64,000 nucleotides of DNA from Methanofervidicoccus sp. A16 (lineage in GTDB: Archaea; AGJL01; Methanococci; Methanococcales; Methanococcaceae), in the NCBI RefSeq assembly GCF_003351865.1, contig NZ_CP022242.1, positions 1,178,001 through 1,242,000 on the forward strand. The letters are read 5' to 3'. The notes beneath the pieces were generated by a model. That model was not told where the DNA came from. It worked only from the letters and a program-made list of their open reading frames with translations, and made no database searches. Positions 1 through 64,000 of this stretch are shown here, piece after piece. Made by a program: the position numbers and the translations under genes. The number at the start of each line of letters is the position of its first letter. Position 1 is the first letter of the stretch.

Positions 1-1
1 T

Positions 2-208
2 GTAGATGAGGCAGTATACCTCTCCGACAGGGTTATAGTGATGACTGCAAGACCTGGAAGGATAAAGGATATTATTTCTATAGACCTACCAAGACCTAGA
101 AAAAGAGATACCTTGGAGTTTATAGAGTATAGAAAAAGAATAGTAAATATATTAAAGGATGAGGTACTTAAGTCATATAATATGTATAATTATTCAAAAG
201 ATGTATAA
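2..208 (+). CDS. ABC transporter ATP-binding protein, C-terminal fragment (cut by window start)
   Basis: An open frame enters at the left edge and stops with TAA at 206-208, leaving 68 residues. It reads like the tail of a nitrate/sulfonate/taurine-type (SsuB/TauB) ATPase: the part after the H-loop has 'DEAVYLSDRVIVMTARPGR' followed by 'IDLPRPR', which is characteristic of that subfamily. Walker A, Walker B and the signature lie outside the window, so the subfamily rests on the tail alone. It would energise a membrane importer. A binding protein of the same transporter class sits far away at 51.5 kb, so the two need not work together. PhoU-like and NikR-like regulators follow closely on the same strand. 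Confidence 0.8.
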   Translation, partial: VDEAVYLSDRVIVMTARPGRIKDIISIDLPRPRKRDTLEFIEYRKRIVNILKDEVLKSYNMYNYSKDV

Positions 209-220
209 AAATGTGGTAAA

Positions 221-1045
221 ATGTTAAGAGGTAAAGATGCCACATTGGCGGCAATCATAGAAACAATAATAAAGGAAGAACCTGAAACCCAGGATGAAAT
301 AGCAAAGAAGTTGAATATAAGTAGAAGATACGTTGCAAAGTTGCTGAAACCTCTAATAGATGAAAAAATAGTTCTACATCCCTACGTTGTAGATATAGAG
401 AAGTTGTCCAAGTTAGAGATATACAACAATATAGAAAAACCTATATCCCATATTATAGACCTACTGGATAAGATGGGTAATAACGTACTACAGAACTTAG
501 ATAAGGTTCACAACGCAGTGAAAACAGGAAATACAGAGGATGCAAAGAGTATTATATTCCAAGATTACACTCTTAACAAGTTGGAGGAAGAGGTTAATAT
601 TACCCTTAAGATGGACAACCTTAAATATCTACCCTCTAAACAGACTGCACTTCTATCTAAGATAGCCTCCAATATTGAGAGATGCGGTGATTACCTGTCA
701 AATATCGCAGAGGAGGTTATAGGAGGACTCCATATAAAAGAGTATCTCCATAAGGATATAGATGAGATATTTAGTATAATCAGGAGAATGTTCATCATAG
801 CCATGGATATGGTGAAAGATAAAAAATCCTCCTATGAGATATACGACTTAGAGAAGGAACTACATAGAAAGTTGGAAAAGATTATGAAGGTTCTATCTGA
901 GAGGGAGAAATGTAAGACTAAAAATATAAATTACTATATTCAATTTGGAATGTTTCTGAAGGATATCGAGAGGTTTGGAGATAGATGTATAAAGATATTT
1001 GAAACAGGTAGGGAGTTCCATTATGGGGACGTAGAGAGAAGTTAA
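221..1045 (+). CDS. HTH plus PhoU-domain regulator
   Basis: A 274-residue cytoplasmic protein. Residues about 10-55 look like a winged helix ('TQDEIAKKLNISRRYVAKLL'). The rest is predicted helical and has PhoU-type features, including 'IERCGDYLSNIAEEV' and 'KDIERFGDRCIKIFE', the two E/D-rich metal-binding repeats typical of PhoU. Archaeal PhoU proteins with an N-terminal DNA-binding domain are known next to phosphate or other oxyanion transport genes and are thought to adjust uptake. The gene starts 12 bases after the ABC ATPase stop and is followed 28 bases later by a CopG/NikR-like regulator, so the three probably form one unit. The substrate sensed cannot be read from the sequence. Confidence 0.8.
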   Translation: MLRGKDATLAAIIETIIKEEPETQDEIAKKLNISRRYVAKLLKPLIDEKIVLHPYVVDIEKLSKLEIYNNIEKPISHIIDLLDKMGNNVLQNLDKVHNAVKTGNTEDAKSIIFQDYTLNKLEEEVNITLKMDNLKYLPSKQTALLSKIASNIERCGDYLSNIAEEVIGGLHIKEYLHKDIDEIFSIIRRMFIIAMDMVKDKKSSYEIYDLEKELHRKLEKIMKVLSEREKCKTKNINYYIQFGMFLKDIERFGDRCIKIFETGREFHYGDVERS

Positions 1046-1073
1046 GAGATAGGTAATACCTGGTGATATTACT

Positions 1074-1481
1074 ATGGTTAACGTTGAGAGAATAAGTTTA
1101 TCCTTCCCTAAATTTCTCCTAAAAGAGATTGATGAAGTAGTAAAAAATAAGGGATACTCCAGTAGAAGTGAACTTATAAGGGATGCTGTTAGAAAGTACA
1201 TCTTAGAGAGTAATCAACTAGATAAAAGGAACCCTATTAGTGCTATTATTATAGTAGTGTATAACCCAACAAAAAACTCTATGGAGGAGATGAGTAAGGC
1301 ATACTTTGAACACAACAGTATAGTGAAGTCTATAAACCAATCCTACATTACAACATCCTGTGGTAGTAATAAGAAGGTTGAAATATTTATTGTAGAGGGA
1401 AATTCAGAGGAGGTTTCTAAATTTTACAGTAAAGTATCTAACTTGGATGGAAAGATTTACGACAAGATAATAGTGTTTTAA
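1074..1481 (+). CDS. NikR-like ribbon-helix-helix regulator lacking most nickel ligands
   Basis: A 135-residue protein with an N-terminal ribbon-helix-helix (residues about 5-45, 'ISLSFPKFLLKEIDEVV' then 'SRSELIRDAVRKYI') and a C-terminal ACT-like domain laid out as in NikR. In E. coli NikR nickel is held by H76, H87, H89 and C95. Here the first His is present in 'YFEHNS', but the positions matching H87, H89 and C95 read Q, Y and K by my hand alignment. A nearby 'TTSC' offers one displaced Cys. It may therefore sense another metal or ligand, or be a metal-independent paralogue. It probably binds DNA as a tetramer made of RHH dimers. It is co-directional with the PhoU-like gene. The family call is firm; the nickel response is doubtful. 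Confidence 0.8.
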   Translation: MVNVERISLSFPKFLLKEIDEVVKNKGYSSRSELIRDAVRKYILESNQLDKRNPISAIIIVVYNPTKNSMEEMSKAYFEHNSIVKSINQSYITTSCGSNKKVEIFIVEGNSEEVSKFYSKVSNLDGKIYDKIIVF

Positions 1482-1524
1482 GGAAGTAATTTTAAAACTA
1501 ATTGTAAAATTAATAATTATAATA

Positions 1525-1766
1525 ACTTTTATACCCATCAAAGTAATAATTTAAATAATAAAAATTATAATTAAAATAAAAGACTGCAATAAAATTAATA
1601 ATAGCAACTTGTTAGGAAGGATCTACTCCACTTCTATAGTGTCTTAGAGTATCCCAGGAGAGATTATCTATCTCTTATTTTGATTTTAATACATTCTTCT
1701 TATACTTTTAGTTTTTATAATTATTTTCCTTATTCTTTAAATTATCCTTTTGATGGGAATTAGAGT
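1525..1766 (+). mobile_element. MITE-like element, core type A (copy A1)
   Basis: A non-coding 242 bp element with imperfect long terminal inverted repeats. The left end resembles ACCC-type heads ('TACCCATCAAAG' survives) and the right end reads 'TTGATGGGAATTAGAGT'. The central part (about 1585-1655) carries the type A core, recognisable by 'GTTAGGAAGGATCTACTCC' and 'TCTTAGAGTATCCCAGGAG'. The same core recurs near 40.2, 41.8, 57.3 and 60.2 kb. No matching target duplication remains here, so it is probably an old copy. Confidence 0.65.
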
Positions 1767-1858
1767 ATAAAAATTATTATAATAATAAAAAATATTTTAA
1801 ATAAAAGTAGATAATAAAATTAATAAAAAAGAGAAGAAAAAACTTTTAAGAATAAGGC

Positions 1859-1906
1859 TTAACAGAAATCCTGTTCAGTTTTTCCAGTACTTGCTACAGT
1901 CTAGGA
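1859..1906 (-). repeat. Dispersed repeat core type C (inverted copy)
   Basis: About 48 bases that match, on the opposite strand, the type C core seen most clearly at 46.13 kb ('TGGACTACACTAAGTACTG'). Here the copy reads 'TAACAGAAATCCTGTTCAG' then 'CCAGTACTTGCTACAGTC'. No open frame is present. The surrounding 1767-2150 is very AT-rich, with runs of A and T and no other recognisable feature apart from a TATA-like 'TTTTTTATACC' about 55 bases before the Hcp start. Confidence 0.5.
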
Positions 1907-2214
1907 AAATAAAGGAGTTTATTTTATTTTTTTGCCTATATTTATTCTTTATTTAAGGTACCAACATTTTAGGATTTTTTTTTCGTTTTTTAATTTAATT
2001 TTTTATTTTTATAATCATTATTTTTTACTATAAATTCTCAGAGACTCTACATCTACAGTATTACTATTTTTATAATTAGTATTACTATTTATACAATATA
2101 GTCTCATAAAAGAGATAATTTTTATACATATAATTTAATAAGGGTTGTCAAAAATTTTTTTATACCATAATACCACTAATAACATTATTGAAAAAAGTAA
2201 AAAGGGCGTATAAA

Positions 2215-3870
2215 ATGAGATACGAGAAAAGACCAACAAAGATGTTCTGCTACCAGTGTCAGGAGACTGCAAGGAATACAGGTTGTACAGTTGTAGGTGT
2301 ATGTGGTAAGAAGGATAACGTGGCCAATCTTCAAGATCTTTTAGTATATACTATAAAAGGGTTAGCCTATGTGTGTGAAAAGGTAGGTAGATCCACTGAG
2401 GAGATCGATAGATATATAGTAGATGGGTTATTTGCCACAATCACAAACGTGAATTTTGACGACAGGGACATAATAGAGAGGATAAAGAGAGGTATTGAAC
2501 TTAGGGAGAATTTAAAGAAAGAACTTCCTAACGGTGTAGAGTTGCCTGACTGTGCTACATGGATACCAGAGAATGAGGAGGATATCGTTGAAAAGGCCAA
2601 TTCAAAAGAGGTATCTATCCTAGCTACAGAGGATGAGGATATAAGATCCCTAAGGGAGTTGATCACCTACGGAGTTAAGGGAATAGGAGCCTATCTACAT
2701 CATGGTATGGTACTGGGGTACAACGATGAAAATATCCACAAGTTTATAAAGAGGGCACTTGTATCCACTTTGGACGACAGTCTATCGATGGATGATCTCT
2801 TGGCCCTTGTACTTGAAACTGGTAAGTATGCAGTAGACACCATGGCTCTACTTGATAAGGCACATACAGAGTCCTACGGACACCCTGAAATAACAGAGGT
2901 AAATATTGGAGTTAGAAACAACCCAGGTATATTGATAAGTGGTCATGACTTAAAAACCTTGGAGCAACTCTTAGAACAGACTAAGGGCACCGGTGTAGAT
3001 GTATATACCCACAGTGAGATGCTACCTGCCCACTACTACCCTGCATTTAAGAAGTACGATCACTTTGTAGGTAACTATGGAGGTTCATGGTACAGACAGA
3101 GGGAGGAATTTGAGGCATTCAATGGACCGATTATAATGACAACAAACTGTCTAGTACCTCCAAAGGACAGTTATAAGGATAGGTTATATACCACAGGATG
3201 TGCCTCCTATCCAGGTGTAAAGAGGATCCCTGAGGACGAGAACGGTAATAAGGACTTCTCGGAGGTAATAGAGCAGGCTAAAAAGTGTGCTCCTCCAAAG
3301 GAACTTGAGAGGGGGAAGATAGTAGGAGGATTTGCCCACAACCAGGTGTTGTCATTGGCTGACAAGATCGTCGAGGCTGTAAAATCTGGAACTATAAGGA
3401 AGTTCGTTGTAATGGCAGGGTGTGATGGAAGACACAGTAGTAGGGAGTACTACACTGAGTTTGCAAAGGCTCTACCAAAGGACACTGTAATACTTACAGC
3501 AGGATGTGCAAAGTATAGATACATAAAGTTGGACTTAGGGGATATAAACGGTATTCCAAGGGTGTTGGATGCTGGACAGTGTAACGACTCCTACTCCCTG
3601 GCAGTGGTAGCCCTCAAGTTGAAGGAGGTATTTAATTTAGAGGATATAAATCAACTACCGATTGCGTACAACGTAGCATGGTATGAGCAGAAGGCAGTGG
3701 CAGTACTCTTAGCACTACTCTACTTAGGAGTTAAGAATATCCTCCTAGGACCTACACTACCGGCCTTCTTATCTCCAAATGTGGCAAAGGTACTTGTAGA
3801 TAAATTTGGAATTGGGACAATCTCAACTGTAGAGGAGGATATTAAAAAGTTGATATACGATGAGAAATAA
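2215..3870 (+). CDS. hcp: Hybrid cluster protein (hydroxylamine reductase family)
   Basis: A cytoplasmic iron-sulfur protein of about 551 residues. Near the N-terminus is a C-X2-C-X8-C-X5-C motif ('[19 protein letters not shown]', residues 12-30) for the proximal cubane cluster. The residues that hold the hybrid 4Fe-2S-2O cluster are also visible: 'TNCLVPP', 'TTGCASYPG', '[10 protein letters not shown]', 'TAGCAKYRY' and 'GQCNDSYS'. The family can reduce hydroxylamine in vitro and is linked to nitric oxide or peroxide stress. A reading frame extends upstream to a TTG at 2188, but the ATG at 2215 has AGGG about nine bases before it and is preferred. A cupin and a ferredoxin follow on the same strand; the ferredoxin could supply electrons. 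Confidence 0.92.
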
Positions 3871-3925
3871 TTATTATTAAATTTTTTATTATTATTTTTA
3901 TTATTTTAATAATGAAAGGGATAAT

Positions 3926-4279
3926 ATGATAGAGAAGGTCTATAAATTTACTAGGGAATCTGATACAAAGGTTGTAGAGAAGATAGTAAACACCGAAGAC
4001 GTTCAGATCATCCATATGATATTCCCTAAGGGAGAGGGTACTCCTAAACACTACACCAACTCTAACGTCCATCTTATAGTTGTAAGGGGGGAGATGACTC
4101 TAACGTTGGAGGATGGAGAACCAAAGGTTTATCCCGCTGGAACAATAATATACATACCCTTCAATACAAAGATGATCGCCCAAAATTTAACTTCAGATAT
4201 TTTGGAATTCTTCGTAATCAAGGCGCCTCATCCCTCAAAGATCGGAGGACCAGAAGAACCCATCAAAGTAGACGATTAA
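3926..4279 (+). CDS. Small single-domain cupin protein
   Basis: A 117-residue protein with a single cupin beta-barrel. 'HLIVVRGEMTLTLEDGE' resembles cupin motif 1 and 'YPAGTIIYIPFNT' motif 2, although the usual two metal-binding histidines of motif 1 are only partly present ('GTPKHYTNSNVH'). The C-terminus 'IKAPHPSKIGGPE' is seen in small archaeal cupins. The substrate is unknown. It lies 55 bases after hcp and 61 bases before a ferredoxin, so a shared redox or stress role is possible but only inferred. The ATG start follows 'AAAGGGATAAT'. Confidence 0.75.
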   Translation: MIEKVYKFTRESDTKVVEKIVNTEDVQIIHMIFPKGEGTPKHYTNSNVHLIVVRGEMTLTLEDGEPKVYPAGTIIYIPFNTKMIAQNLTSDILEFFVIKAPHPSKIGGPEEPIKVDD

Positions 4280-4340
4280 ATAGTTAAATTTATATATCTA
4301 TTATTAAAACTCCTAATCAAAAACAAAAAATGGTGAATAG

Positions 4341-4535
4341 ATGCCCAGTGTAACGATAGATTACCAGACATGTAAAGGCGCCAAAGAGTGTGGAGAGTGT
4401 TATCATAACTGTCCAATGGAGGTTTTCGCCGTTGAGGGAGATAAGGTAGTTGTAGCCAATGAGGAGGAATGTACAGGTTGTGGTGTCTGTGAGGATGTCT
4501 GTCCAACAGGTGCTGTTAAGGTAAAATTTGAGTAA
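4341..4535 (+). CDS. 2[4Fe-4S] ferredoxin
   Basis: A 64-residue ferredoxin with two cluster motifs. The first is slightly stretched, C-X5-C-X2-C-X3-CP ('CKGAKECGECYHNCP'), and the second is classical, 'CTGCGVCEDVCP'. Such ferredoxins carry electrons to cytoplasmic oxidoreductases. A TATA-like 'AATTTATATATC' lies about 60 bases upstream, suggesting its own promoter, and the start is preceded by 'TGGTGAATAG'. It may serve the hybrid cluster protein upstream; that is inference from position. Confidence 0.88.
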   Translation: MPSVTIDYQTCKGAKECGECYHNCPMEVFAVEGDKVVVANEEECTGCGVCEDVCPTGAVKVKFE

Positions 4536-4593
4536 AATCTTTAATTTTTTATTTTTGTTTATTTATATATTTATATAAATAATTGGTGAAATT

Positions 4594-4968
4594 ATGGATA
4601 ATCTAAAGGAGATTATGTTAAAGATAATATGCAACAAGATAAAGATGACAGTTCTTGCAAAGTTCCTCTCTATAGAGGAGTACCGTAGTAATATATTGGA
4701 GGATTTTTCTGAGGTTCAGAGGGAAGGGGTTGAAACACTATATGAAAAGTACCTTATCTACTACGGGAAACCTGATATAAAATTTGAGGTAGATTCTAAG
4801 GAGAATATAATGGATATCTTAGGGGAAACTATTGAACTGGAGAAAACCTTTGCAAAAAGAATAGGGGCAAACTTTGGAATCAGACAGAGTGTTATTCATA
4901 ACTTAGCAGAGGATGAAAAATACTATTACCATTTGAAAAAGTTGCTGTCGAAAGATCTTCAAGAGTAA
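4594..4968 (+). CDS. Small helical protein of unknown function
   Basis: I do not recognise this 124-residue protein. It is charged and looks all-helical, with no signal peptide or membrane segment. Two Glu-rich stretches ('EDFSEVQREGVETLYEKY' and 'LAEDEKYYYHLKKLL') vaguely recall ferritin/rubrerythrin helices, but the canonical E..ExxH pairs are not clear. It has a good ribosome-binding site (GGTGA, six bases before ATG) and a strong TATA-like run ('TTTATATATTTATATA', about 4560-4575) just upstream, so it is probably expressed from its own promoter. It stands between a ferredoxin gene and a 1 kb non-coding gap. Confidence 0.6.
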   Translation: MDNLKEIMLKIICNKIKMTVLAKFLSIEEYRSNILEDFSEVQREGVETLYEKYLIYYGKPDIKFEVDSKENIMDILGETIELEKTFAKRIGANFGIRQSVIHNLAEDEKYYYHLKKLLSKDLQE

Positions 4969-5201
4969 ATTTTTAATTTTTGGGTAATCTTTTAGAGTAA
5001 TCTTTTTCTGGAAGTTCTTTTCTTGTTATGATGAAGAATATTAAGTTTTTAATAAGGTTTTTAACAATGTCTGTTCTGTTGTAAGAATTTCGGCCATTAT
5101 TTTAAAATTTATATACCTACGCCTCTCTCTTTTTTATAAATCATTAATAAATCCTAGGTTTCATTAATAACCTTATAATTTGCTTTAATAAAATTAATAA
5201 T

Positions 5202-5536
5202 ACCCTAGTTCCCGTCAAAAGGATAGTTTAAAAAATAATAAAAATAATTATAAAAATAATAAAATAAAGAATAATATTTAAAAAACAGAAAACTCTTATC
5301 ATCCTAGATACAGAAAATTTTAAAATAAATATTGAAGGAGAACGATCCTCTGTATATCTTTTAATACATGAATTCAGAGTAAGATCTCCTATCCTACCTA
5401 AGTGATCAGAAAGATCCTAGAATGTTTAATAGTTTTTATATGATTTTATACTGATTATTTTCATTATGATTTTTATTAATAATGATTATTATTATTTTCA
5501 TTATTCTTTTAATCGCTACTTGGTGGGAACTAAGGT
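5202..5536 (+). mobile_element. MITE-like element, core type B (copy B1), with 8-bp target duplication
   Basis: A non-coding 335 bp element that begins 'ACCCTAGTTCCCGTCAAAA' and ends with the inverted counterpart 'GGTGGGAACTAAGGT'. The arms are AT-rich and complementary over roughly 50 bases. It is flanked by an exact 8-bp direct repeat, TTAATAAT, at 5194-5201 and 5537-5544. Its centre carries the type B core ('GAACGATCCTCTGTATATC', 'AGTAAGATCTCCTATC', 'GATCAGAAAGATCCTAG'), also seen at 33.8, 45.9 (inverted) and 60.4 kb. No transposase is encoded. Confidence 0.8.
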
Positions 5537-5544
5537 TTAATAAT

Positions 5545-5980
5545 ATAATTAAAATAATATAAAAACATCTAAATAAATAAAATTTAAAAAACTGATGTAA
5601 TACCACAAAACAGATAAATATCGTTTCAACGTTGCCGGATCACTACCTCTATCGACGATAAAATTTTACCAACCCTTAACATCTCTGTCGTAGCCTATAA
5701 TAACACTTAATATCTAATTTCCAGTATAACTGGGGGACCCATCACCTTTCTAACATTCCATAGGTTTAAAGCCTAAAATCTCTGTAATTTCTACACTCTT
5801 TAACGATTTTATTTTTTCTATTTTATTTATTATAAAAATGATAAAGAGCAAAGAAGGGACTGGGCTTTACAGATAAATTTAGATTTTATATGGAACATAC
5901 TTTAAATATTAAATTTATTATAAAGTTTAGTTTAACTTTAATAAAGTTATTTATATAGAAAAATAAAAATTGGGATCTTT
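5545..5980. other. Non-coding gap upstream of cobN
   Basis: No confident gene lies in these 436 bases. The stretch 5620-5790 is less AT-rich than the other spacers and may be a decayed gene, but every frame on both strands is broken by stops. A TATA-like 'TTATTTATATAG' at about 5948-5959 is a plausible cobN promoter element. Confidence 0.4.
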
Positions 5981-8900
5981 ATGGTAAGAATAGCCTTTGT
6001 ATCTACTGTGGATAGTGACGACTTAGTTTTTGAAGAAGCGTATGAGAAAGTTAAGGATTATCTAGAATTTAAAATATTAAAAAATGATTACAGCGAAAAG
6101 GAGTTTAAGGAGTTTCTAGAGTTTGTTAAAAAATCTAATATAGTATTTACAAAACTTATGGGAGGAAAAGACGCCTTTAAGGGTTTCGATGAATTGAGGA
6201 AAGTTACTGAGGAGTATAACATTCCATTTTTACCTCTACCTACAGTAAATGAAGTACATCCTGATCTCTTAGAGGCTACCACTGTAGATGATGAGGTTAG
6301 GGAAAAGGTAATGAAGTATCTAAGTTACGAGGGAGTTGAAAACTATAAGAACTTACTTCTATATTTAGCAAGTACCTTTGGAGACAGTTCTATAGAATAC
6401 GAGGAGCCAAAACCTACACCTTGGCAGGGAATTTATTATAAGGGGAGATACTTCGAGGATTTAGAGGAGTATCTATCGTTCTTAGGTGTATCCAAGGAGG
6501 AGTTAAAGAAAAAGCCCACTGTTGGAATACTCTTCTATAGAAACTGGTTTATTGCAAACAACATCGACTACGTAGATTACCTAATAGATACCATCGAGAG
6601 GAAGGGAGGTATTCCTATTGGGATATTCTCCTCCCATCTAAAAAATGATTTGGGGGCACTTGGTACCTTGGAGACATTTAGGAGGTACTTCTACATAGAT
6701 GGAAAACCTGTGATAGATGTTCTAATAAATACAACGATGTTTACACTATCCATGGGTATAAGGGATGACTACTTAGAGGAACCTCAATTTCTGAAGGAAC
6801 TTAACACACCGATATTACAGGGTATAATATCTACTGGATACATCGAGGAGTGGGAGAGATCTGAGAGGGGCCTTAATCCCATAGATCTCGTTATCGGTAT
6901 GGCGATGCCTGAGTTTGACGGGGCGATAATACACTTCCCTATAGGGGGGAAGAAGAAGGTTAAGGAGGGTAGAGTTGGGGTTCCTATTGTAAAGTACAAA
7001 CCTATTAGGGATAGATGTGAGAAGATAGTAGATTTAGCATTGAAATACGTAGATCTGAAGTTAAAGGATAACAGGGATAAGAAGATTGCAATAGTATTCC
7101 ACAACTATCCACCGAGAAACGATAAGATCGCATCTGCCTTTGGGTTGGACAGTCCAGAGAGTGTAGTTAATATACTGAAGGAGTTGAGGAGAAGGGGTTT
7201 CCTTGTGGAGAGGTTGTATAGTAGTGGGAACGAACTTATTGAGGAGATTCTGGATCATGTAACTAACGATATAAGGTTTCTAACTGAGGAGAAGATAAAG
7301 AGAACTGTGGATAAGATAGATAAAAAAACCTATGAGAGGTGGTTCAACAGTCTATCTGAGAGGGTTAAGAAGGAGTTAATAGAGCATTGGGGCTCTATAC
7401 CTGGAGATGTTATGAACTTCAGGGGAGAGTTGATAATCCCAGGTATAATAAATGGAAATATATTCATATCCCTTCAACCACCAAGGGGCTTTGGAGAGGA
7501 TCCATCGAAGATATACCACTGTCCAGATCTACCTCCATCCCACTACTATATCGCATTCTACAAGTGGATCAGGGATGTCTTTAAGGCAGATGCTGTTATC
7601 CACGTGGGGAAGCATGGTAGTTTAGAGTGGCTACCTGGGAAGTGTGTTGGACTCTCAAAGGACTGTTATCCAGATATAAATATGGAACTTCCAAATATCT
7701 ACCCCTATATTGTAAATAACCCTGGTGAAGGTACCCAGGCAAAGAGGAGATCCTACGCTACAATAGTATCCCATCTAATACCTCCTATGACTATTTCGGA
7801 TCTCTATGGAGAACTCTCTGAACTGGAAGGGTACATAGGGGAGTACTACGAGGCTGAGGGTAGGGAGAAAAAGGAGTTTTTAAGGAAGAAGATACTGGAG
7901 AAGATTAAGGAGTTAAAACTAGATGAGGATCTCATAGATGGGAGGATTATAGAGAGGGTAGATATTGAATTTGAGGATCTACTGGATAAGATCCATGACT
8001 ATATAGAGGAGATAAAGTACAGGCAGATAAACGATGGACTCCATATTATGGGGGCGCCCTTGGAGGGGGAGAGGTTAATAAACATGATATTTATGATAAT
8101 AAGGTATCAGTTTGACTACTTGAAGAGGATTTCAGAGGTGCTAAATTACAACTGGGAGGAGTTGAATGAACATCCAGGTAGGTATCAGAAGTTGATAGAT
8201 GAGGTGTATAAATACGGTATATCCCTCCTTCAGGAGTACAGTAGATACAACTTCCAGGAGGAATATATAGATAGATTGAAAACCCTTCCTGTAAATGAGG
8301 ACTTAAGGGACGTTTTAAAGGTTGTATCTAAGATATACAGAAACTTGATGAGGGTGGAGGAGGAGATAAAACATACAGTAGATGCCCTTGAGGGGTGTTA
8401 TGTGCCTCCAAGGGTGGCTGGGGCTCCCACTAAGGATATAAATTGTCTTCCAACTGGGAGGAACTTCTACTCCTGTAATCCTCAGGAGATACCTACAAAG
8501 TCGGCATACGAGATGGGGAAGAGACTTGCAGAAGATCTTATAAAGAAGTACTTAGAGGAGGAGGGCAAATATCCAGAGTACTTGGGGATAGTAATATGGG
8601 GATCTCCCACCATGAGGACGAGGGGGGATGATATTGGGGAGGTACTGTATCTCTTAGGGGTTAAACCTGTATGGAACAAGATGGGGAGGGTTGTAGGTAT
8701 CGAGGTAATTCCATTGGAGGAGTTGAAGAGGCCTAGGATAGACGTTACACTGAGGGTAAGTGGGTTATTCAGGGACACCTTCCCACAGGTTATTGAACTT
8801 ATAGACGAGGCTATAAGGAAGGTTGCAAACCTTCCAGAGCCTGAGGAGATGAACTTTGTTAAAAAGCACTACAGGGAGGAGGTTGAGGAGAAGATAAAAA

Positions 8901-9658
8901 AGGGTATAGATGAGAAGATAGCAAGGGAAACTAGTCTCTATAGGATATTCAGTGATAAACCAGGTACCTATGGGGCAGGGGTTGCCAATTTAATAGACGA
9001 GAAGAACTGGAGATCTATAGAGGATTTGGCCAAGGTTTATGTTGAATGGGGAGGATACGCCTACGGTAAAGGTATTTATGGGGTAGATGCGAGGGAGGAG
9101 TTTATAAACCGTCTATCTAAGATAGAACTAACTGTAAAGAATGAGGACTCTCAAGAGTGGGATATCTTCGAGGGGGATGACTTCAACAGTTATCATGGGG
9201 GATTGATCGCTGCAGTTACCTACTACTCAGGGAAACAACCTAAGAGTTACGTTGGAGATACCTCTAACAGGGAGAGGATAAAAACGAAACATCTGAAGGA
9301 AGAAGGAAAACTTATATTCAGAAGTAAGGTAATGAATCCAAAGTGGATTGAAGGTATGAAGAGACATGGATATAAAGGGGCTGCAGACTTCTCCAAGTAT
9401 ATAGACAACATATTCGCCTGGGACTGTACCTCCAACATCATCGACGACTGGATGTACGAGGAGATCGCTAATAGGTACGTATTTGATAAAGATATGGAGG
9501 AGTTCTTCAGGAAGAATAACCCATACGCCTTAATGAACATTACAGAACGACTTTTAGAGGCTATAGAGAGAGGTAAATGGAAGGCAGATGAGGAGATGAA
9601 GGAAAAATTAAGGAGGAAATACTTAGAGATCGAGGGGATGGTAGAGGAGAGATTATAG
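5981..9658 (+). CDS. cobN: Cobaltochelatase subunit CobN
   Basis: A 1225-residue cytoplasmic protein of the CobN / magnesium chelatase BchH family, full length for an archaeal CobN. The central region has family hallmarks such as 'VIHVGKHGSLEWLPGK' and 'NNPGEGTQAKRRSYAT', with the conserved 'GRNFYSCNPQEIPT' and 'WGSPTMRTRGDDIGE' further on. The enzyme inserts metal into the corrin (or another tetrapyrrole) ring with ATPase partner subunits, which are not in this window. Other cobamide or F430 genes are scattered here (cobQ at 25.8 kb, cfbB/cbiA at 42.1 kb, cbiO at 62.4 kb) rather than clustered. Transcription is probably monocistronic, given about 1 kb of spacer before and 155 bases after. 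Confidence 0.95.
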   Translation: MVRIAFVSTVDSDDLVFEEAYEKVKDYLEFKILKNDYSEKEFKEFLEFVKKSNIVFTKLMGGKDAFKGFDELRKVTEEYNIPFLPLPTVNEVHPDLLEATTVDDEVREKVMKYLSYEGVENYKNLLLYLASTFGDSSIEYEEPKPTPWQGIYYKGRYFEDLEEYLSFLGVSKEELKKKPTVGILFYRNWFIANNIDYVDYLIDTIERKGGIPIGIFSSHLKNDLGALGTLETFRRYFYIDGKPVIDVLINTTMFTLSMGIRDDYLEEPQFLKELNTPILQGIISTGYIEEWERSERGLNPIDLVIGMAMPEFDGAIIHFPIGGKKKVKEGRVGVPIVKYKPIRDRCEKIVDLALKYVDLKLKDNRDKKIAIVFHNYPPRNDKIASAFGLDSPESVVNILKELRRRGFLVERLYSSGNELIEEILDHVTNDIRFLTEEKIKRTVDKIDKKTYERWFNSLSERVKKELIEHWGSIPGDVMNFRGELIIPGIINGNIFISLQPPRGFGEDPSKIYHCPDLPPSHYYIAFYKWIRDVFKADAVIHVGKHGSLEWLPGKCVGLSKDCYPDINMELPNIYPYIVNNPGEGTQAKRRSYATIVSHLIPPMTISDLYGELSELEGYIGEYYEAEGREKKEFLRKKILEKIKELKLDEDLIDGRIIERVDIEFEDLLDKIHDYIEEIKYRQINDGLHIMGAPLEGERLINMIFMIIRYQFDYLKRISEVLNYNWEELNEHPGRYQKLIDEVYKYGISLLQEYSRYNFQEEYIDRLKTLPVNEDLRDVLKVVSKIYRNLMRVEEEIKHTVDALEGCYVPPRVAGAPTKDINCLPTGRNFYSCNPQEIPTKSAYEMGKRLAEDLIKKYLEEEGKYPEYLGIVIWGSPTMRTRGDDIGEVLYLLGVKPVWNKMGRVVGIEVIPLEELKRPRIDVTLRVSGLFRDTFPQVIELIDEAIRKVANLPEPEEMNFVKKHYREEVEEKIKKGIDEKIARETSLYRIFSDKPGTYGAGVANLIDEKNWRSIEDLAKVYVEWGGYAYGKGIYGVDAREEFINRLSKIELTVKNEDSQEWDIFEGDDFNSYHGGLIAAVTYYSGKQPKSYVGDTSNRERIKTKHLKEEGKLIFRSKVMNPKWIEGMKRHGYKGAADFSKYIDNIFAWDCTSNIIDDWMYEEIANRYVFDKDMEEFFRKNNPYALMNITERLLEAIERGKWKADEEMKEKLRRKYLEIEGMVEERL

Positions 9659-9813
9659 GATATATATTTTTTTCATTTTTTTTAATTAGAAAATACGTAT
9701 TAATATTTTTTTAGCCAATGTATCGTAAACTATATATATTAGACCATATTATAATCCCTAATTAGAGTTATTAATATTACTGAAAATTATCAACTAGAGA
9801 ACTAGGTGAAAGT

Positions 9814-10719
9814 ATGATAAAGAAATTAATACTATTCCTACTTCTATTAGTAGTAGTACCTACAGTATCTGCAACAGAAGTATTTCTAGTAAGCGACAAT
9901 CCAGCGGATTATGGGGGAGTAGTGAGTATTGCAAAACTTCTCAATATAACTGTGGTTAAAACTCCTTGGGGAGAATACAGCGAGGATGTACTGAATAAAA
10001 TATTATCTTTGAATCCTGAGAGAGTTATTATAGTGGGAGGTCCAAGGGCAGTAGTTGATGAGTACGTGGAGAAATTGAATAGTGCTGGAATCACCGTTGA
10101 GAGAATTGGTGGAAAGGACAGATATGAAACTAACGCTAAACTTATATTGAAATTCAAAAATGCTATAAGAAATAGAGTTACTATCTGTATATGCCATGGA
10201 TATGATGTACCCCTAAATGAGACGATTAACACTACTAGTACAAAACCATCTCTACTTATACTTACAAATGGTGTAAATTTAACTTTAGATCCTGAAAAGT
10301 TAAATATCTCAATAGAGGAAGTAAATGTTGTAGAGAGTCCATTATACAACTCTATACACATAGTAAAAAAGTTTGAAAAAAGAGGATTAAAAGTAAGAAT
10401 AATGAAAAGACTCAAGATTGGAAAAAAGTTGGGGCTCTCTATTGATATAAATGTATCCTCTATGGGCAACACCAATAGAAGTATAAAAATAAATGTAACC
10501 ACTAAAAATAATAGTATAATGATAAACGTACATAATAAGAACAACCATCCTGGTTTAAGATATCAAAACCATTCAAATGAAAGTTATACCTATAAAAACT
10601 GGACTTATACATATCACATAGATAATTATACAAAAAAGGAGGATTTAAACACTGTAGAGAACGTAACAGAGAAAATTTCCCATGTTAGTAAAAATAATGA
10701 GAGAAGAGGTAGAAGATAA
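9814..10719 (+). CDS. Secreted protein with cell-wall-binding repeat 2 (CWB2) domain
   Basis: A 301-residue exported protein. Residues 1-20 form a signal peptide (hydrophobic 'LILFLLLLVVVPTVSA'). Residues about 22-125 look like a CWB2 repeat: 'PERVIIVGGPRAVVDEY' followed by 'ERIGGKDRYETNAKLI', the signature found in surface proteins of clostridia and some archaea. From about residue 215 the protein turns into an Asn-, Lys- and Thr-rich tail with many N-X-S/T sequons (NVS, NRS, NVT, NNS, NES, NWT, NYT), suggesting a glycosylated, extended surface region. It ends in a basic 'NERRGRR'. There is no C-terminal membrane anchor. A start with AGGTGA eight bases upstream supports 9814. The ligand is unknown. 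Confidence 0.75.
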   Translation: MIKKLILFLLLLVVVPTVSATEVFLVSDNPADYGGVVSIAKLLNITVVKTPWGEYSEDVLNKILSLNPERVIIVGGPRAVVDEYVEKLNSAGITVERIGGKDRYETNAKLILKFKNAIRNRVTICICHGYDVPLNETINTTSTKPSLLILTNGVNLTLDPEKLNISIEEVNVVESPLYNSIHIVKKFEKRGLKVRIMKRLKIGKKLGLSIDINVSSMGNTNRSIKINVTTKNNSIMINVHNKNNHPGLRYQNHSNESYTYKNWTYTYHIDNYTKKEDLNTVENVTEKISHVSKNNERRGRR

Positions 10720-10929
10720 AAAATAAGATTTCTTTTTATTTTTTAATTATAATTATTATAAAAAATATTTTAGAGATATATAGCAAGATTCACTCTTTTA
10801 TCAGTTTTTATTTCCTTTTTAAGTTATGAAATTTTTAGTATTGAGGTTTTCGAAAAAATGTCATTTTTAATAATCTAGAATTAAAAAATTTTATAACTAA
10901 ACTTTTCCAAAAACTCAGTACAGATAATA

Positions 10930-12807
10930 TTACTTAAATGCTGGCTGTAAGGAGCAGTACATCGGTAGGGTTAAGGGCCTATATGGACATCCCTTAGTCT
11001 CCTCCTTTATCCTTTTTATTAACTCCTCAACTTTCATCTTTTCTTTATAACTTTTTTTCAAGGTGGATCTCTTCCTAACAGTAACAGTTAAGATATCCTC
11101 CTCAACTTCCTTATCCCCCACCACTACCACATAAGGAATCCAGTCCTTTCCAGCCTTTCTTATCTTTTTACCAACACTTTCATCCCTGTCGTCTAAATCT
11201 ACCCTGATGTTGTTCTCCCTCAACTTCTTAACTACCTCTAAGGCGTAATCCTTATGGGCATCAGATACAGGTATTACCCTAACCTGCACTGGAGATAACC
11301 AGAGAGGTAGCATTGGAAGTTTGCCCTCCTCAAGATCCTTATAAGCCTTCTCTAGTAATGCACATATTACCCTCTCGATACTTCCAGTTGGGGAGCAGTG
11401 GAGTATTACAGGGTATATCTCCCTATCTCCATCATGTACCTTTATCTCGAACCTTTTAGCACTTTCAATATCTATCTGTACAGTAGGATTCTCAATAGGC
11501 CTACCGAGACTGTCAATTACAGCCATATCTACCTTTCCAACCCAGTAGTGCTTCCTCTCAGGTAGTAATTCAATAAGTACATCTCTTTTATACCTCTCTT
11601 TATACTTCTTTGCCAGTTTAAAGAACCACTCCCTATTCTCCTGGAAGAAGTCCTCTGTAAATCTGAATATCACCGAGTAAGATAGATCTAGATCCTCTCC
11701 AGTTTTCAGACACATCCAGAGTTGATTCTCAAACTCCTCCATAGCCTGTTCCATATCTAAACATACCGTATGCATGTCGGGCATTGTGAATGCCCTAAGT
11801 CTCTTTAAACCTACAAGTTCTCCTCTCTGCTCATATCTGAAACTGTATGTTGAGAGTTCATATAACTTTAGAGGTAAATATCTTGGAAGGATATACATAT
11901 CCCTCTTCATCATGAACTGTCCAAAGCACGCCGCAAATCTAAGCATCAACTCCCTATCTCCCTGAATAAATCTGTACTGTCTCTCTCCAAACTTATCTGC
12001 ATGCTCCCTTATTGCCCTGTTCTCCAAGTTGTACATAACTGGCGTCTCTACAGGCATCCCTCCATAATCTACAACAATATTATATACGTAATCTGCAAGG
12101 AGATCCCTGATAAGTTTCCCCTTTGGATACCATCTGAAGTGCCCATGATCTGAGGAGGGTTCATAGTCGCAGATCTCCTTCTCCCTTATGTACTTTACAT
12201 GAGGTGGTTCTCCCTTCTCCTCTCCCTTAACCTTTATACCAAGTTCCTTGTATGCCAGAGATTTTAAATCTTCATCCTTTATAACCTCATCTATGTTATC
12301 CTCCCTTAACTCTACAAGTCTCTCTCCATCAACATCTAAGAGGTAGATCTTTGATTCACCTTTTTCCTTCTCTTTCTCCTCTTCTTTTATATCACAGGTA
12401 ATCTTCCTGGACAACTCACTCAATGGATGTCCCTTACAACTGATCTTAAATGCCTTATACCATCCAAAGGGAGCCCTAAGTACGTTATAACCCATCTCTT
12501 TTAATCTTCTCTCCATCTCTACAAGTACTCTCTTTGCAACCTCTGGTGATGCTAAATCACTTGATAGATGTGCATAGGGATAAACTACTATGTTATTAAC
12601 TTTGAGATTTTTAGCAACTTTTATTATCTCATTTAGTGCATTTTTTACAACTGCCTCCTGATCCTTTTCATCTTCTTTTTCAACTGCGGTGAATACTGTC
12701 AGACATTCCTCCATTCTTCCCTCTAATCTATCAGTATCCTCGGCAATCTTTGTTTTTTCTGTAGTTTTAAATTCTAAATAGTCAGAGTGTATCAGTAGTA
12801 GTTTCAC
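10930..12807 (-). CDS. thrS: Threonyl-tRNA synthetase, archaeal type
   Basis: A 625-residue class II synthetase that charges tRNA-Thr. The N-terminal ~140 residues ('MKLLLIHSDYLEFKTTEKT') form the archaeal D-aminoacyl-deacylase-like editing domain, which replaces the bacterial editing domain. The catalytic core includes 'YSFRYEQRGELVGLKRLR' (motif 2), the zinc-ligand region 'FAACFGQFMM' and a C-terminal motif 3 region ('ILHCSPTGSIERVI'). The anticodon-binding domain follows ('VQVRVIPVSDAHKDYALEV'). The protein is full length for the archaeal family. It is transcribed alone, with about 380 bases of spacer upstream. Confidence 0.97.
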   Translation of the reverse strand: MKLLLIHSDYLEFKTTEKTKIAEDTDRLEGRMEECLTVFTAVEKEDEKDQEAVVKNALNEIIKVAKNLKVNNIVVYPYAHLSSDLASPEVAKRVLVEMERRLKEMGYNVLRAPFGWYKAFKISCKGHPLSELSRKITCDIKEEEKEKEKGESKIYLLDVDGERLVELREDNIDEVIKDEDLKSLAYKELGIKVKGEEKGEPPHVKYIREKEICDYEPSSDHGHFRWYPKGKLIRDLLADYVYNIVVDYGGMPVETPVMYNLENRAIREHADKFGERQYRFIQGDRELMLRFAACFGQFMMKRDMYILPRYLPLKLYELSTYSFRYEQRGELVGLKRLRAFTMPDMHTVCLDMEQAMEEFENQLWMCLKTGEDLDLSYSVIFRFTEDFFQENREWFFKLAKKYKERYKRDVLIELLPERKHYWVGKVDMAVIDSLGRPIENPTVQIDIESAKRFEIKVHDGDREIYPVILHCSPTGSIERVICALLEKAYKDLEEGKLPMLPLWLSPVQVRVIPVSDAHKDYALEVVKKLRENNIRVDLDDRDESVGKKIRKAGKDWIPYVVVVGDKEVEEDILTVTVRKRSTLKKSYKEKMKVEELIKRIKEETKGCPYRPLTLPMYCSLQPAFK

Positions 12808-13003
12808 ACTATCCCTCTTTCTTTGTAGATGTTAGACAGTTTAACAGTTATAGATGTTTAGCAGTTTTATACTTTTTATAACAAGATTATATTAGTTGTT
12901 CCTTAAAATAATAAAAAAGTGATCAATAACAACTTAGATTAGATTATTATTATATATTTGCTTAAAGCGTTTAACAATTTTTAGAGATTTTTCTTTTATA
13001 ATA

Positions 13004-13160
13004 ACTCCAGTTCCTATCAAGATTATGATTAGAAGAATAATAATAAAATAAACAAAAATAAGTTCTCATTCTCCTAGGCTACACTGGATACTGGAAAAAC
13101 GTAGAATTTCTTTTTAATTTCTTTTTTAGTTTTTTTTATTCTTTTATTTTTTATAATTTT
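13004..13160 (+). repeat. MITE-like relic with core type C
   Basis: A degenerate copy. The head 'ACTCCAGTTCCTATCAAG' resembles the shared terminal repeat, and the middle carries a type C core ('ACACTGGATACTGG', 'GTAGAATTTC' at about 13078-13110). The right-hand inverted repeat is too degraded to place. The rest of the gap from 12808 is AT-rich without other features. Confidence 0.45.
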
Positions 13161-13185
13161 TATCACAATTATTTTTTATTAAAAT

Positions 13186-13641
13186 CTATCCTTCAAACTC
13201 CCCTTTTTTCCACCTATCTATTATCTCCTTAACAATATCGTAGGAACTATGAAAGGGACACTTTACATATTCCTTACATCTTACAACTTCAACATCTAAG
13301 TTATGTTTTTTTAACTCCTTCTTTAACTGATCTGCATCAAAAGTTTTCTGATCTGGACCTAAGACTATAACATCTGGTTTAATATTTAAAATAGGTTCCA
13401 ACTTGTTATTCAAACTACCAAGTATAGCCTTATCTACAGGTTTAAGTGTCTCTACCATAAACCTACGTTGTTCCTCTGGTATAATAGGTTTTCTTCCCTT
13501 AATTTTTTTAACAGTTTCATCCCTAGCCACTATAACGATCAGTTTGTCTCCTAAACTCTTAGCATATTTGAGAGTATTGTAATGTCCTGGATGTAAAATA
13601 TCAAAGGTACCTGCCGTTACTACTATCTTTTCTCTTTTCAT
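13186..13641 (-). CDS. ribL: FAD synthetase RibL (FMN adenylyltransferase)
   Basis: A 151-residue cytidylyltransferase-fold enzyme that adenylates FMN to FAD. It has the nucleotidyltransferase HxGH motif ('[18 protein letters not shown]') and the family stretch '[16 protein letters not shown]'. Archaeal RibL carries two redox-sensitive cysteines near the C-terminus, matched here by '[14 protein letters not shown]'. The reading frame extends to a GTG at 13650, but the ATG at 13641 has GTGAG six bases upstream and is preferred. FAD is needed by several flavoenzymes of this metabolism, including FruB. It lies 72 bases downstream of the metallo-hydrolase gene on the same strand. Confidence 0.92.
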
Positions 13642-13713
13642 AGCACTCACAAATAGGTTATAAAAAAATAAGAAATCCTCCCTAAAAAAGCCTAAGTATT
13701 AAAAAATAGTACT

Positions 13714-14367
13714 TTAAACATCTATACACTCCCCAACCTTAGGCACAATCACTTTAACTCCCATTTCCTCTACTTTCTTCACCATATCTGTAATATCCTG
13801 CTCTATCAGTGGGAAGGTGTTGTAATGCATAGGTATAAACACTTTTGGATTCAGAAGTTCTACAGCCTTCACCGCCTCCTCTGGTCCCATTGTATATCTT
13901 CCACCTACTGGAAGTAGTACCACCTTTGGACTGTATATCTCTCCTATAAGTTTCATATCCCCAAAGAGTCCAGTGTCCCCTGCATGATAGACTCTGTCGT
14001 TGATTATATACCCCCCAGGTACTCCACCAGGAGTATTCTCATCTATATCTGAGGAGTGCTCCGCCTTAACCATTGTCAATTTTGAGTTCTTTATCTTGAT
14101 AGTCCCTCCTATGTTCATTCCCTCTGCAACTACTCCCTGTTTACCCAAGTATACAGAGATCTCATGGTTAGATACTACAGGTATGTTGTACCTCTTGGAA
14201 ATCTCCACAGTATTCCCAATGTGATCACTGTGTCCATGGGTTACTGCTATAACTTCAACTCCTTCAACAACTCTGTCGTAGTCTATACTACATAGTGGAT
14301 TTGGGATGAAGGGATCTACCAGTACTCTATCTATTTTAAAACATGCATGGCCGTACCAACATATCAT
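13714..14367 (-). CDS. Metal-dependent hydrolase, UPF0173 family (metallo-beta-lactamase fold)
   Basis: A 217-residue metallo-beta-lactamase-fold protein of the UPF0173 (YtkL-like) family. The metal site is clear: 'WYGHACFKI' at the start, 'HGHSDHIGN', 'HAGDTG' and the final 'HYNTFP'. Substrates for this family are not established. The open frame continues upstream into the tRNA-Arg gene, which cannot be protein; the ATG at 14367 has 'GGGGTG' eight bases upstream and begins with the conserved 'MICWYGHACF', so that start is chosen. It may be co-transcribed with the tRNA just upstream. Confidence 0.9.
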   Translation of the reverse strand: MICWYGHACFKIDRVLVDPFIPNPLCSIDYDRVVEGVEVIAVTHGHSDHIGNTVEISKRYNIPVVSNHEISVYLGKQGVVAEGMNIGGTIKIKNSKLTMVKAEHSSDIDENTPGGVPGGYIINDRVYHAGDTGLFGDMKLIGEIYSPKVVLLPVGGRYTMGPEEAVKAVELLNPKVFIPMHYNTFPLIEQDITDMVKKVEEMGVKVIVPKVGECIDV

Positions 14368-14391
14368 ACTAACACCCCATAGAGTTATAAA

Positions 14392-14468
14392 TGGTGCCCC
14401 TGTCGGGATTTGAACCCGAGTCTGCGAATCCGCAGTTCGCAAGCATATCCTGGCTAGCCCACAGGGGC
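14392..14468 (-). tRNA. tRNA-Arg (GCG anticodon), CCA encoded
   Basis: On the minus strand the sequence folds as a cloverleaf: acceptor GCCCCTG/CAGGGGC, anticodon stem GCGAA/TTCGC with loop CTGCGGA giving anticodon GCG, and T arm TCGGG-TTCAAAT-CCCGA. Discriminator A is followed by an encoded CCA at 14394-14392. An AT-rich TATA-like box ('TTAATATATCAA' on the minus strand) lies about 50 bases upstream. Confidence 0.95.
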
Positions 14469-14907
14469 ATATTATAATAGATATGGTAGATAGACACCAC
14501 ATTACAATAGAATATGCCAATTGATATATTAATTTTTTCATTGGGAGTATCCTTCAGTACTCGAAGTGTACTACAGGAGGTTATGCCACTGCTTACAAAT
14601 ACTGGTGGAATGGAGTTCTTTCTAAATTAAGATTAACATCTATAGTTGGATGCCATAACCTACATATATTAAAAATTTAAAATAAAAAAATAATAATTAA
14701 AAATAAAACAAAGAAATTAAAGGCAAAAAAATAAAATATATCTTCCTATGTTATTCTCTCCTAAAAAATGCCTCTGGACGCTTGGAAAGGAGTGAATTCT
14801 CTTCGTTAAATATACTAATCTCTAGTGTTTAGAACTTTCTAAGGGCTGAATGATGGGTTTTTATCTCAATTTATTTTTATTATTTATTATTATTTTATTT
14901 TAGATTA
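14469..14907. other. Non-coding gap with a candidate small RNA and a weak type C core
   Basis: No protein gene. At 14578-14664 an 8-bp inverted repeat (AGGTTATG and CATAACCT) encloses 68 bases and is followed at once by ACA, the layout of an archaeal H/ACA hairpin, with a TATA-like box about 50 bases upstream on the plus strand. At about 14771-14805 'TGGACGCTTGG' and 'GTGAATTCTC' weakly resemble the type C repeat core. Both are tentative. Confidence 0.35.
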
Positions 14908-15630
14908 TTATAGTTGTTCATTTCCCTTACACAGTTTTACAAACTCTTCAACTAATTCCTTTTTTATCCTACCGTTGTTTCTATCTCCCTTAGTACACAC
15001 CGCTCCCCTAACACCTACTATATCACAACCTATTTCCTTCAACGCAGGTATATCTTCCTTTCTTATAGAACCTGCCAATGCACATTCAAGACCATACGTG
15101 TGAACTTCCTCCACAAATTCAGAGAGTAGATCCTTGCTCAAATGATCAAATAATCTCTTTCCATCTTTAATTGCTGTATCCAACATTGCAACGTCACAGC
15201 CTGAATCTCTAGCAACTTTAGGTATTATAAGGGGATCCACAGATCCTACTCTGTAGGCATCGGCATACCCTGCAGCCACTACTATTTTATCCTCGTCAAT
15301 GTCTTTAACAGCCCTTACCACCTTCTCCATTACATCCACAGATTCCCTGTAAGACCTTGTTCCATAGAGTCCAACTTTTATATAGTCTGCCCCACTTACA
15401 GCAGCCCCAACTGCTGCAAGGGCCACTGTTCCAGGTTTGTAAGGTACATCCCCCACTGTTGCACTAACTAGGCGATCCTTGGGGGTAATGTCTCTAATCT
15501 CCCTTATCACCCATGGGAAGTTTGCTCCTAGAGAACCCTCCAATGGATTTTTAACATCTATAATATCTGCTCCACCTTCAATGGCCTCTTTAGCCTCCTC
15601 TTTATCCTTTGGACTGATAAGTACTATCAT
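14908..15630 (-). CDS. mfnB: (5-formylfuran-3-yl)methyl phosphate synthase
   Basis: A 240-residue TIM-barrel enzyme of methanofuran biosynthesis. It converts two glyceraldehyde-3-phosphates to 4-(hydroxymethyl)-2-furancarboxaldehyde phosphate. Family active-site features are present: the Schiff-base region '[16 protein letters not shown]', the lysine in 'YIKVGLYG', and '[10 protein letters not shown]'. It was formerly known as UPF0264. The ATG is preceded by GGTGA with five bases spacing. Methanofuran is the C1 carrier of the first step of methanogenesis, in line with a hydrogenotrophic methanogen. It is about 100 bases downstream of the dockerin-bearing binding protein but shares no evident function with it. 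Confidence 0.95.
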
Positions 15631-15734
15631 CTATTCACCTATCCTGAAGTGTTTTAATAAAAATTTAAAAATATGATATTTAAAATTTTTACTATTAAAC
15701 TTTATGATATTAAAATCAAAAAATAGTTTTTCAA

Positions 15735-17000
15735 TTATCCAAGTTTCACATGATACTTTAAGTTATTATCTCCATCTGGGAACAACTCAGGATGTATCAT
15801 CTTAGCGTAATCCTCCATGTATCCAATAGGATCCCTTGCCTCCCATACGTAGTAATCTGGTTTTGATACGTAGAATCTTCCCTCTTTAAAGGCCTTAAAG
15901 TTTTCAAATCCTGAGGTTGGATATACATTCAATAGATCTTCTTTCTTTGTGATCTTTTTAGTTGTTCGTAGTATAACTATATCGGCATTTCTTGCCCTCT
16001 CTATGAAAGTCTCAGGGTCTATTTTTGTAGAACCTGTTCCAGGAATGTCGCTGAATACATATTTACCATGGAATTGATCTATCAACTTTGCATAGAAGTT
16101 CTGAGCCTCGGGAACAGAGGGTGTACTTGTATCACTCCATTTCCAGAAGTTGACGACAGTTGGATAGTTGTCTGATTTACTTACTGTTCTCAATAAATTA
16201 TTTCTTTCATACCAAGCTCTCTGGAAGTATTCATTTGCCTCCTTGTATGCATCCTCACCCCAGAAGGTCGCAACAAATTTTGCCCACTCTATTCTTCCAA
16301 GGTATGTAGGTTCTTCGTAGGTGAAACACCTTGCTACAGTTATACCTAACTCCTTTAGTTTCGTCTCCATCTCATCATGGGTGGCCCAATCTCCTAGGAA
16401 TACTATATCTGGAGATATGTTAAGTACCACTTCGTAGTTCATGCTCTTAGCAGAACCAGTATTTAGTACCTTACCTTCTTTATAAAGTTCCGTAAGTTTA
16501 GGAGACTTATGTATAGCATATTTAGGAGCTCCTTTTATGGTATCGTGATACTTATTTAGAATATCCGCCGTGGAGATAACAGGAGAATAAAATACAGTAA
16601 CTATTCTCTGTACAGGAACTGTTATCTTTGTCGCACCTGGAATATCTGGCCCTGTACTTCCATTCATCACCAATAAAAATTTATTCCCTTTGGAATCTTC
16701 TAAATAACAGTATCCATTATCCCAGTTTGGTTCTAAGATGAATTTTTCGGCAAATACTACAGGACTTCTGAATCTGTCGTAGTTTTTAAATAGAAACACC
16801 ACATCTGCAATGTTTATGGTGTTATCACAGTTTAGATCTCCTTCTTCAAGAGGCACCTCTCTGTTTTTAAATAGATAAACCACATCAGCAATATTTACAT
16901 CTCCATCTCTGTTTATATCTCCCATCTGGAGTCCAAAGGATATGGGGATTGATGTTAGTGCTATTAGAGACAGGATAATAAAGTGAGATATACTCCTCAT
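15735..17000 (-). CDS. Exported metal/corrinoid-type binding protein with N-terminal dockerin repeats
   Basis: A 421-residue exported protein. Residues 1-23 are a signal peptide. Residues 27-45 and 54-72 are two dockerin-type calcium loops ('GDINRDGDVNIADVVYLFK' and 'GDLNCDNTINIADVVFLFK'). From about residue 90 it continues as a helical-backbone (BtuF/FepB/TroA-like) substrate-binding protein: 'QRIVTVFYSPVISTADIL', 'NISPDIVFLGDW', 'KELGITVARCFTYEE'. Such proteins deliver corrinoids, iron chelates or other metal complexes to an ABC importer, but no permease is adjacent. The ligand is unknown. A dockerin in front of a binding protein suggests anchoring to a cohesin-bearing surface partner. GGTGA precedes the ATG. 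Confidence 0.82.
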   Translation of the reverse strand: MRSISHFIILSLIALTSIPISFGLQMGDINRDGDVNIADVVYLFKNREVPLEEGDLNCDNTINIADVVFLFKNYDRFRSPVVFAEKFILEPNWDNGYCYLEDSKGNKFLLVMNGSTGPDIPGATKITVPVQRIVTVFYSPVISTADILNKYHDTIKGAPKYAIHKSPKLTELYKEGKVLNTGSAKSMNYEVVLNISPDIVFLGDWATHDEMETKLKELGITVARCFTYEEPTYLGRIEWAKFVATFWGEDAYKEANEYFQRAWYERNNLLRTVSKSDNYPTVVNFWKWSDTSTPSVPEAQNFYAKLIDQFHGKYVFSDIPGTGSTKIDPETFIERARNADIVILRTTKKITKKEDLLNVYPTSGFENFKAFKEGRFYVSKPDYYVWEARDPIGYMEDYAKMIHPELFPDGDNNLKYHVKLG

Positions 17001-17237
17001 TGGTATTCACCTTGTAATACTTTATTTAAAATTAGTAATATACGATACTACCTATTAGTTAAAATATATTTATAATTTACGATAAATGTTAAAAATAATA
17101 TTACCAATATATTAAAAAATAACTACTTCGCTTAAAATAAAAATAATATCAAAGGAAAGACGTTGTCTTATACTTAATAAAAAAGAATAGAGTCAAAATC
17201 AGATAATTGACCAATAGAATTCTATCTCGCTTTTTAG

Positions 17238-17257
17238 TTCTTAGAGTGTTCTAAGAA
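17238..17257. promoter_or_regulatory. Palindrome in the divergent spacer upstream of the hydrogenase operon
   Basis: A perfect 8-bp inverted repeat, TTCTTAGA-GTGT-TCTAAGAA, lies about 100 bases upstream of the fruA TATA box, between the dockerin-type binding protein gene and fruA. It could be an operator or a small hairpin; no regulator is identified. The rest of 17001-17345 is AT-rich and featureless. Confidence 0.35.
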
Positions 17258-17345
17258 TATCTCAATTTTAGTCTAAAAAATAGCCTTATTCATAAATAAA
17301 CATTTTATATGATTTAAAATGTTAAAAACCCCTATTTAAACATTT

Positions 17346-17367
17346 AAAGGTATTAGTTTATATATTA
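17346..17367 (+). promoter_or_regulatory. Putative archaeal promoter of the fru operon
   Basis: A purine-rich BRE-like AAAGG at 17346-17350 is followed by a TATA box 'TTTATATATTA' at about 17358-17368. Transcription would start near 17390, leaving a leader of about 40 bases. Confidence 0.5.
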
Positions 17368-17429
17368 CTATAAAAGTAAGATTATATTATAAAAGAATAG
17401 ATTTTACACTAAATTAAGAGGTGACTTCT

Positions 17430-18659
17430 GTGGCTCAGACTATAGATATTACACCAACTACCAGACATGAAGGTCATGCTAAATTAATACTAGAGGTCGA
17501 TGAAGAAGAATTAGTAAGTAGGGCCTACTATATAAATACTACCCCAGTAAGGGGCTTTGGAACTATGTTGGTAGGAAGACCTGCTGAATTTGCCCCAATT
17601 GCAGTTATGAGAATATGCGGTATATGTCAAACTACCCATGGTATAGCCTCCTGTAGTGCAATTGAGGATGCAATCGGTTGTGAGATACCAGATGATGGAC
17701 TTTTATTAAGAGAACTGGTAGGATTAGGAAATAGAATGCACTCCCATCCACTTCATCACTTACTAACTATCGAGGATTTTGTGAAACCTGAAGAAAAAGA
17801 TCTAAAAATTGACACTATAAAACTTATCCAGAGGATGAGGAAGGTTGGACAGTTAATAGTGGATATTGTAGGAGGAGAAGGCATCCATCCTCCAAATATC
17901 GTAATAGGGGGTATGAGGACAAATATCTCTGAGAGGGCCAAAGCAAAGTTGTACTATGCATTAAAACAGTACGAAAAAGATGCTTATATGATGTATGAAA
18001 TATATGAGGGATTGATAGAGAGATACTTGGAAGAGGTTGGTATTCCAGATCTAGGATCCCATGACTACCCATATATAGCATCCCATACAACCTACGGAGA
18101 CAAGTACGCTATAAACTGGGATGGTGTGGTGGAGATACCACCTCAGAGATACTATAAAGATAGTAAAATTGGAGAAAGTACTTCAGTGATGATACCTCTC
18201 TACGAAGGTGTTCCTGCAGAGGGAGGTCCAAGGGCTAGGTTAGTTAAATTTGGGAACTTTAGAACTGGAGGAAGTGCGATGGATATAAACATTGCAAGGG
18301 CTAAGGAGAACTTAGGGGCAGTGTATAGGGCTATGGAGATACTAGATGAGTTGGATATAAATGGAAAGACTAGAACAACACCTGAATACAGGGACGGTTT
18401 TGGTATAGGTGTCCATGAGGCACCAAGGGCTACAAATACCCACTTTGCAGAGGTTGGGAAAGATGGAAAGATTAAGTCTTACAAGATTATAGCAGCATCA
18501 ACCTGGAACTTCCCGATAGTTGAGAAGGCTATTGAGGGCTATCCTCATCAGTATGCAGAGGTTATAATGCGTGCCTACGACATATGAGCATCATGTGCAA
18601 CCCATGTAATTGTGAAAGATGAAGAGAGTAAAGAGATAATAGAGATAAGAAGAATTTAA
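17430..18659 (+). CDS. fruA: F420-reducing [NiFe(Se)] hydrogenase alpha subunit, selenocysteine-containing
   Basis: The large subunit of the coenzyme F420-reducing hydrogenase, which oxidises H2 and passes electrons to FruG and FruB. The N-terminal nickel ligands sit in '[10 protein letters not shown]'. Near the C-terminus the frame meets TGA at 18585-18587 where the family has the first Cys of D-P-C-x-x-C-x-x-H; reading on gives 'D-I-Sec-A-S-C-A-T-H' and a 17-residue tail ending at TAA 18659. A SECIS hairpin follows immediately. The tail after His is the propeptide normally removed by the maturation protease encoded next. Total about 409 residues including Sec. GTG at 17430 is preferred over GTG 17421, which lies inside the ribosome-binding site AGAGGTGA. 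Confidence 0.95.
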
Positions 18660-18693
18660 GACTCGAGGGGAACCATCTCTGGACCCGAGAGTC
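18660..18693 (+). promoter_or_regulatory. SECIS element of fruA
   Basis: The 3' untranslated hairpin begins on the base after the fruA stop codon. GACTC pairs with GAGTC, inner G/C pairs follow, and the GAA / A asymmetric internal loop typical of archaeal SECIS elements is present, with a short apical loop (ATCTCT) closed by CC/GG. It directs UGA recoding at the codon 18585-18587. Confidence 0.88.
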
Positions 18694-18709
18694 TAATAAA
18701 GGTAATAAC

Positions 18710-19225
18710 ATGGAGAATTTAAACCCATCCTACTTTAAGGAAATAATGGTTTTAGGCTGTGGAAATATCCTATTTGGAGACGACGGTTTCGGCTATCATG
18801 TGATAGAGAAACTTAGAGATCTACTAACGGAGGAGGAGAAAAAAAGAGTAGCCCTTGTAGATGCAGGGATAGGGGCACCTCACCAGGTACTCTCCCTTAT
18901 AGATGACACCACTAAAACGAAGAAGATAATCGTTGTAGATACTATAGATTACAACCTAAAACCTGGGGAGATAAAGATATTAAAAAAGGAGGATCTACCA
19001 GATCCTAAGAGCTCTAGGTTGGATATACATAACTGGCCTTTAGCCAGTATCTTAAAGGAGATATGTGAAAAGTACAATATAGATCTCCTTGTGGTAGGTT
19101 GTCAGGGGAAGTATGTACCAAAACCTGATGTGTACATTGGACTTAGTAAAGAGGTTAAGGAGAGTATCGATAAAGCAGTGGAGATAATCCTAAAGGAGAT
19201 AAGAAAGAACAATAGAGAGGGATAA
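18710..19225 (+). CDS. fruD: F420-reducing hydrogenase maturation protease
   Basis: A 171-residue HycI/HyaD-family endopeptidase. It has the family start '[16 protein letters not shown]' with the conserved Glu/Asp-type metal residue region, '[13 protein letters not shown]', and '[11 protein letters not shown]'. It removes the C-terminal propeptide of the large subunit after Ni insertion; here the substrate is FruA, whose gene ends 50 bases upstream. It is followed after a single base by fruG, so translation is coupled. The order A-D-G-B matches the F420-reducing hydrogenase operons of methanogens. Confidence 0.92.
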
Positions 19226-19226
19226 A

Positions 19227-19898
19227 ATGGAGGATAAAAAGATAACTGTAGCACATGTACAGTTATGTAGTTGCTGTGGATGTTTAATATCTCTAACAGA
19301 TACTTACGAGAAACTTTTAGACGTTCTAAACAATATAGATCTTGTATACTGTCAGACACTGATGGATGTAAGGAAGATCCCTGAGGCAGATGTTATCTTA
19401 GTAGAAGGTGGTGTATGTCTAGATGATCACCATGCCATGGAGATGGCGAAGAAGGTTAGAGAAAAGGGTAAAACAGTGGTAGCCTTAGGTGCATGTGCAG
19501 CGGTAGGAGGTATTATAAGATTCACCAAAGGAGGACAGATGCCTAAACCTGTTCAGGGTTCTTTCTCCTCTCTAGCAGAGGTAATAAAGTGTGATCTGGC
19601 AATACCTGGATGTCCACCATCTCCAGAGTTAATAGTAGATGTGATCACTGCAGTTATAAAGGGGGATGCCGAGTATCTAAAGCCCTTTGTTAAATATGCA
19701 GAGGGTAAAAGTGAAGCCTGTGGATGCGATCTGATAACTAACGTTATAAACAAATCCCTATGTATGGGATGTGGCGTCTGTTCAGCCTCCTGTCCAACAA
19801 GGGCCATAGAGATGGTTGATGGGAGACCATTAGTATCCTCCCAACTCTGTATAAAGTGTGGAGTATGTTCCTTCCAATGTCCAAGAATCGAAGGTTAA
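19227..19898 (+). CDS. fruG: F420-reducing hydrogenase gamma (small) subunit
   Basis: A 223-residue iron-sulfur small subunit. The N-terminal half binds the proximal [4Fe-4S] cluster ('[11 protein letters not shown]', 'GACAAVGG', '[10 protein letters not shown]'). The C-terminal part is a two-cluster ferredoxin domain with '[12 protein letters not shown]' and '[12 protein letters not shown]'. It links the FruA active site to the flavin subunit FruB. There is no Tat signal peptide, as expected for a cytoplasmic F420-reducing hydrogenase. All cluster ligands are Cys, with no TGA. Confidence 0.95.
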
Positions 19899-19950
19899 TA
19901 GAAAAGGGCATCTAACAATTAATAATTTATAATTTTTACCAGGTGATTTC

Positions 19951-20811
19951 ATGGAACCTCTGGGAAGTTATAAAAGCATAATATCAGCAAGAGCTACAGA
20001 TAAGAGGATACTTAAGAGATCTCAAGATGGAGGTATAGTCTCTGCAGTGTTCATATACGGATTGGAGAACAACCTCTTAGATGGAGTTATCGTAGCAGAT
20101 AAGGAGGAGAACTTTAAACCTGTACCAAAGGTTGCCACCACACCTGAGGAGGTATTGGAGGCAGCAGGTACTAAATATACAGTATGTCCAAATCTCAGTG
20201 TTTTAAAAAGTGCTGTAAGGGAGTACGCCTGTGAAAAGATCGGGGTAGTTGGTACACCATGTCAGATAATATCCACGAGGAAGGCTCTTAAGTATCCAGT
20301 AGGATTTCGACACTTAAAGGACAAGGTTAAACTACTTCTAGGTATATTCTGTATGGAGAACTTCCCATACATGGGTATGAAAACTATAGTAGAGGAACTC
20401 TGTGGTGTGAAGTTGGAGGATGTAGTGAAGATGGATATTGGAAAGGGTAAATTCTGGGTTTATACAAGGTGGGGAGAGACAAAATCCATTAAACTGAAGA
20501 AAACCCACCCCTATGAACAGACATCCTGTCATGTATGTACAGACTATACTGCAGAGTTGTCAGATATCTCAACAGGTTCAGTAGGTAGTCCAGACGGTTG
20601 GAGTACTGTGATTGTAAGAAGTGAGAAGGGAGAGGAAATCATTAATAAAATGATAGAGGAAGGTTATTTAGAAACTAAACCTGTAGATGAGGGTAAGTTT
20701 GGATTAGGTATACTTAAGAAACTTGCACTTACTAAAAAGGAGAAAAATATGAAGGAGATCGAGCATAGGAAGGAGTTAGGATTGCCTGTACCACCTCATA
20801 CATGTCATTAA
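19951..20811 (+). CDS. fruB: F420-reducing hydrogenase beta subunit (F420/FAD-binding)
   Basis: A 286-residue FrhB-family protein that carries FAD and one [4Fe-4S] cluster and reduces coenzyme F420. Family features include '[17 protein letters not shown]', '[13 protein letters not shown]', '[13 protein letters not shown]' and '[17 protein letters not shown]'. Its start has AGGTGA seven bases before the ATG, and 52 bases separate it from fruG. F420H2 made here would feed Mtd (50.4 kb). The operon ends here, followed by 130 bases of T-rich spacer. Confidence 0.95.
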
Positions 20812-21016
20812 TCTTTATTTTTTGTAATTAAAAATAAGTGAATTCACCTTTGTTCTCTAGAGTCCCTTATATTTTTATTTTTATATATCCATTAATTTTT
20901 ATTTTTTAATAATTATAATAATTATTATTTAGGATTTTAAATTGAAATATATTTTTTACATAAATTTTTACAATATTGTTCAGATAGGATTATTAATCAT
21001 CCCTTTTTGTGGTAAG

Positions 21017-21697
21017 ATGAAACTATCTCCAAAAACACTTAAAAAGAGTATATACAACCCTAAAATATACAACACCCTTGAAATACTAGGGATACTCTGT
21101 ACCTTAGAAATACTTATCTCCTTTATTCTCTCAACGTACAATCCACCTTATCAACATATTCTCATAAAATTAGATTTCATATCTATATCTATTCTCTCCC
21201 TTCAATTTCTCTATAAATTAATAGGCACTAGGGATAAACTAAGATTCCTAAGAAATATCTACAATATAATCGACGCCGTAGTTATTGGAGCCTTTATTCT
21301 CTACCTTCTACAGATATGGGCCACAAATGCAATTGTTAGTTTAAGGATAATCAATACTGTTAGGGTTCTAGTACTTCTAAGAATTGTAAAGTTTAAACAT
21401 CTTAGACTCAGTCGTGAGATGATAAACTTTATCACAATCTTAACCTACAGTTTTATAATATCCAGTTTTATATGGCTGGTGGAGAACGAGGCAAATCCAG
21501 GTATAAACAACTTTGCAGATGCTTTCTACTTCACAGTGATATCTCTGACTACAGTAGGGTATGGAGACATTACTCCTGTAACTCCCTGGGGGAAGGGGAT
21601 AATTGTACTCTCTATACTGTATCTAGTATCTGGACTTATAACTAAGATACAATCCCTCCTTTACAGAGAGTTGGAGAAAAAAAGAGGTAGAGAGTAG
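21017..21697 (+). CDS. Voltage-gated potassium channel (six-transmembrane)
   Basis: A membrane protein of about 226 residues with a KvAP-like plan. An S1-S4 sensor domain ends in an arginine-rich S4 ('VRVLVLLRIVKFKHLR'), then come S5, a pore helix and the selectivity filter 'TTVGYGDITPVTPWGK', then S6 and a short basic tail. The frame extends upstream to a TTG at 20942, but those 25 residues are poorly supported and the ATG at 21017 is preferred, though its ribosome-binding site is weak. It would conduct K+ across the cytoplasmic membrane. The carbamoyltransferase gene begins ten bases after its stop. A second K+ channel of the RCK type is at 57.7 kb. Confidence 0.85.
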   Translation: MKLSPKTLKKSIYNPKIYNTLEILGILCTLEILISFILSTYNPPYQHILIKLDFISISILSLQFLYKLIGTRDKLRFLRNIYNIIDAVVIGAFILYLLQIWATNAIVSLRIINTVRVLVLLRIVKFKHLRLSREMINFITILTYSFIISSFIWLVENEANPGINNFADAFYFTVISLTTVGYGDITPVTPWGKGIIVLSILYLVSGLITKIQSLLYRELEKKRGRE

Positions 21698-21707
21698 GCT
21701 GATCTCT

Positions 21708-23249
21708 ATGATATTGGGTATTCATGACGGGCACAATAGCAGTGCCTCTCTAATCTCAAATAGGGGCATTGAGTATGCCATAAGTGAGGAGAGATTCACA
21801 AGGAGGAAGAATCAGAGAGGTTTTCCCTCTAACACTGTAGATTACATACTGGAAAAGACAGGAGATAGAAATACTGATCTCATCACAGTTGGAGGGATGT
21901 TCAGAAGAGGAGGGAGATTAAGATCTATAAAAGAACTTCAGAAAAGGTTAAACATTCCTATACTCTACTTCCACCATCACCTATGTCATGCTGCCCTCTA
22001 CAAACTTTCAGGTTTTAAGGAGTGTCTAGTTATCACCATAGACGGTGGAGGAGATGCCCTATCTGCAACTGTTTCCATAGGTAGTAGAGAGGGTTTGGAG
22101 GTTATAGCCCAAAGTGATATAATAGATTCCCTTGGAGATTTCTACGCATCGATTACAGAGGTTTTAGGTTTTAAGCCTATGGAGGATGAGGGTAAGGTAA
22201 TGAGCCTCTCCAGTTATCCTGGGGAGGAGTTAGATATAGGTGTTATTATAGACTACGACAGTAGGATAAAATCATTTAAAAATTATCTTGGGGTTGTGGG
22301 ACAGGAATCTACAAAGGCGCTAAAGAGGATACTTAAGGGTTATAATATAGATCCTGAGAGTATGGACTTTAAAACTAAGGTGAGGGTTGCAAAGTACGCC
22401 CAGAGGGTACTTGAGGATATTGTGTTAAAAATGATAAAGGATTTTGCAGAGGAGACAGGTATAGACAAGGTTGTTTTCAGTGGTGGTGTAGCCCAGAATG
22501 TTAAGTTGAATAGTAGGATAGGAGAAATTTACGATGTGTTTATACCTCCCTTTATGGGAGACGAGGGCCTTTCCGTAGGTTCCTCTTTACTCATAAAAAA
22601 GGATGGGATAGATCTAAAGGATACATACTTAGGTTATAGTATATCAGATGAGAAGGTGGAGGAATTAATAGAAAAGGGACATCTTAGAGACTACAGGATT
22701 ACCTACTTAGAGGAGAGGGAGATACCTGAGACTGTGGGAAATCTCCTATTGGAGGGTAAGATCCTCTGTATATGTAGGGGTAGAATGGAGTTTGGTCCAA
22801 GAGCCCTAGGTAATAGGAGTATTGTGGCACTACCAACTAAGGAGAATAGGGAAAAACTTAGTAGATTGCTTAAAAGAGATAGTTTTATGCCCTTTGCACC
22901 TACCATACTTTATGAATATGTGGAGGACTACCTTATAGATCCTAAATATAGCCCATTTATGACTATGGTATTTGAGGTTAAGGAAGATGTTAGGGAAAGA
23001 ATAGAGGGTGTAGTACATGTAGATAATACAACGAGGCCCCAAACTTTAAAGAGAGATTTCAACAGGGTATATTATGACACTATAAAATATATCCACGAGT
23101 CTATAGATCTCCCAGTAGTTTTAAATACAAGTTTTAACATCCATGGAGAACCTATAGTATGTACAGAGTTAGACGGAATAAGGACTTTTAGAACTGTAGG
23201 AGATGCACTGTTATTAGGAAATTGGCTAATCGAGAAAAAAAGTATTTAA
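21708..23249 (+). CDS. Carbamoyltransferase, NodU/TobZ family
   Basis: A 513-residue cytoplasmic enzyme of the O-carbamoyltransferase family. It has the Kae1-like N-terminal domain ('GIHDGHNSSASLI', 'ISEERFTRRKNQRGFP', 'YFHHHLCHAALY', 'VVFSGGVAQNVKLN') and the C-terminal domain with 'RMEFGPRALGNRSI' and 'LNTSFNIHGEPIV'. Relatives transfer a carbamoyl group to hydroxyls of sugars or antibiotics, and archaeal ones are suspected of modifying glycans. The acceptor is unknown. It is close to but probably independent of the channel gene. No sugar genes are adjacent; the nearest is the epimerase at 30.7 kb. Confidence 0.88.
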   Translation: MILGIHDGHNSSASLISNRGIEYAISEERFTRRKNQRGFPSNTVDYILEKTGDRNTDLITVGGMFRRGGRLRSIKELQKRLNIPILYFHHHLCHAALYKLSGFKECLVITIDGGGDALSATVSIGSREGLEVIAQSDIIDSLGDFYASITEVLGFKPMEDEGKVMSLSSYPGEELDIGVIIDYDSRIKSFKNYLGVVGQESTKALKRILKGYNIDPESMDFKTKVRVAKYAQRVLEDIVLKMIKDFAEETGIDKVVFSGGVAQNVKLNSRIGEIYDVFIPPFMGDEGLSVGSSLLIKKDGIDLKDTYLGYSISDEKVEELIEKGHLRDYRITYLEEREIPETVGNLLLEGKILCICRGRMEFGPRALGNRSIVALPTKENREKLSRLLKRDSFMPFAPTILYEYVEDYLIDPKYSPFMTMVFEVKEDVRERIEGVVHVDNTTRPQTLKRDFNRVYYDTIKYIHESIDLPVVLNTSFNIHGEPIVCTELDGIRTFRTVGDALLLGNWLIEKKSI

Positions 23250-23254
23250 AATTA

Positions 23255-23428
23255 ATCCTAGTTTCCATTAAAGTGGTAATTAAAAAAATTTTTATTTTTT
23301 AATTAAAATAATAATTATTATAAATAAAATAAGAGAAGAGGTAAATGATTATAAAAAAGGTTTAACAGAAAACCTGTCATACTTTATAGTTTTAATTTTT
23401 TATAATTACTACTTTAAGGAAACTAAGT
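23255..23428 (-). repeat. Short MITE-like relic with a partial type C core
   Basis: Flanking heads 'ATCCTAGTTTCCATTAAAG' and 'TTAAGGAAACTAAGT' form an inverted repeat like the ends of the other elements. Between them 'TTTAACAGAAAACCTGTC' matches part of the inverted type C core. No target duplication is visible. It fills most of the 259-base gap before archease. Confidence 0.45.
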
Positions 23429-23508
23429 TTTAATAACTCTTTCTTCCTTCATTATATATTAATAATAATAACTTAAAAAACATCATTTACTACACCACTG
23501 GTGATCCT

Positions 23509-23928
23509 ATGTATAGATACTTTGGAACTATGGCAGATATGGGAATTATCGCTGAGGGAGAAACTCTTGAGGAGGCATTTAGAGAGGCTGCAAGGGCTCT
23601 TACTAACTTGATGGTGGATATAGACACTGTTGAAAAAAAGATTGAGAGAAAAATCACTGTTAAATCGGAAGATCTTTACAGTCTTCTCTATGATTTCCTA
23701 ACGGAACTTTTGATAATAAGAGACAGTGAAGGTATCGTATTTTCTGATTTCCAAATAAAGATATACAAGGAGGATGATGGATACAGATTGGAATGTATTG
23801 CCTACGGAGAAGAGTTGGATAGAGAGAAACACACTCCTAAGGAGGATGTAAAGGCCATTACCTACCACAAAATGGAGATAGAGGAAAAGGATGGAAAATA
23901 CACTATAAAGTATATAGTAGATATCTAA
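23509..23928 (+). CDS. Archease
   Basis: A 139-residue protein of the archease family, which activates the tRNA ligase RtcB by promoting its guanylylation. The usual N-terminal 'DHTAD' is changed to 'FGTMADMGI', but the Asp of 'TAD/MAD' that binds the metal in Pyrococcus archease is kept, as is the C-terminal 'VDI'. 'TYHKMEIEEKDGKY' is the typical region before the end. rtcB is not in the window. The ATG has GGTGA five bases upstream. queE begins 12 bases after the stop. Confidence 0.88.
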   Translation: MYRYFGTMADMGIIAEGETLEEAFREAARALTNLMVDIDTVEKKIERKITVKSEDLYSLLYDFLTELLIIRDSEGIVFSDFQIKIYKEDDGYRLECIAYGEELDREKHTPKEDVKAITYHKMEIEEKDGKYTIKYIVDI

Positions 23929-23940
23929 TAAGGTGATCCT

Positions 23941-24672
23941 TTGATAAGTGAGGTATTCTCCTCTATAATGGGAGAGGGTAAGTACATAGGAAGGAGGTAT
24001 ATATTTGTTAGATTTAGAGGCTGTCCACTTCAATGTATATACTGTGATGAGAGTATCAAGGATAATATTCCCTCCAGGGTTGAGAGGAGTCCAGGGAGTG
24101 GTGCATTTCAGGAGTATCCTAATATAGAGAGGGATCTCATAGAGATCGTAAATAACTTAAAAACTCCAGATCTCTTTGCAGTATCCTTTACAGGTGGAGA
24201 GCCTCTACTACATTATAAAAAATTAAGGGAGTACTCAGAGAAACTTCAGGATTTGGGATATAGAACTCACTTGGAGAGCAACGGTTTATATCCAGAGAGG
24301 TTGTTCTTCTTCGACTACGCATCTATCGATATAAAACTACCTGAACACTTTAAGGGTTTAGATGAGAAAGAATATAGAAGGATTTACAAACTGGAGTTGG
24401 AGTCTATAAAAAAACTCTACAGTATGGGATCAGATGTATATGGGAAGGTAGTTGTTTTGGAAAACAGTGATCCAAAGGTTGTTGAAGATGTTGCAAAGGA
24501 TATTTCAGATATAGGAGATATCACCTTATCTATCCAACCTGTAACTCCAATAAAGGATATTAAACCTGTTTCCCAGGGAAAATTACTAGAGATGATGAAA
24601 CTATGTGGGAGGTACCTTGGGAATAACGTAATGTGTACTCCACAGATTCATAAGTATCTAGGAATGTTATAA
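23941..24672 (+). CDS. queE: 7-carboxy-7-deazaguanine synthase (radical SAM)
   Basis: A 243-residue radical SAM enzyme that makes the 7-deazaguanine core used for archaeosine in tRNA. The cluster motif is C-X3-C-X2-C ('GCPLQCIYCDES'), preceded by the typical 'SEVFSSIMGEGKYIGRRY'. 'SFTGGEPLLH' is the SAM-binding GGE motif. Translation appears to start at TTG 23941 with AAGGTGA six bases upstream. It is coupled to archease by a 12-base gap. Both act on tRNA, though in different steps. Confidence 0.92.
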   Translation: MISEVFSSIMGEGKYIGRRYIFVRFRGCPLQCIYCDESIKDNIPSRVERSPGSGAFQEYPNIERDLIEIVNNLKTPDLFAVSFTGGEPLLHYKKLREYSEKLQDLGYRTHLESNGLYPERLFFFDYASIDIKLPEHFKGLDEKEYRRIYKLELESIKKLYSMGSDVYGKVVVLENSDPKVVEDVAKDISDIGDITLSIQPVTPIKDIKPVSQGKLLEMMKLCGRYLGNNVMCTPQIHKYLGML

Positions 24673-24798
24673 TAGGAATTTATATAATTAAAAAAAAATA
24701 AGGATAATAAAAAAATGATAAAAAAGATGGTTATAGGATCTATCCTTTTTCCAGTACTTAGAATCTCTCTTAGAAAAATAAAAACATTGGCTAAACAT

Positions 24799-25248
24799 CT
24801 ATTCCTTATTAACGGGAACTGTTTTTATATATCTCGATAAAAACCTTATTATATCTCCATCAGATACTATTCCAACGAGCCTGTTATCTTCATCTACTAC
24901 AGGCAACTGGTTGATAATCTCTCCCTTATCTCCATACTCATCCATCTTTTTTATAGCGTTGATTACAGGCTCATCTGGTTTTATAGTAACTACCTCCCTA
25001 GTCATGACATCTCCAACTGTAGTATCCAAGGTATACCTATCCTCTATAAGGTTATGCCCTATATCTGTAGTGGTAACAATTCCAACTATCTTTTTATCCT
25101 TATCAACAACTGGTAGGCAACTTATTCTGTACTTTAGAAGTTTTTCAAAGGCCTTTACTATACCCTCCTCGGGATAGACGTATATAACATCAGTTGTCAT
25201 AATTTCCTTTACAGCGGTAGATGTTAGATACTTCTCCAGATCTCCCAT
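24799..25248 (-). CDS. Two-CBS-domain protein
   Basis: A 149-residue protein made of a tandem CBS pair: '[19 protein letters not shown]' with '[21 protein letters not shown]', then '[19 protein letters not shown]' with '[20 protein letters not shown]'. Such stand-alone pairs usually bind adenine nucleotides or SAM and regulate a partner. The partner is unknown, and no enzyme gene is adjacent on the same strand. Confidence 0.88.
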
Positions 25249-25385
25249 ACTATCCCTTAATATAGTAAGTATTATCCCTATACTACCTACTAGTGTTTAA
25301 ATATGACTATTTAACTCCGATTAAAAAAGTATTTATATGATATTTAAACATAGTAAAATAGTTAAAAAATAGTTAAAAAGGAGAA

Positions 25386-25676
25386 TTATTCAACTACTAC
25401 CTTCTCACTTTTCTCTTCCTTTTCTTTCTCTGTTTTCTCTTTTTCTAACTCCTCTATATCTATCTCAATGCTCTCCTCAACCTTTTCTCCTTTCTTCCCC
25501 AACTCTTCTAACTTCCTTGCAACTTCTATATTTTTAAAACTTATACCAAACTCTCCCTCTAATTCCATACTGCCTATCTTGAATGTTGATATCTTCAAGG
25601 TTTTATTTAAAGTAAACCTTACAATTAACTCTCTATCACATAGGGTGTCTATCAGTTTTGAGATCTCATTTTCCAT
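25386..25676 (-). CDS. Small protein with a charged coiled-coil tail, unknown function
   Basis: A 96-residue protein I do not recognise. The first 60 residues look like a small alpha/beta domain ('ELIVRFTLNKTLKISTFKIG'). The rest is a Glu/Lys-rich tail ('EELEKEKTEKEKEEKSEK'), probably a flexible helix or coiled coil. The frame extends to a GTG at 25685, but the ATG at 25676 has GGTGAT four bases upstream and is preferred. It is divergent from cobQ with a 99-base spacer. Confidence 0.6.
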   Translation of the reverse strand: MENEISKLIDTLCDRELIVRFTLNKTLKISTFKIGSMELEGEFGISFKNIEVARKLEELGKKGEKVEESIEIDIEELEKEKTEKEKEEKSEKVVVE

Positions 25677-25775
25677 CACAATCACCTTTGATATTTTTTA
25701 TTTATCTATTAATATTTATCATTAAATTTATTATTATTTATATACTTTTTTAATTGTTAAATACCTGGTGAAAGG

Positions 25776-27290
25776 ATGGCGAAGTTCATAATGGTAGTTG
25801 GTACCTCCTCAAACTGTGGAAAGACTGTAACAGTTGCAGGGCTATGTAGAATACTTGCAAATAGAGGCTACAAGGTGGCACCTTTTAAATCCCAGAATAT
25901 GAGTTTAAACTCAAGGGTCTCCAAAGAGGAAGGGGAGATAGCAGTTGCCCAGTACATCCAAAGTTTAGCGGCGAAGACTGAGCCCTCTATTCACTTCAAT
26001 CCAGTACTATTGAAGCCTAAGGGAAATTTCATATCTCAGGTTATAGTTCATGGAAAACCATATAGGGATATGGACTACAACGAGTACAGAAAAAATAAAG
26101 ACTTCTTCTTAAAAAAGATAAAGGAGAGTTTAGAATACCTAGATAGGAATTACGACTACGTAGTTATGGAGGGGGCGGGAAGTTGTTGTGAGATAAACCT
26201 CTTAGAGGATGACATTGCAAACCTTAGGGTTCTGGAGATGGTGGGAGGGGATGCTATTTTAGTGGCAGATATAGATAGGGGAGGAGTCTTTGCGTCCCTA
26301 TATGGCACAGTGTCCCTTCTACCTGAGAAATGGAGGAAACTTATAAAGGGTTTTGTGATAAACAAGTTCAGGGGAAATCTAGATGTGTTGAAGAAGGGAT
26401 TAGAGAAAATAGAGGAACTTACAGGGATTCCAGTTTTAGGTGTGATTCCCTACAGGGAGGATTTTGTATTTCCAGAGGAGGACAGCCAGGTTATCCAGGA
26501 GAAGAGGGTATTTGGGAATCTAAGGAGTCCTGTTGAGGTAAATGTAATAAGGTTTTCAAAGATTGCAAACTTCACAGATATAAATCCCCTCTCTAACGAC
26601 ACCCTTATAAGACTTATAGACTTCCAGGAGGACATTACAGGGGATATACTTATACTACCAGGCACTCGATGTTCTACCCTTGAGGCGAAACTGATAAAGG
26701 AGTATGGGATGGATAGGAAGATAAGGGAGTTTGTAGAGAGGGGAGGTATTGTAATCGGGATATGTGGAGGATTTCAGATCCTTGGGAAGATGTTGATAGA
26801 CAGGAACTTCAGTGAGGGGGATGTAGGTACCATAGAGGGTATAGGGCTTTTTAATATGGAAACAATCTTTGGAAACGAGAAGGCGATAAAGAACTCCTAC
26901 GGTATTTTAGAGATAGAGGAGGAGAGATTTGAAGTATCTGGCTATGAACTCCACGAAGGTATTACTGTATCCCAGGAGAAACCTTTAATTAAAGTGATAA
27001 AAGGCTTTGGGAATAATGGGGAGGGTTTTGATGGTGCTATAAAGGTGATAGAGGTTGGAAGAGGGAAAAGAGGTTATATCCTAGGTACCTACTTCCATGG
27101 TATCTTTGAGAACTACAAGTTTAGAAACTTCATTGTAAATCTTGTAAGGAGGAGAAAGGGCCTTAAGCCTATAACTGAGGATAACTATAAAGATACCCTT
27201 GAGAGTAGTTTTGAGAAGATTGCAAAGGTTATTGAGGAGAATGTAGATCTAAGTAGAATTTTACCAGTGAATAATATTATAAAAGAGTGA
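25776..27290 (+). CDS. cobQ: Cobyric acid synthase (glutamine-dependent)
   Basis: A 504-residue amidotransferase that amidates four side chains of adenosylcobyrinic acid a,c-diamide. The N-terminal ATPase domain has the P-loop '[17 protein letters not shown]' and '[13 protein letters not shown]'. The C-terminal class I glutaminase has the nucleophile Cys in '[10 protein letters not shown]' and the catalytic His in '[10 protein letters not shown]'. It fits the family length. It acts in cobamide synthesis downstream of CobN/CbiA-type steps. It has its own promoter region and a GGTGA site. Confidence 0.95.
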
Positions 27291-27412
27291 TGTTATTCTC
27301 TATACTAGAAAATTTTCTCTATTATTCCGATTAAAAACATAAAAAGTATTGATAACAGGATTTTTACTCTTCTTTAATGGATATTTTTTATTTTTTAATC
27401 AGTTGATTAGTG

Positions 27413-28240
27413 TTATAACTCCTCTGCCAACTCCTCATCTACTGGGTTAAGTTCTTCTCCTGTAATATACTTATATAACTCCCTGTAATCACATTCTACT
27501 CCTTTCTTTCTAAAGAAACTACAGATGTTTTTAACATCCCTTATAAGTAGAGGTTTAGATAGAGGATGTCTAACAACAACCCCCTGGGAGAAATCTATAT
27601 AGTAGGGCTCTCCATCTTTAACAAGGATGTTGTACTCGGAGAGATCCCCATGAACCAACTCAGCATCGTTATATAGGATTTTCATATCCTTTCTTATTCT
27701 TTGATACATCTTCTCATAATCCACATCTGGAGCATCCTTCAGTCTTGGAGAGGGAATTCCCTTATCATCACATATTAACTCCATAAGGAGTACGTTCTCC
27801 CTTCTAAGTATAGCCTCTGGACTGTTAACGTAGTTATTTGCCCTCTTCAGATTTCTAAACTCCTTCTCAACCCAGGTATGTATAATCTTTCTAGTAGAAC
27901 TCCTACTTAGATGAAACCTTGGATCTCCCTGGATATACTTCCACATAGTTTTAAAATCACAGGTTGCAACACGATACACCTTTACAGCCAAATATCTATC
28001 TCCTTTAATTGCAGAAAAAACTGCAGATTCTTTTCCAGAGTTTATAATACCTATGTATTCATCTACATGTTTTCCACAGAGTAAACTGTAAAGTGTAAAA
28101 AGTGTCCTACGATCAAATACTCCATCTTCCGTTTTTAAATCCTCTAAAAACTTTCTCTCCCTCTCTATTATCTTCTTCTGATACTCTTTATCTATTTCTT
28201 CTTCAAAGTTGTTGGCAGAGGATTTTTTCCTCCTCCCTAT
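27413..28240 (-). CDS. rio1: Rio1-family serine/threonine kinase, apparent AUA start
   Basis: An atypical protein kinase of ribosome maturation. Kinase motifs are all present in one frame: the nucleotide loop 'INSGKESAVFSAIKGDR', the Lys of 'LAVKVYRVATCDF', the catalytic loop 'VHGDLSEYNILV' and the metal site 'YYIDFSQGV'. The only ordinary start codon in the frame is a TTG at 27991, inside the conserved core after the nucleotide loop, so it cannot be the true start. Upstream, the frame runs back to the TAA of aIF1A without ATG, GTG or TTG. An AUA at 28240-28238 sits five bases after a GGGGGG Shine-Dalgarno run and is the best start, giving about 275 residues. The aIF1A-Rio1 order is known in Methanocaldococcus. 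Confidence 0.88.
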   Translation of the reverse strand: MGRRKKSSANNFEEEIDKEYQKKIIERERKFLEDLKTEDGVFDRRTLFTLYSLLCGKHVDEYIGIINSGKESAVFSAIKGDRYLAVKVYRVATCDFKTMWKYIQGDPRFHLSRSSTRKIIHTWVEKEFRNLKRANNYVNSPEAILRRENVLLMELICDDKGIPSPRLKDAPDVDYEKMYQRIRKDMKILYNDAELVHGDLSEYNILVKDGEPYYIDFSQGVVVRHPLSKPLLIRDVKNICSFFRKKGVECDYRELYKYITGEELNPVDEELAEEL

Positions 28241-28252
28241 ACTATCCCCCCG

Positions 28253-28555
28253 TTATAAGAGATCCTTTAGATATCCTTTTTTTTCCAGCCAACTAACCTG
28301 GTTCTTGGTATATCTCCATATTATATCACACTTCTTGTCAGACTGTACCTCCCAGGGAGACACTATTACAACGTCTCCCTCCTTTATCCATATCTTCCTC
28401 TTCAACTTTCCAGGGATTCTACCCATTCTAACCTTTCCATCTACACATCTAACCCTTACCCTACTGGCTCCGAGCATCTGCTCTATAACTCCCAGTATTT
28501 CATTCTGATCCTTTTTTGGTATCCTCACCCTAATTACTTCTTCCTGATTTTCCAA
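28253..28555 (-). CDS. eif1A: Translation initiation factor 1A (aIF1A)
   Basis: A 100-residue OB-fold factor that binds the A site of the small ribosomal subunit during initiation. '[19 protein letters not shown]' and '[18 protein letters not shown]' are typical. The start is TTG with GGTGAG four bases upstream. It overlaps nothing but ends only 12 bases before the proposed Rio1 start, in the same reading frame, separated by a single TAA. The signal peptidase gene ends 4 bases upstream of its start, so three genes form a tight operon. Confidence 0.95.
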
Positions 28556-28559
28556 CGTC

Positions 28560-29204
28560 TCACCTTTTTATATTTTTTATCTTATCTTTAATATAGTCGT
28601 AGATCATCCATATAATTATTAAAGGCAGAAATACCCATATATATTTTTTCAGGTATATAGATATATACCCTACATAAGGAATTATTAAGGGATTTCCATT
28701 AATTGTTATAACCCTCTGTTTTATCTGCTCTAAAGACACAAGTTCTGGATCGTAAATAGGATTGTTATCTCCCTTTGTAATTATGTAATAACTGCCATCA
28801 ATATTTACCTTTTCTATTACCCTATGAATCACAGGTTTAGTTTTATCTCCACTATACACTGCCAAGGTTTTATTATTTATCTGAAGGATATAATCTATTC
28901 TATTACCACTAAGAGGCCAGTGGGCTTTGTACACTACAATATCTCCAACTTCGACATCTTCAGGATTAAACTCCCAATATGCGTTTTCTACAACTACTAA
29001 ATCGCCCCTCTTCATTACAGGGTACATACTGTTAGACACTACGACGTTGACATGACTCCAAACAATGAAAAAAACTACTAAGAATAATATCCATTCAATA
29101 ATAATATTTTTTTTAGATTTTATCCACTTTAAAACTTTCTTTTTTTCTAAAGGTTTTTTGTAAATATTATCACCTGTATTTTTAATTTTAATATTTAATT
29201 CCAA
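28560..29204 (-). CDS. Signal peptidase I, archaeal (Sec11-like)
   Basis: A 214-residue membrane-bound peptidase that removes Sec signal peptides. The N-terminal membrane segment is '[15 protein letters not shown]'. The catalytic Ser lies in '[15 protein letters not shown]' and the catalytic His in '[10 protein letters not shown]', followed by '[11 protein letters not shown]', the Ser-His-Asp arrangement of the ER/archaeal type. A second hydrophobic segment lies near the C-terminus ('[14 protein letters not shown]'). The TTG at 29204 has no ribosome-binding site. AGGTGATAAT precedes an in-frame ATT at 29165, which would give a 201-residue protein beginning at the Lys-rich '[12 protein letters not shown]', so the exact start is uncertain. 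Confidence 0.9.
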
Positions 29205-29239
29205 TTAAAATTTAATAAAAAATTATTTTTATTATAAAA

Positions 29240-29450
29240 ACCCAGTCCCTATCAAAAATTTTATTAAATGGAATGGAATTTAAGAAATAATAAAAAACTA
29301 TAATTTTAAATAAAAAAGAGATATAATCCTCTAAAAAAGAATTTAACAGAAATCCTGCTCTGTTTTACCAGTATTTAATATTCAGGAACCTTCCCAAAAG
29401 GTAAGTCATATATTTTTTTAATTACCATTTTTAATAGGAAACTAAATTGT
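29240..29450 (-). repeat. MITE-like relic with core type C (inverted)
   Basis: The left end 'ACCCAGTCCCTATCAAAA' is close to the shared head. The right end 'TTAATAGGAAACTAAATTG' is a degraded inverted counterpart. The centre at 29344-29390 holds the inverted type C core ('TTAACAGAAATCCTGCTC', 'CCAGTATTTAATATTCAGG'). No flanking duplication is seen. It occupies most of the gap between signal peptidase and selD. Confidence 0.5.
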
Positions 29451-29625
29451 TATTAATGATAATTAAAACTATAAATAAAAAGGTGTTTATATTATACATA
29501 GATATAGAAACAGGGATATATATCTACCCTTTTAAAGAAAACTCTAACAGCAGAGAAGAGGCACTTTCATAGTAATATACCTTATAAAATAATTTTTAAA
29601 GAAATAAATACTTATGGTGATAACA

Positions 29626-30678
29626 TTGTCCCATAAAAACACCCTTAAAGATGTAAAACTTACAAAGATGGTAAAACTTCACGGTTGAGCATGTAAACTT
29701 CCCAACGCCCAGTTAGAGCACCTTATACAGGGAATTATCTCAGAGGAGGATTTAAGAGATGTCTATATTGGACTAGGAGATGACGGAGCAGTAGTTCTAA
29801 GGGGTGATATAGCCATAGTAAAGACAGTGGATGTCTTTACACCGATAGTGGACGATCCCTACCTTCAGGGAAAGATTGCAGGTTGCAACTCTACAAGTGA
29901 TATCTACGCTATGGGGGTGTTAGATATAACTGGAGTATTGGTAATTATGGGTATACCAGAGAATCTTCCAGTGGAGGTTTCAAGGGAGATGTTAAAGGGA
30001 TTCCAAGACTTCTGTAGAGGTGAAGGAACCACAGTGATAGGAGGGCATACTATTCTCAACCCATGGCCTCTTATAGGAGGTGCAGTGATAGGAGTAGGTA
30101 AGAAAGAAGACATACTTACCAAGGGGGGAGCCAGAGAGGGAGATAAGATAGTACTTACAAAACCTCTAGGTACTCAGACTGCAATGGCGCTCTCAAGGGT
30201 AGAAGAGGAGTATATCTCATTACTGGATATAGAGGATAGAGAGAGGGAGAAGATAATAAATAAAGCCATAGAGTTGATGACATTCTCCAACAGAAAGGGA
30301 TTGTTAGCCCTTAGAGAACTTGAGAGAGAGGTAGGTAGGAGGGTAGGCCATGCAATGACTGACATTACAGGCTTCGGTATATTAGGCCACGGTAATGAGA
30401 TGGCTAAACAGAGTAACGTTGAGATAGTGATACATACACTACCTGTAATAAAGGGTACCGAGCGCCTAGCCCCTCTCTTTGGACATCCATTGTTGGAGGG
30501 GTATGGAGCAGAGACTGCAGGGGGTCTTTTTATATCCGTAGATAGGGAGTACACTGAAGATCTCATAGAGAAACTTCAGAAGTATGGGTGTTATGGGTTT
30601 GAAGTTGGAGAGGTTAAAAGAAAGGGCGTTGGGAAGGCGTATCTAAGTAGAGACGTAAAGATAGTAGGTGTAGAGTAG
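29626..30678 (+). CDS. selD: Selenophosphate synthetase, selenocysteine-containing
   Basis: Makes selenophosphate, the selenium donor for Sec-tRNA. The gene has an in-frame TGA at 29686-29688 in 'KLHG-Sec-ACKLP', exactly where SelD enzymes carry their catalytic Cys or Sec. The frame then runs open to TAG at 30676. Other motifs include 'GLGDDGAVV', 'TVDVFTPIVDDPY', 'GGHTILNPWPLIGG' and 'DITGFGILGHGNEM'. About 350 residues. The start is TTG 29626 with GGTGATAAC upstream; ATG 29614 is in frame but overlaps that site. A SECIS hairpin follows the stop. It supplies selenium for FruA in this window. Confidence 0.95.
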
Positions 30679-30709
30679 GACATCCCGAACCTGTAAAGGA
30701 GGGATGTCC
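30679..30709 (+). promoter_or_regulatory. SECIS element of selD
   Basis: The hairpin begins right after the selD stop. GACATCCC pairs with GGGATGTC (extendable by the G of the TAG stop), followed by the GAA / A internal loop, a CC/GG pair and an apical loop 'TGTAAA'. This is the same layout as the fruA SECIS and supports Sec insertion at 29686-29688. Confidence 0.88.
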
Positions 30710-30729
30710 AAAAGATATTAGGTGAAAAT

Positions 30730-31641
30730 GTGAGAATACTTGTCACAGGTGGTGCTGGATTTATAGGGAGCCATGTTGTAGATCATCTCCTAAAAAATAA
30801 CTATACCGTTATAGTTTTGGACAATCTCAGCACTGGAAATATAAAAAACCTAAATAAAAAGGTTAAATTCATAAAAGGAGATATTAGGGATAAAAATTTA
30901 GATTTTAGAGATATAGACGGAGTTATTCACCTAGGTGCCCAGGTGAACGTTAGAACCTCCTTAGAAAAACCTCTCTACGACTGCGATGTAAATGTTATGG
31001 GAACTCTAAATATTCTAGAAACTATTAGGAGATACGACGTTGAAAAGATAGTTTTTGCCTCCTCTGTTGCGGTGTATGGAGATCCAAAGTATCTACCAGT
31101 GGATGAGGAGCACCCTAAGAAGCCCTTAAGTCCATATGGGTTGAGTAAGTACTGCGGTGAGAGATATATAGAACTATATGGTGATCTCTACGGTATAGAC
31201 TACACTATTTTAAGGTATTCAAATGTCTATGGAGAGAGGCAGGATCCAAGGGGGGAATCTGGAGTTGTAAGTATCTTCATAGAGAGTATGCTTAAGGGTA
31301 AGGTACCTACTATCTACGGAGATGGGTATCAAACGAGGGATTTTGTATATGTTGGAGATGTTGCAAGGGGCACCATTATGGCTTTAAATTGGAAGAATAA
31401 GGTAGTGAACATCGGTACAGGAAAGGAAACTTCTATCAATCAGTTGTATAATACAATATCAGATATTTTAGATTTTAAGGAGAAACCTATATATTCAGAT
31501 CCTCGAGAAGGTGAGATATATAGAATGGTGGTAAATATAGAGAGGGCCTTAGATCTCCAATGGAAACCTATTGTTGACTTAAGGGAGGGCATTAGGAGAA
31601 CTATAGAGTGGATGAAGGAGTATTTAAGAGGAACATGCTAG
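30730..31641 (+). CDS. NAD-dependent sugar epimerase/dehydratase (UDP-glucose 4-epimerase-like)
   Basis: A 303-residue short-chain (extended) dehydrogenase. It has the NAD-binding 'VTGGAGFIGSHVVDHL', Asp at the end of beta-2 ('VLDNLSTGN'), the catalytic Ser ('FASSVAVYGD') and Tyr-x3-Lys ('YGLSKYCGE'). It resembles GalE-type epimerases of archaea, acting on nucleotide sugars for glycans or the S-layer. Substrate choice cannot be told. The start is GTG 30730 with GGTGA four bases upstream; a nearby ATG is out of frame. It is close behind the selD SECIS and might be co-transcribed with selD. Confidence 0.88.
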   Translation: MRILVTGGAGFIGSHVVDHLLKNNYTVIVLDNLSTGNIKNLNKKVKFIKGDIRDKNLDFRDIDGVIHLGAQVNVRTSLEKPLYDCDVNVMGTLNILETIRRYDVEKIVFASSVAVYGDPKYLPVDEEHPKKPLSPYGLSKYCGERYIELYGDLYGIDYTILRYSNVYGERQDPRGESGVVSIFIESMLKGKVPTIYGDGYQTRDFVYVGDVARGTIMALNWKNKVVNIGTGKETSINQLYNTISDILDFKEKPIYSDPREGEIYRMVVNIERALDLQWKPIVDLREGIRRTIEWMKEYLRGTC

Positions 31642-31819
31642 ATACCTCTTACTTGACTTTTCAAGTGTTTGAGACCTTTGGAGAAGATTTTTTTGCTCTT
31701 TTATTTTTTATATATTAAACCTATAAAATTATTTAACTAAATATGTTTAATTAATTTATTTGAATCTTATAAAGTTAAAAATTAATGTTTATTTAAATAA
31801 AAAATATCATTAAAAAAAG

Positions 31820-33373
31820 ATGTGTGTTAATATGAGAGATATAATAAAGGAGGCTGTTAACAGTTTAGATGCATGTTTAGAGTTAAGGAGAGAGGTTATT
31901 AAAAGGATACTTAGAGGAAAATTATCTGAAAGTGATATAATAGAGATAGTGGATACAGTAGATGATCTAAGTATGGAAGATATTCAGAAACTTGGAAGTA
32001 ACTTCAGGAGGTTCCCCCTAGGTTGTGATGTAGTGGAGATTGGAGTAGGTCCCTGTGCCTCCTCATTGACACTTAGGGAACTCCTAGAGAACTGCACCCT
32101 GGCAGATTATATAGGTTTTCCCATTCATGTATGTGCCTATGCCCTTGGAGATATAGGGGAGAGGGTGGGAATATCTCCTTTAGAGGTCTTTAAGAGGATC
32201 TATGAGATGGTGAAGGTGCCCATAGATCTTGATCACTTCGGTATGTACGGTCCAATGAGGTTTCCCAAGGAAATAACCCACTGTTATGGAGAGTGCTACT
32301 ACCTTGGAGGGCCCTTTAGAGAGTGTCCAAGGGGTAGGATACATGGGAGACTGATAGAGAAGGAGAATGAGTATTCCCACGAGTTCCACCAGTGGATAGA
32401 ACTTGCCTCCACAGTGTGTATAAACGTTGTAGAGGAGCAGGGGGGGACGGGACATGCCCCTCCACTTGAGGAGATGAAGGTTGTGGCAGAGGCCTGTAAA
32501 AAATACGGTAAAGGGTTAGAGGGAATATTTCATATTGGGGATGGATACGATGATCTTATAGAGGGTATTAAATCCTGTATTGAATTGGATGTAGATGTAT
32601 TTGTCATCGAGGGGGCACCATTTAACTGTGCAAAGGATAGATTGAAGGCATTTGCAAAGGCGACAACTGTAAGTCGTATACTTGTTAAGGGAGGGGTTGT
32701 AGGTACAAATGGTGCCTACGAGGATGAGTGTAGAGTGGGACTTAGAAGTGGGTTAAATGTAATACTCAGTGGTTTTAAGGATAACCACCATGGTTATATG
32801 TGTGGATACTCCCCAAGGAGTGCTAAAAGGGGGAACTTTGGACTTCCAAGGGTGTTGAGTATAATAAAGGAGGAGATTGAGGGTAATAAGTTGGATACTG
32901 CTCTAATGGACAGTACCCTATCTAAGGCTATAGTGAGAGGATGTAAGTTTTTAAACTATAGAGGAGATAGTATGATATATCCTAACACCCTTGGAAGCTT
33001 CTTTATAGGTGATGCCCACTGGGTGGCATTTAGAAATAGTAATTTCTATAGGATAGAGAGATACGATAAAACCTTGGACGATATTGAAAGGGTTGATAGA
33101 CTGGGATTACTGGGAGGTAGGTATATAGCCTGGGCAATGTCAAAGGTTTTAGAACCTGAGGAGGTGTATATCAGCGATCCAGATCCCTGGGTGGAGAGAT
33201 CTACTGTAAAGGTACTTAGAGACGCTGGGATAGATGCCTATGGATGCAATGGAAGGGATGAAGAGGTACTGAAAAATGCAGATAAGACTTATATAACCTC
33301 CTTTATCCCTGAGATAGTACTGAAGATTAAAAGAAGATTCAAGGGCGAACGGAATTTAGAGAGTTTGATATAA
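31820..33373 (+). CDS. hmdC: [Fe]-hydrogenase cofactor-associated protein, HmdC/HcgG-like
   Basis: A 517-residue cytoplasmic protein. I assign it to HmdC (HcgG), a family found with the methenyl-H4MPT hydrogenase Hmd and needed for its iron-guanylylpyridinol cofactor. The assignment rests on overall resemblance and methanogen restriction, not on a catalytic motif. Cys- and His-rich stretches such as 'THCYGECYYLGGPF', 'HGYMCGYSPRSAK' and 'EEQGGTGHAPP' suggest a metal- or ligand-binding protein, and the C-terminal third ('GLLGGRYIAWAMSKVLE') has a Rossmann-like feel. hmd itself is not in the window. A weaker hcg candidate (an E1-like protein) is at 43.8 kb. It appears to be a single-gene unit. 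Confidence 0.6.
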   Translation: MCVNMRDIIKEAVNSLDACLELRREVIKRILRGKLSESDIIEIVDTVDDLSMEDIQKLGSNFRRFPLGCDVVEIGVGPCASSLTLRELLENCTLADYIGFPIHVCAYALGDIGERVGISPLEVFKRIYEMVKVPIDLDHFGMYGPMRFPKEITHCYGECYYLGGPFRECPRGRIHGRLIEKENEYSHEFHQWIELASTVCINVVEEQGGTGHAPPLEEMKVVAEACKKYGKGLEGIFHIGDGYDDLIEGIKSCIELDVDVFVIEGAPFNCAKDRLKAFAKATTVSRILVKGGVVGTNGAYEDECRVGLRSGLNVILSGFKDNHHGYMCGYSPRSAKRGNFGLPRVLSIIKEEIEGNKLDTALMDSTLSKAIVRGCKFLNYRGDSMIYPNTLGSFFIGDAHWVAFRNSNFYRIERYDKTLDDIERVDRLGLLGGRYIAWAMSKVLEPEEVYISDPDPWVERSTVKVLRDAGIDAYGCNGRDEEVLKNADKTYITSFIPEIVLKIKRRFKGERNLESLI

Positions 33374-33595
33374 GATAGGAGCCGCCCTCGTGAGGGATTA
33401 AGTAGATACGTGAGTAAATCTTCTATCCTTTAAATCCACCCTCACAATGGACTTGGGTTTCATTAGTTTCAACTCTTTTATGGATTCATTAATCCTACTC
33501 AGGACAACCTAAGTCTTTGCATAAAAAGGTTAAACACTCCAACGAACTACTATTCTAATTTTTATTAAAAATTATATTTTAAAAAAATTTATTAT

Positions 33596-33985
33596 ACCCT
33601 AGTTCCCACCAAAGTAATAATATAAAAAATAATAACAAAAACCCTAATTCCCATCAAAATGATAATTTAAAGAATAATAAAAATAATTATAAAAAAATAA
33701 TAAAATAAAAAAATAAAGAAAATGTTTAAAAATAAAAAACTTCTATTATCCCAGATACAGCATTTTAAAAAGAAGATAGAAGGAAAATGATCCTCTGAAT
33801 ATCTTTTAATACAGGGATTCAAAATAAGATCTCCTGTCTTATCTAAATGATCAGAAAGATCTTAGGATATTTAATATTTTTTATATATAGATTTTATACT
33901 GATTATTTTAATCATGAGTTTTATTAATAATGATTATTATTATTTTCATTATTCTTTTAATCACTACTTGGATGGGAACTAAGGT
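33596..33985 (+). mobile_element. MITE-like element, core type B (copy B2), double head, 8-bp target duplication
   Basis: A 390 bp non-coding element. The outer head at 33596 ('ACCCTAGTTCCCACCAAAG') is followed 45 bases later by a second head at 33641 ('ACCCTAATTCCCATCAAAA'). The right end is 'GGATGGGAACTAAGGT'. Exact direct repeats TTTATTAT flank the outer pair at 33588-33595 and 33986-33993, so the double head moved as one unit. The type B core occupies about 33745-33880. Confidence 0.8.
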
Positions 33986-34041
33986 TTTATTATAATTATT
34001 TTTAAAATATTGACTTTATAAATCTCTAATAGGTGGTTTAA

Positions 34042-34401
34042 ATGAAAAAATCACTTATAATTTTAGGACTAATACTATCTATAGTTATTTCTCCCGTATA
34101 TGGGTTATCAAATCTAAATATAAACATAACAACGAATTCTTCAGACTCTAAGGTTGGAGGTGTGATGGTAATCACTAAAAAGGTTAATTCCTCCGAAGAA
34201 ATTAACTGTCATATAAGGTTTGAAATTAACCCAATAGTAATACTATTCCCTGATTATGGATTCTTTGTAGATAAGGATAGTATATTCAAGTACTCCTACA
34301 AAGTAAGTACCATACCTGAAAGGACAGTGATCCACCTAAACATTCTAGGAATAAAGATAGATATGGTGATTAATAGGGCTCTATACCTGCGCCACCTGTA
34401 G
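34042..34401 (+). CDS. Small exported protein, probably frameshifted near its end
   Basis: A 119-residue protein with a clear signal peptide ('LIILGLILSIVISPVYG') and a beta-rich mature part; I do not recognise the family. The frame ends in 'RALYLRHL' at 34401. In another frame, overlapping from about 34382, the sequence reads 'PPVDSTYIFQNAGKGSFRF' and continues to TAA at 34475, which looks like the original C-terminus. A one-base change near 34380 would give a 143-residue protein. It may be a frameshift mutation or a sequencing error. GGTGG precedes the ATG. The gene sits directly after a MITE-like element. Confidence 0.55.
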   Translation: MKKSLIILGLILSIVISPVYGLSNLNINITTNSSDSKVGGVMVITKKVNSSEEINCHIRFEINPIVILFPDYGFFVDKDSIFKYSYKVSTIPERTVIHLNILGIKIDMVINRALYLRHL

Positions 34402-34475
34402 ATAGTACTTACATCTTTCAAAATGCAGGAAAAGGATCGTTCAGATTTATTATTACCAACAGTACTAATATTTAA

Positions 34476-34819
34476 AAAATCCCGATCAATATCTAAAGAT
34501 AATCTAAAGGTAAAATGACTCCTAATTAATCTTTTTAGAGATTTTACTCAAAAAAAAGAATAGTGGATAAAGTATCCTCAGATACCCCAGGTCTCCTCAT
34601 AGATCAGTAGGGATGACTCTCATCATCGGATGTTTTATTATTATGATAACATTGGAAATATAATATAAAAAAGAGTTAAAATCTCATTGTCTATATTTCC
34701 AAAATATGAGGGAGAGCAATTATCTATTCTAATTAATTTCTTTAAAGACTCATTATTCTTTAATAATTAATTTAATAACTATTTTTTAAATATTTATTTT
34801 TTATTTTTTACCAGAACTT
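34476..34819. other. Non-coding gap
   Basis: 344 bases between the small exported protein and the end of leuD. There are short GC-richer patches (34570-34640) but no open frame, no tRNA-like fold and no match to the dispersed cores that I can see. Confidence 0.4.
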
Positions 34820-35326
34820 TTAATAACCCTTTAACTTCCTCTTCTTTAAGTAGGGCATCAACCCTCCATCCTTTAAGATCTCCATCATAAACTCTGGCAA
34901 TCTCTGAGCCTCTAACTCTACACCTGTTGTAAGGTTTTTCACAATCCCCCTATTAAGATCCACCCTTAAAATATCCCCTTCTTTAACATGTCTCCTTATC
35001 CCCTTACACTCCAAAAGTGGAAGGCCTATATTAATAGCATTCCTGTAGAATATCCTTGCAAAACTCTCTGCAATCACTAAGGAAATACCTAAACCCTTCA
35101 AACCCATTGGAGCATGCTCCCTTGAACTCCCTGAACCGAAGTTCTTTCCCCCTACTATAATATCTCCCTCTTTAGCCTTCTTGGGAAACTCAGGATCTAC
35201 ACCAGTCATCGCATACCTTGCCAACTCCTCCTCTGTGGTATATACCAGATACCTCGCTGGCAGGATGGCATCTGTATCTATGTTATCGCCAAATACCCAT
35301 GCTCTACCCTCTATTATCCACTCCAT
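34820..35326 (-). CDS. leuD: 3-isopropylmalate dehydratase small subunit
   Basis: A 168-residue aconitase-swivel subunit. It has 'GDNIDTDAILPARYLVYT' and the family motif 'KNFGSGSSREHAP'. In methanogens the loop following the DTD motif separates the two paralogues: YLRT in the homoaconitase subunit and YLVY/M in isopropylmalate isomerase. Here it is YLVY, pointing to leucine biosynthesis (2- to 3-isopropylmalate). The large subunit gene is elsewhere. AGGAGGTG lies seven bases upstream of the ATG, 12 bases after the thrC stop, so thrC-leuD form an operon. Confidence 0.88.
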   Translation of the reverse strand: MEWIIEGRAWVFGDNIDTDAILPARYLVYTTEEELARYAMTGVDPEFPKKAKEGDIIVGGKNFGSGSSREHAPMGLKGLGISLVIAESFARIFYRNAINIGLPLLECKGIRRHVKEGDILRVDLNRGIVKNLTTGVELEAQRLPEFMMEILKDGGLMPYLKKRKLKGY

Positions 35327-35338
35327 ACTTTACACCTC

Positions 35339-36556
35339 CTATAACTTTTCAATAACAGTTTTTAGTATCTCCATATCACACTCTATCTCGATGGGCCTCT
35401 CACTTGCCCTTATAGCAGCATCTGGATCCTTCAAACCGTTACCAGTTGTAACACATACGATCTTCTCATCCCTATCTATTATCCCCATCTCCAACAACTT
35501 TATAAGTCCTGCAATGGACGCCCCAGATGCAGGTTCAACGAATATCCCCTCCTTCCTTGCAAGGAGTTTCTGTGCCTCTGTGATCTCCCTATCACTTACA
35601 CTCTCTGCATAACCTCCAGAGGAGTATATTGCATCTAGGGCCTTTGGATAGTTAACTGGATTTCCTATCCTTATTGCAGTTGCTATGGTTTCAGGGTTCT
35701 CCACAGGTACTATAGTTCTAGAACCTCTCTTAAATGCATCTACAATAGGTTTTGCACCCTCTGCCTGGATACCTGTCATCTTTGGGAGATCCTCAATTAT
35801 ACCAGTCTCCTTAAACTCCTTAAACCCCTTCCATATTGCACTTATGTTTCCCGCATTTCCCACAGGTACTATAACCCTATCTGGCACCTCCCAATTTAAC
35901 TGATCGCATATCTCAAAGCCTATGGTTTTCTGCCCCTCTAACCTGAAGGGATTTATAGAGTTGAGGAGGTAGAGTTTCCTATCCATTGCAAGTTCCATCA
36001 CCATCTCAAGTGCCTCGTCGAAGTTCCCCCTTATCTGAATAACCTTTGCACCGTAGAACATGGCCTGGGCAAGTTTTCCAAGGGCTACCTTTCCCCCTGG
36101 AAGTAGTACTATACACTTCTTTCCAGATCTTGCAGAGTATGCTGCGAGGGAGGCAGAGGTATTCCCAGTTGAAGCACAACCAACAACATCAACTCCCAAC
36201 TCCTCTGCCCTAGTTACCCCTACAGTCATACCTCTATCTTTAAAACTTCCAGTTGGGTTGGCACCTTCATTTTTTACGTATAGTTCCTTTAGTCCTAACT
36301 CCTCACCTAAGTTCTTACACCTGTATAGTGGAGTTCCTCCCTCATGAAGGGATACTATTTTCTCGGGATTCTCTACAGGGAGGTACTCTAGATATCTCCA
36401 AACTCCAAGTTCCCTCTTTCTAAGGTTCTCTTTAGATACCTTATCTTTGATTTCCTCATAATCATAAACTATCTCTAACAACCCCCCACATTGGCAGGTG
36501 TAGATTATATCGTTTACATTATATTCTTTACCACAAGATATACATTTCTGGATCAT
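35339..36556 (-). CDS. thrC: Threonine synthase
   Basis: A 405-residue PLP enzyme that converts O-phosphohomoserine to threonine. The N-terminus carries a small zinc-ribbon-like segment ('CISCGKEYNVND', 'CQCGGLLE'). The PLP lysine lies in 'NPTGSFKDRGMTVGV', the phosphate-binding loop in 'IVPVGNAGNISAIW', and 'ASTGNTSASLAAYSA' is typical of the family. It is full length. 'GGGGATATA' precedes the ATG. It is first in an operon with leuD. Confidence 0.95.
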   Translation of the reverse strand: MIQKCISCGKEYNVNDIIYTCQCGGLLEIVYDYEEIKDKVSKENLRKRELGVWRYLEYLPVENPEKIVSLHEGGTPLYRCKNLGEELGLKELYVKNEGANPTGSFKDRGMTVGVTRAEELGVDVVGCASTGNTSASLAAYSARSGKKCIVLLPGGKVALGKLAQAMFYGAKVIQIRGNFDEALEMVMELAMDRKLYLLNSINPFRLEGQKTIGFEICDQLNWEVPDRVIVPVGNAGNISAIWKGFKEFKETGIIEDLPKMTGIQAEGAKPIVDAFKRGSRTIVPVENPETIATAIRIGNPVNYPKALDAIYSSGGYAESVSDREITEAQKLLARKEGIFVEPASGASIAGLIKLLEMGIIDRDEKIVCVTTGNGLKDPDAAIRASERPIEIECDMEILKTVIEKL

Positions 36557-36690
36557 TATATCCCCTATATAAACAAAAATTTTTATATATTTAAAATTAT
36601 AATTACTTTTAATCTATGTTTAATAAGTATCTTATAATTATTTTTATAGTTTTAGGAATAACATACTTATAAAATCCTTTCGGTGATTCT

Positions 36691-38619
36691 ATGGACACTG
36701 GTAAATTAATAGAGGAGATACTGAAAAAAATACCTAAGGAGGAACTTGAAAGAAGGATTGAGGAGAAGATAGAAGAAAGTGGTGGATTGATAAGTAGGGA
36801 GGCTGCAATCTCCATTATAGCCAGTGAGTTAAACATAGATATTGAGGATTACGAGGATGAGGAGTTCAACTTCTCTATAAAGGATATATCAGAGGGACAG
36901 AACAACGTAGAGATAACTGGAAAGATAGTCGATATATCAGATGTAAGAGAGTTTAGAAAGAGAGATGGAACCCTTGGTAGAGTAAGAAATATCACAATTG
37001 CAGACAACACAGGGACTATTAGGTTGGTACTTTGGGACGACAAGGTAGAGTTGGCAGAGGATTTAAAGGTAGGAGATGTAGTTAGGATAGAGAATGCGTA
37101 CACTAGGAAGTGGAGGGATAGAATAGAGTTAAGTAGCGGTATTAACTTCACAATAGAGAAACTCGATAAATACAGAGAGGAGAGATACCCTGAGATAAAG
37201 GAGACTTATACCATAGGGGAACTTATGCCAGGAATAAGGGCTAGAGTAAAGGGGGAAGTTGCCACAGTTTATGAGAAGAGGGAGTTTAAGAGGAGAGACG
37301 GCACTCCTGGAAAGGTGAAGGCCTTTATATTAAGAGACGACACTGGTGTAGTTAGATGCACCCTCTGGGACGATCTAAGTGAGGTAGAGGTAAATATCGG
37401 TGATATAGTTGAGGTAGAGGGATACGTTAGAGAGGGTATGAGAGGGCTGGATATACAGGTTGATAATATAGAGATCTTAAAGAAGGGAGGACCTGTAGAA
37501 AGTCCCATTGTCGATACCTCCCAACTGCCTAACTATGTAGGAGAGGTTGTATCTATAAAGGGGAGGATTCTTCGTATATTCCCCCCAAGGACTGTTGAAT
37601 TTGAGGATAGGGAGGGCAAGGTGCAGGATGTTCTACTGATGGATAAATACGGGAGTGTTAGAGTATCCTTCTGGGGAGGAAGTATACAGAAGTTAAGGGA
37701 TATAAAGGAGGGAGATACTGTACTTATTAAACACTGTAAGGTAAAATCCTACCTTACACCAGAGGGGGAGGAGGTTATCACCCTCTCTGCCCAGTCCTAC
37801 TCTGAGGTGGTAAAGGATGAGACTGTAGAAGTTCCAGATTATTCCGAGGAGTTGATAAAAATAGGAGATATCAAATACTTAGATGAGAGGTTTAAAAGGG
37901 ATATCACAACAGTTGGAAGGGTAATAGATGTTCAGGATATAAGGGAGTTTAAAAGGGAGGATGGGAGTACTGGAAAGGTGAGGAATATAGTAATTGAGGA
38001 TGAAACTGGGAGTATAAGGGTGGCACTCTGGGACGAAAACGCTACCATAGATATAAAGGAGGGGGATATAGTAAAGATAATAAACGGGTATATGAGAGAG
38101 GATGTTATGGAGTTGAATGTAGGAAGGTATGGTAGGGTTATAGTAAATCCTGAAGGTGTGGTTGTAGATATAAAGAGGAAATTTATAAAGGAGTTGGAGG
38201 AAGGAGAGAGTGCCGAGATCAGAGGTACAGTTGTAGATTATATAAAACAGGAACCTATTCTCTATCTCTGTCCCCACTGCAACAGGAGAACTACCTTAGA
38301 CGAGGAAGGGAGGTATGTATGTAGTGAATGTGGAGAGGTGGAGCCAAGGGAGGTACCAGTATGTGCATTGATCTTAGACGACGGTACAGGGAATATACTC
38401 TGTAGACTCTATGGTACAGTGGTGGAGAAGGTATTGAAGATGCCTAGAGAGGAGTTAAAGGAGATGGGTATAGAAGTGTTTGAGAGAACCTTAGGAGAAG
38501 AGTTTATATTCAGTGGTACAGTAAATGACAGATTGGAATTTTTAGTTAGAGGAGTATTAAGTTTCAACATTGACAGAGAGATTGAACTCCTTAAAAAGAT
38601 TAAAAATAGTATGATGTAA
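36691..38619 (+). CDS. rpa: Replication protein A (single-stranded DNA-binding), multi-OB-fold
   Basis: A 642-residue single-polypeptide RPA of the Methanocaldococcus type. I see repeated OB-fold cores, each with the pattern 'KRDGTLGRVRNITIADNTG' / 'LVLWDDKVEL' (residues about 65-160, 175-270, 285-370, 400-480). A C-terminal zinc finger follows ('LCPHCNRRTT' and 'VCSECGEVE', about residues 530-555) with a last OB-like part. It coats ssDNA during replication and repair. It is followed 18 bases later by rfcS, forming a replication operon. Confidence 0.93.
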   Translation: MDTGKLIEEILKKIPKEELERRIEEKIEESGGLISREAAISIIASELNIDIEDYEDEEFNFSIKDISEGQNNVEITGKIVDISDVREFRKRDGTLGRVRNITIADNTGTIRLVLWDDKVELAEDLKVGDVVRIENAYTRKWRDRIELSSGINFTIEKLDKYREERYPEIKETYTIGELMPGIRARVKGEVATVYEKREFKRRDGTPGKVKAFILRDDTGVVRCTLWDDLSEVEVNIGDIVEVEGYVREGMRGLDIQVDNIEILKKGGPVESPIVDTSQLPNYVGEVVSIKGRILRIFPPRTVEFEDREGKVQDVLLMDKYGSVRVSFWGGSIQKLRDIKEGDTVLIKHCKVKSYLTPEGEEVITLSAQSYSEVVKDETVEVPDYSEELIKIGDIKYLDERFKRDITTVGRVIDVQDIREFKREDGSTGKVRNIVIEDETGSIRVALWDENATIDIKEGDIVKIINGYMREDVMELNVGRYGRVIVNPEGVVVDIKRKFIKELEEGESAEIRGTVVDYIKQEPILYLCPHCNRRTTLDEEGRYVCSECGEVEPREVPVCALILDDGTGNILCRLYGTVVEKVLKMPREELKEMGIEVFERTLGEEFIFSGTVNDRLEFLVRGVLSFNIDREIELLKKIKNSMM

Positions 38620-38637
38620 TTCTATAGGGGTGGAAAG

Positions 38638-39591
38638 ATGGATATCCCATGGGTTGAGAAGTACCGTCCAAAGAGGTTAGATGAGATCACAGGGCATGAA
38701 GAGATTGTAAAGAGACTTAAGAACTACGTTAAAAGGAAGTCTATGCCTCATCTACTTTTCAGTGGACCTCCAGGAGTGGGTAAAACTACTGCAGCACTAT
38801 GTTTGGCTAGAGAGTTATTTGGAGAGAACTGGAGGGACAACTTCTTAGAGTTAAACAGTTCCGATGAAAGGGGTATAGATGTGATAAGAACAAAGGTTAA
38901 AGACTTTGCAAGAACTAAACCTATTGGAGATGCTCCATTTAAGATAATCTTCTTAGATGAGAGTGACGCCCTTACAAGTGATGCCCAGAATGCACTGAGA
39001 AGAACCATGGAGAAGTACTCAGACGTCTGTAGATTTATACTAAGTTGTAACTATCCAAGTCGTATTATACCACCTATACAGTCCAGATGTGCCATATTTA
39101 GGTTCTCACCATTAAAGAAAGAGGATATTGCAAAGAAGATTAAGGAGATATGTGAAAAGGAGGGACTTACCATAGATGAGAAGGGTTTAGATGCCATAAT
39201 ATACGTATCTGAGGGAGACCTTAGAAAGGCTATAAACGTACTACAGACGGCGGCAACTGTATCTAAGAATATCACAGATGAGATCGTCTATAAAGTGGCC
39301 TCCAGGGCTAGACCTACCGAGGTTCGCCAGATGATGAACTTGGCTTTAGAGGGCAAATTCAACGAGGCGAGGGATCTTCTATACAAACTTATGATAGATT
39401 GGGGTATGAGTGGAGAGGATGTACTGGTGCAGATGTTCAGGGAAATTCCAAACTTAGATATAGACGAGAGAAAAAAGGTGGCCATTCTTGAGGCTATTGG
39501 AGAGTGTGATTATAGGATAGTGGAAGGTGCCAACGAGAGGATACAACTTAGTGCACTACTGGCCAAACTTGGGATGTTAAAGGATAATTAA
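38638..39591 (+). CDS. rfcS: Replication factor C small subunit (clamp loader), intein-free
   Basis: A 317-residue AAA+ ATPase that loads the PCNA clamp. Box II/Walker A is 'FSGPPGVGKTTAALCLAR', Walker B region 'KIIFLDESDALTSDAQNAL', sensor 1 'FILSCNYPSRIIPPIQSR' and the SRC arginine finger 'IQSRCAIFRF'. The M. jannaschii homologue is interrupted by three inteins; this copy is continuous. GGGGTGG lies six bases before the ATG. It is co-transcribed with rpa. Confidence 0.96.
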   Translation: MDIPWVEKYRPKRLDEITGHEEIVKRLKNYVKRKSMPHLLFSGPPGVGKTTAALCLARELFGENWRDNFLELNSSDERGIDVIRTKVKDFARTKPIGDAPFKIIFLDESDALTSDAQNALRRTMEKYSDVCRFILSCNYPSRIIPPIQSRCAIFRFSPLKKEDIAKKIKEICEKEGLTIDEKGLDAIIYVSEGDLRKAINVLQTAATVSKNITDEIVYKVASRARPTEVRQMMNLALEGKFNEARDLLYKLMIDWGMSGEDVLVQMFREIPNLDIDERKKVAILEAIGECDYRIVEGANERIQLSALLAKLGMLKDN

Positions 39592-39701
39592 AAAAAGATA
39601 ATTAAAAAAATAAAATTATTATAAACATTTATAAATCGTAAATTTTATAATCTAAATCTTGCTATAGAATAGAGTAAAAATATAAGGAGGAGGAGTGGAA
39701 A

Positions 39702-40001
39702 TTGCAGGGACTAAGGAGGATAGTATTGGACGTCTTAAAAACCCACGAACCTAAACTAACAGATTTGGCTCTAAAGTTGAGTAATTTAGAGGGTGTAGAT
39801 GGGGTAAATATAACAGTACATGAGATAGACAAATCTACAGAGAATATTAAAATTACTATAGAGGGGAATATGTTGGATTACGAGGAGATAAAGAAGGTTG
39901 TAGAGTCCATGAACGGGGTAATACACAGTATAGACGAAGTGGCAGCAGGTAGGAAGATAGTCAACGAGGTAAAAACACCTCAGGATAGAAAGTATTTCTA
40001 A
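39702..40001 (+). CDS. DUF211 family protein
   Basis: A 99-residue protein of the archaeal DUF211 family ('GLRRIVLDVLKTHEP', 'DGVNITVHEIDKSTENIKI', 'SIDEVAAGRKIV'). It has a ferredoxin-like fold and its function is not established. TTG at 39702 is the start, with AAGGAGGAGGAG about 8-18 bases upstream. It is 110 bases after rfcS and has a TATA-like region in between, so it may be separate. Confidence 0.85.
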   Translation: MQGLRRIVLDVLKTHEPKLTDLALKLSNLEGVDGVNITVHEIDKSTENIKITIEGNMLDYEEIKKVVESMNGVIHSIDEVAAGRKIVNEVKTPQDRKYF

Positions 40002-40039
40002 TTACAGCCTAAAAAACTTATTATTTTATTTAGATAAAA

Positions 40040-40391
40040 ACCTTAGTTCCCAGCAAGATTGTGATTAGAAAAATAATAAAAATAATAATCATAATAAAAA
40101 TAATAAAAATCTGAGAGTAATAACAATAAAATAATTCTGAAGGGATAGAGACAAAAAATAAATTACCTTAATTTCCATTCTAAGCTATAATTTAAATAAT
40201 AAAAATATAATAAAAAAGTAATAAAATTAATAACAGCAACTGTTAGGAAGGATCTGCTCCACTTCCATAGTATCTTAGAGCATCCCAGGAGAGGCTATTT
40301 ATCTCTCTTATTAATACCTTACTTTTTATACTTTTATCTTTTATAATTATTATTATTCTCTTATCAGGATTTTTTTAATGGGAATTAGAGT
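40040..40391 (+). mobile_element. Compound MITE-like element with core type A (A2) and 9-bp target duplication
   Basis: The outer head at 40040 ('ACCTTAGTTCCCAGCAAG') is followed by about 125 bases of a shorter module ('AATTCTGAAGGGATAGAG'), then an inner head at 40165 ('ACCTTAATTTCCATTC'), the type A core (about 40225-40315) and the right end 'TAATGGGAATTAGAGT' at 40391. The exact 9-bp direct repeat TAGATAAAA flanks it at 40031-40039 and 40392-40400. It is non-coding. Confidence 0.75.
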
Positions 40392-40542
40392 TAGATAAAA
40401 ATAATAAAATATAAAATTTTGTACTGTAGAAAAAATAGGATTCCCTCAATTACTTTTTAAAAAGTTTCTACTCTTTTTATTTCTAATTATTATAAGTTTA
40501 AAATGTTGATTACTTAACTTATAAAATAATCCAAGGGTCCAT

Positions 40543-41598
40543 ATGGAAACATCGGATGGAGAAAAACTAAATCTAATAAAGAGGTACTATAGAGAGTACT
40601 TTAAAGATGCTGTGAAAAATAGATGGTTGGAGATTCCAGAGGATATAAGACATAGGGAAATAGGCTACGGATATTTAAAAAAGGTGGATAACAGGAATCT
40701 CTCCTTCGACTCTGAAAGGGAGTATCTAAGGTGGGTTTTAGATAGAAGTCCCTTCCATCTCTATAAGTCTCTAGCCTATATGGAGCATCCCAGTTCAGTT
40801 GGAGGTGCCCAGAAGAAGGGGTTATTCAGAAGGGAGATAGCCTTCGATATAGATGTCCATAGGGTAAAGAGGTGTACACACAAGGATGATGGATGGGTAT
40901 GTAATCACTGCTTAGAGGAGGGGAAGAATCAGGTTTTTATACTTATAGATGAATTTCTGATTCCCGATTTTGGCCTCTCTAAGGAGGACATAAGGATAGT
41001 GTTCAGTGGAAACAGGGGGTATCATATCTACATAAAGCCCAGGGATGAGGACATAAGGAATACTATCGAACACTGGGGTAGGGAGGAGAGGAGGTGTCTT
41101 ATAGAGTACATCTTAGGGAAGAATCTAAATTTAAACTATGTGGGAAGTGGTTGGAGGAGGAGAATACTTAAGGCTATAAAAAATAAGAGGTTGTTGGCAC
41201 AGTTGGAAAGGAGTAATAACTGGAAAAGTATTATAGAGAGGAAAAGTGAAAGGGAGAAAAAAAGGATATTAAAAATTATAGAGGATGTTAAAAATAGGTT
41301 GGAGTTAGATGAGAAGGTGATGGAGGACGACATTAGATTACTGAGAGTTATAGGGTCCCTACATGGATACACAGGTTTTGTCGTTAAAGAGGTGAAGTAC
41401 AACTCCTTAGAGTACTTCGATCCTCTCAAGGATGCAGTGTATCCCAAGTTCAATAGGGAGTACTACAACGTCAAGATAAAGGAGAGAATAGATTCCTTAA
41501 GAATAGGAGATAATCTCTATACCTATAGGAGTAGGGAAGTACCTGTAAGTGTAATACTCTATCTCTTTGGTCATGGTGTAGATTTCGAGATCTGTTGA
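40543..41598 (+). CDS. priS: DNA primase small (catalytic) subunit
   Basis: A 351-residue archaeo-eukaryotic primase. Catalytic Asp residues lie in 'EIAFDIDVHRVKRC', the zinc site is formed by 'CTHKDDGWVCNHC', and the conserved 'VFSGNRGYHIYIKP' follows, with the third Asp region further on. It synthesises RNA primers with PriL, which is not in the window. The ribosome-binding site is weak ('AAGGGTCCAT'). It fits the neighbouring RPA and RfcS cluster by function but is separated from it by a MITE-like element. Confidence 0.95.
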   Translation: METSDGEKLNLIKRYYREYFKDAVKNRWLEIPEDIRHREIGYGYLKKVDNRNLSFDSEREYLRWVLDRSPFHLYKSLAYMEHPSSVGGAQKKGLFRREIAFDIDVHRVKRCTHKDDGWVCNHCLEEGKNQVFILIDEFLIPDFGLSKEDIRIVFSGNRGYHIYIKPRDEDIRNTIEHWGREERRCLIEYILGKNLNLNYVGSGWRRRILKAIKNKRLLAQLERSNNWKSIIERKSEREKKRILKIIEDVKNRLELDEKVMEDDIRLLRVIGSLHGYTGFVVKEVKYNSLEYFDPLKDAVYPKFNREYYNVKIKERIDSLRIGDNLYTYRSREVPVSVILYLFGHGVDFEIC

Positions 41599-41678
41599 GG
41601 AATCTATATTAAAATAAAAGAATAATTATTTTACTTTTACCTGAAAATCCTTATTTTTATCGAAATCCTCGATTCTTT

Positions 41679-41991
41679 ACTATAATCCCATTCAAAATGA
41701 TAATTTAAAGAATAATAGAAATAATTATAAAAATAATAAAAAAAATGTTTAAAATAAAAACTTCTATAATCGAAGATATAACATTTTAAAAAGAAAATTG
41801 AAGGAGAAAAATCTTCATAATAAAATTAATAACAGCAACTGGTTAGGGAGGATCTGCTCCGATTCCATAGTATCTTAGAGTATTCAGGAGAGATTATCCA
41901 TATCTTATTTTTGATCTTAATACCTTCTTTTTGTTACTTTTATTATAATTATTATTATTTTTATCAGGATTTTTTTGATGGGAATTAAGGT
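41679..41991 (+). mobile_element. Hybrid MITE-like element: type B left half, type A right half
   Basis: A 313 bp non-coding element. The head 'ACTATAATCCCATTCAAAA' leads into the left part of a type B core ('AACTTCTATAATCGAAG', 'AACATTTTAAAAAG', 'GAAGGAG'). At about 41815 it switches to a full type A core ('AACAGCAACTGGTTAGG', 'TCTTAGAGTATTCAGGAG'). The right end is 'TTGATGGGAATTAAGGT'. No target duplication is present, which fits an origin by recombination rather than fresh insertion. Confidence 0.65.
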
Positions 41992-42119
41992 TACTATATA
42001 TTTTATCCTAATCTTTACTTTATAAAATATTTTTATTTATATTATTTTATTATAATTTTTTATTCACGATTTCCCGATAGTGTTATTACTGTAATTATAT
42101 TTTTATAAAGAGTGAAAAG

Positions 42120-43457
42120 ATGAAGAATTTAAAAAGGGTAGTGTTGGCAGGTACGTCCTCCATGGTAGGTAAGACACTTATATCCACTGGAATAATGAGG
42201 GCACTATCTAAGAGGTACAATGTACAACCTTACAAGGTAGGTCCAGATTACATAGATCCAACCTATCACACCACTGCAACTGGAAACTACAGTAGGAACT
42301 TGGACTCCTTCTTTATGGATAGAGGGCAGATAAGGGAGTTGTTCTGGAGGAACTCTAAGGGAAAGGATGTAAGTATTATAGAAGGTGTTAGAGGGTTATA
42401 TGAAGGTATATCTCCCTACAACGATGTAGGTTCTACTGCCTCTATATCTAAGGCTCTTAAATCTCCTGTGGTGTTAATAGTAGATGCTCGAAGTTTAACG
42501 AGAAGTGCAGTTGCAATTATAAAGGGATTTAGAAGTTTTGACAGGGATGTAAATATCAAAGGGGTTATATTCAACAGGGTTAGAGGGGAGAATCACTACA
42601 GGAAATTAAAGGATGCTATATCCTACTATATCTCAGATATAGAGATAATAGGGGGAATACCTAGGGATGAAAACCTTGAGGTGCCCCAGAGACATCTTGG
42701 CCTTATCCCAACACCTGAAGGTAGGGAAAAAATAAAGAGATGTATAGATCTCTGGGGTTCATTAGTTGAGGAGTATTTGGATTTAGAGAAGTTATTGGAG
42801 ATAAGTGACAGTATAGACTTTGGAGATAGGGAGGATACCACTTTATGGCATGTGGATAAAAGGAGATGTACCATAGGAGTGGCCTATGATGAGGTATTTA
42901 ACTTCTACTACTGGGACACCTTCGACGCCCTAAGGGAGAACGGGGGAAATATTAAGTTTTTCAGTCCTTTGAGGGATGCTGAAGTTCCCAACTGTGATAT
43001 ACTCTACTTCGGTGGAGGATACCCTGAGATATTTGCTAAGGAGTTAAGTGGTAATAGATCTATGATAGAGTCTATAAGAAAATTTGACGGCAAGATCTAC
43101 GGAGAATGTGGAGGTCTTATGTACCTAAGTAGATCTATAGATGGAATTGAGATGGTGGGGTTGTTAGAGTGTGATAGTATAATGACTAAGGAGGTGCAGG
43201 GACTAAGTTATGTAATTGGCACCTTCTTAGAGAACTGTCCCATCGGTAAAAAGGATATTACTTTTAGAGCCCACGAGTTTCACTACTCGAAGGTGGTTAA
43301 TATCAGAGGGAGGTTTGCCTATAGAATAGAAAGAGGTAGGGGTATAGTAGATAATATGGATGGGTTGTTATCCTCAGATGGCAGAGTACTTGGAGGTTAT
43401 GCACATCAGCACCCTGTTGCCAATCCCTACTTTGCATCCTCTTTAGTTGAAGGTTAA
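42120..43457 (+). CDS. cfbB: Cobyrinate / Ni-sirohydrochlorin a,c-diamide synthase
   Basis: A 445-residue glutamine-dependent amidotransferase of the CobB/CbiA family. It has the P-loop '[18 protein letters not shown]', '[15 protein letters not shown]' and a class I glutaminase with the Cys in '[12 protein letters not shown]' and the His in '[14 protein letters not shown]'. In methanogens this family amidates Ni-sirohydrochlorin in F430 synthesis (CfbB) and the same protein may also serve cobamide synthesis (CbiA). One or both roles are likely; the sequence does not separate them. The ATG follows 'GAGTGAAAAG'. Confidence 0.9.
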
Positions 43458-43460
43458 AGT

Positions 43461-43470
43461 TTATATACTA
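43461..43470 (+). promoter_or_regulatory. TATA box of the candidate small RNA
   Basis: 'TTATATACTA' immediately after the cfbB stop, about 25 bases before the 5' hairpin at 43493. This is the right spacing for an archaeal promoter. Confidence 0.4.
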
Positions 43471-43489
43471 CTGAAAAGATATAATATTA

Positions 43490-43612
43490 TTACGCAGTTG
43501 ATTCAAGATGATACTGCGAAGACAGGCCCACCTATACGGCGGTCGTATAGAGTAGCCATAGGGTTTCGATGAACATACGATTTTCCAAGGGTGGGTATAT
43601 TTTTCTGTCTTA
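43490..43612 (+). ncRNA. Candidate structured RNA of unknown class
   Basis: A GC-richer 120-base island in an AT-rich spacer. Its 5' hairpin is CGCAGT / ACTGCG (43493-43518). A long second domain is closed by GACAG (43521) with CTGTC (43605) and by CCCACC (43527) with GGTGGG (43590). Inside it is a perfect CTATACG-GCGGT-CGTATAG hairpin. It is followed by T-rich sequence. It does not match tRNA, SRP or RNase P RNA as I know them. It could be an sRNA or a leader of the E1-like gene 155 bases downstream. Confidence 0.45.
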
Positions 43613-43767
43613 TACTGTTTATTTTGTTTTATTTCATTAGTTATTTTTGATAGTTCTTTATTTTTTAATAACTTTGTTGTTAGTGTTTAGAAATGTTATT
43701 AATAATAATTTATTAATAAAAACTATTATAAAAAATCGTTTAAGACAGTGGAACAATAGGGATCTCT

Positions 43768-44382
43768 ATGGAAGATGTGGAGAATCTAGAAAAAAAATTA
43801 CGCCCAAGGGGAGAGGTATCCATAATCGGATGTGGCAGGTTGGGGGTTCGTGTTGCAATGGATTTAATGGAGGTTCATAGGGGAGGTCCTGAAAAGATAT
43901 ACCTATTTGACGGGGCAAAGATAGAGAGGGATGATATTATTCATAGGAGACTGGGAGGTAAGGTTGGGGAGTATAAAGTTAAATTTTTAGAGAGGTTTTA
44001 CAGTGAGAAGGTCGTAGGAATTCCTGAATATATAACCATGGATAATCTACATTTAATAAGGGGTGATGTTGTTATAATATGTATAGCTGGAGGAGATACC
44101 CTTCCAATAAGATGTAAAATAATAGAGTACTGTAAAGAGAGAGGGATAAAAACCATAGGTACAGATGGGGTTTTTGGGATAGATGAGAAGATTAAAGTCT
44201 CAGATGCCAAATATACACGGGGTCCTGCAAGGTATCTCAACCTTAAAGAGGAGGGGCATACAGTTGTAGGTACTGGGAAATATATAAAAGACGGGGAACC
44301 TATAACTCCCTATACCTTAGATGAGATAGGGAGGAAGATGGTAATAGAATGCTTAAAGGTTCTAAACAGTATATACAGATGA
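43768..44382 (+). CDS. E1/ThiF-like nucleotide-binding protein, possible HcgE
   Basis: A 204-residue Rossmann-fold protein of the E1/ThiF/MoeB superfamily: 'SIIGCGRLGVRVAMDLM' is the nucleotide loop, with 'YLFDGAKIERDDIIHRR' as in adenylating enzymes. It is shorter than MoeB/UbaA and lacks the CxxC zinc pairs. Its size and methanogen context resemble HcgE, an ATP-binding protein of [Fe]-hydrogenase cofactor synthesis, and an HmdC-like gene lies at 31.8 kb; but I cannot exclude another ThiF-like function. It is directly followed by nadA (3-base gap), so the two are translationally coupled. Confidence 0.7.
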   Translation: MEDVENLEKKLRPRGEVSIIGCGRLGVRVAMDLMEVHRGGPEKIYLFDGAKIERDDIIHRRLGGKVGEYKVKFLERFYSEKVVGIPEYITMDNLHLIRGDVVIICIAGGDTLPIRCKIIEYCKERGIKTIGTDGVFGIDEKIKVSDAKYTRGPARYLNLKEEGHTVVGTGKYIKDGEPITPYTLDEIGRKMVIECLKVLNSIYR

Positions 44383-44385
44383 GGG

Positions 44386-45318
44386 ATGGAGATGAATATA
44401 GTAGAGAGAATAAATAAACTAAAGAGGGAAAAGAACGCCATAATACTTGCCCATAACTATCAGCCTGAGGAGATCCAGAGGGTTGCAGATTTTATTGGAG
44501 ACTCATTAGAACTCTGTAGGATTGCCGAGAGGACAGATGCAGATATTGTGGTATTCTGTGGTGTAGATTTCATGGCAGAGACTGCAAAGATATTAAATAA
44601 GGATAAAAAAGTACTGATACCTGAGATTAAAGATATACAGTGTCCCATGGCTCATCAACTATCTCCCGAGATGTTAATAGAGGCTAAAAAGAGACATCCT
44701 AACGCCAAGGTAGTTATATATATAAATACTCTCTCCAAGGCAAAGGTACTGGCAGATGGGATATGCACCTCTGCAAATGCCCATATAGTGGTTAATTCCT
44801 TTGAAGAGGATGAGATCATATTTGGGCCAGATAGAAACCTTGGATATTTCGTAGAGAAGAGGACTAAGAAAAAGATTATCCCAGTGCCTGAGGATGGCCA
44901 CTGCTACGTACATAAGAAGTTTACAGTTGAGGATATACGAAGGGCTAAGGAGAAGTATCCAAATGCCCAGGTTTTGGTGCATCCTGAGTGTGATCCTGAG
45001 GTTCAGGAGATGGCAGATTATGTTTATAGTACAGGGGGGATGGTTAAACATGTTTTAAATTCTCCTGAGAAGGAGTTTATAATAGGTACAGAGGTAGATA
45101 TGATAACTAGGTTGAAGATAGAGTTGGAGAAGAGAGGGGAGGAGAAAAGGTTGATACCTCTAAGGGAGGATGCTATCTGTGAACCTATGAAGAGGATAAC
45201 CCTTGAGAAGTTGGAGAGGTGTTTATTGGAGGAGAAGTATGAAGTTGTATTAGATGAAGAGATAATAGAGAGGGCGAAGAGGGCTATTGATTATATGCTA
45301 TCTATCAGTGGAAGGTAA
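44386..45318 (+). CDS. nadA: Quinolinate synthase
   Basis: A 310-residue [4Fe-4S] enzyme that condenses iminoaspartate with dihydroxyacetone phosphate in NAD synthesis. It has the family hallmarks 'ILAHNYQPEEIQRVADFIGDS', 'VFCGVDFMAETAKIL', 'DGICTSANAHIVV', 'LVHPECDPEVQEMAD' and 'CEPMKRITLEKL', with three conserved Cys for the cluster. It is full length. It is coupled to the E1-like gene upstream, and a spacer of more than 1 kb follows. Confidence 0.96.
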   Translation: MEMNIVERINKLKREKNAIILAHNYQPEEIQRVADFIGDSLELCRIAERTDADIVVFCGVDFMAETAKILNKDKKVLIPEIKDIQCPMAHQLSPEMLIEAKKRHPNAKVVIYINTLSKAKVLADGICTSANAHIVVNSFEEDEIIFGPDRNLGYFVEKRTKKKIIPVPEDGHCYVHKKFTVEDIRRAKEKYPNAQVLVHPECDPEVQEMADYVYSTGGMVKHVLNSPEKEFIIGTEVDMITRLKIELEKRGEEKRLIPLREDAICEPMKRITLEKLERCLLEEKYEVVLDEEIIERAKRAIDYMLSISGR

Positions 45319-45371
45319 AAATTATATTTTCATCTAAGAGTAATAATAGTGGCAAACGGAACTTTTAAATC

Positions 45372-45594
45372 AACAACTACCATCAAGATTTCGAATAAAA
45401 AATAATAATTATTATAAGAAAAAATAATTAAAATAAAAATTAAAAATCTTAAAAACACTTAAAATAAAGATAAAAAAATAAAATATAATTTTATTCTTGG
45501 ACTACATCAGTACTGAAGAAGTAGAGTAAAGTTTAGTTAATCATTCTTTTCAAAAGTTTTTATACTTTCATAGTTATTTTTGTTTTTTTATTTA
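45372..45594 (+). repeat. MITE-like relic with core type C
   Basis: The head-like 'AACTACCATCAAG' is near 45376. The type C core at 45498-45540 reads 'TTGGACTACATCAGTACTG' and 'AGTAGAGTAAAGTTTAG'. It is AT-rich on both sides, with no usable right end or target duplication. Confidence 0.45.
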
Positions 45595-46023
45595 ACCTTA
45601 CCTCCCATCAAGATAGTAATAAAAAATATTAATAATCTTAAGAGGAATAACGATAAAATGTAATAAAATTCTGAAGGAATAGGGATAAAAAGGTAAAAAC
45701 CTTGGTTCCCACCAAAGAGTAATTAAAAAATAATAAAAAGATAATCAATATAATTATAAAAATCATAATGAAAATAATCAATATAAAACCTATTCTTTTA
45801 AAGATCTTTCCGAACCATTAGATAAGATAGGAGATCTTATTTCCGAATCCCTGTATTAGAGAGCATTCAGAGGATCATTCTCCTCCAATCCTCTTTTTAA
45901 AATGTTATATCTGAGATGATAGAAGTTTTTATTTTAAACCTTATTCTTTATTTTTTTATCTTATTATTTTTTATAATTATTTTTATTATTTTTTATATTA
46001 TCATTTTTGATAGGAGTTAGGGT
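45595..46023 (-). mobile_element. Compound MITE-like element, core type B inverted (copy B3)
   Basis: The outer head at 45595 ('ACCTTACCTCCCATCAAG') is followed by the same short module as at 40.1 kb ('AATTCTGAAGGAATAGGG'). The inner head is at 45699 ('ACCTTGGTTCCCACCAAAG'). Then comes a type B core in reverse orientation (about 45795-45925; 'AGATAGGAGATCTTATTT' style, 'GAGGATCATTCTCCTCC'). The right end is 'TTGATAGGAGTTAGGGT'. No clear target duplication remains. Confidence 0.6.
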
Positions 46024-46126
46024 ATAAAAGAACAAGTATAAATTATAATAATTAAACAAAGTAAAAAATATTAAAACACTTAATAAAGAAAAAATACAGA
46101 TAAAAGAAGAAATATAGATATTATTT

Positions 46127-46175
46127 CCTGGACTACACTAAGTACTGAAAAAGTAGGGCGGAATTTCTGCTAATC
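46127..46175 (+). repeat. Dispersed repeat core type C (best-preserved copy)
   Basis: 'CCTGGACTACACTAAGTAC' and 'GTAGGGCGGAATTTCTGC' define this copy, which I used as the reference for the other type C matches (1.88, 13.1, 23.36, 29.36, 45.5, 48.5 and possibly 14.8 and 49.9 kb). It lies in a further AT-rich spacer without genes. Confidence 0.55.
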
Positions 46176-46340
46176 CTTATTTTTAGAAGTTTTTATTCCC
46201 TTTTTTCAGTTATTTTTTATTTTATTTATTTTTATCATAATAATAATTATTTTTATTATAAAGTTTAAAAAGTTATTAGTGGTTATAAAAATAACAGTAA
46301 TGACAAAGATTTAAAAATCCTATTAAAAATAACAAAATTA

Positions 46341-46352
46341 AAATTTATATAT
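46341..46352 (+). promoter_or_regulatory. Promoter of the H/ACA-like guide RNA
   Basis: The TATA box 'AAATTTATATAT' lies about 30 bases before the first hairpin of the RNA at 46376, the normal archaeal spacing. Confidence 0.5.
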
Positions 46353-46375
46353 CAGATCCCATATATTATATATCA

Positions 46376-46608
46376 CCCTTCAATAAACCGACCCACATGG
46401 AGCACATGGGTATTACCTTGCGATGATAGCGGGTTCGATATTGAAGGGATAATTATTAAAGGGATTTTTAGGGCGAGCCCTGTGACAGGGAAGATTTCCC
46501 TTAGGATGATCAGGGTACAGTAAAAATCCCTATAACCCTCAACATAGGGTTAACCATTCTGACGTGGCGTAGGCCAAGGATGAGGAATGGGGTTAATGTT
46601 GAGGGATA
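46376..46608 (+). ncRNA. Three-hairpin H/ACA-like guide RNA
   Basis: Three consecutive hairpins of 70-73 bases each, all with a perfect basal stem of about 10 bp: CCCTTCAATA/TATTGAAGGG (46376-46448), GGGATTTTTA/TAAAAATCCC (46461-46530) and CCCTCAACAT/ATGTTGAGGG (46536-46605). Each is followed within one base by ATA (46449, 46532, 46606), an accepted ANA variant of the ACA box. Each hairpin has unpaired internal stretches that could form a pseudouridylation pocket and GATGA-type kink-turn elements ('GCGATGATAGC', 'AGGATGATCAGG', 'AAGGATGAGG'). This matches archaeal H/ACA RNAs, including known multi-hairpin ones, which guide rRNA pseudouridylation with Cbf5. Targets were not determined. Confidence 0.75.
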
Positions 46609-46672
46609 GCACCTATTTTCCTGTTTTTAACGTTTATACTTATTCTTTTTTATCCTACAGATGGTGAAGATT

Positions 46673-47458
46673 ATGAAACTTACCTTTATATATCATGAAG
46701 GTAACGAGGGAATGGAGAGATTCTACAACCATCTAATAAACGATAAAGATTTTTGTAGAATATGTGAAGATTGTTATAACTGTCGTGGAGATTGGAGTTA
46801 TAAGGAAGATGTTGAGAAGGTTGTCGTCCCTCCAGTAGATAGGGAAGCATTTATAGAGGATCCCTCTGAATATATCCCAGATATCCCTAGAGGAGATGTA
46901 TTAGTGGCCCAACTTCATGAGGATCTCCTCTATGAAATTCCCTACATAATAAATGATAAAGGGTATAAACTGCTTATAGTACCTTCTGAAAGTCCCAAAG
47001 ATTTATCTCTATCTATGAGAAACTCCTTAAAGAAAAACTGTGAGAAGTTAGGCATAGACTTTGAGAATCCAAAACCTTTTTGTGCCTTAAAGAAAGGAGA
47101 GAGTAGGGAGGTACTTAACAAGTTTATAGACTACTTCAAAATAGGATATCCTCAGATGGAGATAAAGGTAGAGGAACATAAAGTGGCAGATGTTAAAGTA
47201 ATAGTATCGGCACCCTGTGGTATTACCTACTACATAGCAAAGAGGATTAAAGGGAAAACTTTGGGGGAGTTGAAGGAGGAGATCTTCAATGCACATCATA
47301 ACTACCCATGTCTAGGAAGTATGGAGTATGACAAGGAGTTGGAGGATACAATACTCCATGAGGCGGGATATATAGCACTGGAAAGTGTAAGAAGGGCTCT
47401 TTTACCTTACAGGTGTGGGAATAAATACTGTAGTAAAGGGTGTCTGATACAGCCATAG
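46673..47458 (+). CDS. DUF166 family protein
   Basis: A 261-residue protein of the archaeal DUF166 family. It has many conserved Cys: '[15 protein letters not shown]' near the N-terminus, '[16 protein letters not shown]' in the middle, and a C-terminal '[10 protein letters not shown]', suggesting a metal or Fe-S site. Function is not established. ATG 46673 is preferred over ATG 46661 because GGTGA lies between them at the right distance and the protein then begins '[13 protein letters not shown]'. hisB starts nine bases after the stop, so the two are coupled. Confidence 0.8.
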
Positions 47459-47466
47459 GTGATAAC

Positions 47467-48039
47467 TTGAGGATCTTCGAAATTAAAAGGAAAACTAAGG
47501 AGACTGATATAACCTTAACAATAAACATTGACGGTACTGGAGAGTATGAGATATCCACAAAGATACCTTTTTTTGATCATGTACTCTCCTCCTTTGCAAA
47601 ACATGGATCCTTCGATCTCTACATATACGCAGAGGGAGATTTGGAGGTAGATGACCACCACGTTGTAGAGGATGTAGGTATAACCTTAGGTCTCGCTTTA
47701 AAAGAAATTGAGAGAAAGAATATAAAGAGATTTGGATGGGCTATTATCCCTATGGATGAGGCCCGTGCCATGGTGTCCATAGATCTAGGGGGGAGGCCCT
47801 ACGTTGTTGGAGAGTACACCCCAAACAGAAGTAATATCGGGAACTTCTCAACGGAGAATGTGATCCACTTCTTCCAGTCTGTTGCAAACAATGGAAAGAT
47901 GAATATACACTTTGAGGTAAAGGGGAAAAATGAACACCATAAGATAGAGGCACTTTTTAAGGCCTTTGGTGTAGCCTTAGATATGGCCACCCAGGTAGAT
48001 GAGAGGAAGGGGATAATAAGTACAAAGGGAGTGGTTTAA
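47467..48039 (+). CDS. hisB: Imidazoleglycerol-phosphate dehydratase
   Basis: A 190-residue manganese enzyme of histidine biosynthesis. The two metal-binding repeats are seen: '[14 protein letters not shown]' with '[14 protein letters not shown]', and '[17 protein letters not shown]' with '[15 protein letters not shown]'. The frame extends to GTG 47440 inside the upstream gene, but TTG 47467 has AGGTGA four bases upstream and begins with the expected '[11 protein letters not shown]'. The ogt gene starts on the next base after the stop. Confidence 0.95.
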
Positions 48040-48369
48040 ATGGAAGGTACCTCCCTTAGAGAGAGGTGTTATAGGTTAGTCAGTAAGATACCGAGGGGAA
48101 AGGTCACCACATATAAAGAGATTGCAGAGGCCCTTGGAATCAGAGGGTATAGGGTTGTGGGAATGTTGCTTAGTAAGAATCCTAAGCCGATAGAGATACC
48201 ATGCCATAGGGTGGTAAAATCCAACGGTGAGGTAGGGGGTTATATAATGGGTGTTGAGAAGAAGGTAGAACTTTTGAGATCTGAGGGCATACCTGTTGAG
48301 AATGGGAGGATAGTGGATTTTGAGAGGTACTTTTTTAGGTTAAAAATAGATAATGAAAATGATTTATAG
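48040..48369 (+). CDS. ogt: Methylated-DNA-protein cysteine methyltransferase
   Basis: A 109-residue MGMT/Ogt C-terminal-type domain. The active-site Cys lies in 'IPCHRVVKSNGEVGGY' (residue 55), preceded by the helix-turn-helix 'TTYKEIAEALGIRGYRVVG'. It repairs O6-alkylguanine in a single-use reaction. The N-terminal domain of larger Ogt proteins is absent, as in many archaeal forms. ATG follows the hisB stop directly and GGGAGTGG is within hisB, so translation is coupled to hisB. Confidence 0.9.
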   Translation: MEGTSLRERCYRLVSKIPRGKVTTYKEIAEALGIRGYRVVGMLLSKNPKPIEIPCHRVVKSNGEVGGYIMGVEKKVELLRSEGIPVENGRIVDFERYFFRLKIDNENDL

Positions 48370-48465
48370 GTTAGGAACAGAGATAACTATAACAAAAAAT
48401 AATAAGAATTATTATAATTTAAATTAAAAAAAAATAATAAAAAAATTTAAAAATTGTTAAATTCT

Positions 48466-48513
48466 ACCATACACTGGACGCTACGGGAGAGATAGGGTTT
48501 TTATCAACTCTAC
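48466..48513 (+). repeat. Dispersed repeat core type C (weak copy)
   Basis: 'ACACTGGACGCTACGGG' and 'GATAGGGTTTTTATC' match the type C core loosely. The remainder of the 450-base gap 48370-48819 is AT-rich and contains only the tRNA promoter. Confidence 0.35.
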
Positions 48514-48770
48514 TTTTAGACCTCTTTACTTTTTATTATTATTTAATTTTTATTATTTTTTATAAGTCTAAAATAGTATTATTCAAATAATATAAAAATT
48601 GTTCTTTTTATCACTATTTAACTGTCTTTTAATTACTTATTTTATTAATATTTTATTAGGATCCTTGATAGAAACTAGAAACCAGATAAAAATACCTCTG
48701 AGTACATATCATCTATATCCATCGATATTTACAAACTTACCTGTGTCTGTTCCTGCACTATACCATAATT

Positions 48771-48780
48771 TATATATATT
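48771..48780 (+). promoter_or_regulatory. Promoter of the tRNA-Gly pair
   Basis: The TATA box 'TATATATATT' lies 40-49 bases before the first tRNA base. A single promoter probably serves both tRNAs. Confidence 0.5.
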
Positions 48781-48819
48781 ACAATTTTTCTTATATATTT
48801 TGCCTGTGGTGGAGGGAAA

Positions 48820-48892
48820 GCGGCCTTGATGTAGCCTGGTATCATACGGCCCTGCCACGGCCGGTACCCGGGTTCAAATCCCGGAGGCCGCA
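48820..48892 (+). tRNA. tRNA-Gly (GCC anticodon)
   Basis: A cloverleaf of 73 bases: acceptor GCGGCCT/AGGCCGC, anticodon stem CGGCC/GGCCG with loop CTGCCAC giving GCC, and T arm CCGGG-TTCAAAT-CCCGG. Discriminator A; CCA is not encoded. Confidence 0.95.
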
Positions 48893-48902
48893 CTTTTGCA
48901 GT

Positions 48903-48978
48903 GCGCCAGTGGTGTAGCCTGGTATCACTCTGGCCTTCCAAGCCAGCAACTCGGGTTCAAATCCCGACTGGCGCACCA
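48903..48978 (+). tRNA. tRNA-Gly (TCC anticodon), CCA encoded
   Basis: Begins ten bases after tRNA-Gly(GCC). Acceptor GCGCCAG/CTGGCGC, anticodon stem CTGGC/GCCAG with loop CTTCCAA giving TCC, T arm TCGGG-TTCAAAT-CCCGA, discriminator A and an encoded CCA at 48976-48978. Confidence 0.95.
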
Positions 48979-49114
48979 TATATTATATTTTTTATAGTCC
49001 TCTATATCTATATATTTAAATATAACGATATAAGTGGAATTTTAACAAAAATATATATACCCCTATCTATTAATTAGGATTCTATCAATTTTAATAAAGA
49101 GATAAGGTGTTAAT

Positions 49115-49804
49115 ATGAAGAAGGGAGACATTGTAAAGGTGTCTTACAGTGGTTATGTTGATGGAAAACTCTTCGATACTACCGATGAAGAGTTGGCTAA
49201 AAAAGAAGGAATATACAACCCAGGGATCAGATACGGTCCAGTTACTGTTATAGTGGGACAGGGTATGTTGATACCAGGATTGGATGAGGCACTGTTAGAG
49301 ATGAATGTGGGAGAGGAAAAGGAATTAGAACTTCCACCTGAAAAGGCATTTGGTAAGAGAGATCCCTCAAAGATCAAATTGATACCACTTAGAGAGTTCA
49401 AAAAGCATAAAATAACGCCAGTTGTAGGTATGCCCGTTACAATAAACAACCAGGTAGGGAAGATCGTAAGTATAAATGGAGGAAGGGTTTTAGTAGACTT
49501 CAACCATGAATTGGCTGGAAAGACTGTAAAATATATCTTTAAGGTAGAGGAGGTAGTGGAGAAACCTGAAGATATAGTAAAGGAGTTGTTAAAACTCTTC
49601 ATACCTACTCTAAATATAGATGAGATAAAAGTTGAAGTAGGAGAGAAGGAGGTCAATATTACCGTGCCTGGAGAGATGTTAGTACCTCTGAGAGATGTAG
49701 GAATAATCAAAAAGGTAGTTGCCGATGAGATATTGAAGAGATTAGATGTTGAAAAGGTATCTTTTATAGAGGAGTTTGAAAGAAAAGATGAAGAATCTCA
49801 ATAA
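49115..49804 (+). CDS. FKBP-type peptidyl-prolyl isomerase, long archaeal form
   Basis: A 229-residue isomerase/chaperone. Residues 1-150 form an FKBP domain with the insert-in-flap arrangement of SlyD ('[19 protein letters not shown]', '[19 protein letters not shown]', '[18 protein letters not shown]'). Residues about 155-229 are an additional archaeal C-terminal domain ('[19 protein letters not shown]'). It matches the about 26 kDa FKBP of Methanocaldococcus. 'AATATATATAC' at about 49050 is a likely TATA box, and GGTG precedes the ATG. Confidence 0.93.
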
Positions 49805-50420
49805 ATAGGTAGTTTTTACCTTTTTTTATAAATTTTTAAATCTTGGTGAAGACGGGGAATTTTATAATATAATGTTGTTTAATCCTTTTATTTTAAAATC
49901 CCTAGTGGAGAATGTATAAGGTTTTCTATCTCGGACTTCATTAAGTTCTTCCGTCTTTTATTGGTTTATTCTTATTTTACGTTAATTATTATAATAACTA
50001 TTATTAAAAAATAAAAATCTTTAAAAAACAGGAGAGAAAATAAAATCCCTCTAGGTTGTACCCTTTGGATACCCTAGATACTTAAAAAGGTGGATTCTCT
50101 ATTAAAAACCCTTTGTTTATGGACTGTGATAGACAGATACATCTCTAAGGAGAGGAAGTTAGTTATTCTCTATAACACGACAATTGAAATTTATAACACA
50201 TTTAAATATTTTTCAACATTTTACCACGACTAATTTATAATATAAAGAAAAGAATAAAATTTTTTCAATTCCTTCCTTTTTTATTATTTTTATAATTATG
50301 GACAAAACTTTTTAAACTAAAACTACAACTTTAAGGATTTTAAATAAATAACTATTATTATAAAAATATTAAATTACCTAAAAAAGAACAATATAGGAAA
50401 AAAAGCAAAAATATAGTTCC
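49805..50420. other. Non-coding gap with a weak type C-like core
   Basis: 616 bases between the convergent FKBP and mtd genes. At about 49938-49965 'GGACTTCATTAAGTTCTTCC' loosely resembles the type C core. Another GC-richer patch lies at 50045-50090. There are no open frames or tRNA-like folds. Confidence 0.35.
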
Positions 50421-51254
50421 TTATTCAGGTTTCTCCAGAAGTTTATTCTTGCTAAGTATCCTTCCATCTGATCCATGTGGTTTCCTACTTACAGTATCTA
50501 GGGCCTTCTCCATCTCCCTTGCCTCCTCTACTAACTTGGCAGCGTACCTTATCATCTCATGGGCAGATGCTACCACAGAGATGTATTTTTCCCTCTCTTT
50601 TACTATAAAACATCCTTTAACGTTGATGTCTCCAACCATCTCTGCGATTTTGAAGGCAGCCATTACCTTAGCCTTTGCATAAGGATTGGTGTATTCCATA
50701 GATTCTATAGCCCTACTCTCATTTACAACTATCTTAGGAAGTTCTACCTCTTTACCCTCCTTTATAGCATCTATCATGCTGTCTATTGCATGCTGAACAA
50801 CTCTTATAGCTCCAGTTCCAGCGAGCACCTTTAACACATCTGCATTAAAGAGCACCATCTCTACAGGATCTAAGAACTCCCTCCTTGCACCTATCATAGG
50901 ATCGCATTTGACTATAATATAACCTAAACCCTCTTTTTCTATATCCTCCTTTACTTTCAACCCTGGAGCATCTCCTACAATAACTGAAGGAATATCACAC
51001 TTACTTAATAACTCTCTGGCCTTCTTTGGACCTGGTGCAGCAGGGTTTGGGCTAATGAATACTATAAGATCAGGTTTTATATCTTCAATCATCTTTTTAG
51101 TAACTTCCTCTACCTGTTCTACACCCATCTTGGCCCCACTTCCCAATACCCTCACATCTATATCCTTTCTGTCAGCCCTCTCATCCAAAATTAGATCGAT
51201 CAGTGGTGAGGTTCCTATATTTCCACATCTGATAATTCCTATTTTTACTACCAT
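50421..51254 (-). CDS. mtd: F420-dependent methylenetetrahydromethanopterin dehydrogenase
   Basis: A 277-residue enzyme of the central methanogenic pathway. It interconverts methenyl- and methylene-H4MPT using F420H2, the product of the FruABG hydrogenase encoded at 17.4 kb. Family features include 'VKIGIIRCGNIGTSPLIDL', 'SPNPAAPGPKKARELL' and 'IVVNESRAIESMEYTNPYAKAK' in part. It is full length. GGTGA lies six bases before the ATG. It appears monocistronic. Confidence 0.97.
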   Translation of the reverse strand: MVVKIGIIRCGNIGTSPLIDLILDERADRKDIDVRVLGSGAKMGVEQVEEVTKKMIEDIKPDLIVFISPNPAAPGPKKARELLSKCDIPSVIVGDAPGLKVKEDIEKEGLGYIIVKCDPMIGARREFLDPVEMVLFNADVLKVLAGTGAIRVVQHAIDSMIDAIKEGKEVELPKIVVNESRAIESMEYTNPYAKAKVMAAFKIAEMVGDINVKGCFIVKEREKYISVVASAHEMIRYAAKLVEEAREMEKALDTVSRKPHGSDGRILSKNKLLEKPE

Positions 51255-51460
51255 GTTGTCACCTAACTATTATTTTAATAAATCCTTTTATTTATACTTA
51301 TTTTTATTTTGATATATATTAATACTTTTAATATACCTTATCAACTTTATTAAGATGGGATTTATTATAGTAAAAATATTTTCACTCTTTAAATACATCT
51401 TATCTTTTAAATTTCATTTTAAGAAATTTTATTGCTATTTTAATGTAAAAAAATCGTAAA

Positions 51461-51470
51461 ATTTATATAT
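51461..51470 (+). promoter_or_regulatory. Promoter of the permuted binding-protein gene
   Basis: The TATA box 'ATTTATATAT' lies about 45 bases before the AGGTGAT ribosome-binding site at 51506-51512. This supports a start just after it. Confidence 0.45.
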
Positions 51471-51515
51471 TACTGTATAAAAGTTCCTTTACATTGGATT
51501 TTAAGAGGTGATACT

Positions 51516-52685
51516 ATTAAGAAGTTAATAGCCCTGTCTGTTGCAGGACTCCTTGTTTTAGGAGTGATGCTAGCAGGATGTATTGGAGGAAATACCACCA
51601 CAGAAACCAGCACTATGGTAAAACTAGTAAACTGTAAAGGACAGGGAGCAATGCCACAACTTTTAAGTACAGGAGAACTTGATGCAGTGATTGCATGGCA
51701 GCCAACACCTGCTGTACTGGAAACTAAAGGTATAGGAAAGGTTGTAATCTACAGTGGAGATCTTCCTCCAAAGGGTATGTGGAAGAATCACCCTTGCTGT
51801 GTAATGGTAGTTTCAGAGGATGCTCTAAAAAATAAGGATTATGCAGTCCGTGAATTTGTAAAGTTAATGGTACTGTCGGCAAAGGAGATGGAGAAAAACA
51901 AGACCTTGGCAATAGAGGCAAGTGCTAAGTGGTTAGGAGTGGATAAGGAGGTAGAAGAAAAATCTATACCTACCATTAAGTTCATCTCAGATCCTAAACT
52001 TATAGTTAATGGGACTTTAAACTTTGTAGAGGTTATGAGAAAACAGAATGCACTTAGCGGTAGATTGAATACCACCGACAGGGATAAGATACTTAATACA
52101 CTCTTTGACTTCGAGATTTACAACGAGGTAGTTAAGGAGATAGAGAACAATGTCGCAGTAGATCCACCTTATCCACCTTCAGAGGCACCTACCTTGAGGG
52201 TTGCACATCTTCCATCTGATCACCACGCCGCACTCTCTGTTGCAGCAACCTATCCAGAGTTGTTCAAAAAGAAGTATGGCATATACCTAGAGGAGGTAGA
52301 GCCTAAGAAGAAGTATATTCTCTATAGCCAAGGTAAGAAGGTGGCTGACGTTGAATTGACACTGGTAGTTGAAGGAGGAGCAAAGATAATGACACTAATG
52401 GCTCAGAAGCAGATAGATATAGGACTTAACGGAGTACCTCCTGCTGTATTCGCCATTGATAAGGGTACAGAAGGAAAGATCGTGTGTGCCCTCAACAGTG
52501 AAGGTTCAGCAGTTGTTGTAAGAAAGGACATCCCTGTAAACAACTGGGATGAATTTGTAGATTGGATTAAAGAACAGCATAAAGAAGGGAAAGTTGTAAA
52601 AATAGGCTATCCACTACCTGTGGCTATACAGTATGTAATGTTAAAGAGTGCCCTTGATGCTGAAGGTATAACTTACAGCGAATAA
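51516..52685 (+). CDS. ABC-type nitrate/sulfonate-like binding lipoprotein, apparently circularly permuted
   Basis: A 389-residue exported lipoprotein. 'LSVAGLLVLGVMLAGC' is a signal peptide with a lipobox, followed by a Thr/Asn linker. The mature protein then starts with what is normally the C-terminal half of SsuA/NrtA-type binding proteins ('VNCKGQGAMPQLLSTGELD', 'SGDLPPKGMWKNHPCC', 'EFVKLMVLSAKEMEKN'). Only after residue about 222 comes the normal N-terminal half ('TLRVAHLPSDHHAALSVA', 'MTLMAQKQIDIGLNGVPP', 'VRKDIPVNNWDEFVDW'), ending at 'ITYSE', the point where ordinary homologues continue into the first part. No ATG/GTG/TTG fits the signal peptide: the best start is ATT 51516, three bases after AGGTGAT. 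Permease and ATPase are not adjacent. Confidence 0.78.
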   Translation: MKKLIALSVAGLLVLGVMLAGCIGGNTTTETSTMVKLVNCKGQGAMPQLLSTGELDAVIAWQPTPAVLETKGIGKVVIYSGDLPPKGMWKNHPCCVMVVSEDALKNKDYAVREFVKLMVLSAKEMEKNKTLAIEASAKWLGVDKEVEEKSIPTIKFISDPKLIVNGTLNFVEVMRKQNALSGRLNTTDRDKILNTLFDFEIYNEVVKEIENNVAVDPPYPPSEAPTLRVAHLPSDHHAALSVAATYPELFKKKYGIYLEEVEPKKKYILYSQGKKVADVELTLVVEGGAKIMTLMAQKQIDIGLNGVPPAVFAIDKGTEGKIVCALNSEGSAVVVRKDIPVNNWDEFVDWIKEQHKEGKVVKIGYPLPVAIQYVMLKSALDAEGITYSE

Positions 52686-52992
52686 TTCTTTTTTACTTTT
52701 TTATTAAGAGTGTAATGGATTTTAATAATAATAAAAATAATTAGTGAAAAATCCTTTGTAGGTTGAATTAAAAAGTATAGAACCACTCTTTTGTATTTTA
52801 TAACACCTTATAACTATTTTTTCTCTCTAGAAACTCTTCTAAAAGGATAAATATTAAATAACACATTCTATCCTTTTCTAAAGTATTTAAAATGTTTTTA
52901 GGAGTGGATAATATAAAGGGATTTTTATAAAAATTATTATTACAATTAGGGGTTTTAATTATTATTTTAAATTAAGTTTCTCAGGTGAATGT
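52686..52992. other. Non-coding gap
   Basis: 307 AT-rich bases between the binding-protein and DUF63 genes. No open frame, RNA fold or repeat core was recognised. A T-rich run directly after the stop (52690-52705) may end transcription. Confidence 0.35.
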
Positions 52993-53808
52993 ATGGATCT
53001 ATCTAATGTTAAAAAATTTATCTACAAGTACTACATAGAGCCTATAGAAAAACAGTCAGGTTATAACTACATTCAGGAGATAACTTACGGTATACTACTG
53101 TTTTTTATGGTGTACATATTTTACAGAACATGTAAAATATTTCATATAGATATAGATAGGAGGTTTGCAGTGGTTACTGTATTTTATACAGTTCTCATAT
53201 CCCTTATAAGGGCCCTTGTAGATGGTGGTTATATCCCTCATACTTACTACACTGTAACTCCTGGTATCGTAATAGTGATAGGTTTATACTACCTTATTGC
53301 AATTATCTTATCTGCTTTAATACTTAAAGAGAGGTATTATATATTGGCAACAATTATGGCAGTACTACCTCTTACATATTTAATATTCATCTTTTTAAAG
53401 AACATGGTCCATATCGAGGCGCTATTTTACGTCTTATTTATGGTGGTTTTAATATATGCTATTTTTAACTATCTCCTTGAAAGGATAGAATCTATAAAAA
53501 ATATCCTAAAATTCCAATCTATAGATAGATACGTAATACTGGCCCAACTTACAGATGGTGTGGCCACTGCCATTGGAATTGGGTTGTATGGATACTGGGA
53601 ACAACATCCCTTGCCAAGGTTCTTTATGGATCACTTTGGTCCCTTTATTATGATACCCTTGAAGTTGGTGGCAGTTATAACTGTCCTCTATATTCTAAAC
53701 AGTGAGGTGGAGAATAGGGATCTGAGAAATATCTTGAAGATTACAGTTATGGCCTTAGGTCTTGCTCCTGGACTTAGAAATCTATTCAGGATTGTGATGG
53801 GAGTTTAA
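52993..53808 (+). CDS. DUF63 family membrane protein
   Basis: A 271-residue polytopic membrane protein of the archaeal DUF63 family, with about seven or eight hydrophobic segments (for example 'ITYGILLFFMVYIFY', 'VIVIGLYYLIAIILSALIL', 'ALFYVLFMVVLIYAIF'). Conserved polar pieces include 'ALVDGGYIPHTYYTVTPGI' and 'LTDGVATAIGIGLYGYWEQ'. Function is not established. The ATG has AGGTGA seven bases upstream. Its last four bases overlap the end of the convergent DtxR-like gene. Confidence 0.82.
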   Translation: MDLSNVKKFIYKYYIEPIEKQSGYNYIQEITYGILLFFMVYIFYRTCKIFHIDIDRRFAVVTVFYTVLISLIRALVDGGYIPHTYYTVTPGIVIVIGLYYLIAIILSALILKERYYILATIMAVLPLTYLIFIFLKNMVHIEALFYVLFMVVLIYAIFNYLLERIESIKNILKFQSIDRYVILAQLTDGVATAIGIGLYGYWEQHPLPRFFMDHFGPFIMIPLKLVAVITVLYILNSEVENRDLRNILKITVMALGLAPGLRNLFRIVMGV

Positions 53809-54188
53809 CTCTTTTTATCCTTTATACAGTTCTCTACAAATTCCTTAAACCTCTCAAATACTTCATCAGACATGGCATGTTCCAATCGACAGGCTTCCTT
53901 ATAGGCAATTTCTCTCTCCAATCCTAAACATTCAACTAAAAATGTCTCTATCGTCTTATGTTTATCTATAACATTTTTTGCTTTTTCCATACCTTTTTCC
54001 GTTAGTCTTATGCCTATATAGGGCTCATACTCTACATATCCCAATTTATGAAGTTTTTTAGCCATATTTGTAATAGCAGGAGGTTTAATATCCAACAGTT
54101 TGGCTAACTCGGTAGTTTTTACAGGCCTATTTTTATCCTTGGTGAATATATAGACCTTCTCTAAGAAATCTTCTATACTCTCAGACAT
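53805..54188 (-). CDS. DtxR/MntR-family metal-dependent repressor
   Basis: A 127-residue regulator with the N-terminal winged helix ('VKTTELAKLLDIKPPAITN' / 'KLHKLGYVEYEPYIGIRLT') and the metal-binding dimerisation domain ('KHKTIETFLVECLGLERE' and 'EACRLEHAMSDEVFERF'), with His/Glu/Cys residues in the usual metal positions. There is no SH3-like third domain, so it is MntR-like in length. It probably represses Fe or Mn uptake genes when metal is plentiful. Targets are not visible nearby; it is divergent from enolase. Confidence 0.88.
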   Translation of the reverse strand: MSESIEDFLEKVYIFTKDKNRPVKTTELAKLLDIKPPAITNMAKKLHKLGYVEYEPYIGIRLTEKGMEKAKNVIDKHKTIETFLVECLGLEREIAYKEACRLEHAMSDEVFERFKEFVENCIKDKKS

Positions 54189-54319
54189 TGAACCACCAAT
54201 AAGAATATTAATGTAATAATTATTAAATTATTTATCATTTTTTAAAATTTATTAAAAAAGTATAAAAAATAAGAAGGTATTATAATAAACTTTCTGGATA
54301 AATAGAAACAGGTGATACA

Positions 54320-55612
54320 TTGCTAAAAAACGTAGATGAATCATTTGAAATAAAGGATATGGTAGGTAGGGAGGTTATAGACTCCAGAGGGAACCCTACT
54401 GTAGAGGTAGAGGTTATAACAAAGGGGGGAGGATACGGTAGGGCTATAGTGCCCAGTGGTGCCTCAAAGGGTGCCCATGAGGCTATGGAACTTAGAGACA
54501 GGGAGATGAGATTTGGAGGTAAAGGGGTACTCCTGGCAGTAGATAATGTAAACTCCATCATAAAACCTGAGTTGGTAGGATTTGACTCCCGTATGCAGAG
54601 AGAGATTGACATGTTGATGAAGGAACTTGACTCCACAGAGGATAAGCGTAAGTTAGGTGCCAACGCCATACTTGCCGTATCCCTTGCAGTTGCAAAGGCT
54701 GCTGCAGACACTGCATCCCTGCCTCTCTATAAGTATATTGGAGGTTGCAACTCCTACGTTATGCCAGTTCCAATGATGAATATACTCAACGGAGGGGTTC
54801 ATGGGGGCAATCAGTTGGAGTTCCAGGAGTTTATGATAATGCCTATAGGTGCAGACTCCATCTCTGAGGCTATAAGGATGTCTTCAGAGGTGTACCATAC
54901 TTTGAAAAGGGTAATCTTAGATAAGTACGGTAGGGATGCAATAAACGTTGGAGATGAGGGGGGATTCGCCCCACCTGTAAAGGATATCAGGGAGGCGTTA
55001 GATCTACTGGATGAATCTGTAAAGTTGGCAGGTTATGAGGACAAGATAGTGTATGCCATAGACTGTGCTGCTACAGAGTTCTACAACAAAGAGAAGGACT
55101 GTTATATTATACAGGGAAGGGAGTTATCGAGAGACGATCTCATATCCCTATACAGGGAGATAGTAGATGAGTACAGTATCGTTTCAATTGAGGATCCACT
55201 CCATGAGGATGACTTTGAAGGCTTTGCAATGATTACAAAGGAGTTGAAGGGGATACAGATAGTGGGGGACGATCTATTTGTAACAAACACTGAGAGATTA
55301 AGGGAGGGCATTAAGAGGGGTGCTGCAAATGCACTACTTCTGAAGGTGAACCAGATAGGGACGTTGACAGAGGCAATAGATGCGGCAAATTTAGCCTTTA
55401 GAAATAGTTATGGGGTTATAGTGTCCCATAGAAGTGGAGAATCTGAGGATACCACTATTGCAGATCTCTCAGTTGCCCTAAACAGTGGGCAGATAAAAAC
55501 TGGAGCACCTGCTAGGGGGGAGAGGACTGCAAAGTACAACCAACTTATTAGGATCGAGGAGGAGTTGGGGTATCCTAAGTATGCAGGGAGAAACTTCAGA
55601 TGTCCATTTTAA
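54320..55612 (+). CDS. eno: Enolase
   Basis: A 430-residue enzyme that interconverts 2-phosphoglycerate and phosphoenolpyruvate, here mainly for gluconeogenesis. Family motifs: 'GREVIDSRGNPTVEVEV', 'GASKGAHEAMELRD', 'NVGDEGGFAPP', 'SIEDPLHEDDFEGF' (metal Glu/Asp), 'LLLKVNQIGTLTEA' (catalytic Lys) and 'VSHRSGESEDTTIADL'. It starts with TTG 54320, with AGGTGA five bases upstream. It is full length and monocistronic. Confidence 0.97.
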   Translation: MLKNVDESFEIKDMVGREVIDSRGNPTVEVEVITKGGGYGRAIVPSGASKGAHEAMELRDREMRFGGKGVLLAVDNVNSIIKPELVGFDSRMQREIDMLMKELDSTEDKRKLGANAILAVSLAVAKAAADTASLPLYKYIGGCNSYVMPVPMMNILNGGVHGGNQLEFQEFMIMPIGADSISEAIRMSSEVYHTLKRVILDKYGRDAINVGDEGGFAPPVKDIREALDLLDESVKLAGYEDKIVYAIDCAATEFYNKEKDCYIIQGRELSRDDLISLYREIVDEYSIVSIEDPLHEDDFEGFAMITKELKGIQIVGDDLFVTNTERLREGIKRGAANALLLKVNQIGTLTEAIDAANLAFRNSYGVIVSHRSGESEDTTIADLSVALNSGQIKTGAPARGERTAKYNQLIRIEEELGYPKYAGRNFRCPF

Positions 55613-55925
55613 ATATTTTTACTAGGATAAATTAAAAATTCAAATAATGTTAATTAAAAATACTAAAATAATAAGTGTTATAAAACATGGAAAAAGGTTA
55701 AGATATAGAACTTTAATCCAACATAAAACTATAAAAAACTGTTTATAAAATAGATAGATGCTCCTCTTACTTACAATATTTTCCAATTTCTAAGTAGTAG
55801 AAAAGGAGTACTTCTTTGGAGATCCAGGAATCGTATATAAGAGATAAACAATAGAGGTTTTACTGTTAAGGTTTTATTTTTTACTGTTTATCTGTTTTTT
55901 TTTATTATCCTTTATAGGTGAAAGG
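55613..55925. other. Non-coding gap
   Basis: 313 bases between enolase and nifB, AT-rich with a slightly GC-richer patch at 55765-55845. I found no open frame, no GGAA-N6-TTCC type (NrpR) operator and no clear repeat core. Confidence 0.35.
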
Positions 55926-56798
55926 ATGAATAGTAAAAGTAAAAAAATGTCTAAATTTGCCCATATACTGAAGGTACATCCCTGTTATAACGAGAAACTT
56001 CATGACAAGGTGGGGAGAGTTCACCTACCTGTCGCCCCTAGGTGCAACATTGCCTGTAAGTTCTGTAGGAGGAGTATAGGTGGAGAATGTTGTGAGGAGA
56101 GGCCAGGGGTGGCAAAGGGTATTATGAAACCTGAGGAGGTGGAGGACTATGTAAGAGAGTTATTAAAAAAGATACCTAATCTCAAGGTTGTAGGTATAGC
56201 AGGTCCAGGGGACAGTTTATTTAACAAGGAAACCTTTGAAACTTTGGAGATATTAAAGGAGAAGTTTCCAGATCTGATAAGGTGTCTCTCTACCAACGGA
56301 CTACTACTTCCTAGGTATGCAGAGAAATTAGCAGATTTAGGTGTGAAAACTGTAACAGTGACTGTAAATGCTATAGATCCTAAGATCCTTAAAGATATTG
56401 TAGAGTGGATATACTACGATGGGAAGATATACAGGGGGGAAGAGGGGGCATCTATACTTATTAAGAATCAGATGGAGGGTATTAAAAAGGCTCATGATCT
56501 AGGGCTGATAGTGAAGATAAACACTGTACTGATACCTGAGATAAATATGGATCATATTGTAGAGATTGCCAAAACCTTCAAGGATGTAGCACACCTTCAG
56601 AATATCATTCCACTTATACCACTGTACAAGATGAAGGAGTTAAGACCTCCTACCTGTGAGGAGATAAAGAATATAAGGGAAAAATGTGAAAAATACTTAC
56701 CTCAGTTTAGAGCATGTCAACAGTGTAGATCAGATGCTGTAGGGTTGCTATCTGAAAAGAAACTGAATATCTACGATCTAAAGCACTTCTCCCATTAA
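55926..56798 (+). CDS. nifB: NifB-like radical SAM protein
   Basis: A 290-residue radical SAM enzyme of the stand-alone methanogen NifB type (no NifX-like C-terminal domain). It has the family start 'HPCYNEKLHDKVGRVHLPV', the radical SAM motif 'APRCNIACKFCRRSIGGEC', 'VGIAGPGDSLFN' and the C-terminal 'CQQCRSDAVGLL'. NifB makes NifB-co, the 8Fe-9S-C precursor of nitrogenase cofactors. No nitrogenase genes occur in this window, and such genes exist in non-diazotrophic methanogens too, so diazotrophy cannot be inferred. AGGTGA is six bases before the ATG. An ACT-domain gene follows after 19 bases. Confidence 0.93.
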   Translation: MNSKSKKMSKFAHILKVHPCYNEKLHDKVGRVHLPVAPRCNIACKFCRRSIGGECCEERPGVAKGIMKPEEVEDYVRELLKKIPNLKVVGIAGPGDSLFNKETFETLEILKEKFPDLIRCLSTNGLLLPRYAEKLADLGVKTVTVTVNAIDPKILKDIVEWIYYDGKIYRGEEGASILIKNQMEGIKKAHDLGLIVKINTVLIPEINMDHIVEIAKTFKDVAHLQNIIPLIPLYKMKELRPPTCEEIKNIREKCEKYLPQFRACQQCRSDAVGLLSEKKLNIYDLKHFSH

Positions 56799-56817
56799 AA
56801 GAGTTAGGTGGTATTGA

Positions 56818-57090
56818 ATGGAGAGAGTTGTTATAACGGTAACTGGAAAAGATAGAGTAGGGATAGTAGCAAAGATAGCCTCTACACTTGCAGAGAATAA
56901 TGTAAATATCTTGGACATAAGGCAGTCTCTTATGGAAGATCTCTTTACTATGATAATGCTCGTGGATATATCTAAGTCAAAGAGTGATTTCGAGGAGTTG
57001 GTAAAGAAATTAGATAAGGTTGGTGAAGAAATAGGAGTAAAGGTAATAGTACAGCATGAAGACATATTTAAGTATATGCACAGGATATAA
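56818..57090 (+). CDS. ACT domain protein, UPF0237
   Basis: A 90-residue protein of two ACT-like folds in one chain: 'ERVVITVTGKDRVGIVAKI' and 'NNVNILDIRQSLMEDLFTM' are characteristic of UPF0237, similar to glycine-cleavage repressor ACT domains. It probably binds an amino acid or other small ligand; the partner is unknown. GGTGG lies seven bases before the ATG, 19 bases after nifB, so it is likely in the same transcript. Confidence 0.9.
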   Translation: MERVVITVTGKDRVGIVAKIASTLAENNVNILDIRQSLMEDLFTMIMLVDISKSKSDFEELVKKLDKVGEEIGVKVIVQHEDIFKYMHRI

Positions 57091-57222
57091 TATTTGAACT
57101 CTATTTTTTCGTAATAAACATGGTTAATTGGTTAACACTCTTCTTTGAGGGTTTAAAGTTTTTTGTCATTTTTGTTATTATTTTAATGAAAACTAGAATT
57201 TATAAAAATTATAAAAATTAAA

Positions 57223-57494
57223 ACCCTAATTCCCATCAAAAAATCCTGAGAAGAATAGCAATAATTATAATAAAAAAGTTAATTATAATAAAAATATAAA
57301 AAGAAGATATTAAAATCAGAATAAAGATAATCTCCTGGGACGCTCTAAGATACTCTATGGAAGTGGAGCAGATCCTTCTTAGCAGGTTGCTATTATTAAT
57401 TTTGTTAAAAGTATTATATTTTAATAATATTTTAATATTTTTTCAGTTTTTATTATTTTTTTATTTAAATCATTACTTTGATGATAATTAAGGT
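57223..57494 (-). mobile_element. MITE-like element, core type A inverted (copy A4)
   Basis: A 272 bp non-coding element. The left head 'ACCCTAATTCCCATCAAAA' is a perfect example of the shared end. The right end 'TTTGATGATAATTAAGGT' is its degraded inverse. The centre holds the type A core on the minus strand ('CTCCTGGGACGCTCTAAG', 'GTGGAGCAGATCCTTC', 'AGCAGGTTGCTATT'). No matching flanking duplication. Confidence 0.7.
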
Positions 57495-57652
57495 ATCATT
57501 TAATGTTATCTACAACTCGTAATTATATTAATTGTTATTATTATAATAGAGAACTAAAAACATTGAAAAGAAATAACAATAAGATTCTACTATCCTCACT
57601 TAGAAACATTCCAAAAAATAAAAACATTGAGATTTTTACTCACCACCATCAA

Positions 57653-58672
57653 TTATAGAATTCCCTTCGCAACCTTTTCAAGATTATCCAACTGTTCACC
57701 AGTACCAAAGGCATATATAATATCTCCAGCGGATATTTCAGCATCTGCAGATGGATTTATTATCACCCTATCTTTCTTCTTTATACCGATAATATTCGCC
57801 CCAAATTTCTCTCGAATCCTAGATTCATATAACTTTTTACCTGCCAAGGGAGAATTACTTCTGACCTCTATCTTCCTTATCTCTAAATCTTCATCGTACT
57901 CGTATCTTGCTATAGACATAAAGGTGGAGATAAAGTCAAGTATATCAACCTTCAGGGCAAGTGCAGCCATCCTAAGTCCTCCTATAACATAGGGAGAAAC
58001 TACCCTATCAGCCCCAGCAATCAGCAATTTATCCATAGATACCTTTTCCTCAGCCTTTGCTACAACGAATACATTAGGATTCAGTCTCTTGGCAGAAAGT
58101 GTTATATATACATTATCTGAATCCCTGGATACTGCAGATATTAATCCTTTGGCCTTTTTAATTCCAGCTTTTATCAGTACTTCGTCATGGGTGGCGTCTC
58201 CTACAATGTAGTTAAAATTAGGATTGTTCTCCAACTCCTCCTCTAAAATCTTCTCGTTGATATCTATAACTACATACTTAGCTCCAGATCTTCTAAGTTT
58301 TTTAGTTACTACTCTACCACATTTACCATATCCACATATAATATAGTGATCTTTCAGATTTTTTATTCTCTTTTCCATCTTTCTCATCCTATCTGTTTTT
58401 TTAAAGTATCCACTTACAAAAAATTCGGCAACATTACCTAAGGCGTACAACCCTATACCGACACCACATAGGATATAAATAGAGGAGACTACCTTTCCAA
58501 GTTCTGTTGTAGGTGTAATATCTCCATATCCAACTGTAGAGATAGTTACTATCGAAAAATAGAGGGCATTGGTAAAAGATAAACCCTCTAAATACATCAT
58601 TACAAGGGCGTAAATTAAAATAAGTAGGATCATAGTTAATATACTTAATTTTATCCTGTTAACAACCTCCAT
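57653..58672 (-). CDS. Two-transmembrane potassium channel with RCK domain (MthK-like)
   Basis: A 339-residue membrane protein. The first 85 residues give M1, a pore with the filter 'STVGYGDITPTTELGK' and M2 ('IYILCGVGIGLYALG'). Then comes a cytoplasmic RCK/TrkA-N Rossmann domain ('YIICGYGKCGRVVTKKL', 'IVGDATHDEVLIKAG') and a C-terminal TrkA-C-like part ('NSPLAGKKLYESRIREKFG'). This is the MthK / M. jannaschii MjK2 plan, a calcium- or nucleotide-gated K+ channel. An internal start that would make free RCK domains, as in MthK, was not evident. Confidence 0.93.
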   Translation of the reverse strand: MEVVNRIKLSILTMILLILIYALVMMYLEGLSFTNALYFSIVTISTVGYGDITPTTELGKVVSSIYILCGVGIGLYALGNVAEFFVSGYFKKTDRMRKMEKRIKNLKDHYIICGYGKCGRVVTKKLRRSGAKYVVIDINEKILEEELENNPNFNYIVGDATHDEVLIKAGIKKAKGLISAVSRDSDNVYITLSAKRLNPNVFVVAKAEEKVSMDKLLIAGADRVVSPYVIGGLRMAALALKVDILDFISTFMSIARYEYDEDLEIRKIEVRSNSPLAGKKLYESRIREKFGANIIGIKKKDRVIINPSADAEISAGDIIYAFGTGEQLDNLEKVAKGIL

Positions 58673-58766
58673 TTAAGACCCTGAGGAGATTTATAAACAT
58701 TAAAATAAATATTATAATATAATATTATAATAAATAATATTTGATGACATTATATCAGTGGGAACT

Positions 58767-59156
58767 ATGATTATAAAAACCTTACTTAAAAAAAGGGGAC
58801 AACTATCCTTAGAATTTTCTTTATTACTGTTTGTTATACTTATTCTCTCTCTTGCATCTATCTATCATTTTATAAATAATAACTTAGATGAGAGGAGTAG
58901 GGACCTAGATAATATAGATATGGGGGCTAAAACTGCCATTTCCCTTGTAAATTCGGGATACAACGGGAGTAATGTAGGATATCCTATACTATACCTTGGT
59001 ATGTCTTACGATTCAAATAGAACCAATATTTCCATCTATATAAGGAATCAAAGTCCCTTAGACGCTTCAACTCTATATCTTATAGAGAGACTGATATACG
59101 ATAGATCAGGCGTAGATCCTGATGAATACAATATAACAATAGTTATAGTAAATTAA
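58767..59156 (+). CDS. Type IV pilin-like protein with class III signal peptide
   Basis: A 129-residue protein with the archaeal class III signal 'KKRGQLSLEFSLLLF': a short basic leader, cleavage before Q, the Q-x-S-x-E pattern and a hydrophobic helix, as processed by EppA/FlaK-type peptidases. The mature protein has several N-X-S/T sequons. It is probably a minor pilin or similar adhesin subunit. A GTG at 58758 is in frame, but ATG 58767 after GTGGG gives the usual short leader. DUF1894 and DUF1890 genes follow closely. Confidence 0.75.
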   Translation: MIIKTLLKKRGQLSLEFSLLLFVILILSLASIYHFINNNLDERSRDLDNIDMGAKTAISLVNSGYNGSNVGYPILYLGMSYDSNRTNISIYIRNQSPLDASTLYLIERLIYDRSGVDPDEYNITIVIVN

Positions 59157-59167
59157 AAAGTGAGACC

Positions 59168-59479
59168 ATGTCCTGTATAGAAAAATACGACTACGAGATC
59201 CTATTTAAAGGATCCTTTAAAAAGTGTTCCGACTATATCAAAAAGAACTTTAAAAATATAAGGTACTTGAAGGCGGGAGAGGAGGTTCTAAAGGGAGTAC
59301 TTCTAATAGGGAAACCTCCAATACCTGTAGCCTATGAGGAAGATTTTGTTATATTTCCCTATACAAAACCATGTCATGGGACTTTTGTTTTAAAAGTACC
59401 TCTTAGTGAATCTTCTTCGGAAAAGAAAGATAATAAAGATAAAAAAGGAGGTTTTTTATCTATACTAAAGTTTTGGTAG
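59168..59479 (+). CDS. DUF1894 family protein
   Basis: A 103-residue methanogen protein of family DUF1894 ('YDYEILFKGSFKKCSDYIK', 'VAYEEDFVIFPYTKPCHGT'), with a Ser/Lys-rich tail. Function is not established. It has two or three Cys and no membrane segment. It starts 11 bases after the pilin-like gene and is followed directly by the DUF1890 gene, its usual companion in methanogens. Confidence 0.8.
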   Translation: MSCIEKYDYEILFKGSFKKCSDYIKKNFKNIRYLKAGEEVLKGVLLIGKPPIPVAYEEDFVIFPYTKPCHGTFVLKVPLSESSSEKKDNKDKKGGFLSILKFW

Positions 59480-59488
59480 GTGGTATCT

Positions 59489-59941
59489 TTGAGAGTGCTT
59501 GTTATCATAGGGTGCCCTGAACCTCCTGTTTTGGTCCCCTCTACCATATACTTGTTAAATATGTTGAAAAATCGTGGATGTGAGGTTATCCTATCTGCAA
59601 ATCCTGCAGCATTAAAACTCCTTGAAACTGCTGATCCAGAAAGGTACTATTTAAAAGGTGTAGGATTTCAGGATATAGAGATGGGATTGAAAAATAGGTT
59701 AGAGGTAGATGCTATAGTGGGATTCGCCCACAACGATGCTGCAGTAAATTATATTATATCCTATAAATCAGTATATGATGCAAAAACCTATGCTATAGTA
59801 TTTGGTAGGGAGGTAAAAAAGGAATACATTGAGGATTTAGAGGAGGAGGGAATAACAACATACTCTGCTCGGGCCTTCCACAACCCTATTCCTATTGTGG
59901 CTAAATTAAAGGAGATGTTAAGGGAGATGATTTTTAAATAG
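59489..59941 (+). CDS. DUF1890 family protein
   Basis: A 150-residue methanogen protein of family DUF1890 ('VIIGCPEPPVLVPSTIYLL', 'ANPAALKLLETADPERYYL', 'VGFAHNDAAVNYIISYK'), probably an alpha/beta fold. Function is not established; co-occurrence with DUF1894 suggests they act together. The frame opens at GTG 59480, but TTG 59489 has GGTGGT six bases upstream and begins 'MRVLVIIGCPEPP', so it is preferred. Confidence 0.8.
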   Translation: MRVLVIIGCPEPPVLVPSTIYLLNMLKNRGCEVILSANPAALKLLETADPERYYLKGVGFQDIEMGLKNRLEVDAIVGFAHNDAAVNYIISYKSVYDAKTYAIVFGREVKKEYIEDLEEEGITTYSARAFHNPIPIVAKLKEMLREMIFK

Positions 59942-60078
59942 TAAGATTAAGATAAAGTTTTTTTTAGTTAGGATTTAACTTTTTTCTAGGTATTTAAATT
60001 AAAAAAAGTTTTTTAAAATAATTATGTTATTTATTAAAATTTTTATATTTAATTAAAGTTGATTATATTAATTTAATA

Positions 60079-60671
60079 ACTCTAATTCTCATTAAAAGTC
60101 CTGATAAAAATAATAATTATAAAAATTAAAAGTATAAGAAGAAGGTATTAAAATCAAAATAAGAGATAATTTCCTGGGATGCTCTAGGATACTATGGAGT
60201 GGAGCAGGTCCTTCCTAACAGGTTGCTATTATTTAATATTTTTATTATAAGGTATTATATTTCAATATTTTTTCTAACCCTACTTCCCATCAAAGGGAGA
60301 GTTTAAAAAATAATAAGAATAATTATAAAAATAATAAAAATAAAAAATAAGAAAAGATTTTAAAATAAAAAATAAAAAAATGTTTAAAAACAGAAACTTC
60401 TATTATCCCAGATATAGCATTTTTAAAAGAAGATTGGAGGGGAATGATCCTCTGTAGACCTTCTAGTGTAGTGGATATCAGAGTAAGATCTCCTATCATA
60501 CCTAAGTGTTCAGAAAGATCCTAAGAATATCTAATGATTTATATTGATTATTTTTATTGTCCTTTTAATCACTACTTGGTGGGAATTTAGGTTTTTTCTA
60601 GTCTTTTTTATTATTTTTATTTTTATTATTTAAATATTATTTAAATCGTTATTTTGATGGGCATTAAGGCT
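60079..60671 (-). mobile_element. MITE-like element, core type A inverted (copy A5), interrupted by a nested element
   Basis: The left head is 'ACTCTAATTCTCATTAAAAG' at 60079, the inverted type A core lies at about 60150-60230 ('TCCTGGGATGCTCTAGG', 'GTGGAGCAGGTCCTTCC'), and the right end is 'TTTTGATGGGCATTAAGGC' near 60671. The right arm is split at 60276 by a complete type B element (60277-60592); removing it plus one copy of the duplication restores an arm like that of A4. The remaining spacer 60672-60941 is AT-rich with no gene. Confidence 0.7.
60277..60592 (+). mobile_element. MITE-like element, core type B (copy B4), nested in A5, 8-bp target duplication
   Basis: A 316 bp element starting 'ACCCTACTTCCCATCAAAG' and ending 'GGTGGGAATTTAGGT'. 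The exact direct repeat TTTTTCTA flanks it at 60269-60276 and 60593-60600. It holds a type B core ('GGAATGATCCTCTGTAG', 'AGTAAGATCTCCTATC', 'TTCAGAAAGATCCTAAG'). It sits inside the right arm of a type A element, direct evidence that type B elements have moved. Confidence 0.82.
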
Positions 60672-60941
60672 AAAAAATAATAATTTAATAAAAAAAGATA
60701 AAAACTTCTACCTAAGTGTTATTCTATCCCAAGACTACTACTTTTTAACATCTAAAAAAAAACAAATTCCATAGTTGATAAGAGCCTACATCTTTTAAAA
60801 AAGATTAGCAAGTTTGCCCACTCTGTAAGTATTCAGGATTATTGTTAAAGTGGTAATAATAATGGAATTTTTATATATATCTTTATAATGTTTAATTAAT
60901 ATCCTATAGTTTTTAGGAGTATAAAATTCTCTATAAGTAAA

Positions 60942-61586
60942 TTATTTGCCCCTCACTAGTCCATAAAGTGTATAACCTAGAGCACATATAAATAAGCCTT
61001 CAGGAATGTTAAAAAGGGATAACATCAAAGAGATCCCAAAGACTACTAGATGCCATTTCCCTGGATACTTGGGATATACTATATCACTTACCATCAACAA
61101 CCCTATCAACACTCCAATTATGGAGATGATCACATCCCAGGGGTAAGTTCCTAACATCCCCCCGTATTTTAAAACCATCTCACAGGATGTGGAGAGGAGA
61201 AGGGCTCCAGCAGGTATAGGTAGGCCTACAAAATCCTTAACATTTAATATATTGAACCTTGCAAGTCTTAATGCTCCACATAGGAGAAATATTATAGATG
61301 CTATCAAACTCCATATACCTCCAAAGTAGTGATATAGTAGATAGGAGGGTGCCACTCCAAAACTGACAACATCAGATATACTGTCCAACTGGGCTCCGAA
61401 ATCTGATACTGTATTAGTTTTCCTGGCTACGTATCCATCTAAGGCGTCGAATATTATGGCTAAGTAGATATATCTAAAATCATGGAAGAGTATTGCCAGC
61501 ATCCCTAGTACAATATTCACCATAGTTAGATAGTCTGAAACGGTAATTATTTCCCTTATTCTGAATATCTTAATTTCCCTCCCCAT
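60942..61586 (-). CDS. pssA: Archaetidylserine synthase (CDP-alcohol phosphatidyltransferase)
   Basis: A 214-residue integral membrane enzyme of polar lipid synthesis. The CDP-alcohol transferase signature D-G-x2-A-R-x8-G-x3-D-x3-D is complete ('DGYVARKTNTVSDFGAQLD' then 'SISD'). There are about six hydrophobic segments. By size and context it joins serine to CDP-archaeol. ATG 61586 has GGAGG six bases upstream, located inside the end of the CooC-like gene; the two overlap by 17 bases and are translationally coupled. Confidence 0.9.
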   Translation of the reverse strand: MGREIKIFRIREIITVSDYLTMVNIVLGMLAILFHDFRYIYLAIIFDALDGYVARKTNTVSDFGAQLDSISDVVSFGVAPSYLLYHYFGGIWSLIASIIFLLCGALRLARFNILNVKDFVGLPIPAGALLLSTSCEMVLKYGGMLGTYPWDVIISIIGVLIGLLMVSDIVYPKYPGKWHLVVFGISLMLSLFNIPEGLFICALGYTLYGLVRGK

Positions 61587-62352
61587 GGACAACCTCCACT
61601 ATCTTCCTACGTAGATCCTCCATCTCCCTTCCAATGGAAGAGTTTAGATCTACAGGTTTTCCCTTTAGATCCATATATACAACATCCTCACTGTATGGTA
61701 AAAACTTAAGTATAGGAATACCTACCTCCTTCTCAAAGATCTCCTTAAATCTCTCCCTATCCATATCCTCCTTTACCTTATTCACAACCGCATAAATCCT
61801 TGGAATACCTAGATCTTCTGCCAATTTTTTTATCCTCTTGGCAGTTAAAATAGCCTTCTTAGAAGGTTCCACTACAACGAGTATCATATCTACGTTCTCT
61901 GTGGTTTTCCTCCCTAGATGTTCAATACCTGCCTCCATATCCATAATTACAACTTCATCCCTCTTCAATATAAGGTGCCTTAAAAGTCTCCTAAGGAGAA
62001 CTGACGCAGGACATACACATCCCTCTCCCCCCTGTTCAACAGTTCCCATCGCCAGAAGGTATATATTACCTACTCTGTAGGAGTATTTATCCACTATATC
62101 ATCTACCTTGGGATTTACCTTAAATACACTTCCATATCCTCCAACCTTTGCACCTGTACGCTCCTCTATAAGATCCTCCATCTTAGAGATAGGAGTAATC
62201 TCCTCCTCTATTCCCAGGGCACAGGCGAGATTCATATCTGGATCTGCATCAACTGCAATAACCTTGTAGTTGTTTTTTTCAAAGAGTCTTGCCAGTGTAG
62301 AGGCTATAAAGGTTTTACCAACTCCTCCCTTTCCAGTAACGGCGATCTTCAA
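61570..62352 (-). CDS. CooC/MinD-family ATPase (nickel-insertion accessory type)
   Basis: A 260-residue P-loop ATPase. Deviant Walker A 'GKGGVGKTFIASTLARLF', 'VDADPDMNLACALG', and the C-x-C pair 'GEGCVCPASVLLRRLL' that bridges the dimer and binds metal in CooC. CooC-type proteins help insert nickel into CO dehydrogenase/acetyl-CoA synthase. No cdh genes are visible here. The frame extends to GTG 62379, overlapping cbiO, but TTG 62352 has CTGGTGAT six bases upstream and gives 'MKIAVTGKGGVGKT', so it is preferred. It is 11 bases after cbiO. Confidence 0.85.
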   Translation of the reverse strand: MKIAVTGKGGVGKTFIASTLARLFEKNNYKVIAVDADPDMNLACALGIEEEITPISKMEDLIEERTGAKVGGYGSVFKVNPKVDDIVDKYSYRVGNIYLLAMGTVEQGGEGCVCPASVLLRRLLRHLILKRDEVVIMDMEAGIEHLGRKTTENVDMILVVVEPSKKAILTAKRIKKLAEDLGIPRIYAVVNKVKEDMDRERFKEIFEKEVGIPILKFLPYSEDVVYMDLKGKPVDLNSSIGREMEDLRRKIVEVVHGEGN

Positions 62353-62363
62353 GGTATCACCAG

Positions 62364-63224
62364 TTAGGTTTTCTGACACTTTCTTTTAAGATACTCCAAT
62401 ATATTGGCCCTTACCTCCCCTATAGTGTATCCCATCTCTACAGGTATATTATCCTCCTTATTCAGTATCTCTACTAGATGGGCCACCCTGGGGAGTCTTA
62501 AATTCGCCTTCCTTATCAGATCCACTTTACTGAATACTTCCCTTGGAGTACCCTCTGTTATAATCTCCCCTTTGTTCATAACATAAACCCTATCTGCATA
62601 TACAGGTACCAGATCTACATCGTGGGTAGATATTATTACAGTCATCCCCTCCCTGTTCAACTTGTAGAGTAACTCCATGATCTTAGACGCCCCTAAGGGA
62701 TCTAAACCTGCTGTAGGTTCATCAAGTACCATTATTTCAGGCTTCATAGCCAGTACTCCTGCTATGGCAACCCTCTTCTTTTCCCCACCACTTAAATAAT
62801 GGGGAGGTTTATCTTCATATCCCTCCATCCCTACAGCCTTCAGAACTTCTTTAACTATTTTCTTAACTTCCTCCTCACTGTATCCCAGATTTAAAGGACC
62901 AAATGCCACATCTTCCATCACTGTTGGAGCGAATAGTTGATCGTCTGCATTCTGAAAAACTATCCCTACAGTTTTCCTAATCTCTAAGAGAGATCTACTG
63001 TCGTACTTTATAGGTTTTCCCTTTATCAGTATCTCTCCCTTATGAGGTTTTAAGATCCCGTTGAAGTGTAAAAATAGAGTAGATTTTCCAGCACCGTTTG
63101 GACCTAAGAGTGCTACCATTTCTCCTCTTTTAACTTTAAAATTTACTCCCTTTAGGGCTAGGGTCCCATCTGGGTATTTGTAGTATATATTTCTTGCCTC
63201 TAGGATAACCTCATTTTTAGACAT
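62364..63224 (-). CDS. cbiO: Cobalt/nickel ECF transporter ATP-binding protein
   Basis: A 286-residue ABC ATPase of energy-coupling-factor transporters. Walker A 'ALLGPNGAGKSTLFLHFNG' (about residue 41), the Q-loop 'VFQNADDQLFAPTVMEDVA', signature 'YLSGGEKKRVAIAGVLA', Walker B 'IMVLDEPTAGLDP' and H-loop 'ISTHDVDLVPVY'. The 'NADDQLFAPTV' region and C-terminal extension are typical of CbiO. It powers Co or Ni uptake with CbiM/Q components, which would lie elsewhere. It is followed by a CooC-like ATPase, a sensible metal-handling neighbour, then pssA, in one tight minus-strand operon. Confidence 0.92.
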   Translation of the reverse strand: MSKNEVILEARNIYYKYPDGTLALKGVNFKVKRGEMVALLGPNGAGKSTLFLHFNGILKPHKGEILIKGKPIKYDSRSLLEIRKTVGIVFQNADDQLFAPTVMEDVAFGPLNLGYSEEEVKKIVKEVLKAVGMEGYEDKPPHYLSGGEKKRVAIAGVLAMKPEIMVLDEPTAGLDPLGASKIMELLYKLNREGMTVIISTHDVDLVPVYADRVYVMNKGEIITEGTPREVFSKVDLIRKANLRLPRVAHLVEILNKEDNIPVEMGYTIGEVRANILEYLKRKCQKT

Positions 63225-63329
63225 AAATTCACCGTTTTCTCTAGTAAAATTTAAGACTTATAAAATTATTTTTAATGAATATAAAAATTATTCTCTTTAA
63301 ACTATATTAAGCACTAAAACTTATACTTC

Positions 63330-63647
63330 CTATATTTCTTTTTCCTTCTTAGCTTTCCTAAAGACAAAGGTATGCTTATGTTCCACCATATAAAAATCGT
63401 ACTCCCTACCTTGCCACCTCTCCCTCGTAGTCATATATTTAACAGTAATTTAATAACTTCTCTGATCTGGAAAACTCCATTTGTGGTACGTTCTAGTTTG
63501 TAATCTTTCAGAAGTGTTAAAAACTTTATATTCTATTTCTTTTGAAGTTTTATCCCCATATCTTTAACTATTATACTATCCCATTCTGTAATAAAGCCAA
63601 TATAATCTTCTTCTGTTAATTCCTTCATTTTTCTTCTTTTTATCCAT
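63330..63647 (-). pseudogene. Decayed gene of unknown family
   Basis: Protein-like text survives in pieces on the minus strand: 'MKELTEEDYIGFITEWDSI' (from 63628), then in a shifted frame 'IEYKVFNTSERLQTRTYHKW', a TAA stop, and in that same frame 'TTRERWQGREYDFYMVEHK' with 'HTFVFRKAKKEKEI' to a stop at 63330. A lysine-rich start from ATG 63647 is in yet another frame. At least two frameshifts and one stop are needed to explain it. The family is not recognised. It lies between cbiO and thiE. Confidence 0.5.
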
Positions 63648-63766
63648 GATTATTTCCTATTTTTAATATTTTTATAAATTTTAATTCTTATTATGAAAAT
63701 TATAATAATAAAAATAAAAAATAGTAAAAAACTACTTTTAGTTTTCTATCTTTAATTAATCCCGTA

Positions 63767-64000
63767 TTATTGTTTAATGTACTCCTCTATCATTTCCATC
63801 ATCCTCCTCGTAGCCTCAACCACATCCTCAGATCCAACTATTGCAGAGATAACAGCCACACCATCTACACCAACTTCTAGAACCTCCTTAACATTTTCAT
63901 GGTTTATACCACCTATTGCAACAACTGGAATATGAACATTCTCCACTATCTCCCTCAATCCCTCTAAACCTAAAAGTTTAGCATTCTCCTTAGTCCTTGT
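63767..64000 (-). CDS. thiE: Thiamine-phosphate synthase, C-terminal fragment (cut by window end)
   Basis: The last 77 residues of ThiE, a TIM-barrel enzyme that joins the pyrimidine and thiazole halves of thiamine. The visible part reads 'TRTKENAKLLGLEGLREIV' and then 'PVVAIGGINHENVKEVLEVG' and 'GVAVISAIVGSEDVVEATR', which match the phosphate-binding end of the barrel. The N-terminal part lies beyond 64000. Confidence 0.9.
   Translation of the reverse strand, partial: TRTKENAKLLGLEGLREIVENVHIPVVAIGGINHENVKEVLEVGVDGVAVISAIVGSEDVVEATRRMMEMIEEYIKQ

Follow-up and report, generated by a model that had tools for sequence, protein, structure and literature searches.

Circular permutation has been described before among the substrate-binding proteins (SBPs) of ABC importers. 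Glycine betaine-binding proteins are circularly related among themselves and to molybdate-binding proteins, and OpuAC of Bacillus subtilis, whose ligand is known and whose relatives are below 24% in identity, is circularly related to ProX (PMC2395249). PDB entry 2b4l in that study is OpuAC according to the paper cited there. A further example, TpMglB-2 (Tp0684) from Treponema pallidum, has the type I fold, is cut in the N-lobe and has a fourth hinge crossing, and its permuted part is 13% identical to EcMglB (PMC4990184). Among the type II proteins, TauA has a domain I formed by residues 23-104 and 202-319 and a domain II formed by residues 105-201 (PMC6906117). A literature search that covered few subscription journals found no published circular permutation in proteins of the SsuA/TauA/NrtA type. 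Many natural permutations are old, and their unpermuted relatives are too diverged for the event to be reconstructed.

The window analysed here is a 64,000-nucleotide stretch of the Methanofervidicoccus sp. A16 genome (NZ_CP022242.1, positions 1,178,001 to 1,242,000). At 51516-52685 on the + strand it contains a 389-residue ORF, open throughout and correctly delimited in the initial annotation of this DNA, which proposed a circularly permuted nitrate/sulfonate-type binding protein. The family assignment is borne out by a match of 93 bits to Pfam NMT1_2 (cut-off 24.7), and the permutation by profile order, orthologue alignment and a scan of rotations. The NMT1_2 match is split over two stretches, with profile positions 153-250 mapping to residues 34-139, so that the C-terminal part of the domain leads. 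Profiles TIGR01728 and SaoX show the same swapped order at lower scores. As the usual linear order of NMT1_2 is not kept, the protein is classed by homology as a permuted variant and not as an ordinary member.

Alignment with homologues, a check suggested in the initial annotation, gave the same picture. BLAST matches to normal-order orthologues consist of two collinear blocks in swapped order, orthologue residues 222-389 followed by 32-210, with identities of 57-76% in the N-terminal half and 47-60% in the C-terminal half (71% versus 57% for the two halves in G009, a normal-order genome of the same genus). Taken whole, the N-terminal half is 56-76% identical to normal-order orthologues of the family. 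When the mature sequence was rotated to begin at PTLRVAHL, global scores against five orthologues rose from ~560-675 to 1000-1220 (from 614 to 1136 for G009), and a scan of all rotations of the mature protein placed the optimum at PTLRVAHL or ≤15 residues away. This gain far exceeds chance. By homology, the gene encodes a circularly permuted type II substrate-binding lipoprotein of the SsuA/TauA/NrtA superfamily.

The signal peptide is followed by the former C-terminal half, a linker and the former N-terminal half, and the ORF stops at the point where the former C-terminal half used to begin. Features are listed in the table below.

Table. Features of the permuted gene and its likely partner (window coordinates).
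Feature	Position	Strand	Basis
3′ end of ABC ATPase gene, likely partner transporter	1..208	+	ORFs; SaoA/SaoP best NCBIfam matches; adjacency in other archaea
Ribosome-binding site and spacer gaggtgatact, 5′ of start codon	51505..51515	+	gaggtgat-N3-ATT kept in relatives
ATT (non-AUG) start and 21-residue lipoprotein signal peptide IKKLIALSVAGLLVLGVMLAG	51516..51578	+	Lipobox distance
Lipobox Cys and flexible linker 1 CIGGNTTTETSTM	51579..51617	+	Compared with normal-orthologue hinges, e.g. ITYTEDPNNKEAMV
Predicted lobe 2, second part (former protein middle), starts VKLVNCKGQG	51618..51758	+	Pfam/TIGR profile positions; model
MWKNHPCC motif near second lobe crossover	51777..51800	+	Alignments
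Predicted lobe 1, former C-terminal part	51792..52148	+	Model residues 72-190; aligns to C-terminal half of normal orthologues
New linker 2, ~NVAVDPPYPPSEA	52149..52187	+	Length and sequence vary among nine permuted genes
Predicted lobe 1, former N-terminal part (PTLRVAHLPSDHHAAL..)	52188..52502	+	N-half identity to orthologues; model residues 205-307
Predicted lobe 2, first part, ends ITYSE at new C terminus	52506..52682	+	Model
Stop codon, where old hinge continued	52683..52685	+	

The signal peptide and lipobox Cys are placed as in the normal gene. The cut points ITYSE and VKLVNCKGQG were correctly recognised at the outset; ITYSE, the new C terminus, coincides exactly with the start of the old hinge, and the final residues of linker 1 are similar to that hinge (..AM followed by V). 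Linker 2 (VAVDPPYPPSEA in the window) bridges the former C terminus and the former N terminus of the mature protein. In alignments the MWKNHPCC motif extends to distant bacterial homologues, and normal-order archaeal proteins have WxxHPCC. The bacterial NrtA/SsuA-like homologues (L036-L061) are ~400 aa long, several with an MSRRDFM leader, and retain GDMWKNHPCC.

The initial annotation placed the break between the two lobes, but the cut falls inside lobe 2. It lies at position 129 of the taurine-binding profile, which would correspond roughly to TauA residue 150, within domain II as delimited above, and the AlphaFold2 model agrees. In the model lobe 1 is now one continuous piece and lobe 2 is split. 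From this anatomy the number of crossovers would remain two, with the continuous and split lobes trading roles, and the main physical change is the shift of the lipid anchor from lobe 1 to lobe 2.

Structure prediction, likewise suggested in the initial annotation, gave a best AlphaFold2 model with two lobes, pLDDT 81.3 and pTM 0.83 (mean pLDDT of the five models 81, 77, 71, 53 and 48). The alignment behind this usable model held six full-length rows and 34 bacterial half-fragments; a model from six permuted rows alone reached pLDDT 47. Low pLDDT marks the first 8 residues, in the linker 1 region. With lobe membership assigned from the order of the elements along the chain, lobe 2 has five strands and four helices drawn from both chain ends and the continuous lobe 1 has eleven helices, the same counts as published for domains II and I of TauA (PMC6906117). 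Three of the strands and two of the helices of lobe 2 belong to its second part (E14-18 to E53-57), and two strands and two helices to its first part (E310-315, H323-335, E340-344 and H350-361). A Foldseek search of the PDB found only one match with E < 0.001, OpuAC 3chg (E 2.9e-4, 350 columns), at a TM of just 0.34/0.45. Foldseek compares chain order and OpuAC is itself circularly related to ProX, so this match suggests, though it does not establish, a similar cut. TauA 6ssy matched with E 0.04 and a TM of 0.30; given the comparison by chain order, a low TM to TauA is expected of a permuted chain and is no evidence against the fold. Since lobe 1 is continuous, lobe 2 is assembled from both ends and both crossovers are kept, the modelled protein would be expected to act as a Venus flytrap.

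Pairwise dN/dS among nine permuted genes is ~0.1, with most values at 0.08-0.16. The order-restored alignment has 99 invariant columns and no column in which permuted and normal proteins are each fixed for a different residue. Judged from these sequences, the permuted gene is maintained under purifying selection.

The likely partner of the protein is an orphan permease-ATPase pair (genome 1176648-1178208) with no neighbouring binding protein gene, 51 kb from the permuted gene. The permease gene, from 1176648, is directly upstream of the ATPase gene (1177408-1178208). The best NCBIfam matches of the pair are SaoP and SaoA, below cut-off, followed by taurine and nitrate transporter models. A link to the Sao system through these matches was rejected, both being under the SaoP/SaoA cut-offs, as was identity with SaoX (NF040735, Sec-assisted organometallic system; 29.9 bits against a cut-off of 300). 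Of the 36 genomes surveyed in the order, 33 have the permease at full length and one more has a copy truncated by a contig end; the permease gene is apart from the SBP gene in the genomes compared, including normal-order ones. In four archaea from other groups, an SBP homologue is directly followed by permease and ATPase homologues, and from this adjacency it is likely that the permuted protein still serves the SaoP/TauC-like pair. Proteins of this superfamily bind nitrate, bicarbonate, taurine or alkanesulfonates, and by analogy the ligand may, at a guess, be a small anion or sulfonate-like compound.

The gene thus probably encodes a membrane-anchored SBP of a SaoP/TauC-like importer, permuted in place once and still working. 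The alternative that survives best, although improbable, is that the folded protein has left transport, the anchor on lobe 2 blocking productive docking, and now serves at the surface as a sensor or a scavenger of ligand. The distance from the permease genes and the move of the anchor to the other lobe would fit such a role. However, the normal-order orthologues are also far from the permease, so that the distance is ancestral, and strong selection with no residue fixed differently also argues against a change of role. As regards the importer component favoured here, it is doubtful, though less so than the loss of transport, that the permutation is adaptive, with the lobe 2 tether and the continuous lobe 1 altering opening, closing or importer docking; if so, it would be a naturally selected, recent permutation that is directly comparable with unpermuted orthologues.

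The ordinary half order does not prevail throughout the order, as the gene is present in 33 of the 36 genomes, in permuted form in 9, all of this genus of heat-loving methanogens, and in normal order in 24. A profile of the permuted form found no further permuted member beyond the nine. This split dates the event, probably to the ancestor of most of the genus. The absence of the gene from G010 was at one stage read as co-loss with the permease; that reading was dropped, as the G010 permease is truncated by a contig end and the absence is uninformative.

Permuted G011 and G003 and normal-order G009 have four downstream neighbours in common, in the same order and orientation (CBS-domain, DUF1611, GMC-like oxidoreductase and PRPP synthetase-like genes), which indicates that the gene was permuted in place. 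Upstream genes differ between them. The lineage of the window has yet another neighbourhood, with mtd (methylene-tetrahydromethanopterin dehydrogenase) on one side of the gene and a DUF63 gene on the other. A DtxR/MntR-like iron-dependent-repressor gene at window 53805-54188 (-) shares a few bases with the end of this DUF63 gene.

A tree built after restoring the ancestral order of the halves groups the permuted rows in a single clade beside G009, nested among normal-order genes, with support of 92/87 that falls short of the 95/80 threshold. The C-half by itself also gives this clade (88/82); the tree of the N-half by itself lacks it, yet does not reject it (p-AU 0.236). Most likely a single event within the genus permuted the gene in situ and replaced the normal form, with the single origin not fully proven.

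Very improbably, half-genes of different paralogues were fused instead of one gene being permuted. Such an origin could account for the unequal identities of the two halves to relatives, seen for G009 above, and the tree of the N-half on its own is unresolved. However, the trees indicate that the C-half is the faster half in normal-order genes too, the C-half groups the permuted rows with same-genus G009 without rejection by the N-half, and no second, normal-order paralogue was found in the genome of the window.

Permutation of a single gene is likely to have proceeded by the route put forward in the initial annotation, tandem duplication followed by loss of outer halves. The mature coding region would have been duplicated in tandem within one frame, and if the first N-half and the last C-half were then lost, the observed layout would remain. 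This fits the anatomy exactly, but no tandem-duplicated intermediate was found. A repeat search at the junctions gave only short, chance-like pairs, and in G003, G006 and G007 the next gene follows the stop after ~35 bases, which leaves no room for a remnant of the second C-half. Both joined ends are rich in Asn, Ser and Thr in early-branching permuted genomes; it is speculation that this might favour short-homology events.

The ORF begins at 51516 with ATT instead of ATG, GTG or TTG, and for this reason a standard ORF caller picks GTG 51564, which lies within the signal peptide. There is no ATG, GTG or TTG upstream in frame of 51516, and likewise no standard start in several relatives. The lipoprotein signal peptide recognised in the initial annotation is confirmed; in each of the nine permuted genes the lipobox Cys is reached 21-22 codons from the start. 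The window ATT is aligned with ATG in G005 and with ATG or GTG in the family f2 genus. Among the permuted genes 8 of 9 begin with ATT or ATC, as do the Methanococcaceae genes of normal order that were examined, and a strong gaggtgat ribosome-binding site precedes the ATT of the window gene. It is uncommon for a non-AUG start to be conserved family-wide; such a start may restrict or regulate translation, which may be weak because of the ATT codon.

Together with the permutation, a non-standard start could mark a decaying gene, and a frameshifted copy exists in normal-order relative G028. Decay is nonetheless even harder to credit than a fusion of paralogues, as the gene is intact in all nine genomes with low dN/dS and intact normal-order family genes also start with ATT or ATC. 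The G028 orthologue (L074, ~7543-8678) is split by the frameshift into two overlapping frames, through sequencing error, decay or programmed frameshifting.

The permuted ORF runs without interruption in nine genomes of the genus, at 66-100% identity; in the eight other than the genome of the window it is present end to end at 66-90%. Five Methanothermococcus records, metagenome bins and SCGC genomes, also carry it. A collapsed tandem of two normal genes, the concern raised in the initial annotation, is scarcely credible and was excluded, as the same junctions occur with diverged sequence in nine separate assemblies and the genome of the window is one contig of 1,504,113 bases (1.5 Mb) with a single copy of the gene.

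The closest comparison is with the normal-order Methanococcales orthologues (e.g. G009, G016 and G026), which share the family, the conserved motifs and the lipoprotein signal peptide, and G009 also the downstream gene order, but differ in half order, in having the anchor on lobe 1 and in an unbroken lobe 2. Permuted and normal orthologues within one genus, with shared downstream neighbours and 57-71% identity in the two halves (window protein against G009), form natural pairs with which fitness cost, folding and effects of the tether can be tested. What is new here is a recent, single-copy, in-place permutation with unpermuted sister genes, and a single-copy ABC binding protein can evidently undergo permutation without being lost. 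Such genes can be mis-described in annotation pipelines, in linear profile searches and through start-codon rules.

TauA/SsuA/NrtA-type proteins are homologous to the window protein over both halves and its predicted lobe make-up is TauA-like (PMC6906117), but it is permuted inside domain II. It scores 59.3 bits with TIGR01728 (SsuA subfamily), below the cut-off of 163.5, as does a normal-order orthologue (71), and is also below cut-off with the TauA profile. The initial statement that no example had been described holds for this family as far as the search reached, but not for SBPs at large, for which permuted members have been published (PMC2395249, PMC4990184). OpuAC and ProX are similar in being related by natural circular permutation among type II SBPs. 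OpuAC differs in belonging to another sequence family, and the window protein has no OpuAC family match, the Pfam scan giving only NMT1_2 and a weak DUF2683. TpMglB-2 resembles it in being an ABC binding protein that carries a lipid anchor, is naturally permuted and has an additional linker (PMC4990184). Membership of a TpMglB-2-like 'Type Ic' was rejected, as homology and model of the window protein are type II, and in contrast to TpMglB-2 its halves are still ~50-76% identical to normal-order relatives in the family.
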